Assembly: GCF_024436435.1 (NCBI RefSeq)
Contig: NZ_JAFMZP010000001.1
Span: forward strand, 806,001-870,000
Direction: 5' to 3'
Source: Desertivirga xinjiangensis
GTDB taxonomy: Bacteria; Bacteroidota; Bacteroidia; Sphingobacteriales; Sphingobacteriaceae
Length of the DNA stretch: 64,000 nucleotides
Below the pieces are notes generated by a model. It saw nothing but the letters and a program-made list of their open reading frames with translations, was not told the origin of the DNA and ran no database searches. Position 1 is the stretch's first letter. Each line of letters opens with the position of its first letter. The translations under genes were made by a program, and so were the position numbers. Positions 1 to 64,000 of the stretch are shown here, piece by piece.

Positions 1-1
1 T

Positions 2-148
2 TTGAACTACCAGATGAATGTTACCATAGGAGAGGGATTGGATGGATATAATGACTCTGCAGCCAAATTTAAAAACCAATATCCTGACTTCTACAGTGTA
101 TTTTCTGCCGGAATAAAGATCTGCTTCGGGCCTGAAGGCTTGTATTAA
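2..148 (+). CDS. C-terminal end of an outer-membrane protein (partial)
   Basis: The window opens inside a reading frame that gives 48 residues and then stops at TAA. The peptide alternates hydrophobic and polar residues and ends in a short aromatic-containing strand (FSAGIKICFGPEGLY). This resembles the last strands of the small outer-membrane beta-barrel proteins common in Bacteroidetes. The 5' part lies outside the window, so family and start cannot be given. A lipid-anchored or secreted protein is possible; the barrel reading is an inference from strand pattern only. Confidence 0.5.
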   Translation: MNYQMNVTIGEGLDGYNDSAAKFKNQYPDFYSVFSAGIKICFGPEGLY

Positions 149-772
149 ATCTCTCATTAATCAATTAAAACTTCTTAAAGCAGGTGATTTTCCTTCGGGA
201 ATGGTAACCCTCTGTTCGATAACTATAGCGGAAGTCTAGGGGAAAGATTCGGGAAAGGTTATCCCTTGGTAGCGGATGGCTTCGAGGTTTCTTCGGGAAG
301 TCTTCGGGAAAACATACCCTTTCTTCGGGAAGTGTTCGGGAAGGCTTCGGAAAAAAGCGAAGCCGCTTCGGGAAACCTTCGGAAACTGCCGAACACGGAG
401 GCTTGCTTTTCCGAATGCCTGGCAGGCCTGATAATATTTCTTTGCGAACCTTTTAAGAACAGAACAGATCAATCTGGCGGCAAAGGGGGCTTGATTATTG
501 GAAGACGAAAATAAGCTCAATTATTTTCGATGATTGCAGACATCATGTCAAGTAATATAAGTAAGATTTTTTGTGTTGTCAACTCTACTGTCAAGCCTAT
601 TTAGTAAACTTATTCGTTTGTGTAAAGCTTAGGTTGTGAAAAAATAGCTTAAAACACGTTTAGGTTGCCCTTGCAGCGCTTGATGTGCTATAAATGATGT
701 CTTATGTAGGAAGTGAAAAATATCGCCTTTACGGGCTTTATTTTGCGTCATAATTATTTTTCAGAATGTCTC
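149..772. other. Gene-poor gap with a degenerate TTCGGGAA repeat cluster
   Basis: No convincing gene is seen in this 620-base gap. Between about 190 and 400 the words TTCGGGAA, TTCGGGAAG and TTCGGAAA recur roughly nine times at irregular spacing. They open short reading frames on both strands, but the translations are repeats of the same bases read differently and match no family I know. From 400 to 772 I see only AT-rich sequence without clear hairpins. The last 20 bases run into the conserved left edge of the structured element that follows. Confidence 0.5.
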
Positions 773-792
773 TGATTTTTCTCATCTTTACA

Positions 793-1000
793 GTGCGTCA
801 CATGCTGGATGAGAATCCAGTCTATTTTTTTATTAATGATATACCCAGGCAAGCAGGTGTAAGTCCTCGCACTCTTCCGGACATCCGGCGTGTGACGCGG
901 TGACCTGGGTTTTTATTTTGTTTTTCAATGCGTCACACGAAAAATGAATCAGCAGGGGCACCAGGTGCTTCCTGCTGCCGGCCTGTTTCCCCATGCAGGC
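793..1000 (+). ncRNA. Structured RNA element upstream of the 143-codon gene, copy 1
   Basis: This is a predicted structured leader, or a separate RNA, supported by comparison with the second copy at 6871. The predicted stems, in order, are as follows. Bases 795-804 can pair with 889-898. A hairpin at 805-820 has a GAGA loop of GNRA type. Bases 843-849 pair with 904-910, which makes a pseudoknot with the first stem. A hairpin at 855-867 has loop TGTAAGT, and another lies at 877-888. A T-rich stretch follows at 910-926. Bases 930-939 repeat 795-804 and match 889-898 perfectly over ten pairs. Two more hairpins close at 950-977 and 981-1000. Stem changes between copies are compensatory. The upstream CATCTTTAC could be a weak -7 box. 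Strand is taken from the downstream gene; transcription is not proven. Confidence 0.7.
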
Positions 1001-1055
1001 TCAATGAACCCATGGATCTATTTGTCAGCCTTCAGGAAGGAAAGGAGCACCGGCA

Positions 1056-1487
1056 ATGAAAAAGCACAAAAATCGCTTCAAGCAGTATGAGGAAATCAGT
1101 GACGAGTTCTCTTCTGAGTGGAGGAAGCTGGATCTCCTGGTTCCTTCTAACCTTAAAATGCTTTGTCGTCTGTTGGATCTGAAGCTCGAAACGCTGCTTA
1201 AAGACTTTATGTGGCGGCTTAGCTATATGGTAGCAAGCGGTACGGATGAACAGTGCCAGGCAGCCAGGGATTATTTTCTTTCCTGCGGCTATGGGAAGAA
1301 TTTCTATTCGGAAAAACAGCTGCAGCAGATCTTCCGCGAACTGGATGCTAAAAAGCAATTCTGGCCGGATGTGGATGATGAGGTGATCACTCCTGTGCAG
1401 GAGGAATTGCATTACCTCTGGAGCCACATGCATATGGAGTATTGGCTTGAGAAGTGGAAGGGGAGGAAGGGGAAGTTTGAGTTGTAA
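1056..1487 (+). CDS. Unknown 143-residue protein following the structured RNA, copy 1
   Basis: I do not recognise this family. The protein is rich in charged and aromatic residues and looks mostly helical, with no signal peptide or membrane segment. It begins MKKHKNRFKQYEE and has conserved patches around SEWRKLDLLVPSNLKML, LKDFMWRLSYMVASGTDEQC, CGYGK and the C-terminal HYLWSHMHMEYW. The start is supported by AAAGGAG 14 bases upstream, in sequence shared by both copies. A second copy at 7137 differs by scattered substitutions that mostly keep the frame, so the protein has been under selection. It always sits behind the structured element and convergent to an Rpn-family nuclease, suggesting a joint role, possibly RNA binding. 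That role is inference. Confidence 0.75.
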   Translation: MKKHKNRFKQYEEISDEFSSEWRKLDLLVPSNLKMLCRLLDLKLETLLKDFMWRLSYMVASGTDEQCQAARDYFLSCGYGKNFYSEKQLQQIFRELDAKKQFWPDVDDEVITPVQEELHYLWSHMHMEYWLEKWKGRKGKFEL

Positions 1488-1563
1488 GTTTTAGGTTTTA
1501 AGTGGTAGGTTTAGGGCATGGCGCTTAGCCGGTGTGGGGTGTTAATGATGGGCTGTTAATGAT

Positions 1564-1591
1564 ATAGTCGCTGCCTGGAGGTAGTGGCTAT
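1564..1591 (+). terminator. Conserved hairpin after the 143-codon gene, copy 1
   Basis: Twelve pairs form between 1564-1575 and 1580-1591 (two G-U), closed by a TGGA loop. The same hairpin follows the second copy at 7624, with T-G in place of C-G at one pair, so the stem is kept. No strong T-run follows, so termination is likely but not certain. Confidence 0.5.
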
Positions 1592-1686
1592 GTCTTTGTG
1601 GGGTTTAATGCATCATGCGTTAGCACGCGCATTATGTCGCGACTGTTGGCGACTGTCCTTAGGTGTGCCGAGAGAAGCGACGAATT

Positions 1687-1813
1687 CTGTCCTTAGAGTT
1701 CGCAAGGCGGCTCTAAGGATTCAAAAATAAAAAGGAGTCTCCGACTCCTGACAAATTGTTTCTTCGTCATCCTGAACTTGTTTCAGGACCTCTTGCTTAA
1801 GCTGGTGGTAAGG
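1687..1813. repeat. Left half of the CTGTCC palindromic element joined to a TCCTGAA hairpin repeat
   Basis: Bases 1687-1749 match the left half of the CTGTCC elements found elsewhere in the window. They hold a CCTTAGAG...CTCTAAGG hairpin and the small palindrome GGAGTCTCCGACTCC. Bases 1763-1813 are a second dispersed repeat with the core hairpin TCCTGAActtgtTTCAGGA, also found at 2882, 7741 and 34308. Both lie between the convergent genes of module A and were duplicated with it. Confidence 0.75.
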
Positions 1814-1841
1814 TGCTTGTGTGCCAACAACCCAAATATGC

Positions 1842-2678
1842 TTATAGACCTTCTATTTCTTCCTTGGACAGGCCGGTCGCTTTTGCAATATCTTCAACAG
1901 AGACGTCTATCTTCTTAAGCTGACGGGCTATATTACGCTTCTCTTCATGCATTTTGGCCTCCGCTTTAGCACGCTCTTTTTCTGCACCTTTCTTATAAAG
2001 GAAATCCTCTTCTTCCTTAAAAAATAGACTTACTGATTGCATAACCTTTTCGAATTGTGGTTGTATACTGCTACGTAACTTTACAAAGATACGTAATTGG
2101 TTGAAATATCGGCTCTCTGTCAAGTCACCTTTGGTATGTTCTTGTATTCCCGTTACTACCTCTTTTACAATGGAGTAGGGGTCTTTGTTTTTGAGATCGG
2201 CCAGCAGGGCCAGCATCTTCACTTCCGGATTGACTGAGTTCAGAAACAAGCGGTAGTTCATCTCCGAGATCATCAAAAGCGGGTAACTATATTTAAGACA
2301 ATCGTCATTGATGCTGGTAGCCATCTGTGGTCGTTCTTCGCCAAGAAAGATCACATACTGCTTCACCGGGAGCTTGTACCGCCGCATGAGCATGGCTCTA
2401 TATTCAAGCATCCGGTAAATCATCTCATAGTCGTTCACCAACTGGAATTCGATGTGAAGCACAAAGGTTTCACCGCTGCTAGTGGTGATTTTCTTAAGAC
2501 CATCAGGTTTTCGCTCTTTGGTGTGCTGAATATCGTCGGGAAGCTCTTCACTGGAAGCTACATCGATACCCAACACCTCCTGGATAATGATGGGAAGTGT
2601 TACTTCAAGGTTTTCGCGAAAGATCTTATCATATTGACCAGATTGTCGTCCCGGCTTTTTAAGATCACTATCAGACAT
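1842..2678 (-). CDS. Rpn-family PD-(D/E)XK nuclease (transposase-like), intact copy
   Basis: This 278-residue protein belongs to the Rpn / PDDEXK_2 family, known as recombination-promoting nucleases or putative transposases that cut DNA. The N-terminal half carries the nuclease core: D59 in KPDG and E77/Q79 in HIEFQ fit the D...ExQ catalytic pattern. The C-terminus is typical of the family: a charged coiled stretch (KGAEKERAKAEAK, residues 230-245) followed by a small helical motif ending VEDIAKATGLSKEEIEGL. The start MSDSD is shared with the copy at 8676. The gene converges on the 143-codon gene. It is the only one of three copies in the window without a frameshift, so it may be the only active one. 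Confidence 0.88.
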   Translation of the reverse strand: MSDSDLKKPGRQSGQYDKIFRENLEVTLPIIIQEVLGIDVASSEELPDDIQHTKERKPDGLKKITTSSGETFVLHIEFQLVNDYEMIYRMLEYRAMLMRRYKLPVKQYVIFLGEERPQMATSINDDCLKYSYPLLMISEMNYRLFLNSVNPEVKMLALLADLKNKDPYSIVKEVVTGIQEHTKGDLTESRYFNQLRIFVKLRSSIQPQFEKVMQSVSLFFKEEEDFLYKKGAEKERAKAEAKMHEEKRNIARQLKKIDVSVEDIAKATGLSKEEIEGL

Positions 2679-2786
2679 GATGGGTTTATTGATTTTATAA
2701 ATACAATATTAATACCCATTCCCTCTGAAGAAAATGATCTTGGTTACCTTTTCATCGCAAACTTTGTGTTGAAATAGGGAATAGTG

Positions 2787-2854
2787 CTTTCGTGCGGCTA
2801 TGGGAAGAATTTCTATTCGGAAAAGCAGCTGCTGCAGATCTTCCGCGAGCTGGA
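2787..2854 (+). pseudogene. Relic of the 143-codon gene
   Basis: This short stretch matches codons 84-107 of the 143-codon gene at high identity (it reads CGYGKNFYSEKQLLQIFRELE). It lacks start, end and the structured leader. It lies directly before a TCCTGAA repeat and a convergent nuclease pseudogene, in the same order as in the full modules. It is therefore the left remnant of a third module A copy. Confidence 0.8.
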
Positions 2855-2859
2855 ATCTC

Positions 2860-2931
2860 GGACTCCTGACAAACTTATTTCTTCGTCATCCTGAACTTGT
2901 TTCAGGACCTCTTGCTCAAGCTGGTGGTAAG
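2860..2931. repeat. TCCTGAA hairpin repeat, second copy
   Basis: A GGACTCC remnant of the palindromic element is followed at 2882 by the dispersed repeat with hairpin TCCTGAActtgtTTCAGGA and the tail CTCTTGC..AAGCTGGTGGTAAGG. It is nearly identical to the copies at 1763 and 7741, as expected for a duplicated module. Confidence 0.75.
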
Positions 2932-2960
2932 GGGCATGGGTGCCAACAACCCAAATATGC

Positions 2961-3802
2961 TTATAGGCCTTCTATTTCTTCCTTGGAGAGGCCGGTGGCT
3001 TTTGCAATATTTTCAACAGAGACGCCTATCTTCTTAAACTGACGGGCTATATTACGCTTCTCTTCATGCAATTTGGCCTCCGCTTTAGCACGCTCTTCAC
3101 GCATTTTGGCTTCCGCTTTAGCACGCTCTTTTCTGCACCTTTCTTGTAAAGGAAATCCTCTTCTTCCTTAAAAAATAGACTTACTGATTGCATAACCTTT
3201 TCGAATTGTGGTTGTATACTGCTACGTAACTTTACAAAGATACGTAATTGGTTGAAATGTCGGCTCTCTGTCAAGTCACCTTTGCTATGTTCCTGTATTC
3301 CCGTTACTGCCTCTTTTACAATGGAGTAAGGGTCTTTGTTTTTGAGATCGGCCAACAATGCCAGCATCTTCACTTCCGGATTGTCTGAGTTCAGAAACAA
3401 CCGGTAGTTCATCTCCGAGATCATAAAAAGCGGGTAACTGTACTGAAGACGCTCGTCATTGATGCTGGTAGCCATGGGAGGTAGTTCTTCGCCAAGAAAG
3501 ATCACATACTGCTTCACCGGGAGCTTGTACCGCCGCATGAGCATGGCTCTATATTCAAGCATCCAGTAAATCATCTCATTGTCGTTTATTAACTGGAATT
3601 CGATGTGAAGCACAAAGGTTTCACCGCTGCTAGTGGTGATTTTCTTAAGACCATCAGGTTTTCGCTCTTTGGTGTGCTGAATATCGTCGGGAAGCTCTTC
3701 ACTGGAATCTACATCGATACCCAACACCTCCTGGATAATAATGGGAAGTGTTACTTCGAGGTTCTCCCTAATGATCTTATCAATGTAGTTTCTACAGCTC
3801 AA
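2961..3802 (-). pseudogene. Rpn-family nuclease, frameshifted and with replaced N-terminus
   Basis: This copy is very similar to the intact gene at 1842. Near 3131 a run of five T has become four, so the frame shifts after YKKGAEK and ends in an unrelated basic tail at 3047. The usual tail, ending SKEEIEGL, is still readable in the other frame down to a stop at 2961. The first 17 residues of the family N-terminus are missing and replaced by MSCRNYID. Similarity to the other copies stops near 3781, where the palindrome of module B begins. The catalytic residues remain, so a shortened nuclease could still be made, but loss of function is more likely. Confidence 0.85.
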
Positions 3803-3805
3803 TTT

Positions 3806-3834
3806 CTTTCACCTTTCAATAGTGATAGACCATT
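3806..3834 (+). promoter_or_regulatory. Palindromic operator candidate of the peptide module, copy 1
   Basis: An imperfect inverted repeat, CTTTCAC, nine bases, GTGATAG, is followed by ACCATT. The block is shared with 4322 and 6318. The distance from the end of the block (3834) to the -7-like box TAATTTTA (3870) is 35-36 bases, the same as in the other two copies. The box here has lost the final G of TAnnTTTG, in keeping with decay of the gene behind it. Confidence 0.6.
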
Positions 3835-3950
3835 CACCGCATATTTTGAGATACCTGGAACTGTTCAGTTAATTTTACCAGCAAGGGAAGGGTAAAGACC
3901 TGGTTGAGAACCCTGAATTAAAATTAAACCTCAATTGAAATCATTTTGAA

Positions 3951-4168
3951 ATGAAAAAACCATCGTTTCCATTTCCTGCCCCACTGTATTTATTGCCCTA
4001 TGCCTGGCTTCTGAAAAACTTAATGGCCCTGCTTCTATCCTTTATACACTCGCTTTTGTAATCTTCGTTGGAAGCTGTATTTACCTGAGAAATAAATTGA
4101 AAACAGTTTCTGGAAATAGCCTGGAAGTGTCAGGCTACGGGCGACGCTATAAAATGCTCTTAGCCTAA
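3951..4168 (+). pseudogene. Small hydrophobic peptide gene, copy 1, frameshifted
   Basis: The sequence aligns with the 56-codon gene at 4470, but one base is missing within the first nine codons. From ATG the frame leaves the conserved reading almost at once. The conserved frame can be followed as ISCPTVFIALCLASEKLNG... and IYLRNKL, with a C-terminus that differs from the other copies and ends at 4168. There is no start codon in that frame after the preceding TGA. It is therefore a dead paralogue. Confidence 0.65.
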
Positions 4169-4270
4169 GTCCGGGCTATCTATTGAGCACAGCGTGTGCG
4201 GACGAGGATAAATCTGACAGGGAGGAGCAGCTAAAAGGACAGCTTAAAACTTTATTCTTTAGTCGAAATA

Positions 4271-4350
4271 CTATCACTATTCAATTTTGAAACCTCGAAA
4301 ATAATGTCCTCATGCCAATTTCTGCCACTTTTCGATAGTGATAGACCATT
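4271..4350 (+). promoter_or_regulatory. Operator candidate of the peptide module, copy 2, with extra inverted site
   Basis: The main site is CTGCCAC (4322-4328), nine bases, GTGATAG (4338-4344), then ACCATT. About 40 bases upstream, 4271-4284 is the reverse complement of TTGAATAGTGATAG, that is, a second site in the opposite direction. Paired sites are common for dimeric activators. The nearby AraC regulator is the obvious candidate to bind, but this is inference from position. Confidence 0.55.
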
Positions 4351-4386
4351 TCATCCCAGATTTTTAAATGCATTAATGTGTTGGGA

Positions 4387-4394
4387 TAATTTTG
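4387..4394 (+). promoter_or_regulatory. -7 promoter box before the 56-codon gene
   Basis: TAATTTTG matches the Bacteroidetes -7 consensus TAnnTTTG exactly and begins 36 bases after the operator block. A clear -33 TTTG is not visible, which fits an activator-dependent promoter. The predicted leader to the ATG is about 70 bases. Confidence 0.55.
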
Positions 4395-4469
4395 CACAAC
4401 AAGGGGAGGTAATTTACCATATTGAGAATTCCTTTAAAAAAAAATTAAACTTAACTAACATCATTTGAC

Positions 4470-4640
4470 ATGACAAATTTTATTGTTTTCATTTCCTGTC
4501 CAATTGCATTTATTTCACTGTGCCTGGCGGCCGAAGAACATCAGGACCATGCTTCCATTCTTTACGCAGTCGCATTCGCAACTTTTATAGGATGTGGTAT
4601 TTACCTGAGAAATAAATTAGATGAAAATTTCTGGAATTAA
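4470..4640 (+). CDS. Small hydrophobic membrane peptide (56 residues), copy 2
   Basis: The ATG opens a 56-codon frame ending in TAA. The product has a hydrophobic N-terminal segment (about residues 4-20), a short acidic/His-rich link (EEHQDHAS) and a second hydrophobic segment (about 29-44), followed by LRNKLDENFWN. It looks like a small inner-membrane protein with two membrane helices, or one with a signal sequence. Two paralogues (3951, broken; 6494, intact) keep the same start, N-terminal pattern and FWN end, which supports translation. It converges on the AraC regulator at 4836 and has a strong promoter and palindrome upstream. The function is unknown; I match it to no family. Confidence 0.65.
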   Translation: MTNFIVFISCPIAFISLCLAAEEHQDHASILYAVAFATFIGCGIYLRNKLDENFWN

Positions 4641-4835
4641 AAAGTAAAAAAATATCTACCTGGCTACTGAGCTGTTGAGATTAGGATCAATGCTCGGTAG
4701 CCTTTCTTATTTTAAGATTGACTTTGGTGACTTAGCCTGGCGATTAATTGATAACCACAGATCACCACAGCTAGGTTTCTCGGTTTGATAAAATCGTAGT
4801 TTTCTTTCGCAAAGAAATACTTAAACTCCAGAACC

Positions 4836-6047
4836 TCAGGTTTCAACCTTACTTCTCTGCAAATAATTCAAAGGCATCATCCCCGTTTCTTTTTTAAAGG
4901 CCCTGTAAAAGGTGGTGATGCTATTAAACCCTGATTCGTACGCTATTCCATCGATTGTCATGGTCTCTGCTTTATCCCGATAGCTCTGAATAAAATATTC
5001 TACTCTATAGCCATTCACCCAATCCCTGAAGTTCTTGCCCATCACATTATTGATGATGAAAGAGCAGTGGTGAGCGGGAATATCTAGATGGTGAGCCAAA
5101 TGTATGATTTGAAACTTGCTATTTAAAAACGGCTTATTTTCTTCCATATGGCTGTTCATATCTTCGATATAAACAGCTGCCTGTTCCGAAGTAAGGTTTA
5201 GCTTTTTAACTGTAGCAGGCTGTTGCGAACCTTCCGGCTCTTCAAGCGCAGTATCTTGTGTTTCAAAGGATCTTGCATGGGGTATCTTATTACCCGAAAC
5301 TATGAGGTATCCATACATGATGCGGGGATGGTGAATCATAAAGACTACCAGTGCAAAAAATACCAGGCAATTAAGTACTATGGCTATATGTATGGTATTA
5401 CTAGACTGAATAGCATGAGGGTTTTTTAGAAACAGCAAAGGAGATATGCTAATGAGTTGGGAAAGGCTTGCGGGAATGAGGCAGGTTAACAGCCATTTTT
5501 TCTCAATGCTGTTCTTTTTATGCAGAATGCCTGATTTGAACAGATCCCGCCACGCAAAAAACAAATAAACTATAAAGAGGGAATGGAATGCAAAGTAGTA
5601 ATACTGAGCAGGAAAAAAACCATTTTGTATCGTGCTGAAAAACTGCCTGTTCTTCATAATATGAGCAGCCACGTCAACCAGGTCGATATTTGAGAAAAAC
5701 CAGGTGTACAAGTTGTCGATTACAGCAAGAACGGGAATAATGAAGTGTACCAGGTCCTTTTTTCTAATTCGACTCAGGTCATTTATAAAGTAATGGATAT
5801 AAAGATAAAAACAGGCTGGCACTGCGAAGGAAAGGGTCACAGCAAACTTTAGGAAATATGGGAAATTGATCAGTTGCTGGCTATTTATTAGAAGGAAGCC
5901 TGTGTTCAGTGCTACTCGTGCCAGTATTGGGATGATCAGTAAGCGGTTCAATACCCTGTTACCTGTTTCAGCAAAGAACAAATGAATACAAAACAGTAAA
6001 AATAACAGGGTTCCGGTACCTGTGGTTAAGTCTAATAGTAATCCCAT
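4836..6047 (-). CDS. AraC-family regulator with membrane-spanning N-terminus
   Basis: The protein has 403 residues. About residues 1-250 are hydrophobic, with seven or so predicted membrane helices. The C-terminal 100 residues are an AraC DNA-binding domain with two helix-turn-helix motifs. The second is typical: DGIAYESGFNSITTFYRAFKKETGMMPLNYLQ. Such proteins are common in Bacteroidetes and are thought to sense envelope or extracellular signals. It lies between two copies of the small peptide gene and converges on the first. A relic of a second copy lies at 6707, so regulator and peptide gene were duplicated together. The palindromes at 4322 and 6318 are plausible targets. Confidence 0.85.
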   Translation of the reverse strand: MGLLLDLTTGTGTLLFLLFCIHLFFAETGNRVLNRLLIIPILARVALNTGFLLINSQQLINFPYFLKFAVTLSFAVPACFYLYIHYFINDLSRIRKKDLVHFIIPVLAVIDNLYTWFFSNIDLVDVAAHIMKNRQFFSTIQNGFFPAQYYYFAFHSLFIVYLFFAWRDLFKSGILHKKNSIEKKWLLTCLIPASLSQLISISPLLFLKNPHAIQSSNTIHIAIVLNCLVFFALVVFMIHHPRIMYGYLIVSGNKIPHARSFETQDTALEEPEGSQQPATVKKLNLTSEQAAVYIEDMNSHMEENKPFLNSKFQIIHLAHHLDIPAHHCSFIINNVMGKNFRDWVNGYRVEYFIQSYRDKAETMTIDGIAYESGFNSITTFYRAFKKETGMMPLNYLQRSKVET

Positions 6048-6317
6048 GAAATTATCTTACAAGGATATGGTTACTGATCTTTGTGATCGAAAACTCTATC
6101 TTAAATTCGATTTTTTGAATCCTCATCAATAATTACCCCTTTTGAGAAGTAATGCTCTGCAAAGTCGCCATTTTTTGAGTACTAAACTAGTTATTGGGTA
6201 ACAATTTTGTAATTGCGAGTAAGTAAAATTACTCCCCGCCTGAGGCTCAGGTGTATTGCACTTTCTGGAAAGCTTTCGGCGTAGAAGACAAGAAATAGCA
6301 TTCCGTGCCAATTTTTT

Positions 6318-6346
6318 CTATCACGTTTCGATAGTGATAGACCATT
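6318..6346 (+). promoter_or_regulatory. Operator candidate of the peptide module, copy 3 (best palindrome)
   Basis: CTATCAC (6318-6324), nine bases, GTGATAG (6334-6340), then ACCATT. The arms are perfectly complementary here, unlike in copies 1 and 2. The end of the block is 36 bases from the -7 box at 6382, the same spacing as the other copies. The spacing suits an activator bound just upstream of the polymerase. Confidence 0.6.
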
Positions 6347-6381
6347 GCCTGACGTATTTAAGAATGGATGAAGATTTGGGA

Positions 6382-6389
6382 TACTTTTG
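6382..6389 (+). promoter_or_regulatory. -7 promoter box before the 47-codon gene
   Basis: TACTTTTG fits TAnnTTTG exactly. It lies 105 bases before the ATG at 6494 and keeps the operator spacing seen at 4387. Confidence 0.55.
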
Positions 6390-6493
6390 CCACCCAGGAG
6401 GAGGTAATAGACCTAATCGACTTAATTGATTTAATTGACCAGGCGAGAGATCACTCCAAACCAAATTTAAACGCAAATTAACATCATTTTGAC

Positions 6494-6637
6494 ATGAGGA
6501 ATTTTATCGTTTTCATTTTCTGCCCCATTGTGTTCATAGCCCTATGCCTAGCTGCTGAAAAACATAACAGCCCTATTTCTATCATTGGAGGTGGTATTTA
6601 TTTTAGAAAACATTTGAATAACAACTTCTGGAATTAA
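6494..6637 (+). CDS. Small hydrophobic membrane peptide (47 residues), copy 3
   Basis: This is a paralogue of the gene at 4470. It keeps MRNFIVFIFCPIVFIALCLA at the N-terminus, the GGGIYFRK region and the NNNFWN end. A nine-codon in-frame deletion removes most of the second hydrophobic segment. Keeping the frame despite the deletion argues that the product is still used. It has its own promoter and palindrome. Function is unknown. Confidence 0.6.
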   Translation: MRNFIVFIFCPIVFIALCLAAEKHNSPISIIGGGIYFRKHLNNNFWN

Positions 6638-6706
6638 GAGTAACGTATCCGGCTACTGGGCGATGCTGCCAATACTCAGTAGCCTTCAAAGAATATCTTT
6701 GAGTAC

Positions 6707-6780
6707 TACATTATTGATGATGAAGGAGCAGTGATGAGCCGGTATATATTGAGGTGTGCGCCAGGTGTAAGATCTGAATT
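6707..6780 (-). pseudogene. Relic of a second AraC regulator gene
   Basis: About 75 bases match the part of the regulator gene at 5043-5115 that encodes the HHCSFIINNV region. Substitutions and small gaps break the frame. The relic stands in the same place relative to the peptide gene as the intact regulator does in copy 2. It is what is left of a duplicated peptide-regulator module. Confidence 0.7.
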
Positions 6781-6870
6781 TTCTCATCAATCTTTAGAAG
6801 TGTAGCTCTATAATTTGTCATTTTTCAGGTATTAACCTGGTGAATTCGTGTGATTTTTCCCATCTTTACG

Positions 6871-7082
6871 GTGCGTCAACGGTTGGAGCAATCCAATCAA
6901 ATTTTCTTATTGATAATAAAGCTCAGGCAATCCGGTGTAAGTCCGGCCTCTATTCGGTTCTCCGACTGTTGACGCGGTGACCTGAGCATATATTTTATTT
7001 TTCTAAAAATGCGTCAACAGAAAAATGAATCAGCAGTGGCACAAGGTGTTCCCTGCTGCCAGCCTGTTCCGCAATGCAGGCT
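6871..7082 (+). ncRNA. Structured RNA element upstream of the 143-codon gene, copy 2
   Basis: The layout is the same as at 793. Bases 6873-6882 can pair with 6966-6975 (one G-U). A hairpin at 6883-6896 has a GCAA (GNRA) loop. Bases 6921-6927 pair with 6981-6987 (GCTCAGG with CCTGAGC), crossing the first stem. The next hairpin is CCGG, loop TGTAAGT, CCGG at 6932-6946. Another is TCGG, TTCT, CCGA at 6954-6965. The downstream copy 7011-7020 matches 6966-6975 over ten perfect pairs. Closing hairpins are 7031-7058 and 7061-7082. Many stem positions differ from copy 1 but remain paired, which is strong evidence for RNA structure. The upstream TGATTTTTCCCATCTTTAC is shared with copy 1 and may hold the promoter. 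Confidence 0.7.
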
Positions 7083-7136
7083 CGAAGAATCTCTTAGTCT
7101 ATTTGTTCGGCTTCAAACTGGAAAGGAGCACCGGCA

Positions 7137-7568
7137 ATGAAAAAGCACAAAAATCGCTTTAAGCAGTATGAGGAAATTAGCGATGAGTTCTCCTCTGAAT
7201 GGAGGAAGCTGGATCTTTTGGTTCCGTCTAATCTGAAAATGCTGGACAGTCTGCTCGACCTAAAGCTCGAAACGCTGCTCAAAGACTTTATGTGGCGGCT
7301 TAGCTATATGGTGGCAAGCGGTACCGATGAACAGTGCGAAGCTGCCAGGGATTACTTTCTCGCCTGCGGCTATGGTAAGGATCTATACTCTGAAGCGCAG
7401 CTGCTGCAGATCTTCCGCGAACTGGATGCTAAGAAGCAATTCTGGCCGGATGTAGATGATGAGGTGATCACTCCTGTGCAGGAGGAATTGCATTACCTAT
7501 GGAGCCACATGCATATGGAGTATTGGTTTGCGAAATGGAAGGGGAGGAGGGGACGTTCTAAGTTTTAA
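7137..7568 (+). CDS. Unknown 143-residue protein following the structured RNA, copy 2
   Basis: This is a close paralogue of the protein at 1056, the same length and collinear throughout. Differences are single substitutions (for example CRLLDLK to DSLLDLK, KNFYSEKQL to KDLYSEAQL). The AAAGGAGCACCGGCA leader before ATG is identical. The protein is soluble, charged and predicted helical, with no recognised domain. It is followed by the conserved hairpin at 7624 and a convergent nuclease pseudogene. Because its partner nuclease is broken here, this copy could act with the intact nuclease at 1842, or the pair may be independent. Confidence 0.75.
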   Translation: MKKHKNRFKQYEEISDEFSSEWRKLDLLVPSNLKMLDSLLDLKLETLLKDFMWRLSYMVASGTDEQCEAARDYFLACGYGKDLYSEAQLLQIFRELDAKKQFWPDVDDEVITPVQEELHYLWSHMHMEYWFAKWKGRRGRSKF

Positions 7569-7623
7569 TTGGTAAGTTTCAAGTTAAGAGTAAGGAGCTT
7601 ACTCTTTCTGGGATGTTAATGAT

Positions 7624-7651
7624 ATAGCCGCTGCCTGGAGGTAGTGGCTAT
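7624..7651 (+). terminator. Conserved hairpin after the 143-codon gene, copy 2
   Basis: ATAGCCGCTGCC pairs with GGTAGTGGCTAT across a TGGA loop, twelve pairs including G-U. It is the counterpart of 1564-1591. Confidence 0.5.
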
Positions 7652-7667
7652 GTTGGTCGCCTGTCTT

Positions 7668-7791
7668 TAGAGTTCGCGTCAGCGGCTCCTAAGGATTCAG
7701 AAATAAAAAAGCAGTCTCCGACTCCTGACAGACTTGTTTCTTCATCATCCTGAACTTGTTTCAGGACCTCTTGCTCAAGCTGGTGGTAAGG
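7668..7791. repeat. Left half of the CTGTCC element plus TCCTGAA hairpin repeat, third copy
   Basis: This has the same arrangement as 1687-1813: a degenerate CTTTAGAG...CTCCTAAGG hairpin, AGTCTCCGACT palindrome, then the TCCTGAActtgtTTCAGGA repeat and its CTCTTGCTCAAGCTGG tail. It sits between the convergent genes of module A. Confidence 0.75.
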
Positions 7792-7819
7792 GGCATGGGT
7801 GCCAACAACCCAAATATGC

Positions 7820-8676
7820 TTATAGGCCTTCTATTTCTTCCGGGGACAGGCCGGTCGCTTTTGCAATATCTTCAACAGAGACGCCTATCTTCTTAAACTG
7901 ACGGGCTATATTACGCTTTTCTTCCGCTGCTTTAGCGCGCTCTTCACGCATTCTAGCTTCTGCTTTAGCACGCTCTTTTTCTGCACCTTTTTTGTAGAGG
8001 AAATCCTCTTCTTCCTTAAAAAATAGACTTACTGATTGCATAACCTTTTCAAATTGTGGTTGTATCTGCTGCGTAACTTTACAAAGATACGTAATTGGTT
8101 GAAATATCTACTCCCGGTCAAATCGCCTTTGGTATGTTGTTGTATTCCTGTTACTACCTCTTTTACAATAGAATAAGGGTCTTTGTTTGTGAGGTCAGCC
8201 AGTAAGGCGAGCATCTTCACTTCCGGATTGTCTGAGTTCAGAAACAGCCGGTAGTTCATCTCCGAGATCATCAAAAGCGGGTAACTATATTGAAGAAGAT
8301 CGTCATTGATGTGAGTAACCATTGGCGGTAGTTGTTCGCCAAGAAAGATCACATACTGCTTCACCGGGAGCTTGTACAGCCGCATCAGCATGGCTCTATA
8401 TTCAAGCATCCGGTAAATCATCTCATTGTCGTTTATTAACTGGAATTCGATGTGAAGCACAAAGGTTTCACCGCTGCTAGTGGTGATTTTCTTAAGACCA
8501 TCAGGTCTTCTTTCTTTGGTGTGCTGAATATCGTCGGGGAGCTCTTCAATAGAGGATACTTCAATACCTAACACCTCCTTGATAATAATTGGAAGTGTTA
8601 CTTCGAGGTTCTCCCTAATGATCTTATCATATTGACCTGATTGCCGTCCCGGCTTTTTACGATCACTATCAGACAT
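7820..8676 (-). pseudogene. Rpn-family nuclease, frameshifted copy
   Basis: The first 205 or so residues follow the intact nuclease (MSDSDRKKPGRQSGQYDKII, D59 in RPDG, E/Q in HIEFQ). A one-base deletion near 8068 then shifts the frame and gives a premature stop at 8029. The rest of the protein (MQSVSLFFKEEEDFLYKKGAEK... to PEEIEGL) continues in another frame to 7820. The C-terminal coil is longer than in the intact copy. The nuclease core is complete, so a truncated enzyme is conceivable. Confidence 0.87.
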
Positions 8677-8846
8677 TCTGGGTTATTGATTTTGTATATA
8701 CAATATTAAAACGAGTGCCTTCTGAAGAAAATGATCTTGGTTACCTTTTCATCTAAATCTTTCGTGTTGATGCCTGTAACATAAGTTTAAAGTAGAAGAT
8801 TTAAGTTGAGCGCAGGAACTTAGCTGGGGCTGGCATGTCGCTGTTT

Positions 8847-8870
8847 TAGCACACGCGGCACGGTGCTAGC
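8847..8870. repeat. CACACGCGGCAC repeat
   Basis: TAGCACACGCGGCACGGTGC is one of five copies of a short GC-rich palindromic repeat in this window (others at 23063, 50387, 58215 and 62473). Here it stands alone, without the CTGTCC element. Confidence 0.5.
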
Positions 8871-8874
8871 GAGG

Positions 8875-8959
8875 GCTGAATATCGTTGAGGGAAGTTATT
8901 CCCTGGAGGTACTTCAATCGCCAACACGTCACGGATAATCATGGGAAGTGTTACTTCAA
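8875..8959 (-). pseudogene. Relic of a fourth Rpn-family nuclease
   Basis: The stretch matches the codons for the DDIQ...EELP and EVLGIDV...IIQEVTLP region of the nuclease N-terminus, with small gaps that break the frame. Nothing else of the gene remains. It lies just beyond the right end of the third module A copy, so at least four nuclease copies once stood here. Confidence 0.7.
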
Positions 8960-9057
8960 AACAAATTAGCTGGCTGAAGTTTTTGCGTTTTCGTTGAATG
9001 AGCCGTTAAAACCGAAATGTATCCAACTCTATTTCTTATATTCGTTTTTTTATTTTT

Positions 9058-9285
9058 ATGGAGAAAATTAGTATACAGGACTTTATAGCAAAACTGCAGG
9101 ATGCATTTGAGAACATGGAAGATGTGGATATTAAGCCCGAAACTAATTTCAGAGATCTGGAAAACTGGACATCACTAAATGCAATGATCATTGTTGCTAT
9201 GTTTGAGTCAGAACTGGACACCTCCATTACATTCAGCCAGCTTAGAGAATGTGAAACCGTTGCCGACTTATATAATTTGATATAA
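9058..9285 (+). CDS. Acyl carrier protein
   Basis: This 75-residue acidic helical protein has the layout of an acyl carrier protein. S39 in NWTSLNAM is at the phosphopantetheine attachment position. The usual DSL reads TSL here, a change seen in some specialised carrier proteins. It is the first gene of a tight + strand run with a KAS III-like synthase (43 bases on), a reductase, a glycosyltransferase and an acetyltransferase. It probably carries an acyl group built or passed on by those enzymes, separately from the housekeeping fatty-acid carrier. The carrier role is well supported; the acyl group is unknown. Confidence 0.82.
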   Translation: MEKISIQDFIAKLQDAFENMEDVDIKPETNFRDLENWTSLNAMIIVAMFESELDTSITFSQLRECETVADLYNLI

Positions 9286-9327
9286 GCTAATATGATTTAA
9301 TATAGTTTGATATAACCTCCTGTCAAT

Positions 9328-10389
9328 ATGCCGTTCTTTACTATTCCAAATGTAACATTAAAAGGGGTGTCGGCTTGTGTACCAAGCCATATAGAGCACA
9401 ATAGGGATTTCTTGCATTTAGAGGAAAAAGAACTCGCCTTTATGTTAAAAACGATTGGTGTGGATAGTAAAAGAAAGGTGCAAGCTTCTGTCACTTGTTC
9501 TGATCTATGCTATCAGAGTGCTGAAGCCTTGCTTAAGGCCATGGAATGGGCCCCTGAAGAAATAGAAATTCTAATTTACGTATCACAAACCAGGGACTTT
9601 TTATTGCCTTGTACCGCAATCGTATTACAAGATCGATTAAAACTTCCAAAATCTTGCATCGCCTTTGATGTTCCCCTTGGTTGTTCTGGTTATCCCTATG
9701 GGATATCGGTGATCGCAGGTATGATGTCTGCAGCTAAAATTAAAAAAGGACTGCTGCTCTGTGGTGACACCAGTACACTTACGGTAAGCCCTGAAGATAA
9801 GAAGACGTTTCCGCTTTTTGGTGATGCAGGTTCAGCCACAGCCCTGGAGTATGTGGAAGATAGTGGCGAAATAGTCTTTAGTACCGGGAGTGACGGAAGC
9901 GGATATGATGCTATTATGGTTCCGGGCGGCGGTTCAAAAGAGCCTCTTGAAGATGGAACGCATGAGATCGAGAAAAAACGATTGGGTTACCGTAAAGGCC
10001 GGACTCACCTGCACATGGATGGTTCCAGGGTTTTTGAGTTTTCAATAAACACGGTGCCTGAGAGTATAAACGAGCTTTTTTCGCGTACAGGTCATTCTCC
10101 CGAAACCATAGACTTTTTCCTCATGCATCAGGCAAACTTAATCATGAACGAAACCATACGGAAAAAATTAAAGTTTCCGCTTGAAAAAGTTCCGTATTCT
10201 CTGAAGAATTTTGGAAACACGAGCTCGGCATCGATTCCGCTCACTATGGTGAGCCAGATAAAGGATGAGCTTAGCAGTCAGGAACGCTCCCTCCTAATGA
10301 GTGGTTTCGGTGTAGGCCTTTCCTGGGCCTCTCTTATTCTGAAAACTGATAGTATTTTCATTCACGACCTGATAGAGTATGACGGCTAG
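9328..10389 (+). CDS. 3-oxoacyl-ACP synthase III-like protein (thiolase fold)
   Basis: The protein has 353 residues and a FabH-like thiolase fold. The catalytic triad is visible: C119 in VPLGCSGYPYG, H267 in LMHQAN and N297 in NFGNTSS. It should therefore condense an acyl-CoA or acyl-ACP with malonyl-ACP, or transfer an acyl group, as several FabH relatives in biosynthetic clusters do. Its start follows the carrier protein closely, and its last codons overlap the SDR start by 11 bases, so the three are likely co-translated. It differs from a housekeeping FabH by its cluster position next to glycan-type genes. Confidence 0.88.
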   Translation: MPFFTIPNVTLKGVSACVPSHIEHNRDFLHLEEKELAFMLKTIGVDSKRKVQASVTCSDLCYQSAEALLKAMEWAPEEIEILIYVSQTRDFLLPCTAIVLQDRLKLPKSCIAFDVPLGCSGYPYGISVIAGMMSAAKIKKGLLLCGDTSTLTVSPEDKKTFPLFGDAGSATALEYVEDSGEIVFSTGSDGSGYDAIMVPGGGSKEPLEDGTHEIEKKRLGYRKGRTHLHMDGSRVFEFSINTVPESINELFSRTGHSPETIDFFLMHQANLIMNETIRKKLKFPLEKVPYSLKNFGNTSSASIPLTMVSQIKDELSSQERSLLMSGFGVGLSWASLILKTDSIFIHDLIEYDG

Positions 10390-11134
10390 TTCTGCGTTTT
10401 CCTTAAAAGGGAAAAATATTCTTATCACCGGAGCTTCTTCGGGCATTGGAAAAGCTACCGCTTTAAAGTGTGCTGAATATGGAGCCAGCCTGATCCTCGT
10501 TGGCAGGAATGCTCAGAAACTGGAAATGGTACTTGAGAAACTTGCCGGGCAAGGGCATCAGAAACTTCAGGCAGATCTATCAGATCCAACACAGATTGTA
10601 AGGCTTGTTGAACAGTGCAGCCCGGTGGATGGGATAGTTCATTGTGCCGGCATAGTAGAGCCTTATCCTCTTCAATATTTTAGCAGGCAAAAAGTGGATG
10701 CTACTTTCTCTCTCAATTTTTATGCGCCGGTTCAGCTTACATCTTTACTGCTCAAAAATAAGAAGATAAAAAAAGCAGGCTCTATTGTTTTTATATCTTC
10801 AATAGCCAGCCAGAACCCGTTTATTGGCGGCAGTACTTATTCGGCCTCTAAAGCGGCTCTTGAGGCATTTGCCAGGACTGTTGCCATAGAGAGTGCGGGA
10901 AAACTGATACGCGCCAACTGCTTGTCGCCGGCTTTGGTAAAAACACCTATTTTTGATGAGATGTCAGAAAATGTTGCTGCAGATACGGTGGATGATCACG
11001 TGAAACGATATCCATTGGGGTTAGGGGAGCCTGATGATGTTGCGCATGCGGCGATCTTCCTTCTTTCCGATGCTTCGAAATGGATTACAGGGGTCACTAT
11101 TCGAATGGATGGAGGATTGCTGGTTGGCAGCTGA
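10379..11134 (+). CDS. Short-chain dehydrogenase/reductase (FabG-like)
   Basis: The protein has 251 residues of classical SDR type. The NAD(P) loop TGASSGIG is at 17-24, catalytic Ser at about 140-141, and Y154/K158 in YSASK. The C-terminus WITGVTIRMDGGLLVGS is typical of FabG-like enzymes. Next to the ketosynthase and carrier protein, it most likely reduces the 3-oxoacyl-ACP intermediate; a sugar or alcohol substrate is also possible. Its start overlaps the synthase and its end overlaps the glycosyltransferase start, marking an operon. Confidence 0.87.
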   Translation: MTASSAFSLKGKNILITGASSGIGKATALKCAEYGASLILVGRNAQKLEMVLEKLAGQGHQKLQADLSDPTQIVRLVEQCSPVDGIVHCAGIVEPYPLQYFSRQKVDATFSLNFYAPVQLTSLLLKNKKIKKAGSIVFISSIASQNPFIGGSTYSASKAALEAFARTVAIESAGKLIRANCLSPALVKTPIFDEMSENVAADTVDDHVKRYPLGLGEPDDVAHAAIFLLSDASKWITGVTIRMDGGLLVGS

Positions 11135-11828
11135 TCTGGACATAAAATATTCCGTGCTTGTTGCGGTCTATAATTCCGAAAGAAGCCTCAGGGAACTTAC
11201 TGCAAACCTTATTGATACACTTTATCCATTCTCTTACGAGATTATTTTGGTGGATGATGCCAGCACTGATCACAGCTTCACAGAGATATTGCGCTTATGT
11301 ACTGAAAACCCCTCTTTGCACTACTATCGTCATGACACGAATAAAGGGCAATCGGCTGCTTTATTGACGGGCCTTCGTCATTCAAAGGGTGAATATATTG
11401 TCACCATAGACGATGATCTTCAATATGATCCGGCTGATATCAAAAGACTGATTGCAGAGGAAGCGTCAACATCTGCGGATATCGTATACGGTATAACAAA
11501 TTCCAGGAAAGGGAGCTGGCCAAGAAAAGTTTCTTCAGCTTTGGTTAAAAGAATACTTTCTCCGATATTTAAGGTTCCGGCCAAAGGCTCATCTTTCCGG
11601 CTGATCCGGAGAACTGTATTTTCCCTGATTCCTATTGCTGAACTTCAAAATAGTATCCTGCCTGAGGCTTTGTTTGCCAGGCTTGACCTGAAAATTGCCT
11701 ATGCGGAAGTAAGCCATCGTGAAAGAAAGTATGGACGTTCAGGGTATTCATTTTTTAAGCTGGCAGAACTAACTTTAAATTCAATTAGAGTTTATTTAAG
11801 GTACTTAGGAAAGAATAATGCGCGATGA
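11109..11828 (+). CDS. Family 2 glycosyltransferase (dolichyl-phosphate-mannose synthase-like)
   Basis: From the ATG at 11109 the protein has 239 residues. An earlier in-frame ATG at 11034 would add a stretch that is only the SDR gene read in another frame, so I prefer 11109, overlapping the SDR by 26 bases. It has a GT-A nucleotide-sugar fold: YSVLVAVYNSE near the N-terminus, VDDAS at 48-52 and the metal-binding DDD at 101-103 in VTIDDDLQYDP. There is no C-terminal membrane anchor, so it is probably a cytoplasmic, membrane-associated enzyme that transfers a sugar to a lipid phosphate or glycan acceptor. It overlaps the acetyltransferase by 4 bases. Confidence 0.85.
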   Translation: MEDCWLAADLDIKYSVLVAVYNSERSLRELTANLIDTLYPFSYEIILVDDASTDHSFTEILRLCTENPSLHYYRHDTNKGQSAALLTGLRHSKGEYIVTIDDDLQYDPADIKRLIAEEASTSADIVYGITNSRKGSWPRKVSSALVKRILSPIFKVPAKGSSFRLIRRTVFSLIPIAELQNSILPEALFARLDLKIAYAEVSHRERKYGRSGYSFFKLAELTLNSIRVYLRYLGKNNAR

Positions 11829-12421
11829 AGATCATTCGGGGAGAGATAGCACTAACAAGAGTTACCATAGAGGAGATTGAAATGATTCGGAACTGGAGAA
11901 ACTCTGAAGATATTCGCCAGTATATGGTTTTCAGGGATCATATATCAGCTGAGATGCAGCGGGAGTGGTTTGAAAAAATAAATACTCCTGAAAATCTTTA
12001 TTTCCTGATTATGGATAAAGGAACTCCCATCGGGTTAATATACGGAGCTGATATAAACTGGGCACAGAGAGCCGTCGGTAATGCAGGTATTTTTATTGCT
12101 GATAAAGAGCACAGGGAAGATACATATGCAATGACGGCTTCCATCCTGCTGAATGATTTTGCGTTTAGTATCGGTTTGCAAAGCATTTACATTAAAGTGC
12201 TCGTTTCAAATCCCCGGGCAGTAGCTTATAACAAGCTAATGGGCTACAAACTGATAGGGAAAGAAGCCGGAGTCAATATTTACAAACTGGATGAACGTTC
12301 TTACAGTAAGTTCAAAAAGAAGATCCAGGGACTTAAAATTTCTCCATTTGATCTCTTAGACCCTATGCAGGTGATTTACGACAAAGGGGAGATGAGATTT
12401 CCTCCAGCCGGAGTCACTTAG
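11825..12421 (+). CDS. GNAT-family N-acetyltransferase
   Basis: The protein has 198 residues. It begins with a region typical of GNAT enzymes acting on amino sugars or peptides (TIEEIEMIRNWRNSEDIRQYM). The acetyl-CoA region is around residues 80-120 (GNAGIFIADKEHREDTYAMTASILL), and NPRAVAYNKLMGYKLIGKE closes the fold. It resembles sugar-modifying acetyltransferases of the PseH kind. It starts inside the glycosyltransferase stop (ATGA overlap). With the nearby DegT-type aminotransferase it suggests N-acylation of a nucleotide amino sugar, but the substrate is inference. Confidence 0.8.
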   Translation: MKIIRGEIALTRVTIEEIEMIRNWRNSEDIRQYMVFRDHISAEMQREWFEKINTPENLYFLIMDKGTPIGLIYGADINWAQRAVGNAGIFIADKEHREDTYAMTASILLNDFAFSIGLQSIYIKVLVSNPRAVAYNKLMGYKLIGKEAGVNIYKLDERSYSKFKKKIQGLKISPFDLLDPMQVIYDKGEMRFPPAGVT

Positions 12422-13187
12422 CTATCATCCTTGCCACTATATTTCTTACCGGAAGAATTACAGACAACGCTGCTAACATAGCGTACGCCATCATTCGTCT
12501 GAACCAGAGCGGTACCGCCACAGGCTTGGCCTCTGGTTTATGGTTATGGATAAGCAGCATTGCAGCTAATTTCTGTAGTGCTAGTGAGGCGATCACCTGT
12601 TTACAGATATATGACTGCTTTTTCCGGAACTCTGGCCTGATGACGTCGATCATCATGATCACCCGGCTTTTTTCCGTCTCATTCCATGCCTCATGTTCAA
12701 AAGCATCCAGGAATGCCAGGAATTTTTTTTCTTCCCATGGCCGCTTTACATCTTTTACTCTAAAACCACAGCGGGGAAGCCCTTCAGGAATGTCAACGCC
12801 TAAATGAACCCGGTAAATGCCATTTGTATCACCTACATGCGGCAGTATCCTGCTGAAGGGTTCAAGTTTGCTGTACGACAAGGCTATAACTTCGGGGTTC
12901 TGACTTAACCATTTATAAGTAAATGGAAAAGAAGACCTGTGTTTATAGACTATAATATTCCAGAATTTAAGTCCCAGCGTTTTCCATGTATCTTTTTTGT
13001 TAACCATGGATTGATGAAAGTAGGGCACCATGCCATGCGCAGCCAGGTAGTCTGAAAACTCTTTTTTGATGGGCTCGTAATTTGCAAGTAAACTTTGTGC
13101 CCAGCTTTCTCCTTCCACCTCTGCAAAACTTTCTTCATTTCCTGCATAAGCATCTTTGGCAGTAACGCTAAACCATAACTTTGACAT
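12414..13187 (-). CDS. Aspartyl/asparaginyl beta-hydroxylase-like dioxygenase
   Basis: From MSKLWF the protein has 257 residues; a longer frame exists but runs into the aminotransferase, whose stop is 1 base upstream. The family pattern is clear: H117 in PHVGDTN, RVHLGVDIP, H165 in FEHEAWN and R175 in SRVIMMIDVIRPE. These are the iron ligands and the 2-oxoglutarate-binding arginine of the Asp/Asn hydroxylase family, which includes LpxO enzymes that hydroxylate lipid A acyl chains. A hydrophobic segment near 220-245 could anchor it to the membrane. Beside acyl-carrier and sugar genes, an acyl chain or a sugar-linked residue is a likely target. Confidence 0.82.
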   Translation of the reverse strand: MSKLWFSVTAKDAYAGNEESFAEVEGESWAQSLLANYEPIKKEFSDYLAAHGMVPYFHQSMVNKKDTWKTLGLKFWNIIVYKHRSSFPFTYKWLSQNPEVIALSYSKLEPFSRILPHVGDTNGIYRVHLGVDIPEGLPRCGFRVKDVKRPWEEKKFLAFLDAFEHEAWNETEKSRVIMMIDVIRPEFRKKQSYICKQVIASLALQKLAAMLLIHNHKPEAKPVAVPLWFRRMMAYAMLAALSVILPVRNIVARMIAK

Positions 13188-13188
13188 A

Positions 13189-14322
13189 CTATTGATTGTA
13201 AAATGTTCTGATACTGAGGCAAATCTGGTCTGTCTCATTCTCGCCAAGACCAGGATAAAGCGGAAGCCTCAGGAGTCTGTCGGAAAATTTATCTGCTTGC
13301 GGTAAATATACGCTTCCGAAATGTTTCCGGTAATAGTCGCTTTTATGTAAACCAGTATAATGGAAAGCAGCACTAATGTTTCGATTTTTTAGGAATGCAA
13401 TTAGCTGTTGTCTTTCCTGTTTGTTTGTAGTAAGTATATAAAATATATAAAAATTAGAGTCAGGAAAGGCTTGTATGGGAAATTTTAAAGATGTTCTGCA
13501 AAGCTCTTCCAGTTGACCATAGTATCTAAACCATATTTTTTTTCGCTCTGCTTGTATGATATCTGCTTCTTTGAACTGGCTTTGAAGAAGCGCATGATTC
13601 AGTTCAGACAAATTGAATTCGGCCCCAAGGCTTGTCCAGTTATACTCTGTGGTCAAACCTTTGTCCAGTTGCCACTTATTGGTGCCGTGCGATACCACCG
13701 ATTTCAGCTCATCAAGCAGTGCTGGATTATTAATCAGCAACATCCCGCCCTGACCACATGATACGGATTTGCTTTCATGAAAGGAGAAGGCGGCCACATC
13801 GCCAATGCTTCCCAAATGTTTTCTTTCATGCATAGAGTCAAACGAATGAGCGGCATCCTCTATCAAAAAAATGCCTGCCTCTTTTGCCAGCCTTGCTGCC
13901 TCTTCTATTCCTTCTGCCTGCCCTCCGTAAGACATAAAGATAATTGCCCTGGTCTTATCATTTATCAGGGTTCTTGCATGCCTGGCATCGAGGTTAGGAT
14001 GATGCGCCAGGCTGTCAGCCAGTTTTATCCCAATACCCCTGTTAGCAAAAACGTTTGCTACGGACGGGAAGGTGTAGGATGGAACGATAACTTCGTCGCC
14101 TGCCTGAAGCTTCAGCAGCAAAGAAGCCAGGTTTAAGGCATCGGTACAAGAGGAGGTAAATACAACTTCCTGCGACTTGTAAGTTCTTTTTATTAGTTGC
14201 TGATTTAAAGTGTGGTATTTTCCCTTGAAAAGCGAATTATTGGGTTTAAGAGCATCCTGCATCATTTGCAAAGCCTCTTGCGGAAGGTATGGTTTGTGAA
14301 ATAGGATCTCGTTTGAATGCAT
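13189..14322 (-). CDS. DegT/DnrJ/EryC1 sugar aminotransferase (WecE-like)
   Basis: The protein has 377 residues, the usual length. PLP-binding features are SSCTDALNLA (58-67), IEDAAHSFDS (D156) and the Schiff-base lysine K185 in SFHESKSVS, followed by GQGGM. Similarity over the whole length is closest to WecE/RffA, which transaminates dTDP-4-keto-6-deoxyglucose. It should make a nucleotide-linked amino sugar. The gene is divergent from the TMTC-like gene and in operon with the hydroxylase (1-base gap). Together with the GNAT gene, it fits synthesis of an acylated amino sugar. Confidence 0.88.
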   Translation of the reverse strand: MHSNEILFHKPYLPQEALQMMQDALKPNNSLFKGKYHTLNQQLIKRTYKSQEVVFTSSCTDALNLASLLLKLQAGDEVIVPSYTFPSVANVFANRGIGIKLADSLAHHPNLDARHARTLINDKTRAIIFMSYGGQAEGIEEAARLAKEAGIFLIEDAAHSFDSMHERKHLGSIGDVAAFSFHESKSVSCGQGGMLLINNPALLDELKSVVSHGTNKWQLDKGLTTEYNWTSLGAEFNLSELNHALLQSQFKEADIIQAERKKIWFRYYGQLEELCRTSLKFPIQAFPDSNFYIFYILTTNKQERQQLIAFLKNRNISAAFHYTGLHKSDYYRKHFGSVYLPQADKFSDRLLRLPLYPGLGENETDQICLSIRTFYNQ

Positions 14323-14390
14323 ACATGAAAATTTAAATATAGAAATTTTTCAATACTATTGTTCTCCTTTATAAATACGGGAATACTCAG

Positions 14391-16325
14391 ATGCTGAATA
14401 TTAGGTTTTTGACAGAAAAGTCATCTATGATGCTACTGTTACTCATTGGTTTCCTCGTGTATGCGAATACCCTGAGTAATGGCTTCAATTTAGACGATAC
14501 GTATTATACTGCCGGCAATGCTCTGACAGCCGACGGGTTTTCGTCTATCTCGCGGATCTTTTCTGAACCTACATTTTATAATGGTGTTGATGCCGGTTTT
14601 GATTACCGCCCGGTAGCAGCAGCAAGTTTCGCCATACAACACGGGATATTTGGTGACATGCCTTTTGTAAGCCATTTTATCAACCTTGTTATTTATCTTC
14701 TGACAGTCATTATATTATTCAAACTGCTGTTAAAGTGGTATGCTGGCAAGAACCGGATCACAATATGTTTTTTGATATGCCTGTTGTTTTTACTCCATCC
14801 GCTCCATACAGAAATAGTGGCAAGTATTAAATCGAGGGATGAACTGCTTTCACTTCTGTTTTGTTTGATTAGTCTTTATCTGGCATTTAAATACCTCGAA
14901 AATGGTAAATTTTACCTGCTGCCTGTAGCACTGACCTTTTTTGCCATGGGACTGTTGGCAAAATACACATTATTACCTTTTTTGCTTATATATCCCGTTT
15001 GCCTTTATTTTTTCGGCGACTTATCTTTTAAAAAGAGCGCAGTGGTTTTCGTGATGCTTTTTACGGTGGCTATTTGTTGCCATTTGTTAAAAGCTTCGGT
15101 GCTGCCTTCTTTCGAACGGGACTTCTCAATTACTGAGAATGCACTGGTTGGCGATCAATATTCGCTGTTTCACCGGATAGCTACATCTTCTTACGTTATG
15201 GGTCGGTATCTGCTGCTTCATATTTTTCCCAAAGATCTTGTTTTTTATTATGGGGCTAACTATGTGAGGGTAGTGACCTTCACTAATGCATTGGCTGTTT
15301 TTTCCTTATTGTTTCATTTTTTCCTGCTAGGCTATTGCTTAAAGAACTTACGGCAAAGGTCATTGCTGGTTTTTGGGATCATTTTGTATGGTGTTTTTAT
15401 GCTGGTGTTCTCTAACCTCATAGAACTGGCCCCGGGAATGATGGCTGAACGTTTTACCTATGTATCGTCCTTAGGTTTTTCTATTGTTTTCGTCCTACTG
15501 ATTGCGACGTTTTATGAGAAACTGCGTTTACTTTTAAGGATAAACCCCTTGTTTGTCATACTGCTCTTCGCTGCAGCTTATGCGGTACGTACCTTTGCCC
15601 GGAACGAGGACTGGAAGAACAAAGATACTTTGTATGCTCATGACGTTCAGGTAGCTGATAATTCAGCCATGGTAAACTTTTTATATGGCGACTGGCTGCT
15701 TGCCAGTGCACTGGAGGAAAAGAAAAAGCTTCAGGAACCCGGGAATTCCTGGCTACAGCCGCAAATTGACGAGCGCCTGAAGAAAGCCCAACTCCATTTT
15801 GAAAAGACACTGGAGATTAATCCGAAAGACAGCCTGGCTTTACTGAACAAGGCAAATTGTTTAATTCAGCTGGCTTCTTTTGCACAGGCAGAACAAGTGT
15901 TAAAAAGATCTCTGGAAGTCTACCCGGATTTTATAGAAGCAAGATTTACGCTTGCCTTAAGCCAGAAATATCAGAATAGAAATGCCGATGCCGCCCGGAA
16001 CCTTCAATTAGTGCTTAAAACGAATCCTAATAATGTGATCGCTATAGAACAGTTGAACCGGTCGCAATTAGCTATTGGGGATACTGTGTCCGCTCTTAAG
16101 ACTTTAAAAGAGGGAATAGCTGCTAACCCAAATTCTCCTGTACCGTTAGCGGAATTTGCCAATTACTACCTGCAGGTAAAAGATACGGTCACCGCTGTGG
16201 TTTATGCTGAAAAAGCAGCTGCCTTACCTCCTCCAAACCGGGGAATATTCCTTTTCCTCGCCAGGTATTTTGAAAGTAAAGGAGTTGCTTCGAAAGCTGC
16301 ATTTTATTACGCTAAGCTCCAATAA
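14391..16325 (+). CDS. TMTC-like membrane glycosyltransferase with C-terminal TPRs
   Basis: The protein has 644 residues. The first 400 or so contain about ten membrane helices, with an acidic D35-D36 pair after the first helix (NGFNLDD). A HPLHTEIVASIKSRDELLSLLF stretch follows, both typical of GT-C enzymes of the TMTC / protein O-mannosyltransferase type. The C-terminal 200 residues form TPR repeats (for example LHFEKTLEINPKDSLALLNKANCL). It probably transfers a lipid-linked sugar to a protein on the periplasmic face. It has its own promoter region divergent from the aminotransferase and lies directly before the giant adhesin gene, whose product could be an acceptor; that link is a guess. 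Confidence 0.75.
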   Translation: MLNIRFLTEKSSMMLLLLIGFLVYANTLSNGFNLDDTYYTAGNALTADGFSSISRIFSEPTFYNGVDAGFDYRPVAAASFAIQHGIFGDMPFVSHFINLVIYLLTVIILFKLLLKWYAGKNRITICFLICLLFLLHPLHTEIVASIKSRDELLSLLFCLISLYLAFKYLENGKFYLLPVALTFFAMGLLAKYTLLPFLLIYPVCLYFFGDLSFKKSAVVFVMLFTVAICCHLLKASVLPSFERDFSITENALVGDQYSLFHRIATSSYVMGRYLLLHIFPKDLVFYYGANYVRVVTFTNALAVFSLLFHFFLLGYCLKNLRQRSLLVFGIILYGVFMLVFSNLIELAPGMMAERFTYVSSLGFSIVFVLLIATFYEKLRLLLRINPLFVILLFAAAYAVRTFARNEDWKNKDTLYAHDVQVADNSAMVNFLYGDWLLASALEEKKKLQEPGNSWLQPQIDERLKKAQLHFEKTLEINPKDSLALLNKANCLIQLASFAQAEQVLKRSLEVYPDFIEARFTLALSQKYQNRNADAARNLQLVLKTNPNNVIAIEQLNRSQLAIGDTVSALKTLKEGIAANPNSPVPLAEFANYYLQVKDTVTAVVYAEKAAALPPPNRGIFLFLARYFESKGVASKAAFYYAKLQ

Positions 16326-16494
16326 ATCAAAATTCTGTATAAAAAATACCTACTTTCAGGTATATATCCTCTTGACATAATGATGCACCTTTGTAAAAGG
16401 TATGCTGGGTTGCACGACTTATATCCATGAGTCTCTGCTGGGTTCAAGCTCTATTAATTTTTTAAGGAATTCATTAAATAATCTCTATGTGCGT

Positions 16495-19400
16495 ATGAGG
16501 AAATTTTACATCTTGTTGTTTCTGGTTTTTTCAATAGTTGCTGCGAAAGCCCAAACGTTTCAATATGATTGGTCGAATACGTATGGAACGAATAGTTTTG
16601 GCCAGTATATAACCGGTTACTATCAATGCGGCGGGACTTCCAGCAGGCCCAGCTATTGTAACAGCTATTCACAGTTCCCAAGTACAACTCAAGTTACTTC
16701 CTCTGCCTATGTTCCTTCAGGGGACGTTGTTCTCGGTGGTACTTACAATGTGTCGTTTGATCTTGATCCGGGATCAGGTGTCTTGATGAGCGCCGGGGTG
16801 GGGTATTTTTACAATTATAATGGATTTTATAATGCTTTTTTCGGGAGATACAACTCATCGGGGGCAATGGTATGGGCTAAATCTATCAGGAGCGGAAGCG
16901 ACATTTCAATTCGACATATTGGTACAGACGCTTCAGGTAACATATATACGACAGGGGTCTTTTCGAGTGCCATTTATCCTGATCCTTCTTCGTCGACATA
17001 TATAAACCCTGCAGGTGGTAGCGATATTTATATCTTCAAATATAATTCGGGCGGGGATTTAATCTGGGCAAAAACAATTGGGGGAGCGAGCTCTGAAATT
17101 CTATATTCAGTAACTGTTGACGCTATTGGTAATACCTACCTGGCGGGATTATATTATGCAGGATTTGATGCGGATGCTGGATCCGGAGTTTCTTCCCTCG
17201 CTCAACCTGCTGACGGTCAGGATTTGTTTCTAGTTAAGTATGATAGTGATGGAAACCATATATGGTCTAAAGGCATTGTCTCAAATAACAGTTCAGTTAT
17301 TAGAGCTACAACCGCCGATGCTGCCGGGAACTTTTTTATTGCCGGAAATTTTTCAGGAACCCTTAATGCCGGTTCTTCAGAAAATCCGGTAGATCTCACA
17401 TCAAGCTCAAATAACGGCTTCATTATTAAATATACAGCTGCTGGTGCGCACTCCTGGTCAAAGAAGATTCAGAGTTCAAGCAATTCATCTGTAATGGAAA
17501 TTCATGCAGATGCTTCAGGAAACCTGGTTGCAGCCGGTCAACTGACTAATGAGACGGATATTGATCCTTCAAATCCAGACAACCCGGTTCTTACTTCGGA
17601 AGTGCAAAACTCGCCATCTTCCTGGCTGGCTAAATATAAGTCGTCTGGCGAATTATTATGGGGTAAGAGCTTTCAGGGAGGTCCTATTGGGTTTGTTAAT
17701 TTAAAGTCCGATGAAAAGGGCAATATCTTCTTCTCAAGCTATTTTGGAACACCCAGTATAGATGCAGATCCAGATGGAGGAACAGCTGTGTTTACTACAG
17801 CTGGTTCAGCAGATATCTTATTCGGAGTATATGATAAGAATGGGAAATACATAAAAGCAGAACGGATTGGCTCCGGCGGTGACGAGATTCCCTCCACCAT
17901 GTCACTTACTGGTTCGAAAATGTTTTTAGGTGGACATGTAAGAGGATCGTTTGATCTTGATCCAGGCGAAGGAACAGGTTTATCTACTTATTATAGTTCC
18001 ACTTATAACGGGTTTGCTGCAGAATACACCATCAGCTTACCTCCCAGTATCGATTCCTTTTCTCCCGTGTCTGCTTCTGCCGGAGCTACGGTTACCATTA
18101 AAGGATCTGGCTTCACGGGAGCAACAGCTGTGAGTTTTGGCGGCACAGCCGCTGCTTCATTTACTGTAACAAGCGATACGGAGATCGAAGCAGTAGTGGG
18201 AGCGGGGACTTCCGGAGACATTTCTGTAACTACCGCCTCAGGATCTGGCGCTATTTCAGATTTTGTATTCGTAACCGGACCTGTAGTCGCTACTGCCGCC
18301 GCATCGTCCATCAGTTCATCTTCGGCTGCTTTGAACGCTACCGTTGATGATAATGGCAAAGATACCGAAGTGTCCTTTGAATATGGCTTAGAAGCTGATC
18401 TTTCTGATGCAACTGTTTTGGCCGCAACAACGGGTGGCAGTATTGCCGGAGGTTCTGGTAGCACCAGCGCATCTGTAACGCTCTCAGAATTAGATCCCTC
18501 AAAAACATACTACTTTAGGGTGAAAGCTGAAAATGCAGACGGCACTTCTTCCGGCTTAATAAAGAGCTTCAAAACGCTCTCTTCTAATGCAGCCCTTTCA
18601 AATCTCACTATAAGTGAAGGTCTGTTAAGTCCCGAATTTACGGCCGGCGAGACAGCCTATGCCGTAACGGTATCTAATTCAGTAGAAACGGTCGCGATTA
18701 CTCCAACGCTTGCAGATGCGACAGCCTCTGTGAAGATTGGTACAGAAACGGTGACAAGCGGTAGTGCATCTGGGGCTATCAACCTTCTTGAAGGTACGAA
18801 TACTATCAAAGTAATCATCACAGCAGAGGATCCTGCCATCTCGAAAACATATACCATAACGGTTACACGCAAGAAAACACAGTCGATCACCTTTGCTGCA
18901 ACTGATACTAAGACTTACGGTGATGCTGAATATGAGCCCGCTGGAAGTAGTAGTTCTGGTTTAGATCTTGTTTATGAGAGTAGTGACCCGTCTGTAGCAA
19001 AAATACAAACTAATGGCAAGGTGCTGATTTTAAAGGCTGGTGAAACTACTATTAAAGCGAAACAGGCAGGAAGTGACTTGTATGAATCTGCTGTGGCTGT
19101 AGAGCAGGTATTGACGGTAAAAAAGAAAGCTTTAACGGTTACTGCCAAAGATAAATCGAAAACCTACGGGGAGACGGTAACATTTACAGGTACAGAATTC
19201 ACTACCGAAGGGCTTATTAATACAGATGCGGTAAGTTCCGTTACTCTAAGCAGTATTGGGGCAGCATCGACTGCAGCAGTAAGCAGCACTGCTTACGATA
19301 TTGAAGCTTCTGCAGCCAGCGGTACAGGTTTAGGCAACTATGCCATCAGCTATGCTAAAGGAGGATTAACCGTTGGCAAGAAAGCTTTAACGATTACGGC

Positions 19401-22400
19401 TAAAGACAAATCGAAAACCTACGGCGAGGCAGTGACCTTTGCGGGTACTGAGTTTACTACCGAAGGTTTGGTCAACACGGATGCTGTGAGTTCAGTTACT
19501 TTGAGCAGTACCGGCGCCGCAGCAACAGCAGCCGTAAGCAGCAGCGCCTACGATATTGAAGCTTCTGCAGCTAGCGGAACTGGTTTGGGCAACTATACCA
19601 TCAGCTATACTAAGGGTGGATTAACAGTTGGCAAGAAAGCGTTAACGATCACCCCTAAAGACAAATCCAAAACTTACGGAGAGGCAGTGACCTTTGCGGG
19701 TACTGAGTTTACTACCGAAGGATTGGTAAACACGGATGCTGTTAGCTCAGTTACTTTAAGCAGTACCGGCGCAGCAGCAACAGCACCTGTGAGTGCTACT
19801 GCCTATGATATTGAAGCTTCTTCAGCCAGCGGTACAGGTTTGGGCAACTATACCATCAGCTATGCTAAGGGTGGATTAACCGTTGGCAAGAAAACTTTAA
19901 CTGTTACGGCTAAAGATAAATCGAAAACCTACGGGGAGACAGTAACCTTTGCGGGTACAGAGTTTACTACTCAGGGTTTGGTAAACACGGATGCTGTTAG
20001 TTCAGTTACTTTAAGCAGTACCGGCGCAGCAGCAACAGCACCCGTGAGTGCTACTGCCTATGATATTGAAGCTTCTTCAGCCAGCGGTACAGGTTTGGGC
20101 AACTATACCATCAGCTATGCTAAGGGTGGATTAACCGTTGGCAAGAAAGCTTTAACTGTTACGGCTAAAGATAAATCGAAAACCTACGGGGAGACAGTAA
20201 CCTTTGCAGGTACAGAGTTTACTACTCAAGGTTTGGTAAACACGGATGCTGTGAGCTCAGTTACTTTAAGCAGTACCGGCGCTGCAGCCAGTGCAGCCGT
20301 AAGCAGCACTGCCTACGATATCGAAGCTTCTTCAGCCAGCGGTACAGGTTTGGGCAACTATACCATCAGCTATGCTAAAGGAGGATTAACCGTTGACAAG
20401 AAAGCTCTGACGATCACCCCTAAAGACAAATCCAAAACCTACGGTGAGGCAGTGACCTTTGCGGGTACTGAGTTTACTACCCAAGGGCTGGTCAACACGG
20501 ATGCTGTGAGCTCAGTTACTTTGAGCAGTACCGGGGCAGCCTCGACAGCAGCAGTAAGCAGCACCGCCTACGATATTGAGGCTTCTTCAGCCAGCGGTAC
20601 AGGTTTGGGCAACTATACCATCAGCTATGCTAAAGGAGGATTAACCGTTGACAAGAAAGCTTTAACGATTACAGCGAAAGACAAATCGAAAACCTACGGG
20701 GAGACAGTAACCTTTGCGGGTACAGAGTTTACTACTCAGGGTTTGGTAAACACGGATGCTGTTAGTTCAGTTACTTTAAGCAGTACCGGCGCAGCAGCAA
20801 CAGCACCTGTGAGTGCTACTGCCTATGATATTGAAGCTTCTTCAGCTAGCGGAACTGGTTTGGGCAACTATACCATCAGCTATGCTAAGGGTGGATTAAC
20901 AGTTGGCAAGAAAGCTTTAACTATTACGGCTAAAGATAAATCCAAAACCTACGGCGAGGCAGTGACCTTTGCGGGTACTGAGTTTACTACCGAAGGTTTG
21001 GTCAACACGGATGCTGTTAGTTCAGTTACTTTGAGCAGTACCGGCGCTGCAGCCAGTGCAGCCGTAAGCAGCACTGCCTACGATATCGAAGCTTCTTCAG
21101 CCAGCGGTACAGGTTTGGGCAACTATACCATCAGCTATGCTAAAGGAGGATTAACCGTTGGCAAGAAAGCTTTAACTATTACGGCTAAAGATAGATCGAA
21201 AACCTACGGCGAGGCAGTGACCTTTGCGGGTACTGAGTTTACTACCCAAGGTTTGGTCAACACAGATGCTGTGAGCTCAGTTACTTTGAGCAGTACCGGC
21301 GCAGCATCGACTGCAGCAGTAAGCAGCACCGCTTACGATATTGAGGCTTCTTCAGCTAGCGGAACTGGTTTGGGCAACTATACCATCAGCTATGCTAAGG
21401 GTGGATTAACAGTTGGCAAGAAAGCGTTAACGATCACAGTAGAAAATAAAAACAAAACATATGGTGATCCCAACCCTGAATTAACGATTCTTTACACCGG
21501 ATTGGTCAATAATGAAACCTCATTAAACCCTGCGCCTTCAATAAGTACGGGGGCAACAAAATCATCCGGAGCAGGTACCTATGATATCATAGCAAGCGGA
21601 TCAGCTGTGAATTACACTATTACTTTCGTTAAGGGTACCCTGACTATTGGAAAAAGGTTATTGACAGTAAAAGCTGATGATAAAGAGAAATACCAGGGTA
21701 CACCTAATCCGGCCCTTACTGTAAGTTATACTGGTTTTGTAACAGGTGAAAGTAAGGCAGACCTTCTTACGGAAGCTACTGCAAGTACTGCGGTGGTATT
21801 GAACACACCTAAAGGCTCTTACGATATCATCGCCAGCGGAGCCTCGTCCAACAATTACAGCTTTGACTATGTAAAAGGTGTAATTGAGGTTAAGCCTGGT
21901 CATCCCACCAGCATTAGTCTGGCAACATCAACGGTTTACGAGAACCAGGCAGCAGGTACGCTTGCGGGAACATTGAGTTCTACCTCTGATGATCCTTCAG
22001 CGACGTTTAAATATACATTGGTTGATGGTTTTGGTGACAGGGATTTATTTGAAATCGTAGGTCAGGGCACGCAGCTTACTACCACAGGTTCCCTTAACTT
22101 TGAAAATAAATCCAGCTACAGCATTAAGGTTCGTTCTACTACCCAGCATGGCTTATGGCTTGAGAAAGAGTTCACTGTTAATATTGTGAATGTGAACGAG
22201 CAGCCAACTCTGGCCAATATTACTAATGAAACGATCTGTTATACCACAGCGCCGCAACTGGTGAATATAAGTGGCATCTCTGCTGGTGAAGATGCTAATC
22301 AAGCCACCAACGTGAGTATCAGCAGTAGCAATAATAGTTTATTTGAGGTACTGGAAGTAAACCAGGCAGTAAACGGTCTGGCAGAATTACGGTACGTGGT

Positions 22401-23028
22401 TAGTAAAGGTGCTTCGGGATCGGCAGTGGTTAATGTTTTGGTGACAGATGATGGTGGTACAGCTCATGGCGGGCTTAACAGCATCATGAAAAGTTTCAGC
22501 ATTACCGTAAATCCGCTTCCGGTGGTAACCATCAGTGCAGATAAAGGTAATTCAATTTCTAAGGGGGATGAGCGGGTACTTACTGCCTCAGGAGGAGTTA
22601 CTTACCAGTGGTCAAACGCTGAAGGTATTATCGCTGGTCAGAACAGCGCAACTTTAACAGTTCGTCCGTCTGTAACGACTACCTACCGTGTAACCGCTAC
22701 TAGTGCAACTAATTGCAGCTCTGTTCAGGAGTTTACCGTAACAGTAAACGAAGACTACGCGATGATTGATGGAACAAACCTGGTAACACCAAATGGTGAT
22801 AATGTGAACGATTACTTCGTGATCAGGAACCTGGATCTGTATCCAAACAATGAAGTGAAGATCTTCGACAGAGCTGGCAGGTTATTGTACAGCAAGAAGA
22901 ACTATAACTCGGAGTGGAACGGAACCTTCAACGGGGCTCCTCTGGCTGAAGATACGTATTACTATATCGTAGACTTTGGTGCAAAGAAACCGGTGTTAAA
23001 AGGGTTTATTACGATAGTAAGGGACTAA
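16495..23028 (+). CDS. Giant secreted adhesin-like protein with MBG repeats and T9SS type B sorting domain
   Basis: From MRKFYILLFLVFSIVAAKAQ, a clear signal peptide, the protein has 2177 residues; an upstream in-frame ATG at 16402 would spoil the signal. Domains in order are as follows: propeller-like repeats (20-510, recurring GNIYTTG/GNTYLAG motifs), an IPT/TIG-like domain (about 513-600), an FN3-like region, a cadherin-like beta-sandwich (about 696-795), an Ig-like domain (797-875), nine nearly identical 85-residue MBG repeats (876-1640), two divergent MBG domains, a cadherin-like region (1800-1905) and Ig-like domains. It ends with a gliding-motility/CHU_C type sorting domain (2090-2177, TPNGDNVNDYFVIRNL...). 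It is likely exported by T9SS and held at the cell surface. Confidence 0.88.
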   Translation: MRKFYILLFLVFSIVAAKAQTFQYDWSNTYGTNSFGQYITGYYQCGGTSSRPSYCNSYSQFPSTTQVTSSAYVPSGDVVLGGTYNVSFDLDPGSGVLMSAGVGYFYNYNGFYNAFFGRYNSSGAMVWAKSIRSGSDISIRHIGTDASGNIYTTGVFSSAIYPDPSSSTYINPAGGSDIYIFKYNSGGDLIWAKTIGGASSEILYSVTVDAIGNTYLAGLYYAGFDADAGSGVSSLAQPADGQDLFLVKYDSDGNHIWSKGIVSNNSSVIRATTADAAGNFFIAGNFSGTLNAGSSENPVDLTSSSNNGFIIKYTAAGAHSWSKKIQSSSNSSVMEIHADASGNLVAAGQLTNETDIDPSNPDNPVLTSEVQNSPSSWLAKYKSSGELLWGKSFQGGPIGFVNLKSDEKGNIFFSSYFGTPSIDADPDGGTAVFTTAGSADILFGVYDKNGKYIKAERIGSGGDEIPSTMSLTGSKMFLGGHVRGSFDLDPGEGTGLSTYYSSTYNGFAAEYTISLPPSIDSFSPVSASAGATVTIKGSGFTGATAVSFGGTAAASFTVTSDTEIEAVVGAGTSGDISVTTASGSGAISDFVFVTGPVVATAAASSISSSSAALNATVDDNGKDTEVSFEYGLEADLSDATVLAATTGGSIAGGSGSTSASVTLSELDPSKTYYFRVKAENADGTSSGLIKSFKTLSSNAALSNLTISEGLLSPEFTAGETAYAVTVSNSVETVAITPTLADATASVKIGTETVTSGSASGAINLLEGTNTIKVIITAEDPAISKTYTITVTRKKTQSITFAATDTKTYGDAEYEPAGSSSSGLDLVYESSDPSVAKIQTNGKVLILKAGETTIKAKQAGSDLYESAVAVEQVLTVKKKALTVTAKDKSKTYGETVTFTGTEFTTEGLINTDAVSSVTLSSIGAASTAAVSSTAYDIEASAASGTGLGNYAISYAKGGLTVGKKALTITAKDKSKTYGEAVTFAGTEFTTEGLVNTDAVSSVTLSSTGAAATAAVSSSAYDIEASAASGTGLGNYTISYTKGGLTVGKKALTITPKDKSKTYGEAVTFAGTEFTTEGLVNTDAVSSVTLSSTGAAATAPVSATAYDIEASSASGTGLGNYTISYAKGGLTVGKKTLTVTAKDKSKTYGETVTFAGTEFTTQGLVNTDAVSSVTLSSTGAAATAPVSATAYDIEASSASGTGLGNYTISYAKGGLTVGKKALTVTAKDKSKTYGETVTFAGTEFTTQGLVNTDAVSSVTLSSTGAAASAAVSSTAYDIEASSASGTGLGNYTISYAKGGLTVDKKALTITPKDKSKTYGEAVTFAGTEFTTQGLVNTDAVSSVTLSSTGAASTAAVSSTAYDIEASSASGTGLGNYTISYAKGGLTVDKKALTITAKDKSKTYGETVTFAGTEFTTQGLVNTDAVSSVTLSSTGAAATAPVSATAYDIEASSASGTGLGNYTISYAKGGLTVGKKALTITAKDKSKTYGEAVTFAGTEFTTEGLVNTDAVSSVTLSSTGAAASAAVSSTAYDIEASSASGTGLGNYTISYAKGGLTVGKKALTITAKDRSKTYGEAVTFAGTEFTTQGLVNTDAVSSVTLSSTGAASTAAVSSTAYDIEASSASGTGLGNYTISYAKGGLTVGKKALTITVENKNKTYGDPNPELTILYTGLVNNETSLNPAPSISTGATKSSGAGTYDIIASGSAVNYTITFVKGTLTIGKRLLTVKADDKEKYQGTPNPALTVSYTGFVTGESKADLLTEATASTAVVLNTPKGSYDIIASGASSNNYSFDYVKGVIEVKPGHPTSISLATSTVYENQAAGTLAGTLSSTSDDPSATFKYTLVDGFGDRDLFEIVGQGTQLTTTGSLNFENKSSYSIKVRSTTQHGLWLEKEFTVNIVNVNEQPTLANITNETICYTTAPQLVNISGISAGEDANQATNVSISSSNNSLFEVLEVNQAVNGLAELRYVVSKGASGSAVVNVLVTDDGGTAHGGLNSIMKSFSITVNPLPVVTISADKGNSISKGDERVLTASGGVTYQWSNAEGIIAGQNSATLTVRPSVTTTYRVTATSATNCSSVQEFTVTVNEDYAMIDGTNLVTPNGDNVNDYFVIRNLDLYPNNEVKIFDRAGRLLYSKKNYNSEWNGTFNGAPLAEDTYYYIVDFGAKKPVLKGFITIVRD
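19123..21417 (+). repeat. Nine tandem 255-bp repeats encoding MBG domains
   Basis: Nine units of exactly 255 bases (85 codons) follow in frame, each starting KKALT(I/V)T(A/P)KDKSKTYGE. Variants at a few sites (TEG/TQG, ATAPVSATAY, ASTAAVSSTAY, ATAAVSSSAY) are shuffled among units in different combinations. This points to recent recombination or gene conversion between units rather than simple decay. Copy number is likely to vary between strains, and assembly of this stretch from short reads may be unreliable. Confidence 0.9.
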
Positions 23029-23062
23029 GAAAAATGATGAATTAGGAATGATGAATGATTTA

Positions 23063-23242
23063 GGCACACGCGGCACGCGTGCGCTAGCATTCGTCTTGCT
23101 CTGTCCGAGCGAAGCGGAGTCTACGGATTATCAAATAAAAAGGAGTCTCTGACTCCCCTAAGCGCCATAACATAACGCTTCGAGTCGGAGACTCTTTTTA
23201 CTTCTGAAATCCGTAGAGATCCTTTGGAACTCTATCGGACAG
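23063..23242. repeat. MITE-like palindromic element with CTGTCCGA ends, preceded by CACACGCGGCAC repeat
   Basis: The GC-rich repeat at 23063-23088 precedes a 142-bp element (23101-23242). The element's ends CTGTCCGA and TCGGACAG are perfect 8-base inverted repeats. Each arm again reads CTGTCCGA...CTACGGATT. Two inner palindromes, AGTCTCTGACT and AGTCGGAGACT, flank a centre with CGCCATAACATAACGC. No target duplication is evident. It lies between the adhesin and PorP/SprF genes, where it may also act as a transcription attenuator. Confidence 0.75.
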
Positions 23243-23275
23243 TATGAAGAGGATCTATTAACGATATCAAAAACA

Positions 23276-24202
23276 ATGAACATAAAAACACTTATTAGCA
23301 AAGCAGGGGCCCTTTCCCTGCTGCTTTTAGCTTTCAACAATACCAAAGTAAGCGCCCAGTTACATCCTCTTGGAGCGATGTACTTCCAGAACCAGTATCT
23401 GGCTAACCCAGCCATGGCAGGGCTGGAACAGGGCCTTCGTGCGGATCTGGCTTATCGCAAGCAATGGTCAAGCATTCCCGGTGCTCCGGAAACCCAGTCC
23501 TTAACCGCTGATTATGGTTCGGCTAAGAAATCAGGAGTTGGGATCAGCATTTACAATGATGAAGCCGGTTTGCAGAAGAAAACCCGGGTGATGGGCAGCT
23601 ATGCCTACCACCTTCCCTTAAACAGTACGGGCGCCAAACTCAGCTTTGGGATATCGCTGGGTTTTATGGATGAGCGCCTGATGAATGAGAAGATGAATAC
23701 GGTGACCCCGGATTACGACGTAGCTGTGAACAAATATGCCGATCGTGAAACGTATGTAGATGGTGACTTCGGCTTTGCCTTAAGCAGTAATAAGTTAAAC
23801 TTTCAGGGTGCTATCCCTAACCTGAAAACTTTCTTTGGCAACGACCAGCATAAAGACGAGCTGGTAGATCAGGCCCGCTACTTTGCAAGCTTAAGTTATA
23901 AGTTCTACCTGGCCAACACCCTGGAAGGTATGGGTATAGAGCCTAAAGTAGTTTACCGCGACATCAGGGGGTACAAAAGCATCGCCGATATCGGTACCAA
24001 CCTTACCCTTGCTAACAACCAGGTGAATGTAATGGGGATGTACCATACCAACGAGAGTGCCACTATCGGCATGGGGGTGAAATACAGATCGCTGATGCAG
24101 ATCAACGGGATGTATACTTCAGGTACTTCAGCTATTCAGGGTTATACCAACGGTAATTTTGAACTGAACCTTAGGGTGAATATTTCGAAATTAAAACTTT
24201 AG
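23276..24202 (+). CDS. PorP/SprF-family T9SS outer-membrane protein
   Basis: The protein has 308 residues with a signal peptide (cleavage after KVSAQ). The family N-terminus is clear: HPLGAMYFQNQYLANPAMAG, then an outer-membrane barrel to the end (LNLRVNISKLKL). PorP/SprF-like proteins work with the type IX secretion system. In known cases a SprF-like protein is encoded next to, and needed by, a large cargo with a type B sorting domain, as for SprF and SprB. Here it follows such a cargo directly, so it is most likely the surface partner or anchor of the adhesin at 16495. Confidence 0.88.
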   Translation: MNIKTLISKAGALSLLLLAFNNTKVSAQLHPLGAMYFQNQYLANPAMAGLEQGLRADLAYRKQWSSIPGAPETQSLTADYGSAKKSGVGISIYNDEAGLQKKTRVMGSYAYHLPLNSTGAKLSFGISLGFMDERLMNEKMNTVTPDYDVAVNKYADRETYVDGDFGFALSSNKLNFQGAIPNLKTFFGNDQHKDELVDQARYFASLSYKFYLANTLEGMGIEPKVVYRDIRGYKSIADIGTNLTLANNQVNVMGMYHTNESATIGMGVKYRSLMQINGMYTSGTSAIQGYTNGNFELNLRVNISKLKL

Positions 24203-24331
24203 GCTTTTGACGCTGGGGCATTTCAGCTCCCTATCGCACTTTTACTTTTTACCCCAAAGATCATGATTTATTAGCCCTTCCCTAAACTCACTTTTTAAAA
24301 TCTTTGGTCTGTAACAATTACTTACCGATCA

Positions 24332-27205
24332 ATGATTAAACTAATTCAATTTGCTATTTTAATAGCGTTTGTTTCAGCTGATGTGTGCCAGCTGAGGGCT
24401 CAAACCAGTGTTAAACATGGCGCTGCCGATATCACTGCCGGCGATAATGGTATCTACTCCCTGAATGAAGGCTGGTTTTTTCATAAAGGCGATATTCCTT
24501 TTCCCGTCATCAACGGCCATAGCGCAAGTTATTTTGCGTCGAAAGCAGGTAATGCTCTTGGTGCGGCTGCAATTGATTTTGATGCTACCGACTGGCAAAC
24601 CCTCAATGTGCCGCACGACTGGGCGATGGAGAATCCCGTTGATTCTACCGCAAACATTGCCCAGGGTTACCGTAAACGCGGTATATCCTGGTATAGGAGG
24701 CATTTTCAACTGGATAGCGCTGATAAAGGAAAACATCTCGAACTGCAATTTGACGGAATTGCAACGCATGCAACTATCTGGGTTAACGGGCAGCTGATGC
24801 ACCGGAGCTGGAGTGCATACACTTCTTCCTATATTGATATTTCTGCTGTTGCCAGATACGGCGATGATTTGAATACCATTGCCATCCGGGTAGATGCGGA
24901 TGCGATGGAGGGCTGGTGGTATGAGGGGGCAGGAATTTACGCTCATACCTGGCTGCTTAAACAATCTCCTCTGCATATCGTAACTGATGGTATTTATGCG
25001 AACCCTGTAAAGGCGTCAGGCCCAAAAAACGAGTGGAAGATACCTGTTGAGATAAGTCTTCGCAATGATGGAAGAGCGATAGCTCAGCCTGATATTGAAG
25101 TGATCTTAGTGGATCCAGGCAACAATACCCTGGCATCTGCAAACCTGCGCGGATCCGTAGAAGCCCTCGAGGCGAAAACGTTTAGTTTAACGCTCTCTGT
25201 AAGCGGTCCGCGGCTTTGGGAACCCGAATCGCCGGTACTTTACAAAGTACTTACCCGTATTAAAGAGAACGGTAAAATTATGGATCAGCGGATAACAAAA
25301 TGCGGCTTCCGGACCATCCGGTTCTCTGCTGATTCCGGCTTTTTCCTGAATGACAAGCATGTTCTGATAAAGGGAGTTTGTAATCATACCGATCATGCCG
25401 GGGTTGGCGTTGCAGTTCCGGATGGTATTTGGGATTTCCGGATGGAGCGTATAAAGGAGCTTGGGGCGAATGCTTATCGTTGTACCCATGCTGCTCCGCC
25501 TAAAAGGATACTTGAACTGTGCGACAGTCTCGGTATCCTGGTAATGGATGAGAACCGGAACTTCAATTCGTCACCCGACTATATGAACCAGCTGGAGTGG
25601 ATGGTCAAAAGAGACCGCAACCATCCTTCGGTGATCTTATGGTCGGTTTTTAATGAGGAACCGATGCAGGGAACACTCACGGGTTATGAAATGGTAAGAA
25701 GGATGGCTGCCAGGGTAAAAGCGCTGGATAATACACGGCCGGTAACTGCCGCGATGAATGGTGGTTTCTTTGAAGCTGATAATGTATCAAAGGGGGTGGA
25801 TGTTACGGGTTTTAATTACGAGATAAAACATTATGATCGTTTCCACAAGGAAAATCCGGAAATGCCTGTCATGAGTTCTGAAGATGCTTCGGCAGTGATG
25901 ATACGAGGAGAATATGTAACAGATCATAAAAAACATCTTTTAGACTCTTACGATACGCAGGCCCCAAAATGGGGGGCAACGCATCGTACAGCCTGGAAGG
26001 CAATTGCTGAACGGCCCTGGATGGCGGGTGGTTTTGTCTGGACCGGTTTCGATTATCTTGGGGAGCCAACGCCATTTACCTGGCCAACGGTTAATTCCAG
26101 TTTTGGTGCGATGGATATTTGCGGCTTCCCTAAAACAGGCTTTTATATTCGCCAGGCTTTCTGGAAAACTGATGAACCTGTTTTGCACATCGCTCCGCAT
26201 TGGAACTGGCCGGGCGATAGCACCGGTAAGCCCATCAAAGTTCTGCTTGTTAGTAATGCAGACAAAGTTCAATTGAAACTTAATGGCAAACTGATAGGCG
26301 AAAAGGTAAATGACCCCTACGAAATGACAGAGTGGATAGTGCCTTATTCTCCGGGGAAGCTGGAGGCCATAGGTTTTTCCAAAGGTAAACAGGTATCTCA
26401 AACCTCGGTTCAGACTACAGGCAAGCCGGTTCGCTTAAATTTAATCCCTTACCGGGGAAGTTTGAAGAACGATGGAAATGATGCGATGCCCGTCACGGTA
26501 GAAGCTTTTGATGACAAAGGCCGGCATGTACCGGATGCAAATCTGCCTGTTACTTTTCGAATTCAAGGTTCAGGCAATATTATCGGATTAGGAAACGGAA
26601 ACCCGAATTCTCATGAACCTGAAAAAGGTAATAAGCAAAGTCTTTTTAACGGACTGGCACAAGTTATTATTCAAAGCCAGAAGGGGGGAGGGAAGAACAT
26701 AGTGCTTGAAGCGACGGCCCCGGGCTTAAAGCCAGCTTCTCTAAAAATACCGATACTGGCTGTAAAACCCATAGCCGCGATACCCGCAGTCAGGCAAAAA
26801 CTGCTTTTGAGTAAATGGAAACTTTCTCCGGCAACGGCTGAAAAGCCAGATCCGAATGCCACGCTGGCTGATAATGATATGAACAGCTGGCAAGCAATTA
26901 CAGCTGGAAATCTGACTAAAATGAAGGATGGCAAATACGCTGTTTTAAGAACAACTTTCAGCCCTCTTAAAAGCCAGCAGGCTTCGGGGGGAAAGATCAT
27001 TTTAAAAGACGTCAGGGCTGCGAAGGCTGAGTTTTATTTGAATGGGAAGAAAGTGTTTGAAAAGAACCCGGATAGGAAGGGAGCAGCGTCTGAAGATATT
27101 GTGATTCCTTTTGAAAAGGGTTTAACAACACTTACTTTAAGTGTTCTGTTTCAAAGCCAGGAGGAAGAGTTGTTTGGATTGGGAGCTATTCCGGTAATAG
27201 AATGA
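24332..27205 (+). CDS. Glycoside hydrolase family 2 (beta-galactosidase-like)
   Basis: The protein has 957 residues with a signal peptide ending near QLRAQ. The order is that of GH2: sugar-binding jelly roll (about 50-220, SWYRRHFQLDSADKGKHLELQFDGIATHATIWVNG), Ig-like domain (225-330), catalytic TIM barrel (330-620), then DUF4982-like and C-terminal beta domains. E442 in NEEP is the expected acid/base and E517 in MSSEDAS the likely nucleophile. It is periplasmic or surface-exposed. It lies beside, but in opposite direction to, the polysaccharide locus, so it may remove beta-linked galactose or glucuronic acid from the same substrate. Specificity cannot be read from the sequence. Confidence 0.87.
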   Translation: MIKLIQFAILIAFVSADVCQLRAQTSVKHGAADITAGDNGIYSLNEGWFFHKGDIPFPVINGHSASYFASKAGNALGAAAIDFDATDWQTLNVPHDWAMENPVDSTANIAQGYRKRGISWYRRHFQLDSADKGKHLELQFDGIATHATIWVNGQLMHRSWSAYTSSYIDISAVARYGDDLNTIAIRVDADAMEGWWYEGAGIYAHTWLLKQSPLHIVTDGIYANPVKASGPKNEWKIPVEISLRNDGRAIAQPDIEVILVDPGNNTLASANLRGSVEALEAKTFSLTLSVSGPRLWEPESPVLYKVLTRIKENGKIMDQRITKCGFRTIRFSADSGFFLNDKHVLIKGVCNHTDHAGVGVAVPDGIWDFRMERIKELGANAYRCTHAAPPKRILELCDSLGILVMDENRNFNSSPDYMNQLEWMVKRDRNHPSVILWSVFNEEPMQGTLTGYEMVRRMAARVKALDNTRPVTAAMNGGFFEADNVSKGVDVTGFNYEIKHYDRFHKENPEMPVMSSEDASAVMIRGEYVTDHKKHLLDSYDTQAPKWGATHRTAWKAIAERPWMAGGFVWTGFDYLGEPTPFTWPTVNSSFGAMDICGFPKTGFYIRQAFWKTDEPVLHIAPHWNWPGDSTGKPIKVLLVSNADKVQLKLNGKLIGEKVNDPYEMTEWIVPYSPGKLEAIGFSKGKQVSQTSVQTTGKPVRLNLIPYRGSLKNDGNDAMPVTVEAFDDKGRHVPDANLPVTFRIQGSGNIIGLGNGNPNSHEPEKGNKQSLFNGLAQVIIQSQKGGGKNIVLEATAPGLKPASLKIPILAVKPIAAIPAVRQKLLLSKWKLSPATAEKPDPNATLADNDMNSWQAITAGNLTKMKDGKYAVLRTTFSPLKSQQASGGKIILKDVRAAKAEFYLNGKKVFEKNPDRKGAASEDIVIPFEKGLTTLTLSVLFQSQEEELFGLGAIPVIE

Positions 27206-27211
27206 TAAATT

Positions 27212-27299
27212 AAAGATCTCTCTGCCTTATCAGAGAGATCTTTAGGGAGATCTTTTTAGGGAGATCTTAAAGGGAGAACTTTAAGAGAGATCTTTAATT
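27212..27299. terminator. Perfect 12-bp hairpin followed by tandem AGGGAGATCTTT repeats between convergent genes
   Basis: AAAGATCTCTCT (27212-27223) and its exact reverse complement (27232-27243) form a hairpin with an 8-base loop. Four further copies of AG(G/A)GAGATCTTT-like words follow up to 27299. Being flanked by A-rich and T-rich ends, the hairpin can stop transcription in both directions, which suits the convergent GH2 and T9SS protein genes. The extra half-repeats look like slippage products. Confidence 0.7.
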
Positions 27300-28937
27300 T
27301 TATTGAACTACAAATTTTAGCTTTGAACTTTTCGTTCCTATCGTAACGGCAGCGATATATAAACCGGGAGCAACGTCCTTTGGAAGATCTATCTTATTTT
27401 CTCCAATTGCGAGAAGATGTTCTTCATCCAGTATAACGTTGCCAGACAGGTTGTAGACCGAGATCCTGGTCTTTTTTACCTCATCAGTGCTTATATTTAC
27501 ACTTACGGGTTCATTTTTTCCTGCCGAGATAAAGATATTCTCCTGCTTCATGTTCAGTTTTATCGAGATGATGTTAGACAATTCTGCCTTCCCATCAAAG
27601 TCGACCTGCTTCAACCTGTAATAATTTGTACCAGGCGAAGGCATCTGGTCCGTGAATGTGTACTTGTTTTTTTGAGTGCTGTTTCCTTTCCCGCTTACTT
27701 GTCCGATCTTGGAGAACTGCACACCGTCTGTCGATCTTAACACTTCAAAGTGAGAGTTATTCAATTCTAACGACGTTTCCCAGTTAAGGTTAACTTGCTG
27801 CTGATCAAACTTAGCCTGGAAAGATGTCAATTTTACGGGAAGTGTTGTCTCGGGAGTTGTTCCAGGAGTAAAACTTACGCTTCTGAAAACCGTATTGTTT
27901 GCGGCTGTCGCCAGAACTGAAAGCTCAGTGGTATTACTGATACTGGATGTCGCTGCATTTTCGTCTGTGATCGCCAGCAGTTGTGATGGAACAGACGTGC
28001 TAAGGTTTCCCCATGTAGCTGCGTAAAGCAGGATGTTCTTTCCTGAAACTTTACCGGTTATACTTTTTAATCCGTCGGTTGTTCCGGTAATTTTTATGCT
28101 GCCTTTCGCGACCCAGCTGCTGTTTTCAAGCGCAAACTTGAACAGACCTGCATCTGCGGGACCGGTACCATCATTTGCAGCATAGATCAGGTTGGGTTCG
28201 CCGTCGCCGTCAGTATCGAAAAGAGCTACCTGGTTAACATTGCTGATTCCTGGAAGAGTAATAGTACCTTTAGGCGAAGTGCCTGTATTGGTAGGAAGCG
28301 GACTAAAGTAGGGAACAGCCGATGCGTTGTTTGCACAGTAGAGTTTATTATTAAAGATGGTGTAACTCCTGGCGTTGCTTACATTGGTGCTAACCTGGGT
28401 TGCTGTGCTGGCACCCAGTGCTGAATAGAGAATTCCTGAACCTAGTGTCGCGCTGTAAAAGTGGCTGCCACCTGCGGTCGGCACTACGGATCTTGCCGGC
28501 GAGTTGCCGCTTACCGATGTACTTGTATTGAGGTTGCCTGCAGCGTCTAACACGCCAATTACCTTATCTACGTCCGATACGGAGCTTGAACCTGTCTCCT
28601 GGTCATAACCTATAATTGCAAGATATTGTCCGTCGGGAGAAAGTCCTGACATGCCCTCCAGGTTATATACCGTGGCGCTGCTTTTCATTATTGCTGTAAG
28701 TCTGCGGTTTGTTCCATTGGCAGACACAGGCACTGCGATTGTAAAATCCGGCGATTGAGCGGTTCCGGTAGTATTATACTGGTCAATAAACACAGGGACA
28801 GTGCGATTACTAGCTACGCTGCTCCCTGTTCCAACGCGATATACAGCAAGCTTGCCGGGCGTAATTTGTCCGGAACAATAAAGGCTGTAAGCAATACTGA
28901 TCAAAGTAAGAAATGTGATTGATAGAATTTTTTTCAT
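27300..28937 (-). CDS. Secreted protein with T9SS type A sorting domain, unknown function
   Basis: The protein has 545 residues with a signal peptide (MKKILSITFLTLISIAYSLYCSG). The main part (30-370) has repeated beta motifs around lines such as YLAIIGYDQETGSS and AGGSHFYSATLGSGILYS that suggest a propeller-like fold. The C-terminal 90 residues are a type A sorting domain (TRISVYNLSGNVILDEEHL ... LYIAAVTIGTKSSKLKFVVQ), preceded by a fibronectin-like linker (LNWETSLELNNSHFEVLRSTDG). It is therefore exported across the outer membrane. It is the last - strand gene of the polysaccharide locus, 129 bases after the esterase. A carbohydrate-binding role is possible but not shown. Confidence 0.78.
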   Translation of the reverse strand: MKKILSITFLTLISIAYSLYCSGQITPGKLAVYRVGTGSSVASNRTVPVFIDQYNTTGTAQSPDFTIAVPVSANGTNRRLTAIMKSSATVYNLEGMSGLSPDGQYLAIIGYDQETGSSSVSDVDKVIGVLDAAGNLNTSTSVSGNSPARSVVPTAGGSHFYSATLGSGILYSALGASTATQVSTNVSNARSYTIFNNKLYCANNASAVPYFSPLPTNTGTSPKGTITLPGISNVNQVALFDTDGDGEPNLIYAANDGTGPADAGLFKFALENSSWVAKGSIKITGTTDGLKSITGKVSGKNILLYAATWGNLSTSVPSQLLAITDENAATSSISNTTELSVLATAANNTVFRSVSFTPGTTPETTLPVKLTSFQAKFDQQQVNLNWETSLELNNSHFEVLRSTDGVQFSKIGQVSGKGNSTQKNKYTFTDQMPSPGTNYYRLKQVDFDGKAELSNIISIKLNMKQENIFISAGKNEPVSVNISTDEVKKTRISVYNLSGNVILDEEHLLAIGENKIDLPKDVAPGLYIAAVTIGTKSSKLKFVVQ

Positions 28938-29066
28938 AAAATTTATAGGTTTAATTGATTTACTCAGCTGAGCCGATGTGCTAAATTGCTTGTACTCTGA
29001 AGAAAAAAGGGGACAAAAAATCGACTGTTTGGGCTGAATTTTTATAAGTATGCGGGTTTCATCGCC

Positions 29067-31028
29067 TTACCACTGATCTGTTCTGAAAGGGCTGGCGGGT
29101 AAACCACTTTTGTTGTAAAGATTACATCCCTGGGGATTGTCGGCCCAGGCATACCGTACAGCGACAGGTTGTTTTACTTTCTTACTCCATACCTGAACCC
29201 GGCCATTTTTGATCTTTGCTTTGGCCCAATGAAATACCTTGTCTTCTCCCGCTATCGCAAAGTGTTTCAGTGCTCCATTCCTGGCCTCTAATTCATCTCC
29301 GGACTGATCTCCCACCTTGTCGAAGTAAAGATCGATCTTGTTTTTGCTGATACTCATGCTGCGGTACACCGGGCCTGAGGAAATCACTGTTGAATCTCCG
29401 TATGCTACTTCCCGCGCAACGAGCGCCAGGCGCCTACCAACATCTTTTTTGTTTGCCGGATGAATATCGTATTGTTCGCCAAAGTCTATGGCTACCGCCA
29501 AACCACTATTACTTACTTCCCTGGCAAGTTTCGCCTGGGCCTCCCTTAACAATGCCCAGTCGCTGGCCGAAGGAAGGGCTGGAGGATCCATATAATTGGC
29601 TAACTGCACTATAAGAAAGGGCATTTCTCTGAGCTGCCATTTGTTTCGCCAATCGTTTATAAGCGAAGCAAGCAGTTCTTTATATTCTGAGTATTTGGAT
29701 GTATTGCTTTCGCCCTGGTACCAGGCTACTCCCCTGATCGCGTACTTAATTAATGGCTCAATCTTACTGTAATACATGATCTCCGGAAGCTTGTCTATAC
29801 TGACAAACTTTTCGGAAGGTAACGGCGCCGAACGGTATCCCACTTTATACAACCATTCTCCGGAAAGATCAATGGCATCACCCGGTAAGGGATCCTCAGT
29901 CCTTATCTGGTAACTTTTTCCCTGTACTATCCCACATTTACCTTCTTTATCCACTATTCTGAGCGTGATCCAGTTTTCTCCTTCCTTTAGCAACCCCGGA
30001 GGTATTTGATATTTTCTGACGAGGTACTTGTTGTCCCTCGAACCGATATTGACTCCATTGATGTATGTACTGTCAATATCATCTATTAAGCCGAGCTCAA
30101 GTACAAGCCTGGACTGCGTCATCCGGGCGGGAATGTGCACTTTTTTCTTGATCCAGAGGACACCATTAAAGTCAGGTTCCGCCTGATCTTCGATAAATCC
30201 CGGAAAAGATATCGTATGCCAGTCCTTCAAGTCAGAGATGTTATTTTTCCATAAGCGTTGTGGCGAGGAAGATCCCTCGTCTAATTTATTTATTACATCC
30301 AACCAATCTGCGCTTATACGTTTCTGGGCTTGTACGATCTTATGAGTATACGCGCTGTCTTTGAACAGATCGGCCTTCTGCCGGTATGGTGGAAATTCTT
30401 TCAGCCCCTCTGCGCTTATCCAGGATTCAGCCGGTGTACCGGGATAGCTGGAATGGATAATGCCAATGGGGATCTTATATTTTTTATAAAGCTCGAGCGC
30501 GAAGAAATAGCCCACTGCACTGAAACGCATGACGTTTTCGGGACGAGCCTCTTTCCATGAACCTTCAGCATATTTTTTATGCCTAAAGCCGTAATCTGAT
30601 TTTACTGCAAACTCCCTGATCTCCGGCTGCAAGGATGCTTTGATATCCGCTTTATAAAGATCAGACGACTTATGAAGCTGGTAATCCATATTCGACTGAC
30701 CGGAGCAGAGCCATACATCACCTATCAGGATATTGTATACCTTCAGCCTGTTTTTCTCATTCGTTCCTTTTAACTCCAAGTCGTAAGGCCCGCCCGCCTG
30801 CATAGCAGGCAGTTTAAACTCCCAGGTGCTGTCTGCCAGCACCTTTGTGCTTGCCCTGAATCCATTGAATGTAAGGCTGAGCTCTTCTCCGGGGCTTGCC
30901 CAGCCCCAGATTTTTAAAGCCTGATCTCTCTGCAGCACCATATTGTCGCTCAGCAATGGAGGAAGGATGATCTGTGCTGCAGAGACAAGCGGTAATAACA
31001 AAAGAAAAATAAACGTTTTCTTCAGCAT
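29067..31028 (-). CDS. Sialate O-acetylesterase-like carbohydrate esterase
   Basis: The protein has 653 residues with a signal peptide (cleavage near VSAAQ). The SGNH-type nucleophile is S112 in LCSGQSNMDYQL, and the second block reads VAWYQGESNTSKYSEY. The C-terminal half holds DWRNKWQLREMPFLIVQLANY and the Asp-His region near FGEQYDIHPANKKDVGRR. A beta-sandwich domain is inserted in the middle (about 260-400). The family removes O-acetyl groups from sialic acids, xylans or other glycans. With a uronate-specific lyase and GH88 in the same operon, deacetylation of an acetylated uronic-acid polysaccharide is more likely than sialate as the target. Confidence 0.86.
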   Translation of the reverse strand: MLKKTFIFLLLLPLVSAAQIILPPLLSDNMVLQRDQALKIWGWASPGEELSLTFNGFRASTKVLADSTWEFKLPAMQAGGPYDLELKGTNEKNRLKVYNILIGDVWLCSGQSNMDYQLHKSSDLYKADIKASLQPEIREFAVKSDYGFRHKKYAEGSWKEARPENVMRFSAVGYFFALELYKKYKIPIGIIHSSYPGTPAESWISAEGLKEFPPYRQKADLFKDSAYTHKIVQAQKRISADWLDVINKLDEGSSSPQRLWKNNISDLKDWHTISFPGFIEDQAEPDFNGVLWIKKKVHIPARMTQSRLVLELGLIDDIDSTYINGVNIGSRDNKYLVRKYQIPPGLLKEGENWITLRIVDKEGKCGIVQGKSYQIRTEDPLPGDAIDLSGEWLYKVGYRSAPLPSEKFVSIDKLPEIMYYSKIEPLIKYAIRGVAWYQGESNTSKYSEYKELLASLINDWRNKWQLREMPFLIVQLANYMDPPALPSASDWALLREAQAKLAREVSNSGLAVAIDFGEQYDIHPANKKDVGRRLALVAREVAYGDSTVISSGPVYRSMSISKNKIDLYFDKVGDQSGDELEARNGALKHFAIAGEDKVFHWAKAKIKNGRVQVWSKKVKQPVAVRYAWADNPQGCNLYNKSGLPASPFRTDQW

Positions 31029-31031
31029 TTC

Positions 31032-32972
31032 TTACCAGTTGGCCAGGGGCTTTAAATCTGACTTTTTTACTGCGATGCTTTCATTGCCCGGGAGCAGCAC
31101 CACATTATATTGTAGTTTAGTGTTGGCAGGCACCTTTACTTCAAAACCTACTAGTCTTGTTCCCAGGTTCACAGCGTCGTAACTGTTAGGGGGATCTGTG
31201 TTCCAGGTCTGCATTTTTACGCCGGGTATGCCATCGACATATAAAACCAGTTTTTTATTCTGATTGCTGAGCTCCAGTTGATTTCCTTCAGACGATTCAA
31301 TTTTGGCAGGAGTCAACATAGCCCAGCGTATCACACATTCTTTGTCGCCAGTCTCAATTTCGTCGCGTACGTTAACATAGCGGCCGTTTATAACAGCGAT
31401 TCCTCTTTGAGCACTTTTCAGGTTGTCTTTGTACAATGAGGAAATATCCATCACGGCATAAATATTCTCTTTGCTTTGCTCTTCACCGGAAGACTTAAGG
31501 ATGGTCCCGTTTCCTGAAACATTCTGATGCTGATTGTTGACAGTAAGGGTGCTGTGTGAATGATTTGTATAACGGAAAACCTTCCAGCGGTCTGAGTTCT
31601 GGCTCATATTCCAGATATCCAGTCCGGCCGATTCCAGTGAATTATATTGCTGCATCCCCAGGTCTGCAGACCAGCGTACTCCTTCTGCATCCATCACAAA
31701 AGATCCTGCATCCATATGCCCATGGCTTAAAGAGGGAGAGCCGCCTTTGAATCCAACATAAATTCCATCAAGCTTATCCCATGCGGTTCGCATCACGGCT
31801 ATTTGGTTTTCACCTTTACCTTGCCACAAGAGGTTTTGGGGAGCGCTTACAGCATCTAAGGGCGTACGGTATCCCCAGATCAGTGCTGCCGGTAAAAAAC
31901 GGTTGGTCTTAGCGTTAAATTTCGAGGTTTGTAAATAACTCTTTTCAATATGGAGAAGTGAGGGTTCTTTTAGCTGGTTGGCAAACCAGAACATGGCTGG
32001 CTGCAGTCCTTCTATTCCTCCGCAATCTGAATAATTGAAAGGCTGCCGGGAGGTACCGATCAGGTTTTCGTAGAACGCTGCCGTCTTCATAAAACCAGGC
32101 ATTTCTTTTAATCCATAATCATTAGCGGTCAGATTTTCTATCGCGTTGATGAAAAAAACATTGTAAGAGGTTCCGTATCCCCAATAGCTGTAGCCTTCGG
32201 CATAGTTACCGTCGGGGCCATATTCTTTCATTGGTATCCGGATACTGGATATAGCCCGCTCTACCAGTTTGCCCGATACTTCGGGCTGATCTTCATACAC
32301 AGCCAGGGCTCCGAACGTAATGCCGGCATTACACACCTGGTTCCAGTTGTTTTTACCTCTTAACCAGCCATTATATTTAGTGTTAAGAGAAGGTTCTATC
32401 CCATGTTTGATAATTGCCTCACTAATGGTTTTTCGCGAAGCAGGGGAGAGGCTGTTAAACAGCCAGTCGTAACCAATAGCCGCGGCAAAGGTCATTTCAG
32501 CCACGTCCAGGAAATGATCCGGATTCCAGTCGGCAAATCTGGAGATGCTAAGCAATTCTTCTTCGCAGCGTTTCAGATATTTCTTTTTCTCTGTCATCCG
32601 CCAGGCATACGAAAGGAAGAACACTCTGCGGATACCTTCCCTTGAAACCTGCAGAAGACGCCGGCCGATCAGCTTCCGTTCAAGAGGTTTGGCAAGCATA
32701 ATAGAATCGCATTGATCCAGGATGCTGTTATGGACATTTTTCCAAAGGGCGTTTTTACTTATTGCAGCCATCACCTGCTTTTCCTCGCCAGCGGGTAAAA
32801 GCAGGCGAGGATGTGCTTTGATCTGGCTGTTGTCTTTGATAAAGTCTTGTGCCTGCAGCTTTGAAGAAGCCAGAGATAATACCAGAGAAAGAGCCAGAGA
32901 ATGAGCCAGACAAAGAGAACATCTGATCTTTCTAAGTTTAGCAAATTTGATTAATGTGATGAATGACTTCAT
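31032..32972 (-). CDS. Heparinase II/III-type polysaccharide lyase
   Basis: The protein has 646 residues with a signal peptide (after SSKLQAQ). The N-terminal 380 residues form a helical toroid typical of alginate lyase/heparinase-type enzymes (NPDHFLDVAEMTFAAAIGYDWLF, GKNNWNQVCNAGITFGAL). The C-terminal half carries the heparinase II/III beta domain (SLSHGHMDAGSFVMDAEGVRWSADLG, NHSHSTLTVNN). It should cleave a uronic-acid-containing chain by elimination in the periplasm. The PL family (for example 15, 17 or 21 type) cannot be fixed by eye. Only 3 bases separate it from the esterase; the GH88 gene lies 5 bases upstream. Confidence 0.86.
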   Translation of the reverse strand: MKSFITLIKFAKLRKIRCSLCLAHSLALSLVLSLASSKLQAQDFIKDNSQIKAHPRLLLPAGEEKQVMAAISKNALWKNVHNSILDQCDSIMLAKPLERKLIGRRLLQVSREGIRRVFFLSYAWRMTEKKKYLKRCEEELLSISRFADWNPDHFLDVAEMTFAAAIGYDWLFNSLSPASRKTISEAIIKHGIEPSLNTKYNGWLRGKNNWNQVCNAGITFGALAVYEDQPEVSGKLVERAISSIRIPMKEYGPDGNYAEGYSYWGYGTSYNVFFINAIENLTANDYGLKEMPGFMKTAAFYENLIGTSRQPFNYSDCGGIEGLQPAMFWFANQLKEPSLLHIEKSYLQTSKFNAKTNRFLPAALIWGYRTPLDAVSAPQNLLWQGKGENQIAVMRTAWDKLDGIYVGFKGGSPSLSHGHMDAGSFVMDAEGVRWSADLGMQQYNSLESAGLDIWNMSQNSDRWKVFRYTNHSHSTLTVNNQHQNVSGNGTILKSSGEEQSKENIYAVMDISSLYKDNLKSAQRGIAVINGRYVNVRDEIETGDKECVIRWAMLTPAKIESSEGNQLELSNQNKKLVLYVDGIPGVKMQTWNTDPPNSYDAVNLGTRLVGFEVKVPANTKLQYNVVLLPGNESIAVKKSDLKPLANW

Positions 32973-32977
32973 TTGCT

Positions 32978-34243
32978 TTAGTTAGTACGGTTAGTAATAG
33001 CCGAATACCTGTTTAATGCTTCCAGGAAATAATAGTCTGCATATACCAGCGGCACATCGATCTCCACACCATGTGCGATACTTCCTACGCTATGTTTTAA
33101 CAGAAAACCTCCATTAGTTCCTGTTTTAGCCCTGTAAGCAGGGCTTGAAAGAGAGGCAATTATCTTTTCAGCAGCTTCGCGGTATTTAGTTCCATCTACG
33201 CCTTTAAAGGTACTGAGTTCGAGCAGTGCAGAAGCAGTAACCGCTGCCGCAGAAACATCCCTGTATTTTGTAGGTGTTTGTTTTGCCTTCGATTTTACAG
33301 AGGGGGTATATCCTTTTTCATTCGCGTTAAAATCCCAGTAAGCTACAAAATCTGAAGGAAGATTTTCATTGTCGATATAGAAGTCGGCCATTTTTTTCGC
33401 CGTATTCAGAAAGCGTTTATCTCCGGTTTCCCGGTACGACATCGTAAAACCGTAAATTCCCCATGATTGTCCCCTGGCCCAGGTAGAGTTGTTGGCATAA
33501 CCCTGTGAAGTTTCTTTTGAAAGTACAGCCCCTGTTTGCGGGTCATAACATACCACGTGATGGCAGCTGTAGTCTTCTCTTATCTGGTTCTTCATTACGT
33601 TCTCGGCATGCTTGACAGCGATGTTTTTGAAATAAGGGTCGCCGGTAACTTTAGAAGCGAAAAATAAAAGCTCCAGGTTCATCATATTATCGATGATCAC
33701 CGGGAAATCGTACCTGTTCTTACCATCCCAGGAGCCGAACCTGTTCCATGACTTAATACTGCCAACTTTCGGATCAAACCTGCTGCTCAGCGATTTTGCA
33801 GCTTCTACCAGGATATTTTTATAGTTAGGATTCCCGGTAACCCGGTAAGCATTTCCGTAACTGCAGTACATCATAAACCCAAGATCGTGATGTTCAGTGA
33901 AATCTTTCAGAGATTCGAGTTTTTCTGTCCATTTAATGGCTTCGTTTTTAATGGAATCATCTTTTAAGCCATCGTACATATACCATAAGCAGCCGGGAAA
34001 GAACCCGGAAGTCCATTCATACTTGTCCGTAAGTTTCAGCTTGCCGCTGTCGTCCAGTGTTCTTGGGAAAAGCGTGTCTGTCCGGCTTCCTTCATTCAAA
34101 AGATACCGGTATTGAATACGGGCAATGTCGAAGTTTTCTGTTAAAAGGGTCTTATCGACAGGTGTGCAGGCGAACAAAGGCATAAGGCTTAATGCACCTA
34201 CTAAGCAGAGCGGAAAAATGATCGCCAGGATCTTTTGTTTCAT
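32978..34243 (-). CDS. GH88 unsaturated glucuronyl hydrolase
   Basis: The protein has 421 residues with a lipoprotein signal (C26 in MPLFAC). It is an alpha/alpha barrel enzyme of family GH88. The two key aspartates are D120 in HHDLGFMMY and D185 in PVIIDNMMNLELL. It removes the 4,5-unsaturated uronic acid from oligosaccharides made by a polysaccharide lyase, which fits the lyase gene next to it. It is probably anchored in the inner or outer membrane facing the periplasm. A DUF-type gap with a repeat separates it from the SusCD part of the operon. Confidence 0.9.
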   Translation of the reverse strand: MKQKILAIIFPLCLVGALSLMPLFACTPVDKTLLTENFDIARIQYRYLLNEGSRTDTLFPRTLDDSGKLKLTDKYEWTSGFFPGCLWYMYDGLKDDSIKNEAIKWTEKLESLKDFTEHHDLGFMMYCSYGNAYRVTGNPNYKNILVEAAKSLSSRFDPKVGSIKSWNRFGSWDGKNRYDFPVIIDNMMNLELLFFASKVTGDPYFKNIAVKHAENVMKNQIREDYSCHHVVCYDPQTGAVLSKETSQGYANNSTWARGQSWGIYGFTMSYRETGDKRFLNTAKKMADFYIDNENLPSDFVAYWDFNANEKGYTPSVKSKAKQTPTKYRDVSAAAVTASALLELSTFKGVDGTKYREAAEKIIASLSSPAYRAKTGTNGGFLLKHSVGSIAHGVEIDVPLVYADYYFLEALNRYSAITNRTN

Positions 34244-34307
34244 TAGAGATTCTATTTTATTTTAATATTAAAGTGGATCAAGCGGAAATTTGGGGGATGT
34301 TCTTTCC

Positions 34308-34350
34308 TTCGTCATCCTGAACTTGTTTCAGGACCTCTTGCTTAAGCAGG
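34308..34350. repeat. TCCTGAA hairpin repeat, copy outside module A
   Basis: The core TCCTGAActtgtTTCAGGA with its CTCTTGCTTAAGC tail is the same as at 1763, 2882 and 7741. It stands between two genes of the polysaccharide operon, so it is an independent dispersed repeat and not part of module A alone. It may trim or partly end the upstream transcript. Confidence 0.75.
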
Positions 34351-34472
34351 TCCTTTTAAGAGTCCAAGAGTTGCCGAAGTTTGGCACTAATGCGCTTAGC
34401 CGCCCCCAACTTTTCAACTTGATTCATTATAGTTCAGGCTGGCAGGATCAGGCGTCCTGCCTTAAAAGTAAT

Positions 34473-35438
34473 TTAGTCGCTCACTTCAACCTCAAGGGAT
34501 TTAACAGTACCTGAACTGCCGTTTATACTGTTTTTACTTCCCACGAAGATGGAGGTATATTTTCCTGGTGTTTTGTATTGATAATGGAAGGTGAAATCGT
34601 CCAGTTTCTGCGTAGGGTTCTTCACGGCTTTGCCTATATCCGGAACAACCTTTCTTAAGTTGACAGGTCCTACAAATGCCCAGGATTCAGCCACAGCATC
34701 GGCAGCAGTCACAGTCGTGGCTCCGGTGATGATCAGCGAGGTGGTACCCACATTCCAGTTATATTTGTTTTGCAGGGTGTAGGCCGCAATTCCGGGACTA
34801 AAGGTGTCGACACCATAAACCTTATAAGCCGTTGTAGAAGTATTCATATTAGCGATCTCATAGCTGGTGCCATCCGGCAGAACGTTCCGGACGGAGAAAT
34901 TGCTGATGGTCCATTTGTTTTGAATGCTGCCGGCCTCTGCCATGTATTTAAATGCGATAAACACCGGCTTGTTCTCTTCCGCAAAATCTGAAAGATTGAT
35001 ATCGCCCGAGGAAACGGCACTGCTACCTCCGGTTGAAAGTGTTGCCCTGGATGTAATGGGTGTCCAGTTGGCTGCACTTATATTAGCTTTTGTACTTGCA
35101 GTATCACCCTTAACCACCCCTGCGAAATCTTGTGAGATCATGAGGTTCAGGGAATTCGGCTGGGAGCCGTTAGCCCTGATCGTCCGGAAACTCATGACCG
35201 CATTTCCCTCTGCCTCCGCTCTTCCCCTGTATTCATAACGACTACCCGGTTCTCCTGAATAAAAGGTGATCACGTCCGGATTACCGCTAAAGGTAAAATG
35301 TGCCGTATCCCGTATACTGAAGCTCTTTTTCTCAACAGACACTCCAAAGTCGGAAGTGCCCGGAGACAGGTCTTTTTCACAGCCGAAAACCAAAACGAGG
35401 CTTAATGCTGAAAGTGCTGTTTTTATATAGTTGTTCAT
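34473..35438 (-). CDS. DUF5017-like surface lipoprotein of the polysaccharide locus
   Basis: The protein has 321 residues with a lipoprotein signal (C20 in LVFGC). It is mostly beta-strand, with an N-terminal Ig-like part (FSIRDTAHFTFSGNPDVITFYSGEPG) and a C-terminal part ending YTSIFVGSKNSINGSSGTVKSLEVEVSD. This matches my memory of DUF5017 proteins that follow SusD genes. It probably sits on the cell surface and binds the glycan next to SusD. The binding role is inference from position, 45 bases after SusD. Confidence 0.75.
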   Translation of the reverse strand: MNNYIKTALSALSLVLVFGCEKDLSPGTSDFGVSVEKKSFSIRDTAHFTFSGNPDVITFYSGEPGSRYEYRGRAEAEGNAVMSFRTIRANGSQPNSLNLMISQDFAGVVKGDTASTKANISAANWTPITSRATLSTGGSSAVSSGDINLSDFAEENKPVFIAFKYMAEAGSIQNKWTISNFSVRNVLPDGTSYEIANMNTSTTAYKVYGVDTFSPGIAAYTLQNKYNWNVGTTSLIITGATTVTAADAVAESWAFVGPVNLRKVVPDIGKAVKNPTQKLDDFTFHYQYKTPGKYTSIFVGSKNSINGSSGTVKSLEVEVSD

Positions 35439-35483
35439 TTTAAATCTCTTTTATTGTCATCTAAAATTGCTGATTGCTTCTGA

Positions 35484-37097
35484 TCACCAGCCCGGGTTTT
35501 GAGTCATTGCCTTATTAACGTTGAGCTCGGATGCGGGAATGGGAAGCAATAAATATTTGGGAGATGATGCCGCCGTATTATATCCTATGATCCATCTGTT
35601 TCTATTGGTTGAAGTGGCGTTAGATGCCAGGATCTCAGTCGTCATTGCAGTCATCACCTCGTTAAAGATGCCCCATCGGATCAGATCTGGACGCCGGAGT
35701 GCTTCGAAACATAATTCCCTGGAGCGCTCATCTCTCAGGGCGTTCTCAAAGTCGGTTTCTGATAAAGCAGGATTTAGGTCGGCTTCAACACTTGGTACAT
35801 CCAGCGGCAAATTATAGGCCCTGCGGCGTACCTGGTTGATGGCATTGTATGCAAGGGGTGTCGCGCCATGAACCTCAAATTCGGCTTCAGCAAACATCAG
35901 CAGCACATCCGCATACCTTAAGATCGGGAAGTTTTGTCCGGTTCTGTATTGCTCTTTTGCAAAGGAGATGGGTTCGAAAAACCTTCTCCACTTACCCGAC
36001 TGGCGGTTAATGATACTGCTGGCAGGGTAGGGTACGCGGATCGCAGAAGTTGCAGTGCTGGTGAAAGAAAAAGGCGCGATGGCCCAATCCCTTCTGAAGT
36101 CGCCCGCCTGGTAGCGGTTGTACAATCTGATGGTGGTACGGATATTTCCAGATGCAAAACCCGTATCAAGGTTTCTGCAGTCTATCTGGTAGGTACCAAG
36201 GCGCCCTCCTTCATTATAGCTGGTGTTGCCACCATTCATATGGAAATCAGCTTCCCACATACTCTCTTTCACATCATAAACATCTTGTGCCTGGTTGATA
36301 AAGATCTGGCTGTAAGCCGAATTAGTTATTTTATTGTCGTAGGTGGTATTCAGTGCATGCTCATTGCTCTTGATCACTTTATCCGCCCAGTTTAATGCTT
36401 CCAGGTATTTTGACCCATCATTTACAGGGTTCCCGGCCATATACAGGCAGACCCTGGCAAGCATTCCCCATACGGTAGTTTGCGAGATGCGGCTCGAGTT
36501 TCCGATCGCACTAGCTTTCATTACTTTGGATTCCGCATCGGTCATATCCCTGATGATCTGGGTGTAAACATCTTTAGAGGGCGTTCTTGGGATCCTGACA
36601 TTATTAATGTCGTCTGTAGAACTTATCTTCAAAGGAACGTCTCCGTAATTGCTCACCAGCAGAAAGTGGTAAAACGCCCTCATGAAAAGAGCCTCTCCAT
36701 GGATCACCTTACGTTTGTCATCATCCATTACAGGACGGTTGATGTTTTCAATGAGAAGGTTTGCCCGCTCTATTCCCACATAACATTGTTCCCAGAGACC
36801 GCTAACGTAGGGGTTGGTTGCGTCGTGCTGGTAGAACATAGGGGCCGAAAATGAGTTCGGACTGTTTGGATAAAAAGATTCGTCGTTACTTAATCCAAAT
36901 TGGAACCACAAGGAGCTTGCATACAGGTATTCAGATCCCAAAGGATCATAAACACCAGCGAGCGCCAGGTTAAGATCGTTTTCACTCTGATAATAGTTTT
37001 CAGGTTGAATAAAATCTGTAGGTGTTTTGTCTAAAAGCTTTTCGCAGGATGTAAATAGTAACAATCCTGAAAATAATAGCATATATAGTGTTTTCAT
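35484..37097 (-). CDS. SusD/RagB-family glycan-binding lipoprotein
   Basis: The protein has 537 residues with a lipobox at C18 (LFTSCEKLLDKTPTDFI). The SusD layout is present: a TPR-rich helical frame and the C-terminal region with YADVLLMFAEAEFE, RDERSRELCFEALRRPDLIRWG and the closing LLLPIPASELNVNKAMTQNPGW. It captures glycans at the cell surface and closes over the SusC pore. The SusC gene is 18 bases upstream, as is usual. Confidence 0.95.
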   Translation of the reverse strand: MKTLYMLLFSGLLLFTSCEKLLDKTPTDFIQPENYYQSENDLNLALAGVYDPLGSEYLYASSLWFQFGLSNDESFYPNSPNSFSAPMFYQHDATNPYVSGLWEQCYVGIERANLLIENINRPVMDDDKRKVIHGEALFMRAFYHFLLVSNYGDVPLKISSTDDINNVRIPRTPSKDVYTQIIRDMTDAESKVMKASAIGNSSRISQTTVWGMLARVCLYMAGNPVNDGSKYLEALNWADKVIKSNEHALNTTYDNKITNSAYSQIFINQAQDVYDVKESMWEADFHMNGGNTSYNEGGRLGTYQIDCRNLDTGFASGNIRTTIRLYNRYQAGDFRRDWAIAPFSFTSTATSAIRVPYPASSIINRQSGKWRRFFEPISFAKEQYRTGQNFPILRYADVLLMFAEAEFEVHGATPLAYNAINQVRRRAYNLPLDVPSVEADLNPALSETDFENALRDERSRELCFEALRRPDLIRWGIFNEVMTAMTTEILASNATSTNRNRWIIGYNTAASSPKYLLLPIPASELNVNKAMTQNPGW

Positions 37098-37115
37098 AAC
37101 GTTCTTTTGTATAGT

Positions 37116-40100
37116 TTAAAACAGGATGTTCGCTCCTAGGGTGATCGTTCTTGGGCGGGGATAAGCGGAAAAGTCAACCCCTGGAGTTAGCACAGAATTA
37201 AATACACTTACTTCAGGGTCCACTCCCGAGTAGCCTGTCCAGGTAAACACATTCTGACTTGCCACATACGCTCTCAAGGATTTGATCTTAAGTTTTTGAG
37301 TGAGTTTTGCAGGGAAGCTGTATCCCAACTGCAGGGTTTTTAAGCGCAGGTAAGACCCGTCTTCAATGACACGAGAATTTGTCCCGGTAGGGGTAGTAGG
37401 GCCCCAGCCCATAAATCCGGCCCTGGGTAGCGACGCGTTGGGGTTTTCGGGTGTCCATCTGTCAAGGTAAGTGGCGTATTGGTTCAGGTTTGAGCGACCA
37501 AGGATATTCCCCTCAAACATATAGCGGTTTGCATTGAGAATGTCGTTTCCGTACGACCATTGAAAAAAGACGTTCAGGTCGAAGTTTTTGAACTTCAGCT
37601 CATTATTAAGTCCCCCGGTATGTATGGGAAGGCCCCTGCCAATGACGGCATAATCGTTGGCATCTACAGTGAAGTCTCCGTTAATATCTTTGAACTTAAT
37701 ATCACCAGGCTGTATCAGACTTCTGTTATTGCCATTCGTAGATATATTGTCCTTAAGAATGTAATTGCCTGTAGTGGTCATATCAAAGTCGGAATAACGA
37801 TACACTCCGTCGTAGATATAGCCGTACATCATGCCGATTTGATTTCCGGTCTTAGAGATGAATGCAGGTATGGTCCGGAAGTAAGTATCAAAAGGTGCAT
37901 AGGCAGGAATTGCTTCCTGGTTTTCGGCAAGACTTAAGATCTTGCTCTGGTTAAAGGAAATATTGAAGCTCGACTTCCAGCTGAACTTTCGCGAATTGAT
38001 ATTGGTGCTGTTAAGGCTGAATTCGATGCCCTGGTTTTGCACCGAACCTATATTCCGGTTGGCAAAGCTATAACCCTGCGAAAGAGGAACATTTGCGTTT
38101 AAAAGCAGGTCTCTGGTTCTCTTACGATAAACGTCTGCAGTGATGCTGATCTTGTTCCTGAATAATCCCAGGTCAAGCCCGATATCGGTTTGCGCAGTTG
38201 TTTCCCATTTAAGATCCTTGTTTCCCGCGTTTCCCGGAATGGCACCTGAGATGGTACCATTACCAAAAGTATATCCTTGCGGATTAATACCAACTATGAT
38301 ACTTGGCAGATAGGCAAATTCGCCGATCCGGTTATTTCCGGTCTTACCGTAACTTACCCTTAACTTTGCATCCGAGATAACATTAATGTTTTTCATAAAG
38401 TTTTCTTCGCTGAATCTCCAGGCGAATGCACCGGAAGGGAAATACCCCCAGCGATTGCCGGGACGAAATTTGGAGGAGCCATCTGCACGATAAGACAGCG
38501 TGACCAGGTACCGGTTCCTATATTTGTAATCTACTCTTCCCAGGAAAGAAACCAGTCCCCAGGAGCTTGATAAGGCTCTCACCGGCTGGGCAATGCCTTC
38601 ATCCAGACCGCTCAGCCCAAGCTGTGGATTGGGCAGGTTAGTGGCAGAGGCGCCATCACTTTCGAATTTGTAGCCGGATTGGGTAAAGCCGCCCAGGACC
38701 GTGAAATTGTGACGTTTTTTATACGTATGATAATAAGTAAGCGTGTTTTCATTGGTCCATGTGGTAGAAACATTGTTGAACACGCTGCCATTCACTCCAT
38801 TCTTAGATCCGAATTGAGTTCTCCTGTTGCCATACACAGTGGATGTATCGTTGAAGGCACTGTTTTGTCCCAAAGTAGTGTTCAGGCCTCCTGTGATGCG
38901 TAGTTTTAATTTAGGATTGATGGAATAATCCAGGTAGGTGTTCAGGATGGTGTTGCGGCTGAGGTTTTCTCTGAAGAGATGCTGTTGGTTGATCACCGGG
39001 TTCATCCTGAGATCCTGCGTTGGATCGACGGATGGATCAAACAACTCATCCACCAGGTCTGAGTTTCCTACAGAGAAGTTTCTGTAACCATAAACGCTGA
39101 AAAGGGTGTAGGCTGTTGAACTCTGACTGGCGGGGTTTGATGGAGAAATACCGTTTTGCTTGTTATTTGCAAGGTTTAGATACACTCCGCCCTTTAATTT
39201 TTTACTGAGGGTATGATCGAGTGCGAAAGATCCCTGGTATCTGCGGTAAGAAGAGTTGATAATGACACCATCCTGCGCGATAGCATTTCCGGATACACTA
39301 TACTTGGTTGTTTTACTGCCGCCTTTTATAGAAAGGGAGGTGTTAGACATTGGGGCGGTCCTGAAAAGCTGATCCTGCCAGTCAATGTTTTCTACCGTTT
39401 GGTAGTAATCTATACTGCGGCCCTCCGGGAGATAGATCGCCCGGGCGTCGGACGGACTTCTGTCAATCTGGTATTGAACAAATTCGTATGGCGACATAAG
39501 GTCCATCCGCTTCATATCTTTCTGGAGACCATAACTTGTACTCAAAGAAATTACCGGGGGGCCTTCTTTTCCGCGTTTTGTGGTGATGATGATCACTCCG
39601 TTTGCACCTCTGGAGCCGTAGATGGCTGTTGCAGAAGCATCTTTAAGGACTTCCATGGATTCAATTTCCTGAGGATTGAGAACATTGTTGTTCGGATCTT
39701 CTAAGGGAAAGCCATCTATAACATACAAAGGTGAATTGTCTTGTGTGATGGAGTTTGGGCCTCTTACAGTGATATTGACCGCTGAACCCGGCTGCCCGTC
39801 TACGGATGATACATTTACCCCCGCTATCCGGCCAGCAAGAGCTTCATCGAAAGATCTCACGGGAGCCTTATTCATGCTTTCTACTGAAACACTGGAGACA
39901 GCGCCTGTTAGATCGCCTTTTTTTGCAGTGCCGTATCCGATTACGATCACTTCCTGCAGATCATTTATCTTTTTATTCAGAACAATGGAGTAAAAAGTCT
40001 TGTCTGAAACATTGAGATGGTAGTCCTCAAAGCCAATTCCGCTGAATATCACTACATCGTTGTCTTGTACAACTAAACTGAAATTTCCTGAGAGGTCGGT

Positions 40101-40295
40101 TTGACTGCCAGTGGCTTTTCCTTTAATCTTTACAGAAATGGCCGCAAGCCCTTCTCCCTGGCTATCCTTAACTGTTCCTGAGATCTTCCTCTGGGCAAAT
40201 CCGGCGAGGGACAGGCTTAGGAAAATAAAGAGCAGCAGATAGTGTTTACAAGGAATTCGGCTGCCCCTAAATGGAGGAGTTGATCTTCTGAACAT
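37116..40295 (-). CDS. SusC/RagA-family TonB-dependent outer-membrane transporter
   Basis: The protein has 1059 residues with a signal peptide (to GFAQ). A carboxypeptidase-regulatory-like domain (36-110, KISGTVKDSQGEGLAAISVKIKG) is followed by the plug domain (about 115-240: IGYGTAKKGDLTGAVSSV, LYVIDGFPLEDPNNNVLNPQEIESMEVLKDASATAIYGSRGANGVIIITTKRG) and a large barrel ending ITLGANILF. It imports oligosaccharides across the outer membrane using TonB. It is the first gene of the - strand locus and is divergent from the hybrid sensor gene at 40534, which most likely controls it. Confidence 0.95.
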   Translation of the reverse strand: MFRRSTPPFRGSRIPCKHYLLLFIFLSLSLAGFAQRKISGTVKDSQGEGLAAISVKIKGKATGSQTDLSGNFSLVVQDNDVVIFSGIGFEDYHLNVSDKTFYSIVLNKKINDLQEVIVIGYGTAKKGDLTGAVSSVSVESMNKAPVRSFDEALAGRIAGVNVSSVDGQPGSAVNITVRGPNSITQDNSPLYVIDGFPLEDPNNNVLNPQEIESMEVLKDASATAIYGSRGANGVIIITTKRGKEGPPVISLSTSYGLQKDMKRMDLMSPYEFVQYQIDRSPSDARAIYLPEGRSIDYYQTVENIDWQDQLFRTAPMSNTSLSIKGGSKTTKYSVSGNAIAQDGVIINSSYRRYQGSFALDHTLSKKLKGGVYLNLANNKQNGISPSNPASQSSTAYTLFSVYGYRNFSVGNSDLVDELFDPSVDPTQDLRMNPVINQQHLFRENLSRNTILNTYLDYSINPKLKLRITGGLNTTLGQNSAFNDTSTVYGNRRTQFGSKNGVNGSVFNNVSTTWTNENTLTYYHTYKKRHNFTVLGGFTQSGYKFESDGASATNLPNPQLGLSGLDEGIAQPVRALSSSWGLVSFLGRVDYKYRNRYLVTLSYRADGSSKFRPGNRWGYFPSGAFAWRFSEENFMKNINVISDAKLRVSYGKTGNNRIGEFAYLPSIIVGINPQGYTFGNGTISGAIPGNAGNKDLKWETTAQTDIGLDLGLFRNKISITADVYRKRTRDLLLNANVPLSQGYSFANRNIGSVQNQGIEFSLNSTNINSRKFSWKSSFNISFNQSKILSLAENQEAIPAYAPFDTYFRTIPAFISKTGNQIGMMYGYIYDGVYRYSDFDMTTTGNYILKDNISTNGNNRSLIQPGDIKFKDINGDFTVDANDYAVIGRGLPIHTGGLNNELKFKNFDLNVFFQWSYGNDILNANRYMFEGNILGRSNLNQYATYLDRWTPENPNASLPRAGFMGWGPTTPTGTNSRVIEDGSYLRLKTLQLGYSFPAKLTQKLKIKSLRAYVASQNVFTWTGYSGVDPEVSVFNSVLTPGVDFSAYPRPRTITLGANILF

Positions 40296-40533
40296 AGCAT
40301 TAATAATTTAGGATATTACTGGTTATAAAATTAGAATATATTGGTTTTATTGCTTAATGATGCAAAATTGGAAGTTCGACATATATGGGGAGGGGTAAAA
40401 AATCGAATGAATGGGGCGGAAATTTATTATGGGCAAATTTATTTTGTCTTATTCGTATCGCATAAACTATATTTGGCTGTTGATAACCAAATTATTGAAC
40501 CCTCTTTAGTAAGTGGTATTGAATTGTGTTAAG

Positions 40534-43500
40534 ATGTTCGGGCACTTCACTGGTATCCTTCAGTTCTTTCTGATCGTTTCCTTTCTTACCGGCAATGCGC
40601 AGCCGCTTAAATTCAACAGTTTGGATATTGAGGACGGCCTGTCTCAGAATTCCGTTTTAAGTATAACGCAGGACAGTAAGGGCTTTCTTTGGCTGGGCAC
40701 GCGGGATGGCTTAAACCGCTACAATTCACACCAATTTGTAGTTTACAAACATTCAGCTTCCGATTCCACAACTCTCTCTGATAATTATATCACCGCACTT
40801 TTAAGCGATACCAGGGGGCGCTTATGGGTAGGTACGCGAAACGGGCTTAATCTTTATGATGGGAAAAGGAATTCATTCGAAAGGGTGAAAATAAAGAGAC
40901 CGGGCGCTGCTACAGGAAATCTGGCCATATCACATCTTTATGAAGACCGGAAAGGTCGTATCTGGGTCTCTTGCGAAGGTGCTCTTTTTGTGATTGAAGG
41001 TTATGAAGGATCTCAGAAAATAAAGCTGATTCCCCTGTCAGCCAGGAGAATTGTGTTTCGTTGTGTGTTTCAGGATAAAAAAGGCTGGTTTTGGATAGGA
41101 ACTTCCTCCGGTATTCTGAAACTGCTTGAACGAAATAACAAATTTGTACGCATAGCTCCCGCCGTACCGCCCGGTTTGCGGAATGTTCAGGTTAATAGTT
41201 TTTTTGAAGACCAGGTTTATAACTTGTGGATTGGAACGTCCGGAAACGGTTTATTCCTTTTCAGTGCATCTGCTGGCGGGTTCCGCAATTTCCTTCATCA
41301 GAGCAGGAGTAAAAACAGCCTGATCAATAACTATGTAAGGAGATTGTTAGCTGATGGAAAAGGAAGACTTCTTATTGGAACCCAGGAAGGCTTGTCTGTT
41401 TTGAACTTAAGTACTCATGAATTTGAAAACTATGTTCACAGTCCCTGGGATAAGAACAGCTTGAATCAAAATTCCATTCATAGTTTATTTAAGGACAATG
41501 CCGGAAATATATGGATCGGCACTTTCTTTGGAGGTCTTAATAGCTATTTTGCCTATAACACCCCCTTTGCTGTTTATAGCACCCGTACGCCCGGGATTTC
41601 TTTAACAAATAATGTTATTAGCTCTATCATTGAAGATGAGGGAGTGTTGTGGATTGGAACAGAAGGCGGGGGCATCAATTGTATTAACCGCAGTGCGGGA
41701 ACCCGTAGCAGCTTTACGCATGATGCAGGAAACCCGGCTAGTTTGGGTTCGAACCTCGTAAAGGTGATCTATAAAGACAAGAAAGGACTGATCTGGGTGG
41801 GAACACATGGAGGTGGTCTGAATTTGTTTAACCGCGAGAACAGGAGCTTTACCCGTTTTTTATACCAAAACAGGGAAACGGTTGGTTCTGAGATAACCGC
41901 TCTGTTAGACGATTCTAAAGGCAATTTTTGGGTGGGAACAGAAATCTCGGGACTTCACGTTTATCAGAAGAAAGGAAACAGCCTTTTACCTCTTCCGAAT
42001 AACAGAATAGCAGGGCTTACTAAAAAGATCTCCATTCTCGCCTTAGCAGAAACCAGCGACCGCAAGATATGGTTCGGAGGGCCTTCTGGCTTATATCAGA
42101 TAACTGGAAATAAGGTAAAGAAAATGAGTATATCCGGAGAAGCAGGCCTTTCTGCAGTAAACTGTATTGTTGAAGATGGAAACCGGAACGTCTGGATAGG
42201 AACCAAAAATGGCGGATTGATTTTGCTCAATTTGCAGGGAAAACTGCTGGCCAGGTACACAGTAAAAGAAGGTCTTGCTGATAATAATGTTTTGGGTGTG
42301 ATCCCTTACGACAAGGCAGAAATTTGGATCAGTACCGGAAAAGGGCTTAGTCGCTTCGATGCGAGTCACGAGATCTTTTACAATTATACAGAGGCAGACG
42401 GGATTGCCGGCAGAATATTCAATAATAATTCCTACTATAAAAGCAGTAAGGGAGAGTTCTTTTTCGGTGGATATGATGGTCTGACAAGTTTTTTTCCTGA
42501 CCAGATAGAGATCAATACGTTACAATCGCCGCTTTACTTAACCTCACTGAAAATTCATAACAGTGAGGCGTCTTCTTCAAAACCCGAAATCCGGTCCACC
42601 GGAGATATTAATTCTAAAGGAAAAATTACGCTGAGTCACGATCAAAACGTATTCTCCGTTGATTTTGCCATCCTGAACTTCATAAAACCTGCGAAGAACG
42701 AATACCTATATAAATTGGAGGGGTACGATGATGAGTGGAAAAGTACTTCGACGCCTTCGGTCACTTTTACCAACGTGCCTCCGGGGGCTTATACTTTACT
42801 GGTCAGGGCAAAAAATAACGATAGTAGCTGGATTGAGCGCTCCCTTTTAGGCATCACCGTGAACCCGCCTTTCTGGAAAACCTGGTGGGCGTATATAATT
42901 TACCTCCTGGTTTTATCCGGATTAGTTGTATTTGGATTGAGGCACATGCTTCTGAAAGCTATGTTAGACAAAAACCGGGAGCTGACACAGTTAAAACTAA
43001 ACTTCTTTACTAATATCTCACATGAGATCCGGACGCATCTTTCACTTATCACAGGGCCCGCAGAGAATTTACTGAAGGAAGGTTCTGCCGATCTCAAAGA
43101 CCAGCAGCAGCTGATCACTATAAGAAATAATTCTGAAAGTTTGCTGAAGCTTGTAAATGAACTTATGGAGTTCAGGAAGGCCGAAACGGGGCATCTGCAA
43201 TTGCATGTGCAGCAGTGGGACCTGCTTCCGATCCTGAAGGCAGCTATATCTTCTTATTATGAGGCTGCAGTTTCTAAAAATATCCAGGTCTCCCTGGAAT
43301 GTGATTACAGCCGGATGGAACTGTATTTCGATAAAGACCAATTGGAGAAGGTGATCTATAACCTGCTATCGAATGCTTTTAAATTTACTCCGCAAAACGG
43401 GTTTATCAGGGTAAGCGTGCAGGAGAGCAATGAACAGGTCGAAATTGCGATATCAAACACAGGGAAGGGAATTGCAAAGGAAAACATCAGTAAATTATTC

Positions 43501-44598
43501 GATAACTACTTTCAGGAAGACGATCATGGGAAGTCGAATACGGGTTATGGTATAGGGCTTGCCCTCTCCAGGAGTATCACTGAAGTCCATCAGGGGGCCT
43601 TAACCGTAAGCAGCGAGGAGCTTGGTTCCGATGATAAGCTGACTTGTTTTTCTCTGAAATTAAGAAAGGGCTATGGTCATTTTGACCCATCTTGGATTAA
43701 GAATGATCCTGCTCCTGAAAGGTACGGGCAGACGATTTCAGCCAGGCAGGAATTTGAGCAATTAGCAGAAAGCTCAGACAATGAAGGGTCTGCCTCGGCG
43801 GGTCTGACGCATTCTGTACTTATTGTGGAAGATAATGCCGAAATCAGGAAGCTGATAAAAGGCAGTTTGCATAATATGTTCCGGATTTATGAGAGTTCGA
43901 ACGGTATGGAAGCCATTGATTTTGTGAAACAAAATCTTCCTGATCTGATCATTACAGATGTAATGATGCCGGAGATGGATGGACTGGAACTCTGCCGGCG
44001 AATTAAATCTGACGAAAGCACCAGTCATATTCCGGTCTTTATGCTGACAGCAAAGAATACTGCAGAAAACCAGGTAAGCGGCTTGCAAACCGGCGCTGAT
44101 ATCTATATAAGCAAACCCTTCAGTCCGCGCGTTCTATTACTGCAGGTTGAGAATTTTTTTAAGGCCCGGGAGATTTTATGGAGACGTTTTGGGACCAAAC
44201 TCAGACTAGATCCGGGAATACCTTCTGAAATGCTGCCTGAATCAAAGGAGCCAAAGATGCATCCGCTTGATGAAGCTTTTCTTAACAAGATCACGGGGTT
44301 TGTCAATCAAAATATAGGCGAGCCGGAGTTTGGAGTAGCGAGCCTCTCTGCAATGGCTGCAATGAGTCAGCCGGTCTTATTTAAAAAGATAAAGGCGTTG
44401 ACAGGCTTGTCTGCCAACGATTTTGTAAAGTCACTAAGAATGAGGAGGGCAGCAGAGCTGCTTCTGGAAAATCATTACACCGTTTATGAGGTTTCTTACA
44501 TGGTGGGTTATGATAACAGTAAGTATTTCAGCAAAGAATTTAAAAAGCAGTTCAATGTTTCTCCGTCTGAATATTTTGGCAAAGTAAATCAGTCATAA
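40534..44598 (+). CDS. Hybrid two-component system regulator of the polysaccharide locus
   Basis: From MFGHFTGILQFFLIVSFLTGNAQ (signal peptide) the protein has 1354 residues; seven extra codons upstream would weaken the signal. The periplasmic sensor is two seven-bladed propellers of Reg_prop repeats (about 25-680, motifs DSKGFLWLGTRDGLNRY, GLIWVGTHGGGLNLF), then a Y_Y_Y domain (to 780). One membrane helix (WWAYIIYLLVLSGLVVFGL) follows. Then come HisKA with H830 in NISHEIRTHLSL, HATPase, a receiver with D1142 in ITDVMMPEMDG, and an AraC-type DNA-binding domain at the end. Such one-protein sensors bind an oligosaccharide and switch on the adjacent SusC operon. Confidence 0.95.
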   Translation: MFGHFTGILQFFLIVSFLTGNAQPLKFNSLDIEDGLSQNSVLSITQDSKGFLWLGTRDGLNRYNSHQFVVYKHSASDSTTLSDNYITALLSDTRGRLWVGTRNGLNLYDGKRNSFERVKIKRPGAATGNLAISHLYEDRKGRIWVSCEGALFVIEGYEGSQKIKLIPLSARRIVFRCVFQDKKGWFWIGTSSGILKLLERNNKFVRIAPAVPPGLRNVQVNSFFEDQVYNLWIGTSGNGLFLFSASAGGFRNFLHQSRSKNSLINNYVRRLLADGKGRLLIGTQEGLSVLNLSTHEFENYVHSPWDKNSLNQNSIHSLFKDNAGNIWIGTFFGGLNSYFAYNTPFAVYSTRTPGISLTNNVISSIIEDEGVLWIGTEGGGINCINRSAGTRSSFTHDAGNPASLGSNLVKVIYKDKKGLIWVGTHGGGLNLFNRENRSFTRFLYQNRETVGSEITALLDDSKGNFWVGTEISGLHVYQKKGNSLLPLPNNRIAGLTKKISILALAETSDRKIWFGGPSGLYQITGNKVKKMSISGEAGLSAVNCIVEDGNRNVWIGTKNGGLILLNLQGKLLARYTVKEGLADNNVLGVIPYDKAEIWISTGKGLSRFDASHEIFYNYTEADGIAGRIFNNNSYYKSSKGEFFFGGYDGLTSFFPDQIEINTLQSPLYLTSLKIHNSEASSSKPEIRSTGDINSKGKITLSHDQNVFSVDFAILNFIKPAKNEYLYKLEGYDDEWKSTSTPSVTFTNVPPGAYTLLVRAKNNDSSWIERSLLGITVNPPFWKTWWAYIIYLLVLSGLVVFGLRHMLLKAMLDKNRELTQLKLNFFTNISHEIRTHLSLITGPAENLLKEGSADLKDQQQLITIRNNSESLLKLVNELMEFRKAETGHLQLHVQQWDLLPILKAAISSYYEAAVSKNIQVSLECDYSRMELYFDKDQLEKVIYNLLSNAFKFTPQNGFIRVSVQESNEQVEIAISNTGKGIAKENISKLFDNYFQEDDHGKSNTGYGIGLALSRSITEVHQGALTVSSEELGSDDKLTCFSLKLRKGYGHFDPSWIKNDPAPERYGQTISARQEFEQLAESSDNEGSASAGLTHSVLIVEDNAEIRKLIKGSLHNMFRIYESSNGMEAIDFVKQNLPDLIITDVMMPEMDGLELCRRIKSDESTSHIPVFMLTAKNTAENQVSGLQTGADIYISKPFSPRVLLLQVENFFKAREILWRRFGTKLRLDPGIPSEMLPESKEPKMHPLDEAFLNKITGFVNQNIGEPEFGVASLSAMAAMSQPVLFKKIKALTGLSANDFVKSLRMRRAAELLLENHYTVYEVSYMVGYDNSKYFSKEFKKQFNVSPSEYFGKVNQS

Positions 44599-44775
44599 TT
44601 TATTTTTTAGCCCTAAATATTTTATTTATATAACCCATCAAGTCTTTTTCTTCCTGCAGTTTTGTCCTTTGGTCATTGCACCAGCTAATAAACCAAAGGC
44701 TTAGGCTAGTGTCGGTTTTCTCCTTAATAAACTAAAAACCGGCAAGCAAAGATTTTTCATTCTTAAGAGAATTCA

Positions 44776-45321
44776 ATGGAAACAACGGAAAGATATCTTG
44801 CTCCCTATATTTTTGATGCAGGAGATACTAATATGTATTGGCAAACGGTTAAAAAACTAGCCAGGTTTGGCCAGAGCTCCTTAGCTGAATCAACCGGAGC
44901 TGCTTCTTTAACAATAGCACATAACAACAATGATATCTTCTTAAATTACCTTTTCTTGTCTGAGCAATCAGATCGAAATGCCTCTGTAAAACTTGAATTT
45001 TCTCTTGCTTTTAATGAAAGGACTGATTGGTATAAATTTAACATCAGTTCAGAGGGAGAAACAAGAGTTTCTTTCACCGGAGATACACAGGATGAGATTG
45101 AACTGCCTCCTTATTGTTTGGAGCATTTAACGTCATATTGGGATAAAACAACCTGCCGGAATGAAGTCTCTTATTTCGAACTATTTCTTAGAATTCCGGG
45201 GAAACTTTTTTGCTATAATTCGATTGAGTCGTTTAAAGGCATGCATTGCTGGTTCATGATTGAGAATGAAGGGCGAAACTTTCATCTCCCGGAGTGTTGT
45301 GGGGAGCTTATGTTTCAGTAG
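44776..45321 (+). CDS. Unknown 181-residue protein, possibly carbohydrate-binding fold
   Basis: I do not recognise this protein with certainty. It has no signal peptide. The pattern of beta-strands (IFLNYLFLSEQSDRNASVKLEFSLAFN, WYKFNISSEGETRVSF, SYFELFLRIPGKLF, MHCWFMIENEGRNFHLPECC) resembles carbohydrate-binding family 9-like domains, which in Bacteroidetes are often stand-alone. It follows the sensor gene by 177 bases on the same strand and may be a separate unit. The fold is a guess. Confidence 0.6.
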   Translation: METTERYLAPYIFDAGDTNMYWQTVKKLARFGQSSLAESTGAASLTIAHNNNDIFLNYLFLSEQSDRNASVKLEFSLAFNERTDWYKFNISSEGETRVSFTGDTQDEIELPPYCLEHLTSYWDKTTCRNEVSYFELFLRIPGKLFCYNSIESFKGMHCWFMIENEGRNFHLPECCGELMFQ

Positions 45322-45367
45322 CCATCTATTTCTTGTCAACAGAGAGGGACATCAACAGCCCTTATTA

Positions 45368-45628
45368 CTAATACAGGAACCCAAAGAGCCATAAAGGTAT
45401 TTTATGCTGATAACCTATCTCAATATCGTCAGCCACGACAAACGATTTTTCGACATGTTTTACTTGCTTGGCTGTCTTATTTTTACCGCCAACTTCAAAA
45501 ACATGATCCAGTAGGCCAAAGTCGCCGTCATCAACATACCTTAGAGGGTGAATAACAGAGAGTTGGTTTGCAAAAAAGCTTTCCCTCATATTCCCGGTCA
45601 TCCAGTTTAACAACTGTATCAACCACAT
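45368..45628 (-). pseudogene. C-terminal remnant of a DUF4143 AAA-type ATPase
   Basis: The 86 readable residues hold the typical tail of AAA_14/DUF4143 ATPases: NMRESFFANQLS, VFEVGGKNKTAKQVKHVEKSFVVADDIEIG and the closing KIPLWLFGFLY. A full protein has about 400 residues; the ATP-binding part is absent and the upstream sequence is a histidine kinase start region. It is a relic cut near 45640. Confidence 0.7.
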
Positions 45629-45658
45629 GGCATGGTGTACATCCCAGTTAGCTGAAGC

Positions 45659-46456
45659 ATGTCAGGGAGTATTAAGACTCATATTTGCAGAATGTTACAG
45701 TTTTTGACAGATACATGTGAATTAGACCCGGAAGTTTCTGATTTTCGCATCCATAATGAAAAGCTTCTGGAATTAAATGCCTCAAAAGATAAGTTCTTTT
45801 CAATCATAGCCCATGACCTTCGTAACCCTGTAAGCTCTTTAAAAATGCTCACTCAGTTTCTCGCTGAAGATCTGGAGCAAAATAACATGAAAGGAGCCCT
45901 CGAACTATCAGCTATGTTAAGCGCACAGGTAGATCATACTTATGCACTCTTAAATAACCTTCTCGACTGGAGCCGGGCACAATCAGGTAATATTTCTTTA
46001 AAAAGGCAGGTACTGTTTTTAAAAGATGTTTTTGAATCCGAAGTGTCAATTAATCAAATAGTGGCTGATAGCAAATACATTTGCATCACTGGAGTGGCCG
46101 ACGAGAACCTTGTCATAAATGCGGATGCCAATATGTTAAATACCATATTAAGGAACCTCATAACAAATGCCATTAAATTCAGCTACGAGCATGGCTGGAT
46201 AATGATCAAAGCGGAAGAAAGACCTGATGACATCCTGGTAACCGTTGAAGACTGCGGGAGAGGCATGACATCTGATATCCTTGAAAACTTGTTTATCCCA
46301 CATACTAAAACCAGCACGCCTGGCACTAACAATGAATCGGGTACAGGTTTAGGCCTGCTGCTATGCAAAGAGTTTGTAGAACTGCATGGCGGCAGGATTT
46401 GGGCTGAAAGTGAGCCGGAGATCGGAAGTAAATTTTATTTCACGCTAAGCCGCTGA
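45659..46456 (+). CDS. Short sensor histidine kinase (no sensing domain)
   Basis: The protein has 265 residues from the first ATG; an internal start at 45692 is possible. It has HisKA with H52 in FFSIIAHDLRNPVSS and an HATPase domain with NLITNAIKFS, DCGRGM and GTGLGLLLCKEFVELHGG. There is no membrane segment or complete PAS domain. About 40 residues precede the HisKA, looking like the tail of a coil. The 5' side abuts the ATPase relic, so the gene may have lost its original N-terminus by the same rearrangement. A soluble kinase acting on a distant response regulator is also possible. Confidence 0.8.
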   Translation: MSGSIKTHICRMLQFLTDTCELDPEVSDFRIHNEKLLELNASKDKFFSIIAHDLRNPVSSLKMLTQFLAEDLEQNNMKGALELSAMLSAQVDHTYALLNNLLDWSRAQSGNISLKRQVLFLKDVFESEVSINQIVADSKYICITGVADENLVINADANMLNTILRNLITNAIKFSYEHGWIMIKAEERPDDILVTVEDCGRGMTSDILENLFIPHTKTSTPGTNNESGTGLGLLLCKEFVELHGGRIWAESEPEIGSKFYFTLSR

Positions 46457-46581
46457 TCAAAAGTTCTTTACAGAGATCAAGCGATCAGGTTTTCCAATAA
46501 GGCGTCTTTTGCGTTATTGGCCCTAACACCGTTTCTTCCTTTAAGCTGTATCAGTACTATAAAAGTATGAGCTCTTTGACG

Positions 46582-46589
46582 TAACTTTG
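46582..46589 (+). promoter_or_regulatory. -7 promoter box before the tandem AraC genes
   Basis: TAACTTTG fits TAnnTTTG exactly and lies 28 bases before the ATG at 46618. No clear -33 TTTG is seen at the expected distance. Confidence 0.45.
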
Positions 46590-46617
46590 CGCAGGGGTGC
46601 ATATACGTTACTGAAAG

Positions 46618-47694
46618 ATGCTTACATTGGGGATTGTTTTTTTTCACCTGCTTATTATATTTTTTTTGTTTAAAGCAGTGCAATCTGCTGCTGCTTTTCA
46701 TACTTATATTGAAGTCGTAACGCTTTTTTCTGCTGTACATATTGTAGCAATTGTCTGCAACATCGGAACGCCCATAGGCTTGTTGTATGGCCCGCTACTA
46801 TACACTGCAAATCAACCCGGTTATGAAGCTGCCAAGTCAAAAGCGAACTTTTTAATACACTTTACGCCATTTCTGCTTTTCAGTGTGGCGTATCCCTTTG
46901 TGTTTTATGGCCTGCAAAACTCTCTGCCGGCGGCACAGACTCTGATGTTTTATTATCCTGCCTACTTTGCCAGTATGTTTGCTTCTTTATTGTATTACAC
47001 GTTTAGCATCATGTTTGCGAGAAAAAAAGTACAGGAGCTCCATGCACATGCCGATTTGCTTATCACGAAACTTAGTGTGGTTAACATTGCCAATGCCTGT
47101 TTGATCATTTTGTTGATGCTGCAGATGTTCAGGAACGATATTAACTATGGCTTCGACCTGCGTTTGCTGATATATGGCTTGCTTGCCTGCAGTCTCTTGC
47201 TTATGCTGCAATATCTGTATATGAGAAATATAGAAGCAGATGAGGAAACGATTTCCGCAGATACTCTTCCTGTGGATAGCCAGCAGGTAAGGAAACGCTA
47301 TCAGAAATCAAATCTGGATGAGGAAGTATTGGATGAGTATGCCAGACGAATTCATAAAATACTGAAGGAATCTAAATTATATCTTAACAGCGATTTGAAT
47401 CCCGACATGCTCAGTAAGGAAACCGGGATCCCGCGGCACCATTTTTCTCAGTTATTTAATGTGCAAATAGGAAAGAGTTTTTATCAGTTGATTGCCGAAT
47501 ATCGGATAGCACATGCTGTTCAGGTACTGAATGGTGAAGGAAATATTAAAATGGAATCTCTGGCTTATGAATGCGGATTTAATTCAAAGACCTCATTTAA
47601 CAGGTACTTTAGAGAACAAACCGGACTTACACCTTCCGAGTACCGCCAGTCTGGAAAAGCGGCTTCAGTGCAGTCAGCAATAAATACGAATTAA
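46618..47694 (+). CDS. AraC-family regulator with membrane N-terminus (first of tandem pair)
   Basis: The protein has 358 residues, with six or seven predicted membrane helices in residues 1-205. After a linker, an AraC domain at about 250-345 carries two helix-turn-helix motifs (DMLSKETGIPRHHFSQLFNVQIGKSFYQLIAEYRIAHAVQVL and MESLAYECGFNSKTSFNRYFREQTGLTPSEYRQ). It is related to its neighbour at 47710, 15 bases downstream, and to the regulator at 4836. The signal and targets are unknown. Confidence 0.85.
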   Translation: MLTLGIVFFHLLIIFFLFKAVQSAAAFHTYIEVVTLFSAVHIVAIVCNIGTPIGLLYGPLLYTANQPGYEAAKSKANFLIHFTPFLLFSVAYPFVFYGLQNSLPAAQTLMFYYPAYFASMFASLLYYTFSIMFARKKVQELHAHADLLITKLSVVNIANACLIILLMLQMFRNDINYGFDLRLLIYGLLACSLLLMLQYLYMRNIEADEETISADTLPVDSQQVRKRYQKSNLDEEVLDEYARRIHKILKESKLYLNSDLNPDMLSKETGIPRHHFSQLFNVQIGKSFYQLIAEYRIAHAVQVLNGEGNIKMESLAYECGFNSKTSFNRYFREQTGLTPSEYRQSGKAASVQSAINTN

Positions 47695-47709
47695 ATTTAA
47701 TACCTGTGC

Positions 47710-48801
47710 ATGTCTGCATTACTGCTTGCTTTTATTATCGTTTTTACTTTACTGACTATCAGTCTTCACTATACTGCAGGGAATAAAACGCCTTTTGAAA
47801 AAATACTTTTCCTGTATTTGTGTTATGTACTGTTCCATGTAAGTTATGCTTTATTTACACGGCACTACTTTGCTGATAAAAGATATATTGATGGTGCAGT
47901 GCCTTTTGGCTTATTTTATGGCCCGTTTTTCTATTTCGCCTGGCGTGCATCGCAGGGCAAGGTGTTGTCAAATATGATGATATGGCTGCATTCAGTACCT
48001 TTTCTTTTGGGATGCGTTGCTTACATAATCATGCTCTGCAGTTCATCCTTCAGACAGGATTATACCCGTCTTTACTATGGAGTACTCTATTCTTCGGTAG
48101 CGATATCGATGTTTTTTTATGCTTTGAAGGGTATGTTTGGTGGAGCCAGGGAATCAAAGGCGATATCGGGAGATGCACGGCGCTTAATTGGTATAGCAGG
48201 TATGATACTTTTGATCATCGCCTTGTTCTTCTTTGTTCAAACCTATACCAGGTTGATCCCCTGGACAAGAAGTATATCTTCCTGGACATTCTTCTTTATG
48301 TATACGCTGATATTTTCGTCAGTGTTGATCGTATTTCGTTATAATATAAAACGGCTCAGAATTAGGCGGGTTGGTGCAATGGAACTTTCGGCTGCATCCG
48401 ATAACAGCGATAGCGGAGAAAGATCCCGGCTATACAAAAAATCAGCCCTGTCAGAAAAAGTGCTCGCTGAATACGAAAAAAAGCTGGAGATTTTGATGCT
48501 GGAAGAAAAAGTTTATCTAAAAACGGACCTTAGCCTGGAGGGGCTTGCGGCCGAGCTTAAGATTCCAAAGCACCACGTCACCCAGTTGTTTAATGTCCAT
48601 ATAGGAAAGAACTTCTACCAGTATATTAATGAGTACCGGGTTGACCACGCCTGTGGTCTCCTTCAAAGCGAGCCAAAAAATATAAAGATCGATGAACTTG
48701 CATTTCTTAGCGGCTTTAATTCTAAGGTTTCGTTTAACCGGTATTTTAAAAAACAGATGGATTGTACGCCCTCTGAATTCCGTGAACGTCTGCAAGGCTG
48801 A
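47710..48801 (+). CDS. AraC-family regulator with membrane N-terminus (second of tandem pair)
   Basis: The protein has 363 residues with the same design as the preceding gene: helices in 1-215, then KKSALSEKVLAEYEKKLEILMLEEKVYLKTDLSLEGLAAELKIPKHHVTQLFNVHIGKNFYQ and a second helix-turn-helix (IDELAFLSGFNSKVSFNRYFKKQMDCTPSEFRE). The DNA-binding domains of the pair are alike, the membrane parts less so. This pattern suggests a tandem duplication with divergence of the sensing part; the two could form a heterodimer. Confidence 0.85.
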   Translation: MSALLLAFIIVFTLLTISLHYTAGNKTPFEKILFLYLCYVLFHVSYALFTRHYFADKRYIDGAVPFGLFYGPFFYFAWRASQGKVLSNMMIWLHSVPFLLGCVAYIIMLCSSSFRQDYTRLYYGVLYSSVAISMFFYALKGMFGGARESKAISGDARRLIGIAGMILLIIALFFFVQTYTRLIPWTRSISSWTFFFMYTLIFSSVLIVFRYNIKRLRIRRVGAMELSAASDNSDSGERSRLYKKSALSEKVLAEYEKKLEILMLEEKVYLKTDLSLEGLAAELKIPKHHVTQLFNVHIGKNFYQYINEYRVDHACGLLQSEPKNIKIDELAFLSGFNSKVSFNRYFKKQMDCTPSEFRERLQG

Positions 48802-49073
48802 TTGAGGCTATTAGCATAATTTCAATCGTTTAAGTTGTTTCAGCCGTGTGGGATGTCGGGCTTCCCAGTTTGTTGAGGTGTCAATTGGCGTTGAATACTG
48901 CATTTTTGAGGCTGTAAACAAACACGCACTTAAATGGAAAGTATACAGGGAAGGAACCAGGAAAGATACAATAATGCAGAAAAGTTTAATACGGTTACGA
49001 TGTGGCTTCTTATTATTATCCTCCTTGCTGTTGTTGCCTCAGAATATTTGCACGTATGATTGCACCATATAAC

Positions 49074-50477
49074 TTACAGGTTTTTAGGCAGCCAGCCACT
49101 ATGCCGAGAACCTGATACATAATAGTAGCCATTATATTCTCCCAGTATTCTAATGCTTTCTCCAGGAGAAACGACACCTTTCCGGGCAGCAATACTTTCT
49201 GGTTTATCTAATACATATTGTTCATTTGAAATCTTTAGCTGTTTAACCGGGAGACTCACAGGTTTCACCGTTGTACTGCTGACAAAACCACTTACTCCGT
49301 CAGGTAATAAAACCTTGTACCAGCCAGAAGATGCCGCTTCCACCTGCAGCAGACTGTTGAGAGATAAGGTTCTTAGAGAGGCGGCGGTAGCAGAGGGGCC
49401 TTCCCTCATATGTACAATGCCTGAACCTGTCCTTACAGACTTGCCAATACTTGTCAGGGAAGCTGTGATTGCCGGTGGAGATTTGATTGCGGGGTTGATA
49501 AAGTCTAATGGATCAATGGCTCCTCCTCCGGTATAAATGCCAAAATGCAGATGCGGTGCGGTATTAATGGCGTTACCTGTGTTTCCCACTAAACCTATAG
49601 TATCGCCTGCAGAGACTTTCTGGCCATCGGTAACCAGCTGTTCATCCAGGTGGGCATAATATAGGTTATAATTCTTGCCCTCGGGGCGAATGAAAACAAC
49701 TTTGCCGCCCAGTTTATTATCTCCAACCCGCGAGACGAAACCGTCTGCGGCGGCAAGGGCTGGAGTTCTTTTAGCTGCGAAAATATCAACTCCCTCATGT
49801 CTTCTGACGCCGCCATCCCTGTCGGCTCCCCAAAAGCTGCCTATTTTCCCTTTTTGAACGGGGAAGGCTAAAGAGGGGCCACTTGAAATGGTCAGTGTAT
49901 ATTCCCCGGAGCCCAGGAGCTCCGGCTGTAATCTAAGGATATAGATACCGTTGTCGTCTATGTCGTGTTTAAACGGCGCAGCATTTGTATCAGCATAAGC
50001 CAGAAGCTTTTTATTACCACTAGTCTTAGCCTCCCAGAGATCGACGTAGATGCAGAAGTTAGTCGCTGGTTTCTTATCAAGAGAGATACTGATCCGCTGC
50101 CCTCTCTTAGCTTCGAAGCGTACAGCGGCGGCCCGTGGTTGTTCGGCAGAGAAGTAGCCGCTTTCTTTATAGGGGATGGTGACGCTTAGGGGCTTAAGTA
50201 AGCTTGCCTCGGCCTGTCCAAACCAGGCTTTTCCCAAAGCACTTTCTCTCAATCCCGCATCGATCAGGTTTTGCCCGTATTTTTCGTGGGGACTTCTTTT
50301 TCCGAAGAGGCCTGCAGGGCCAGAAACATTACAGGATTGAAGGCTGACACCTACTAGCAGGACGAAAATCTGGCCTTGTGGATAAAGGCACACGCGGCAC
50401 GCGTGCATCAGCATTGCCAGGGACGAGTGGCAGGCTTGTGCCAGCATTAACAAGAAAATATAGATCCGGTACATCAT
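49074..50477 (-). CDS. M23 (LytM) peptidase lipoprotein with SH3-like domains
   Basis: The protein has 467 residues from the first ATG. The zinc site of M23 peptidases is complete: H227 and D231 in RRHEGVDIFA, and H309/H311 in APHLHFG. Two SH3-like modules follow (about 345-400 and 415-467, the last ending SGWLPKNL). It should cut peptidoglycan cross-links in the periplasm. The N-terminus is odd. A hydrophobic stretch with a lipobox-like LAQAC (residues 5-16) is followed by residues encoded by a dispersed DNA repeat (22-31), then a second signal-like stretch with lipobox C49 (VSLQSC). The real start may be M22 or M24, inside the repeat. Confidence 0.85.
   Translation of the reverse strand: MMYRIYIFLLMLAQACHSSLAMLMHACRVCLYPQGQIFVLLVGVSLQSCNVSGPAGLFGKRSPHEKYGQNLIDAGLRESALGKAWFGQAEASLLKPLSVTIPYKESGYFSAEQPRAAAVRFEAKRGQRISISLDKKPATNFCIYVDLWEAKTSGNKKLLAYADTNAAPFKHDIDDNGIYILRLQPELLGSGEYTLTISSGPSLAFPVQKGKIGSFWGADRDGGVRRHEGVDIFAAKRTPALAAADGFVSRVGDNKLGGKVVFIRPEGKNYNLYYAHLDEQLVTDGQKVSAGDTIGLVGNTGNAINTAPHLHFGIYTGGGAIDPLDFINPAIKSPPAITASLTSIGKSVRTGSGIVHMREGPSATAASLRTLSLNSLLQVEAASSGWYKVLLPDGVSGFVSSTTVKPVSLPVKQLKISNEQYVLDKPESIAARKGVVSPGESIRILGEYNGYYYVSGSRHSGWLPKNL
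50387..50412. repeat. CACACGCGGCACGCGTGC repeat inside the M23 gene
   Basis: GGCACACGCGGCACGCGTGC matches the copies at 23063 and 62473. It is the only copy of this repeat within a reading frame, where it encodes about ten residues of the N-terminal region of the peptidase. Confidence 0.65.
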
Positions 50478-50529
50478 TTCAAATATGTGATATGATATTT
50501 AACAGACGCATAAACTGTTTGTTCAAACG

Positions 50530-50537
50530 TATATTTG
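50530..50537 (+). promoter_or_regulatory. -7 promoter box before the MFS transporter
   Basis: TATATTTG fits TAnnTTTG and lies 44 bases before the ATG at 50581. A TTTG at 50518 is too close to serve as a normal -33 element. Confidence 0.45.
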
Positions 50538-50580
50538 CGGCTTTCTAAGATGTTTAAAAAATAGGGGATAAAGAAGGTAG

Positions 50581-51765
50581 ATGAGAAAGAAATTACTTCC
50601 GCTCGCGATGGGCGGTTTAGGGATAGGAACTACAGAATTTGTGATGATGGGATTGTTGCCGGATATTGCTGGTGAATTTAGTATTTCTATACCTGAGGCG
50701 GGGCATATGATATCGGCCTATGCTTTAGGGGTGGTTATCGGGGCACCGCTGCTGGTTGCCGCGAGTAGCAGGATGGCTCCCAAAACTATTCTGCTGGTTT
50801 TGATGCTGCTTTTCACGATCTTCAATAGCCTTTCTGCTTTTGCTCCTAATGCTGCGATCTTATTTATTGCCCGCTTAATGGCAGGTTTGCCCCACGGCGC
50901 CTTCTTTGGTGTCGGTTCGGTAGTGGCGAGCCGCTTAGCAGAGGATGGTAAGAAGGCTCAGGCAATATCGCTGATGTTCAGCGGGCTGACGATAGCAAAC
51001 CTATTAACCGTTCCGCTTGGAACGTACATTGGGCATAACTATTCGTGGAGATATACCTTTGGCAGCATTGGGCTGATCGGATTGCTGACCATGTTAGCCA
51101 TCTATATTTTGCTTCCGGCCTTGCCTGCTTCAAAGAACAGTAATATAAAAGCGGAAATGAAGGTGTTTGCGCGTCTGGATCCATGGTTGATCTTCCTGAT
51201 CACTGCAATTGGGACTGGTGGTTTATTTTGCTGGATCAGCTATATAGCCCCTTTAATGACTGAAGTGTCCGGGTTTTCGGAGTCGATGGTTCCTTATATA
51301 TTGATGGTAGCGGGTTTTGGAATGTTTGTAGGGAACCTGGTTGGTGGAAAGCTTGCTGATCGGTTGAAGCCGCTAACAGCATGTCTTGTTTTGCTTTTTG
51401 CTATGGCTGCCACTTTGGTGCTGATCTACTTCTTTTCAGAGAGCCAGCCGGTGTCTATCGTGCTGACCTTTGTTGCGGGAAGTTGTTCACTTGCGATGGC
51501 TTCGCCCATACAGATGCTGATGATCCAGTCGTCGAAAGGTGCTGAAATGCTTGGAGCTTCGGTTACCCAGGCTGCTTTTAACATGGGAAATGCTTTGGGT
51601 GCTTTCCTTGGGGGCATGCCTATAGCGGCAGGTCTCGGTTATGCCTCTCCTCAACTGGTGGGAGTTTCCATGTCGCTGTTGGGAGCGGTTTTTGCAGGGA
51701 TACTTATATTCAGGCATAAGAAAGAAAGGTTGCTTGTGGCTGAATTGGAACCGGCAGCGGCTTGA
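50581..51765 (+). CDS. MFS transporter (AraJ-like efflux family)
   Basis: The protein has 394 residues with twelve predicted membrane helices. The N-terminal GGLGIGTTEFVMMGLLPDIAGEFSISIPEAGHMISAYALGVVIGAPLL is typical of the AraJ/YdhP-type drug and sugar efflux group. The motif FIARLMAGLPHGAFFGVGSVVASRLA also fits. It exports a small molecule using the proton gradient; the substrate is unknown. It is transcribed away from the M23 gene from a shared 100-base gap. Confidence 0.87.
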   Translation: MRKKLLPLAMGGLGIGTTEFVMMGLLPDIAGEFSISIPEAGHMISAYALGVVIGAPLLVAASSRMAPKTILLVLMLLFTIFNSLSAFAPNAAILFIARLMAGLPHGAFFGVGSVVASRLAEDGKKAQAISLMFSGLTIANLLTVPLGTYIGHNYSWRYTFGSIGLIGLLTMLAIYILLPALPASKNSNIKAEMKVFARLDPWLIFLITAIGTGGLFCWISYIAPLMTEVSGFSESMVPYILMVAGFGMFVGNLVGGKLADRLKPLTACLVLLFAMAATLVLIYFFSESQPVSIVLTFVAGSCSLAMASPIQMLMIQSSKGAEMLGASVTQAAFNMGNALGAFLGGMPIAAGLGYASPQLVGVSMSLLGAVFAGILIFRHKKERLLVAELEPAAA

Positions 51766-51834
51766 GCCCGAGTTTATCTTATTCATGGCATGTTTTTTAT
51801 GTTATTTCTCATAACATGGAATGAATGACATTAA

Positions 51835-52407
51835 ATGGATACTTTATTTTCTCTTGAACCAGTGTTCCCGAAGGGCTTCAGCTATTTTCCTGAATTCATT
51901 TCCGTAACTGAAGAAGATCAGCTGCTGCAGGCGATTAGCGAATCAAATCTTCATGCCTTTGTTTTTCAGGGTTATGAAGCAAGACGAAAGGTCGAAAGTT
52001 TTGGCTACGACTGGAATTTTGCGAGCCGCACTCTTTCAAAGGGAAAGGAAATACCAACAGTTTTTAAACCCCTGATAGAAAAAGTATCAAATCTCGTGGC
52101 GATCCATCCTACAGATTTTGCAGAGCTATTGCTTACTGAATATCCGCCCGGCTCTGTCATCAACTGGCACAGAGATGCACCGCCCTTTGATCTTATTGCC
52201 GGGATCTCGCTGTTATCCGATTGCGTATTCAGGTTTAAGCCGCAAGACAAGATGAAGCAAAGCAGGTCGTCACTGCTATCCTTTACTGTAAAGCGCCGGT
52301 CGCTGTATGTCATGCAGGGAGACTCCAGGTTTAACTGGCAGCACAGTATCTTACCGGTTGCCGGGAAGAGATTTTCTATTACCCTGCGTACACTGCTTGA
52401 TGGCTAG
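51835..52407 (+). CDS. AlkB-like 2-oxoglutarate-dependent dioxygenase
   Basis: The protein has 190 residues. The iron ligands are H112 and D114 in NWHRDAPPFD and H170 in WQHSILPV; the oxoglutarate-binding arginines are R179 and R185 in KRFSITLRT. The substrate lid near FQGYEARRKVESFGYDW is typical of bacterial AlkB relatives. It probably demethylates alkylated bases in DNA or RNA. The start is set by the first ATG after a short gap from the MFS gene. Confidence 0.88.
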   Translation: MDTLFSLEPVFPKGFSYFPEFISVTEEDQLLQAISESNLHAFVFQGYEARRKVESFGYDWNFASRTLSKGKEIPTVFKPLIEKVSNLVAIHPTDFAELLLTEYPPGSVINWHRDAPPFDLIAGISLLSDCVFRFKPQDKMKQSRSSLLSFTVKRRSLYVMQGDSRFNWQHSILPVAGKRFSITLRTLLDG

Positions 52408-52447
52408 AGAGCTGTAGGTCCTTATTTGTTTTTCTTTTACTCCGATA

Positions 52448-52660
52448 AAGCGCTATACAAAACGCCTGAGGAGTCGGAGAGCTCCTTTTATTGGTTGATC
52501 CTTAGTCCCTGGCGCGCTTAAACCCCCGGCTACAGACTAAGGACAGCGCCGGGATTCGAGATTTAACTTGCAGCCCTGTCTGTCCTTAAGAGTTCCGGAG
52601 GAGCTCTTAGGATTCAGAAATAAACAGCAGTCTCCGACTCCGTTAAAGCGCTACGATAGC
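52448..52660. repeat. Two half CTGTCC elements in permuted order
   Basis: Bases 52448-52546 match the right half of the 62521-62683 element and end in CTAAGGACAG. Bases 52580-52660 match its left half and begin CTGTCCTTAAG. The halves are thus in reversed order compared with a complete element, as if two tandem elements had each lost the outer half. They are separated by 33 unrelated bases. Confidence 0.75.
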
Positions 52661-52663
52661 CGC

Positions 52664-52945
52664 TCATTCCAAATTATCAACCCCATCCCCGGAATCCGGA
52701 GTGCTCAGATCATCCTGGCCATTATCCAGGTGGCCGTAATTCTTTTCAAAGTCGTCGTCCTTTTCTACCTTGTCGTCATCCTCCTCGTCTTCATCCGGAA
52801 CAAGTTCATTGTCGTTGTACTCTCTCTCTACTTCTTCAGAATCCGGATCATTCGAGTTATCAGGAGCATTAGTTCCAGGAGAAGGATCTGAAAATTGCTC
52901 TTCTTGTTCAATATCCCGCCCTGTAAATATCATTGCAAGTATCAT
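52664..52945 (-). CDS. Small, highly acidic protein of unknown function
   Basis: The frame gives 93 residues, of which the last 80 are mostly Asp, Glu, Asn and Ser (for example DNELVPDEDEEDDDKVEKDDDFEKN). There is no signal peptide or membrane helix. Low-complexity acidic proteins of this size are common in the group, but low complexity also makes chance reading frames. The start could be M1 or M6. No function can be assigned. Confidence 0.45.
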   Translation of the reverse strand: MILAMIFTGRDIEQEEQFSDPSPGTNAPDNSNDPDSEEVEREYNDNELVPDEDEEDDDKVEKDDDFEKNYGHLDNGQDDLSTPDSGDGVDNLE

Positions 52946-53080
52946 AATGTTATTGTTTTATAAGATAACGGGAATTTACAAGAGCTGGTTTTTTTTATTG
53001 GGAAATCAATCTGTAATTGATCAAACTTTTTTTCTGCTTTATTTATTGAATCATGAGGTTAAATACCAAAAATCAGAGTT

Positions 53081-54035
53081 ATGAATGTAAGCGACTTTAT
53101 CGTCAGGCGCCTGACAGAGTGGAATGTCCAGCGAATCTTCGGCTACCCGGGAGATGGAATAAATGGTATCCTTGGGGCATTGAACCGGGCTCAGGATAAG
53201 ATACGTTTCATCCAAACCCGCCATGAGGAGATGGCCGCCTTCATGGCCTGTGCACATGCTAAGTTTACCGGCGAGACAGGGGTATGTTTAGCAACTTCGG
53301 GGCCTGGAGCTATTCATCTTTTAAACGGATTATATGATGCCAAACTGGATCACCAGCCTGTAGTGGCTATAGTGGGGCAGCAAAAAAGAACCTCGCTGGG
53401 TAGTAGCTATCAACAGGAGGTAGATCTGGTTTCCTTGTTTAAGGATGTGGCTTCAGAATATGTACATATGGTTACCGATCCTGCTCAGGTAAGGCAGGTG
53501 ATCGACAGGGCGATGCGCATTGCAAAAGCTGAACGGACAGTAACGGCGGTAATTATTCCCAACGATCTGCAGGAAGAGGATGCAGTAGAAGAGCCTGCCC
53601 GCGAACATGGTAATGTATTTACCGGTGTCGGATATCCCAAAGCCGGCTGACCCACGCCTGGTAGTCATCGTCTTAAATAATCGCGATCTGAATATGGTAA
53701 CATGGGAGCAGCGCATACTTGCTGGGGAACCGAAGTTTGATGCTTCGCAGAACATACCGGATGTTCCATATGGGCAGTTCGCAGAGTTGCTTGGTTTAAA
53801 GGGAATTCGAGTGGAACGGCCCGAAGACATCTCTGGAGCCCTCGATCAGGTGTTGCATGCCGACCGGCCTGCAGTACTCGATGTAGTAGTCGATCCTAAT
53901 GTGCCGATTGTTCCTGCCCATGTTACCATGTCGCAGCTTGCCAAGTTCAATAAAGCTTTAATGAAAGGCGATTCTGAAAGTTCGGGAATTATACGTCAGA
54001 CTATACAAGAAATTATGCAGGGTGGTGTGGTTTAA
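53081..54035 (+). pseudogene. Thiamine-diphosphate enzyme (acetolactate synthase/pyruvate oxidase type) with middle deleted
   Basis: The first 180 residues are a good N-terminal domain (FGYPGDGINGILGAL, E49 in TRHEEMAAFMACAHAKFTG, SGPGAIHLLNGLYDA). The conserved sequence then breaks off near 53630, and a different frame (53607-54035) continues with the C-terminal end (LVVIVLNNRDLNMVTWEQRI ... MQGGVV). A full enzyme has near 590 residues; about 250 are missing, including the central domain and the metal/cofactor GDG motif. Deletion plus frame change means no working enzyme. Confidence 0.85.
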
Positions 54036-54238
54036 TTTCGCGAATTGAGTATTTTTTTTGAGGTATTGTGAATTATAGTCGCTTTTTTTAATGTTTTCTG
54101 GAGTCGTTTGCTTTTTTTAATGTTTTTATGGTTGCTTTGATGTATTTTTTTCAATAAAAGTTTACATTTAGTAAAATATTTTCTAGTTGGGTAGTTGTTT
54201 ATTGATAAAATTATGTATTTTAGTAAGAAAAAGTAGCT

Positions 54239-54745
54239 ATGAACGCTGAAAAGACTCTGAGTGCTGGTAAACAATCCAGGGGTGACGTCAAAACAATAAT
54301 CGAGTTTGACCGAACTGATAGCAAAGATTTGCGGTTTATCAATGTGGTCAGGGAGCTGGACGCGAATTTGTACGCTATGTATAATAATAACAATTATCAA
54401 TTTGATGTAGATATAAAGGTAGACAACATCAATACGGTAATTCTTGCATGCATCAGAAGTATTACGGTAGGCGGTGGCTGTTTCAAAGAGATAGATTCTG
54501 ATACAGTGGAATTTAAACGCATGTTCGTTAATCCATATTTTCGGGGGCTTGGCGTAGCTTCCGGAATTCTGGATGAACTTATTCTTTGGGCAAAAGAACT
54601 CAATTATTCGAAAGTGGTACTGGAGACGGGAGAACGTCAGGCCGATTCGATAAGTTTATTTGAAAAACATCAGTTTTCGGTGATCGACAATTTTGGTCCT
54701 TATATAGGGATTAAAGGAAGCGTTTGCATGGGAAGAGATATATAA
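54239..54745 (+). CDS. GNAT-family N-acetyltransferase
   Basis: The protein has 168 residues. The acetyl-CoA-binding loop is RMFVNPYFRGLGVASGILDELILWAKELNY (about 100-130), followed by VVLETGERQADSISLFEKHQF. The substrate is unknown. It stands alone between two gaps; the upstream 200 bases are AT-rich and hold two copies of a CTTTTTTTAATGTTTT word, which may form part of its promoter or the previous gene's terminator. Confidence 0.83.
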   Translation: MNAEKTLSAGKQSRGDVKTIIEFDRTDSKDLRFINVVRELDANLYAMYNNNNYQFDVDIKVDNINTVILACIRSITVGGGCFKEIDSDTVEFKRMFVNPYFRGLGVASGILDELILWAKELNYSKVVLETGERQADSISLFEKHQFSVIDNFGPYIGIKGSVCMGRDI

Positions 54746-54857
54746 AACGGCAACTTTAACGCCTTGTTTTTCGTATAGGTTTTATTCCGGTTTCGGAATA
54801 GTATTTTAATTATTGCCGGGTGGCTAAATCTTCCGGTGATCTGCTAAAAAGAAATCT

Positions 54858-56771
54858 ATGCAAAGTGCTGACAATGCTGATAGTGGTAATCAGCTAAGGG
54901 TAGAAACCAATAATCCAAACCTGAAAGGTGAAAGCTTCAATTGGGAAATGACAGAGGTGTTAAATAATATTAACATTGGTTTTTTTTCAAGAGATATTAT
55001 TGCTGATAAATATATCAACCTTTCGGAAGGATGTCCTAAGATATATGGCTACACATTAGACGACTTCTTCGCAAACAGTAAGTTATGGTATGACGTAATA
55101 TACCCGGCAGACAAGGTTGTAGTTGAGAAGGAAGATGCTTTTTTGCTTAATGGGCAAAAATGTGTCTCGGAGTACCGAATTGTACATAAGGACGGTAGTT
55201 TGCGCTGGCTGGAAGTAAAGGCTATTCCTGTAATTCAAGACGGTGTGTATGTTAGAGTGGATGGAATAGTAAGTGATATCACTGACCGGAAAACTGCAGA
55301 GCTTGAAGTGATCAGGGCTAAAGAGCTTACTGAAATTATAATGAATAGTTTGCCTGGCATTTTCTATTTGTATAATGAACAGGGTGAATTTATTTACTGG
55401 AATCAAAACCTCGAAATAGTTACCGGTTACAGCACAGAAGAAATATTCTCCTTACATCCTTTGGATTTGTTTGTTCAGGAGGATAAAGAGCTCCTGGCCG
55501 GAAACATTGTCCGTGTTTTTGAAAAAGGGACGTCGGAGGTTGAAGCCAGGCTTCTTACGAAAGACGGGCAGGAAATACCATATTACTGTAACGGCAGAAA
55601 AGTTAAGATCGGTGATACAGTATGTCTCGTTGGAATGGGACTGGATATCACTGAAAGGAAGAAAGCTGCGGAGAGCCTTCAGAAAAATGAAGAAATGCTG
55701 TCCCATATTTTGAATTCAATTCCTCAGTCAATCTTTTGGAAGGATAAAAACTCAGTTTTCCTTGGCGGAAATACCGTATTTGCACATGGTGTTGGTTTAA
55801 AAGATGTTGAATCAATAGTTGGAAAGACCGATTTTGACTTGCCATGTGATTTACAGGAAGCGCACAAATACCAGAAAGACGACCAGGAAATAATGGCCAG
55901 CGGACAGCCACGGATTCACTATATTGAAACTCAGCAGCACGCTGATGGTGAGGTGTTTTGGATAGATACCACCAAGATTCCACTGAAGGATAGCAACAAC
56001 AATGTCTATGGTGTTTTAGGGATCTATGACGATATCACTGAACGCAAAGTAGAGGAAGAAAGACAGAAGAAGGTCACCGCAGATCTTATTCAGAAAAATA
56101 TTGGCTTACGCCAGTTCTCTTACATCGTGTCCCACAATCTGCGATCTCCGATATCTAAGATTTTAGGTTTGGCATCACTATTTGAGAAAGAAGATACTAA
56201 TCCAATCAACCAGGAGCTGATCGAATATCTCGTAAATGAGGTGTCTAACCTCGATACTGTAGTTAAGGATCTCAATACCATTGTAAGCTGTCATGATAGT
56301 GGGAATCAACAGATAGAACAGATATCCTTAATTGATAAAATGCAATTGATCCAACAGGCCCTTGGAGATGAAATTATGCAGACGGGCGCGCAGATTACCT
56401 GGGATTTTTCGCAGGTAGAAAAATTGAGATCCTTAAGAGCCTATTTTTATAGCATCATGTTTAATCTCATATCAAATGCTATAAAATATAAACATCCTGA
56501 CCGGCCTTTGAAGATTCATGTTGAATCGGGACTGGAAGCTGATTATATATATATATCTGTAAAAGACAATGGGCTTGGGATTGATCTTGCCAGATATGGA
56601 ACCAAGATCTTCGGCCTATATAATCGTTTTCATACAGGAAATATACCGGGCAAGGGTATTGGGCTAAACCTTGTAAAAACCCAGGCTGAGACGCTGGGAG
56701 GCAGGGTTGAGTTGGAAAGTACTGTCGATGAGGGAACAACTTTCCGGGTATATCTACCTAAAAATGAATAG
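54858..56771 (+). CDS. PAS-domain sensor histidine kinase
   Basis: The protein has 637 residues and no membrane helix. Three PAS domains are seen (about 25-145, 150-270, 275-400), each ending in a DITERK or DITDRK motif. Then comes a HisKA domain with H426 in FSYIVSHNLRSPISKIL and an HATPase domain (NLISNAIKYK, DNGLGIDL, GKGIGLNLVKTQAETLGG). It is a cytoplasmic sensor, perhaps of redox state or a small ligand. No response regulator lies next to it. Confidence 0.9.
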   Translation: MQSADNADSGNQLRVETNNPNLKGESFNWEMTEVLNNINIGFFSRDIIADKYINLSEGCPKIYGYTLDDFFANSKLWYDVIYPADKVVVEKEDAFLLNGQKCVSEYRIVHKDGSLRWLEVKAIPVIQDGVYVRVDGIVSDITDRKTAELEVIRAKELTEIIMNSLPGIFYLYNEQGEFIYWNQNLEIVTGYSTEEIFSLHPLDLFVQEDKELLAGNIVRVFEKGTSEVEARLLTKDGQEIPYYCNGRKVKIGDTVCLVGMGLDITERKKAAESLQKNEEMLSHILNSIPQSIFWKDKNSVFLGGNTVFAHGVGLKDVESIVGKTDFDLPCDLQEAHKYQKDDQEIMASGQPRIHYIETQQHADGEVFWIDTTKIPLKDSNNNVYGVLGIYDDITERKVEEERQKKVTADLIQKNIGLRQFSYIVSHNLRSPISKILGLASLFEKEDTNPINQELIEYLVNEVSNLDTVVKDLNTIVSCHDSGNQQIEQISLIDKMQLIQQALGDEIMQTGAQITWDFSQVEKLRSLRAYFYSIMFNLISNAIKYKHPDRPLKIHVESGLEADYIYISVKDNGLGIDLARYGTKIFGLYNRFHTGNIPGKGIGLNLVKTQAETLGGRVELESTVDEGTTFRVYLPKNE

Positions 56772-56782
56772 GTTATCAGGGG

Positions 56783-57985
56783 TCAGAACAGTTGAAGCTG
56801 CTTATTTAGAGGAGGCTTTTCTTTGCCAAACACTGTTTGTCCGCCGTATCGCCAGGATTCATTTCGTTCTTTTTCAATGACTTTATCGAAATCGGCATTT
56901 GGCGTAAAACCTTTTTCGGCACGCCTGGCAATCTCAGCAAGTTTCTTTATGGCTTCCTGTTTATCGCTGTTGCCTATTTTGGCCTTGTGAACTGCCTGCT
57001 GCAGTACTCCAATAGTTTCGTCGTATACTTTAACAGGAACGGGGAAGGGGTGCCCATCTTTACCTCCATGTGCAAATGAAAAGCGAGCAGGGTCTTTAAA
57101 GCGGGAGGGTGTTCCGTAGATCACTTCGCTTACGAGAGCCAGTGACTGCAAGGTTCTTGGACCAACGCCCTCCAGAAGCAGGAGTTCTTCAAAGTCGGCA
57201 GGCTTCTTTTCGTGTGCCAGCCATAATACACTTCCGAGGCGCTTCAAGTCAACGTCTTTAGCCCTAACGTCATGATGTGCGGGCATAATGAGCTTCTGAG
57301 CTTCAGCAAGCATGATTTTTGGCGACTCATTGGTCATCTCCATCACCGAGTTGCGCGAAGCTGAGGCTTCCCGGGCCACCATGTTCAGGATATTGCCCTG
57401 ATTGATTCCACATATTGCCGTATGTGGTTCTTCTACAAAAGATTTCAAGGATGAGGAGTGCCAGTGATAACGTCTGGCCGTGGAGCTGCCGGGGCTCATA
57501 CCTTGCTGCACTACTGTCCATTGCCCATCTTCAGTCACAATAAAGCTGTGCATATATAGCTGGAATCCATCCTGCACTGCTGTATTATCTACTTTTGCAC
57601 TAAGTTTACTACAACGTACCAGGTAATTTCCATCCAGTCCGGTGGCATTACCTATCTTAATTAATTCATTTGGCGTTTCGCGCGAAAATTTGCCTTTGCC
57701 TCCACAGATATAGATTCCCAAATCTTTTGAATGGGGGTTTATTGCTCGTTTAAGTGCTCCCATTACGGAAGTAGTTATTCCGGAAGAGTGCCAGTCCATG
57801 CCCATCACAGCGCCAAGGCTTTGAAACCAGAAAGGATCGCTTAAACGTCTTAGAATTTCGGCCTTGCCATATTCTGTAATAATAGCTTCAGTAATCGCCA
57901 GTCCCAGCTTCGCCATTCTTTCTGCCAGCCACTTCGGCACATAGCCGTAGTGCAGAGGCAGGTCCGCACTCCCTGAACGTTTCAT
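56783..57985 (-). CDS. DUF763 protein
   Basis: The protein has 400 residues and matches DUF763 along its length, with MKRSGSADLPLHYGYVPKWLAERM at the start, GIYICGGKGKFSRETPNEL, and MPAHHDVRAKDVDLKRL. A helix-hairpin-helix-like ELLLLEGVGPRTLQSLALVSEVIYG near 270 suggests DNA binding. The biochemical role is unknown. It converges on the PAS kinase with an 11-base gap. Confidence 0.88.
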   Translation of the reverse strand: MKRSGSADLPLHYGYVPKWLAERMAKLGLAITEAIITEYGKAEILRRLSDPFWFQSLGAVMGMDWHSSGITTSVMGALKRAINPHSKDLGIYICGGKGKFSRETPNELIKIGNATGLDGNYLVRCSKLSAKVDNTAVQDGFQLYMHSFIVTEDGQWTVVQQGMSPGSSTARRYHWHSSSLKSFVEEPHTAICGINQGNILNMVAREASASRNSVMEMTNESPKIMLAEAQKLIMPAHHDVRAKDVDLKRLGSVLWLAHEKKPADFEELLLLEGVGPRTLQSLALVSEVIYGTPSRFKDPARFSFAHGGKDGHPFPVPVKVYDETIGVLQQAVHKAKIGNSDKQEAIKKLAEIARRAEKGFTPNADFDKVIEKERNESWRYGGQTVFGKEKPPLNKQLQLF

Positions 57986-58058
57986 ACTAACAAATTTAGT
58001 AAAAAAAAACGAAATTTTTAGTGCTGCCGCACGCCCAATGTTGTTAAGTTAACCAGGG

Positions 58059-58232
58059 CTGTCCGTAGACTAAGCGAAGCGGAGTCTACGGATTAGCTAA
58101 TAAATGCGAGTCTCTGACTCGAATGGGCGTTTTGTATAGTGCTTTAGCGAGTCGGCGACTCTTTTTTATCTCTGAATCCTGAGAGCGCTGCTCTAACTCT
58201 CAGGACAGACGTGGTATGCTGACACGCGTGTG
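58059..58232. repeat. MITE-like palindromic element with CTGTCC ends, followed by CACACGCG repeat
   Basis: A 150-bp element runs from CTGTCCGTAG (58059) to CTCAGGACAG (58208). It contains a GTAGACT...AGTCTAC hairpin, GAGTCTCTGACTC, GAGTCGGCGACTC and a GAGAGC...GCTCT hairpin. Right after it the GC-rich repeat appears in inverted form (GACACGCGTGTGCC). So the whole composite is inverted relative to 23063. Confidence 0.72.
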
Positions 58233-58263
58233 CCTTAAAGAAACTAGTACCCTGGCATCCCAG

Positions 58264-58455
58264 CTAGTCTACCTCCTCCACCTGTTGCAAGATCCATTGC
58301 GTATCAGTCTTTTTATACTGAGCTTTATAGTTGATTCCTTCCGTAGTAAAATGAAAGCTGAAAGCCTCTTCATTCTTATCTTTGGGAATGAAGCCCGGCA
58401 TTATATTGTCTGCTAATAACTTTATTTGTTCTTCTGAGTATTTTTTCCGGGCCAT
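58264..58455 (-). CDS. Small conserved-looking protein, 63 residues
   Basis: I do not recognise the family. The product (MARKKYSEEQIKLLADNIMPGFIPKDKNEE...WILQQVEEVD) is soluble, balanced in composition and has a plausible helix-strand pattern. It reads away from the alcohol dehydrogenase gene. Balanced codon use and absence of a better frame favour a real gene. Confidence 0.55.
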   Translation of the reverse strand: MARKKYSEEQIKLLADNIMPGFIPKDKNEEAFSFHFTTEGINYKAQYKKTDTQWILQQVEEVD

Positions 58456-58573
58456 ATGTTAATTGAAACTCCTTAATTAGTAAGACAAAAGTAAAAGCTC
58501 CTGAGTATTATTGTAGAATAGTAAATAAACAATTAAAATTGAGGACAAGCGATCAATTCTAACACTATTTAAC

Positions 58574-59734
58574 ATGCTGAATTTTGAATTTAAGAATCCT
58601 ACGAAAATAATATTTGGGAAAGACAGGATTGAAGAACTGCCTAAAGAAATACCGGCAAACGCCAAAATATTGATGCTCTACGGAGGCGGCAGCATTAAAT
58701 TAAATGGGATCTACGAGCAGGTAAAGGAAGCTCTGAAAGACTTTGAAGTGCTTGAATTTGGCGGAATACCCGCCAACCCGGAATATGAGATCTTATTGAA
58801 AGCCTTAAAGATAATTAAAGAGCAAGGTGTTACCTACCTCTTAGCTGTCGGGGGAGGATCTGTTATTGACGGCACGAAGTTCTTATCGTCGGCAGCGCTT
58901 TATAAGGGCGATGATCCCTGGGAGATATTGTCTAAAGCTATCCGCACTGAGAAAGGCATGCCATTCGGTACCGTGTTAACAATACCCGCGACCGGTTCAG
59001 AAATGAATTCAGGCGCAGTGATCACCAGGGCAGAGACCCGGGAAAAGCTGGGTATGGGTGGTCCGGGTTTATTTCCGGAATTTTCAATCCTGGATCCTCA
59101 GGTAGTAAAAACATTACCCGAACGCCAGTTGGCAAATGGTATTACAGATGCGTTTACTCATGTTCTTGAGCAATATATGACCTATCCGGCCGGGGCACAG
59201 CTTCAGGACCGTTTTGCTGAAAGTATCATGCAAACGCTGATCGAGCTCAGTCCGAAGATCCTTAAAGACCCGTCAGACTATGAGGCTGCATCCAACTTTA
59301 TGTGGTGCTGTACGATGGCTTTAAATGGCCTTATCCAGAAAGGTGTCCCTACCGATTGGGCAGTACATGCTATGGGGCATGAATTAACTGCTATATATGG
59401 CATTGATCACGCACGCACCCTGGCTATTGTAGCACCCAGTCATTACAGGTATAATTTTTCCAGTAAAAAAGAAAAACTCGCTCAGTATGCAGAACGCGTA
59501 TGGAATGTTACGGAAGGCTCCGTAGAAGAAAAGGCAAAAGCAGGAATTGATAAGACGGAAGCATTTTTTCATTCCCTGAATATAGCAACCAGCTTATCTG
59601 AATATACTGAAAATTACGAAGGGACCGCTGCTGTGATTGCGAAACGCTTTACTGAACGCGGATGGAAAGGCCTGGGAGAGCGTAAAAGCCTGAGCCCTTC
59701 GGACGTGGAAAAAATAATAGAAATGTCTTACTAA
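58574..59734 (+). CDS. Iron-containing alcohol dehydrogenase (YqhD/BdhA-like)
   Basis: The protein has 386 residues. The nucleotide loop is GGGSVIDGTK (93-102). The metal ligands D192, H196, H265 and H279 fall exactly two residues before those of E. coli YqhD, which indicates the same subgroup. It reduces aldehydes with NADPH, for example in detoxification. It is followed after 21 bases by the EamA transporter and may be cotranscribed. Confidence 0.9.
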   Translation: MLNFEFKNPTKIIFGKDRIEELPKEIPANAKILMLYGGGSIKLNGIYEQVKEALKDFEVLEFGGIPANPEYEILLKALKIIKEQGVTYLLAVGGGSVIDGTKFLSSAALYKGDDPWEILSKAIRTEKGMPFGTVLTIPATGSEMNSGAVITRAETREKLGMGGPGLFPEFSILDPQVVKTLPERQLANGITDAFTHVLEQYMTYPAGAQLQDRFAESIMQTLIELSPKILKDPSDYEAASNFMWCCTMALNGLIQKGVPTDWAVHAMGHELTAIYGIDHARTLAIVAPSHYRYNFSSKKEKLAQYAERVWNVTEGSVEEKAKAGIDKTEAFFHSLNIATSLSEYTENYEGTAAVIAKRFTERGWKGLGERKSLSPSDVEKIIEMSY

Positions 59735-59755
59735 CATTCGTTTTATTATCTCCAA

Positions 59756-60640
59756 ATGAAGAATATAAGCATTGGGATACTATTCTCCATACTTTGGGCC
59801 TCTGCCTCGGTGGCTACAAAGTTCGGCGTAGAATCTGTTTCCCCTCTGATATTGGCAAATGTGCGGTTTTTCATTGCCGGTATCCTGCTTTTGCTTTTTT
59901 CTTATACATTTAAAAGGCAGGCCGAATTTCGCCTGCCCCTTGGGAAGGAATGGACACAACTCGTTATTTTCGGTTTACTCAATACAACGATATACCTTGG
60001 ACTATACGTGTTCGCGATGAAATATACAGCAGCAGGTATTGGCAGTCTGGCAGTATCTACCAACCCGTTGATGATTGTTGTTTTTTCTGCGATCTGGTTA
60101 GGCAGACGGCCTTCGAGGATGGAGATCATTTGTATAATACTGGGCATGACTGGTATTGCTGTTGCGACATATCCCTTATTAAAAAACGCCTACACCACTA
60201 TAGAGGGGCTCGTACTTTTGATAGCCAGTATGGTTGCCGTATCTATGGCCAGCGTTTATTATGCAACAGTAAAATGGAAGCTTCCCAATCTGCTGATTAA
60301 CGGCTGGCAGGTGTTTCTGGGGGGATTGTTTTTGCTGCCTGTAACGCTGGTCTTTAGTGACTTTTCTACTGCTCGTCTGGATGTGCAATTCTGGGCCTCT
60401 GTGCTCTGGTTAAGCCTGGCAGTTTCTATCATTGGCCTGATCTGCTGGTTTTACCTGCTGCGAATCGATACGGTTAAAGCTTCTTTATGGCTGTTTTTAT
60501 GCCCTCTTTTCGGGTTTTTCTATGCATGGTGGCTTATGGATGAGCCTATCACTGCTTATACTATACTGGGGACATTACTTGTGGTAGTAGGTTTGTATAT
60601 GGGAGTGATGAATAGTGGTAAGTTGAAGATTAAAAGTTGA
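59756..60640 (+). CDS. EamA/DMT-family transporter
   Basis: The protein has 294 residues with ten predicted membrane helices in two EamA repeats (1-140 and 150-290). The N-terminus ILFSILWASASVATKFGVESVSPLILANVRFFIAGILLLLFS is typical. It likely exports a metabolite. The substrate cannot be read. Confidence 0.87.
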   Translation: MKNISIGILFSILWASASVATKFGVESVSPLILANVRFFIAGILLLLFSYTFKRQAEFRLPLGKEWTQLVIFGLLNTTIYLGLYVFAMKYTAAGIGSLAVSTNPLMIVVFSAIWLGRRPSRMEIICIILGMTGIAVATYPLLKNAYTTIEGLVLLIASMVAVSMASVYYATVKWKLPNLLINGWQVFLGGLFLLPVTLVFSDFSTARLDVQFWASVLWLSLAVSIIGLICWFYLLRIDTVKASLWLFLCPLFGFFYAWWLMDEPITAYTILGTLLVVVGLYMGVMNSGKLKIKS

Positions 60641-60702
60641 GGGCAGAAAGTTGAAAACTGTAAGTGTTTGCAAGTGTTTATCTGATGATCTTATCTCGAA
60701 AA

Positions 60703-60927
60703 ATGAAACAGTTTAAAATTGAAGTAAATGGTTTGGAATATCAGGTTGAACCATCGTTGCATGAAGGATTTTATCAGCTTGAAGCCGAAAGTCTTTCAGG
60801 TTTAATAGGAAAGACCGCTGAAGGGGATTGGGAGCTATCGCTGCCATCAGGTAATGCGGCAGACCTGCCGGCCGCGGAAATTGGAGCAGCCATTGAAAGG
60901 AAGTTGAAAGTTGAAAGTGAAGAGTAG
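60703..60927 (+). CDS. Small unknown protein, 74 residues
   Basis: From MKQFKIEVNGLEYQVEP the product has 74 residues; an upstream ATG at 60664 adds an unlikely leader. It is soluble, with a beta-rich N-terminal half and an Ala-rich helix at the end. I know no family for it. It follows the EamA gene on the same strand. Confidence 0.6.
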   Translation: MKQFKIEVNGLEYQVEPSLHEGFYQLEAESLSGLIGKTAEGDWELSLPSGNAADLPAAEIGAAIERKLKVESEE

Positions 60928-60998
60928 AAAGTTTCCGGCATGTCGCCAAAGTTTTTAACTTTAAACTTTCAGTCTGAACGCAAACTTATATATACATA

Positions 60999-61688
60999 AT
61001 GGAAGAAGTAAAAGACCATTTCGGCGCGATCTCCAAAGAATACGATAGGCAAAGGCCTTACCTTATTCCTTGCTTTCATGATTTCTACACTGCTTGCTAT
61101 CCCTTGATTAAGAAGTTGGGAAATGCGCAAACGATACTTGACCTCGGTGCGGGCACAGGATTATTTTCCTATTTTATTTACCTTATACGACCAGAGTTAA
61201 ACTACACGCTTACTGACCTTTCACCAGAGATGTTGAATGCCGCCCGTGAGCGATTCAAGGGTTTAAAAAACTTCCGTTTTCAGGAACTCAACTTTGCAGC
61301 AGACGCACTACCTGGAAAATATGATCTGATAATATCGGCGCTGTCTATCCATCACCTGGAAGACGAAGACAAAAAAAAGCTATATAGAAATATTTACGAG
61401 GCTCTTAACGACGGAGGCCTCTTTATTAATGCGGATCAGGTAATGGGCAGGAGTAAGGGATTTGATAAATTCTATAAAGATAGCTGGAAAGAGTCGGTGA
61501 TGGATTCAGGTCTTGAGGCCACAGCTGTCGGGAGCGCCTTCGAGCGTATCAAGCTTGACAAGTTTGCTTCGCTGGAAACCCAACTGAACATGCTTGCAGA
61601 AGCCGGTTTCGACGATATTGACTGTATCTACAAAAACCAGAATTTCGCTGTGTTCGCGGGAACTAAAGGCGATATTCTTTCCGCTTAA
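60999..61688 (+). CDS. SAM-dependent methyltransferase (class I)
   Basis: The protein has 229 residues. The SAM motif ILDLGAGTGLFSYF is near 47-60, followed by LTDLSPEMLNAARERF and the LIISALSIHHLEDEDK block. The end of the fold holds NADQVMGRSKGFDKFYKD. It methylates an unknown small molecule. It is convergent with another methyltransferase gene at 61719. Confidence 0.87.
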   Translation: MEEVKDHFGAISKEYDRQRPYLIPCFHDFYTACYPLIKKLGNAQTILDLGAGTGLFSYFIYLIRPELNYTLTDLSPEMLNAARERFKGLKNFRFQELNFAADALPGKYDLIISALSIHHLEDEDKKKLYRNIYEALNDGGLFINADQVMGRSKGFDKFYKDSWKESVMDSGLEATAVGSAFERIKLDKFASLETQLNMLAEAGFDDIDCIYKNQNFAVFAGTKGDILSA

Positions 61689-61718
61689 GGCGTACAGCCA
61701 GGAAAAGCAAGGAAAGGA

Positions 61719-62417
61719 TCATAAAGCGTTTTCCATCGGTTGCATCTTTGCCAGGTACTGATCATCTTCATCCTCCATTAAAATTTCCAGGGACCAGCGC
61801 TCTTCCGAGGCTATCTTTTTTAGTGTGTTCTGGTCTACGTATAACCATTTAAACCACTCACCTTTTTGAGATTTGTATTCATATTGGAAAGTTATTTCCC
61901 CGTAATAACTTTCTGGCTTTTTTATTCCTTCTTCATACAGGTAGGCAATATCGGAGGAATCAAATAATAGCTGACCATTCTTTTTGAGGAGTTTCCGGGT
62001 GTTTCTGAGGAAAGCTTTCAATCCATCGATGGTTCCGCACAGGCCAATTCCGTTCATCAGGAGGAGAAGTGTGTCGAACTTTGCAGCTTCATAATCGAAA
62101 ATGTTCGTATTAATTACTTTCTTTACGCCCCTCAGTTCCATTACATGGCATGCTGTAGATGAAAGCTCTATTGCAGATACGTCAAACTTGTGCTGCTGTA
62201 ATAGAAGTGCATGGCTACCAGCTCCGGCGCCTATATCCAGGATTTTTCCTTTACAGTTTTCAAGAGCCAGGAGTTCGATATCGGGCATTTCATCCTGAGA
62301 TCTGAAGAATACGTCGACAGGCATTTCTTCCGCTTCGGCATAGGAGTTATTAATCCATAGGGTATCGGTAAACTTGTTGTTATAATAATCACTAAGCGCC
62401 TGTCCGTAAATGTCCAT
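61719..62417 (-). CDS. SAM-dependent methyltransferase (class I)
   Basis: The protein has 232 residues with the SAM motif KILDIGAGAGSHALLLQQH (55-73), AIELSSTACHVMELRGV and LLLMNGIGLCGTIDGLKAFL. The C-terminal domain (ITFQYEYKSQKGEWFKWLYVDQ) differs from the neighbouring methyltransferase, so the two are not duplicates. Substrate unknown. Confidence 0.86.
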   Translation of the reverse strand: MDIYGQALSDYYNNKFTDTLWINNSYAEAEEMPVDVFFRSQDEMPDIELLALENCKGKILDIGAGAGSHALLLQQHKFDVSAIELSSTACHVMELRGVKKVINTNIFDYEAAKFDTLLLLMNGIGLCGTIDGLKAFLRNTRKLLKKNGQLLFDSSDIAYLYEEGIKKPESYYGEITFQYEYKSQKGEWFKWLYVDQNTLKKIASEERWSLEILMEDEDDQYLAKMQPMENAL

Positions 62418-62472
62418 AAGAGCAAAAGTACGAAATGTAGGTTTGTCTGTGGTGCACGAAAAGTTCGTTTAT

Positions 62473-62683
62473 TAGCACACGCGGCACCCGTGCGCTCAAT
62501 GTCGTTATTTAAGCTTTTGTCTGTCCTTAGGAGTTCCGGAGGAGCTCTAAGGATTCAGAAATAAAAAGGAGTCTCAGACTCCGTTAAAGCGCTATAAAAA
62601 CGCCTGAGGAGTCAGAGACTCTCTTTTATTGGTTGATCCTTAGTCCCTGGCGCGCTTAAGCCCCGGCTACAGACTAAGGACAG
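62473..62683. repeat. Complete CTGTCC palindromic element with 10-base perfect ends, preceded by CACACGCGGCAC repeat
   Basis: TAGCACACGCGGCACCCGTG (62473) precedes the best preserved element in the window, 62521-62683. Its ends CTGTCCTTAG and CTAAGGACAG are perfect inverted repeats. Inside are a GGAG...CTCC hairpin, GGAGTCTCAGACTCC, GGAGTCAGAGACTC and a second long arm. It fills most of the 336-base gap before the protease gene; nothing else is seen there. Confidence 0.78.
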
Positions 62684-62753
62684 CGCCGGACAGCGCCGAA
62701 CTAACCTTTTTTATTAAATAACGACCTTGCGCTTGTGCTGAAATCTATCCCGT

Positions 62754-63998
62754 TTAAGCTCCGAGCGGGAAATTAAATACGAATCGCATGCCGTCAGGAG
62801 TTATACCTTCTATCCGCGCCATTCCGTTTGAGGATAAGGCAAGTGCAGCATCCAGCTCTGCGGAGCTGTTTACCGCGCGGCCGTTAACCCTGGTGATAAC
62901 CGTGTTCCTGGGTATCCCGGCTCTATCAAAGAAACCACCACTGACTACAGCCGTTACAAGCAGGCCTGCATTAAGTCGGTAATACTGTTTTATGTTTGAA
63001 GGTAGCGGTCCGAAGCTTGCACCAAGTTTTTCCTGTAAAGCACCAGCATTATTGCCAGAGAGCTTTGCGGAGGCTTCCGCCCCTTTCAGGGTCACATTGG
63101 CGTTGCCGGTCTTTCCATTCCGGAGAAAAGACAATTGTATCTTATCTCCGGGACGATGCCTGGCTATGCGCTCTGAAAACTCTGCGGAGGAAGCTACTTT
63201 TGTACCGTCGATGCTTTGGATGACATCCCCTGCTTTTAAGCCTGCAGAGGCAGCAGCACTACCTGCCTGGACCCCGGTGATATACACGCCCTGTATAGAC
63301 GCGGGATTGATCCCTTGTTGTCTAAGCAGTTGTTCTTCTGCCGAAGGAGCCGGGAAGCTTACACCGAGGTAACCCCGTCTTACTTCTCCGTAGCTTCGCA
63401 GATCGTTTACCACTTTCTTGGCGAGGTTAGCCGGAATAGCGAAGCCATAGCCTGCATAACTCCCGGTTTGTGAGGCAATGGCAGCATTGATGCCAATGAG
63501 CTGGCCTGAGGCATTTACCAGGGCTCCGCCACTGTTTCCTGGGTTTATGGCTGCATCTGTTTGAATGAACGATTCAATAGCGGTACTTGCGCCGGCATTA
63601 TCCGAAGAATTGCCAGGCTCCCGCTGGCCGAGAATTCCTATACTTCGGCCTTTAGCACTGATAATACCTGCTGTGACCGTAGAATTTAAGGAGAGGGGGT
63701 AACCAACGGCTAATACCCATTCGCCCACTTGCACCTCGTCGGAATTTCCCATTCCTATTACAGGGAGGTTGTTGCCCTCAACTTTAATAAGTGCAAGGTC
63801 GGTGCTTGGATCCCGGCCGATCAGCTTTGCCTGGAATGACCGGCGATCTGTAAGAGAAACATTGATGTTTGTAGCATTTTCTACTACATGGTTATTAGTA
63901 ACGATATAGCCGTCTGGCGATATAATAACTCCGGATCCGGAGGCTCTTGATGGGCTGCTGCCCTGCGGAGATCCAAACAATTCTTCCAGCGGGTTCCT
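62754..63998 (-). CDS. HtrA/Do-family periplasmic serine protease (5' end outside window)
   Basis: About 415 residues are in the window; the frame continues past the right edge (RNPLEELFGSP is still coding), so signal peptide and start are missing. The triad is complete: His in VTNNHVVEN, Asp in DPSTDLALIKV and Ser in NPGNSGGALVN. Two PDZ domains follow (from about GEVRRGYLGVSF and from about SFGPLPSNIKQYYRL). It degrades or refolds damaged envelope proteins, as DegP/DegQ do. The active-site sequence shows no defect. Confidence 0.92.
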   Translation of the reverse strand, partial: RNPLEELFGSPQGSSPSRASGSGVIISPDGYIVTNNHVVENATNINVSLTDRRSFQAKLIGRDPSTDLALIKVEGNNLPVIGMGNSDEVQVGEWVLAVGYPLSLNSTVTAGIISAKGRSIGILGQREPGNSSDNAGASTAIESFIQTDAAINPGNSGGALVNASGQLIGINAAIASQTGSYAGYGFAIPANLAKKVVNDLRSYGEVRRGYLGVSFPAPSAEEQLLRQQGINPASIQGVYITGVQAGSAAASAGLKAGDVIQSIDGTKVASSAEFSERIARHRPGDKIQLSFLRNGKTGNANVTLKGAEASAKLSGNNAGALQEKLGASFGPLPSNIKQYYRLNAGLLVTAVVSGGFFDRAGIPRNTVITRVNGRAVNSSAELDAALALSSNGMARIEGITPDGMRFVFNFPLGA

Positions 63999-64000
63999 CG

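Follow-up and report, generated by a model that had tools for sequence, protein, structure and literature searches.

The window considered here, that is, the whole stretch of 64,000 nucleotides of Desertivirga xinjiangensis DNA that was analysed, carries two copies of an element in which a predicted promoter and a structured RNA with three related 10-base segments (a1, a2 and a3) precede two overlapping ORFs. The features of both copies, all on the forward strand (+), are as follows.

783-790 (+): copy 1, promoter -7 element, CATCTTTA, a variant of TAnnTTTG, at the position that the family's box takes relative to a1
795-804 (+): copy 1, a1, upstream target and predicted RNA 5' end
805-820 (+): copy 1, P2 hairpin with a GNRA-type loop, whose 5' strand can alternatively lengthen the a1:a2 pairing
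844-851 (+): copy 1, 5' strand of the outer stem P3, together with C and R from the inner pairs
855-867 (+): copy 1, P4 hairpin with the loop UGUAAGU, which we take to be T-loop-like
877-888 (+): copy 1, P5 hairpin
889-898 (+): copy 1, a2, antisense segment
901-909 (+): copy 1, 3' strand of the outer stem P3 (YG, bulged A, CCTGGG), followed by a T-rich stretch
930-939 (+): copy 1, a3, downstream target overlapping the start codon (ATG, 928-930)
928-1059 (+): copy 1, 43-aa ORF, beginning in a3, with a TGA that overlaps the next ORF's ATG
1056-1487 (+): copy 1, 143-aa ORF, putative protein with a weak PHROG match (E 0.002)
6861-6868 (+): copy 2, promoter -7 element
6873-6882 (+): copy 2, a1
6883-6896 (+): copy 2, P2 hairpin with a GCAA loop
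6921-6927 (+): copy 2, 5' strand of P3
6932-6946 (+): copy 2, P4 hairpin (CCGG UGUAAGU CCGG)
6954-6965 (+): copy 2, P5 hairpin
6966-6975 (+): copy 2, a2
6981-6987 (+): copy 2, 3' strand of P3
7011-7020 (+): copy 2, a3, overlapping the start codon (ATG, 7009-7011)
7009-7140 (+): copy 2, 43-aa ORF, beginning in a3, whose stop overlaps the next ATG
7137-7568 (+): copy 2, 143-aa ORF

The 143-aa protein matched no Pfam or NCBIfam family, its PHROG match being a single, weak one, and PADLOC assigned no defence family to it or to three of the ORFs that begin at a3 (a3-ORFs). A gene of the Rpn nuclease family occurs three times in the window, at 1842-2678, 3047-3802 and 7820-8676 (- strand), once intact, once shortened and once broken, each time downstream of a complete or partial unit of RNA and 143-aa ORF. 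A fragment of the 143-aa ORF that precedes the second of these genes (2783-2870) represents a third, decayed unit devoid of the RNA. The window also holds a repeat of about 300 bases in three places (3803-4098, 4319-4640 and 6315-6637), with a short ORF that looked membrane-like by eye, and dense short direct repeats around CTTCGGGAA at 180-400.

The sequence-only reading of this DNA had claimed that a 10-base segment is present at three places in each copy, and all six segments were confirmed: a1 at 795-804, a2 at 889-898 (as the reverse complement) and a3 at 930-939 in copy 1, with starts at 6873, 6966 and 7011, respectively, in copy 2. In both copies a2 pairs with a3 through ten Watson-Crick pairs and with a1 through nine plus one wobble (position 9), again as had been described. 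The additional claim that the first five bases are fixed and the last five differ was inaccurate: positions 1-6 and 10 are identical and the differences are confined to 7-9 (3/10), exactly the positions at which a2 of one copy mismatches a1 and a3 of the other. With the difference limited to three of ten positions, the window copies alone are thin evidence, and homologues were therefore gathered.

A third element, with another segment sequence (hereafter code) in the same layout, was reached through the downstream ORF in a genome of another genus (L002 in G012). The two window copies and L002 provided a covariance model (R1) comprising helices P2-P5 and excluding the a1/a2/a3 pairings, which gave matches in 34 of 399 genomes searched within the family. 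A second model (R2), from which the a pairings were again excluded, was built from 49 sequences and had matches in 13 of 395 genomes in a class sample, 4 of 296 in a phylum sample and 22 of 145 in the genus of G137; the samples searched with R1 and R2 overlap, and those of the family, class and phylum contain the window's own genome. A pattern search with the core matched 8 IMG/VR contigs and 51 genome contigs, of which R2 confirmed 8 of 8 and 36 of 51. Judging by record names, the 36 confirmed contigs are presumably Bacteroidota and the 15 unmatched ones are not. The confirmed genera include Pedobacter, Sphingobacterium, Mucilaginibacter, Desertivirga, Fulvivirga, Muricauda and relatives, Dyadobacter, Aquimarina, Reichenbachiella, Roseivirga, Chryseobacterium, Epilithonimonas and others, so that the search with covariance models built from the element copies, which had been proposed together with the initial claims, has revealed homologues in many Bacteroidota. 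The 118 matches correspond to 97 distinct ones, 89 of which were usable for pairing counts; five were dropped for lack of an anchor (L069, L071, L077, L084 and L092) and three for lack of an ATG, namely L042 (a decayed copy) plus the wrongly anchored L068 and L079. Another 19 R2 matches were read by eye and kept outside the statistics.

From 5' to 3', the element presents a TAnnTTTG-like box, a1, P2 with its GNRA-type loop and an A/T-rich linker, followed by P3, P4 with the T-loop-like loop, P5, a2, the closing strand of P3, a T-rich stretch, a3 and the ORF. In P3, CCCAGGCR pairs with YG-A-CCUGGG, the R-Y pair being G-C in 25 sequences, A-T in 21, A-C in 2 and T-C in 1 (n=49, in an alignment made without that pair). 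Across 65 aligned sequences, 94.8% of pair cells were standard pairs and 20 of the 21 helix pairs showed double-sided changes, against a shuffle mean of 14.9, in an alignment that was fitted to the covariance model and is hence biased toward pairing. A T-rich stretch (at least 6 T in 12) follows P3 in 76 of 89 loci. A SymE-linked subtype of the RNA has a different inner motif in P3 (GGCAGAGAGCAGG ... CAGCACYGY; L068, L069, L071, L077, L078, L079 and L091); inspection by eye showed SymE itself in two of these loci only, L077 and L079.

Counted from the first base of a1, the TAnnTTTG-like box spans -12 to -5 (96 rows), with the start [TC]AnnTTT in 73 of the 97 distinct matches. In Flavobacterium psychrophilum the sigma-A box is placed at -12 to -5 from the start site (PMC9723704, excerpt); a1, found at this same distance, is therefore probably the RNA 5' end, as predicted from the geometry of Bacteroidetes sigma-A promoters. 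With regard to folding, in many loci a1 and P2 can together form a helix of 15-18 bases with P5 and a2. When the same ten bases were compared, the a2:a3 duplex exceeded a1:a2 in strength in 21 of 31 distinct loci, matched it in 10 and fell below it in none, and the extended a1-P2:P5-a2 helix, of a length unequal to that of a2:a3, was stronger than the latter in 31 of 31 loci computed. A lone full-length transcript could therefore fold with a3 free. The MFE folds of both window copies show the a1:a2 state, a type of prediction that cannot yield pseudoknots, for example P3 together with a1:a2.

For the analysis of pairing, a1, a2 and a3 were taken from fixed landmarks, not by pairing, with one locus per distinct a2 (53). 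At positions 3-10, a1 and a2 were paired in 378 of 424 cells, against a mean of 219 in 5000 permutations (sd 9.5, maximum 260), and a2 and a3 in 368 of 424, against a mean of 215 (sd 9.4, maximum 254). Taken across the family, the three-fold segment is far beyond chance. The proposed test of three-way covariation, once run, thus found a2 tracking both a1 and a3 far above the permutation controls, across many genera and phages, which supports two suggestions of the sequence-only reading, namely selection on two exclusive pairings and a guide-like segment. All ten bases are paired in both a1:a2 and a2:a3 in 55 of 89 loci; at least one of the two pairings is complete in 75 and neither in 14, the failures corresponding to decayed copies, one wrong anchor (L091) and wrong first ATGs (L051 and L061). 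The 55 loci in which both are complete have 37 sites of difference between a1 and a3, and a wobble falls in a1:a2 at 35 of these sites and in a2:a3 at 2; the wobble compatibility of these differences follows from the choice of loci, their one-sidedness does not.

The position of a3 at start codons is also seen when a3 is defined by the longest run with no ATG required: 75 of the 92 anchored loci yielded a run of at least 8, which begins within an ATG in all but two of them (73; the exceptions being L064 and L142). In L063, L064 and L067, a1:a2 is complete, no a3 is found at the start codon and a2 has a shorter match at a more distant downstream position.

Phages carry the element as well. In four of the first eight IMG/VR loci (L095, L096, L098 and L100) an antirepressor of the Rha or AntA/KilAC families is encoded at most two genes after the small a3-ORF; L096 and L100 do not differ in their RNA core, and a search of the phage collection with the antirepressor region of L100 gave no relative at E 1e-5. 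An antirepressor also follows in L066, and the a3-ORF itself matches antirepressor PHROGs in L176, L177, L076 and L083. Among eight further IMG/VR loci found with R2, the antirepressor appeared in L176 and L177 (L179, L181 and L182 were left out of the scan), and the next genes in L173 and L174 are of the HNH and replication-initiation types. No PHROG match was obtained for the a3-ORF of L180 or the 212-aa a3-ORF of L088.

Riemerella phages gave weak R2 scores (E 0.31-0.44 in three). In 13 of 13 copies from 9 of these phages, a perfect three-way match of 12-13 bases adjoins TATATTTGC, with 5 codes in total, which were sought only at ATGs except in GRAP2, read without that condition. The ATG of a3 is an annotated CDS start in all 12 annotated copies, and 11 of these are followed by an antirepressor or KilAC-domain gene, PJA1 being the sole exception, with no antirepressor adjoining its copy. 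Two different codes each are present in RAP44, CRP34, PT03 and CRP5, in which two copies were read per phage, those of CRP5 having an overall identity of 85%. By BLAST, 19 related records were retrieved (18 Riemerella and one named Shigella, with RAP44 listed two times), and 15 of these records matched at two places. The gene order in phages is that of P1, namely target, antisense RNA, target, small ORF and antirepressor.

Chromosomal loci standing before genes other than antirepressors constitute the majority of the loci found, and the window copies are probably chromosomal derivatives, linked to the phage copies through RNA homology only. Overall, the downstream genes comprise phage antirepressors, phage-type replication genes, SymE, RadC-like genes and small ORFs without assignment. 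When compared with Pfam, 74 a3-ORFs (a set that excludes four of the 143-aa type, from the two window copies, L044 and L073, as well as read-through and very short ORFs) matched SymE in 13 cases, RadC in 6 and Rha in 1, with none for 54. Among 62 following proteins (95 references minus duplicates and some others, plus L096), the only antirepressor-type matches were AntA (3), Rha (3) and KilA-N (1). In L002 and L073 the end of an 80-aa ORF overlaps the next ORF, as does that of the 43-aa ORF in the window. Copies of the element cluster in G089, G137, G189 and G210. For example, in G137 units of SymE and RNA alternate with AbiU, OLD/GajA-like and other defence genes, and at 410-7503 of L040 they do so with AbiU, OLD/GajA-like and PDC-S47-like genes. 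In G089 tandem RNAs, with a KilA-N gene nearby, lie upstream of a VirE-PrimPol gene, and at 4671-5669 of L038 tandem RNAs upstream of such a gene have a3-ORFs that read through in one frame.

The codes of copies residing in one genome were compared among the 75 loci with at least one complete pairing, genomes being grouped by our G handles or by shared accession prefixes. Nine genomes have at least two loci, amounting to 29 loci and 43 within-genome pairs (21 from G089), and a2 is shared by none of these 43 pairs, against 78 of 2732 between-genome pairs. At a backbone identity of 0.8-0.9, the same code is present in 0 of 6 pairs within and 20 of 47 between genomes; at an identity of at least 0.9, the values are 0 of 1 and 11 of 11. 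These figures support, without proving, that co-resident copies would have orthogonal codes, because the within-genome pairs are not independent and the comparison sets paralogues against possible orthologues. When loci were sorted by eye, 3 of 43 codes were found both in mobile-element loci and elsewhere.

In our judgement, the element is quite likely an antisense immunity RNA of the C4/CI type that belongs to Bacteroidota mobile elements, and we infer that the RNA is transcribed and processed, acts in trans, silences its target and confers immunity in the following manner. From the promoter just upstream the RNA would begin at a1, and its central domain, with P3 around P4 and P5, would expose a2 in a short RNA that may be ended or trimmed after P3. 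Pairing of a2 with a3, on its own or another transcript, would cover the start codon of the first ORF and block its translation as well as that of coupled genes; a2 would also pair with a1, in a helix extended by P5 on P2, like C4 with its upstream a1/b1. In phages, the silenced gene would be the antirepressor, alone or after a small ORF, and the RNA would therefore help the prophage to stay silent. It would equally silence an incoming phage carrying the same code, and a joint change of all three segments would give rise to a new immunity group. The putative derivatives in the window stand before a 43-aa ORF coupled to the 143-aa ORF. Since the code is legible in the sequence and alterable by base pairs, the model is directly testable.

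A cis-only translational switch, in which a1:a2 would be the on state and a2:a3 the off state, nothing would act in trans and the P3/P4 core would sense a ligand, a protein or folding kinetics, seems to us rather unlikely. It agrees with the predicted RNA 5' end at a1 and the start codon at a3, with an on helix that in many loci reaches 15-18 bp and excludes P2, P5 and a2:a3, and with the a1:a2 state in the MFE folds of both window copies, pseudoknots lying beyond MFE prediction. However, the downstream genes have no common metabolic theme and belong to no single pathway, and no Rfam riboswitch matched in the window, the 20 homologue loci or the 5 phage loci searched; the RNA switch that the sequence-only reading had offered is not supported in its ligand sense. 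Moreover, such a switch needs no distinct co-resident codes, yet 0 of 43 within-genome pairs share one, and the layout equals that of P1 C4 and P4 CI, for which the literature describes antisense action. Far less probable still is that the RNA primarily controls toxic small proteins, such as SymE, in the way of type I toxin-antitoxin systems, the phage copies being secondary: SymE accounts for 13 of the 74 a3-ORFs and the L040 units stand among AbiU, OLD-like and other defence genes, but the antirepressor operons of phages have the same RNA layout with perfect codes, and 54 of the 74 a3-ORFs have no Pfam family. Finally, DNA-level repeats serving as recombination, transposase or repressor sites, a role that had initially been left open and that would suit a 10-mer in two direct and one inverted copy as well as the clustering in four genomes, are barely credible, since the a1/a3 differences put the wobble in a1:a2 and keep a2:a3 Watson-Crick (35 of 37 sites, versus 2), P3, P4 and P5 covary as helices including G-U pairs, and promoter box and start codon occupy fixed places.

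The preferred antisense-immunity reading can be extended, if only tentatively, by viewing the three-place code as a private address system. Bacteroidota phages would diversify its codes, which gives rise to new immunity groups, and would even maintain two codes within a single phage, and bacteria would repeatedly have co-opted the module for one of two uses. Defence or toxin genes might be kept off unless a matching invader arrives and titrates the RNA, or stand-alone RNAs might silence phages with the same code. The 3 of 43 codes common to mobile and other loci and the SymE units among defence genes are in line with this extension. If antisense immunity is indeed the function, control of the C4/CI kind arose or spread far wider than Proteobacteria, a readable immunity code becomes available for the phages of a major phylum, and the recurrent leader before SymE, RadC-like proteins and small proteins without assignment is accounted for.

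To our knowledge, RNA immunity of the C4/CI kind has been described only in Proteobacteria and the phages that infect them. The taxa listed for the C4 motif are Proteobacteria and phages (PMC2864571, excerpt), and among the matches listed from the open-licence literature, titles and abstract starts describe no such RNA in Bacteroidota. No Rfam family matched the window element or the tested homologues. The C4 model (RF01695), which scored 68.8 bits on P1 and 74.9 bits on the P4 CI region as positive controls, found C4 neither in the window nor in 20 homologue loci (to E 0.5) or 5 phage loci (to E 5), and R2, run to E 10, matched neither P4 nor the first 50 kb of P1. Both models being blind to each other's RNA, the element is filed as C4-like in its working and not as a member of RF01695.

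Other candidates were discarded. The sub-threshold Rfam matches to snoR25, Flavo-1 and L20_leader were set aside as chance or unrelated, a Flavo-1 RNA beneath the gathering score (35.1 of 42 bits) lying at 1002-1069 of L013. A likeness of GGUGnAAGUCC to the T-loop of cobalamin riboswitches was accompanied by no Rfam match, and readings as a retron, group II intron, IS605-like element or bridge RNA were set aside because the promoter, the start-codon position and the gene order seem to suit none of them.

As for RNAs of comparable working, we know of no two-target layout for sar of phage P22. The likeness resides in the antisense control of antirepressor translation, against which sar is directed (PMC12197685, excerpt). 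SymE is among the ORF types behind the Bacteroidota RNA, and SymR is encoded opposite symE (PMC4147584, excerpt). In contrast to SymR, with its opposite-strand location, the Bacteroidota RNA is a same-strand 5' leader. In phage P4, the antisense segment of the CI RNA is named seqB. The RNA is central, as in the present element, with targets on either side, pairing with seqA upstream and seqC downstream (PMC4825925, excerpt); in addition, cI has the alpha gene downstream of it on its own strand, and the RNA in G089 precedes a VirE-PrimPol gene. The two differ in host phylum, sequence and promoter type, and in the location of the Bacteroidota a3 at the start codon.

With C4 of phages P1/P7 (RF01695; targets RF03163), the element shares the order of target, antisense RNA, target, small ORF and antirepressor, and a specificity segment that varies among relatives. 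An outer stem encloses two hairpins and an antisense strand left unpaired on the 3' side, P3-P4-P5-a2-P3' reproducing the C4 consensus of outer stem, hairpin, hairpin, free strand and closing strand, and targets flank the RNA on both sides, assuming a single transcription unit. In the phage copies the downstream target lies at the start of a small ORF preceding the antirepressor, unlike the window copies, where the following gene is not a recognised antirepressor. In the P1 record, C4 lies between its targets a1/b1 (upstream) and a2/b2 (downstream); icd comes next and is overlapped by ant1, an overlap similar to that between the 43-aa and 143-aa ORFs of the window. C4 is processed by RNase P, with P1 and P7 differing by four bases (PMC5320573, excerpt), and C4-based heteroimmunity has been described (PMC12197685, excerpt). 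The Bacteroidota RNA differs in escaping the C4 covariance model, in its shorter outer stem and, in the main type, in the T-loop-like first hairpin. Its code is one continuous stretch of 10-13 bases, its upstream target is the predicted RNA 5' end, and its downstream target is the start codon itself, whereas that of C4 is the Shine-Dalgarno; moreover, many of its chromosomal copies stand before SymE, RadC-like and other ORFs.
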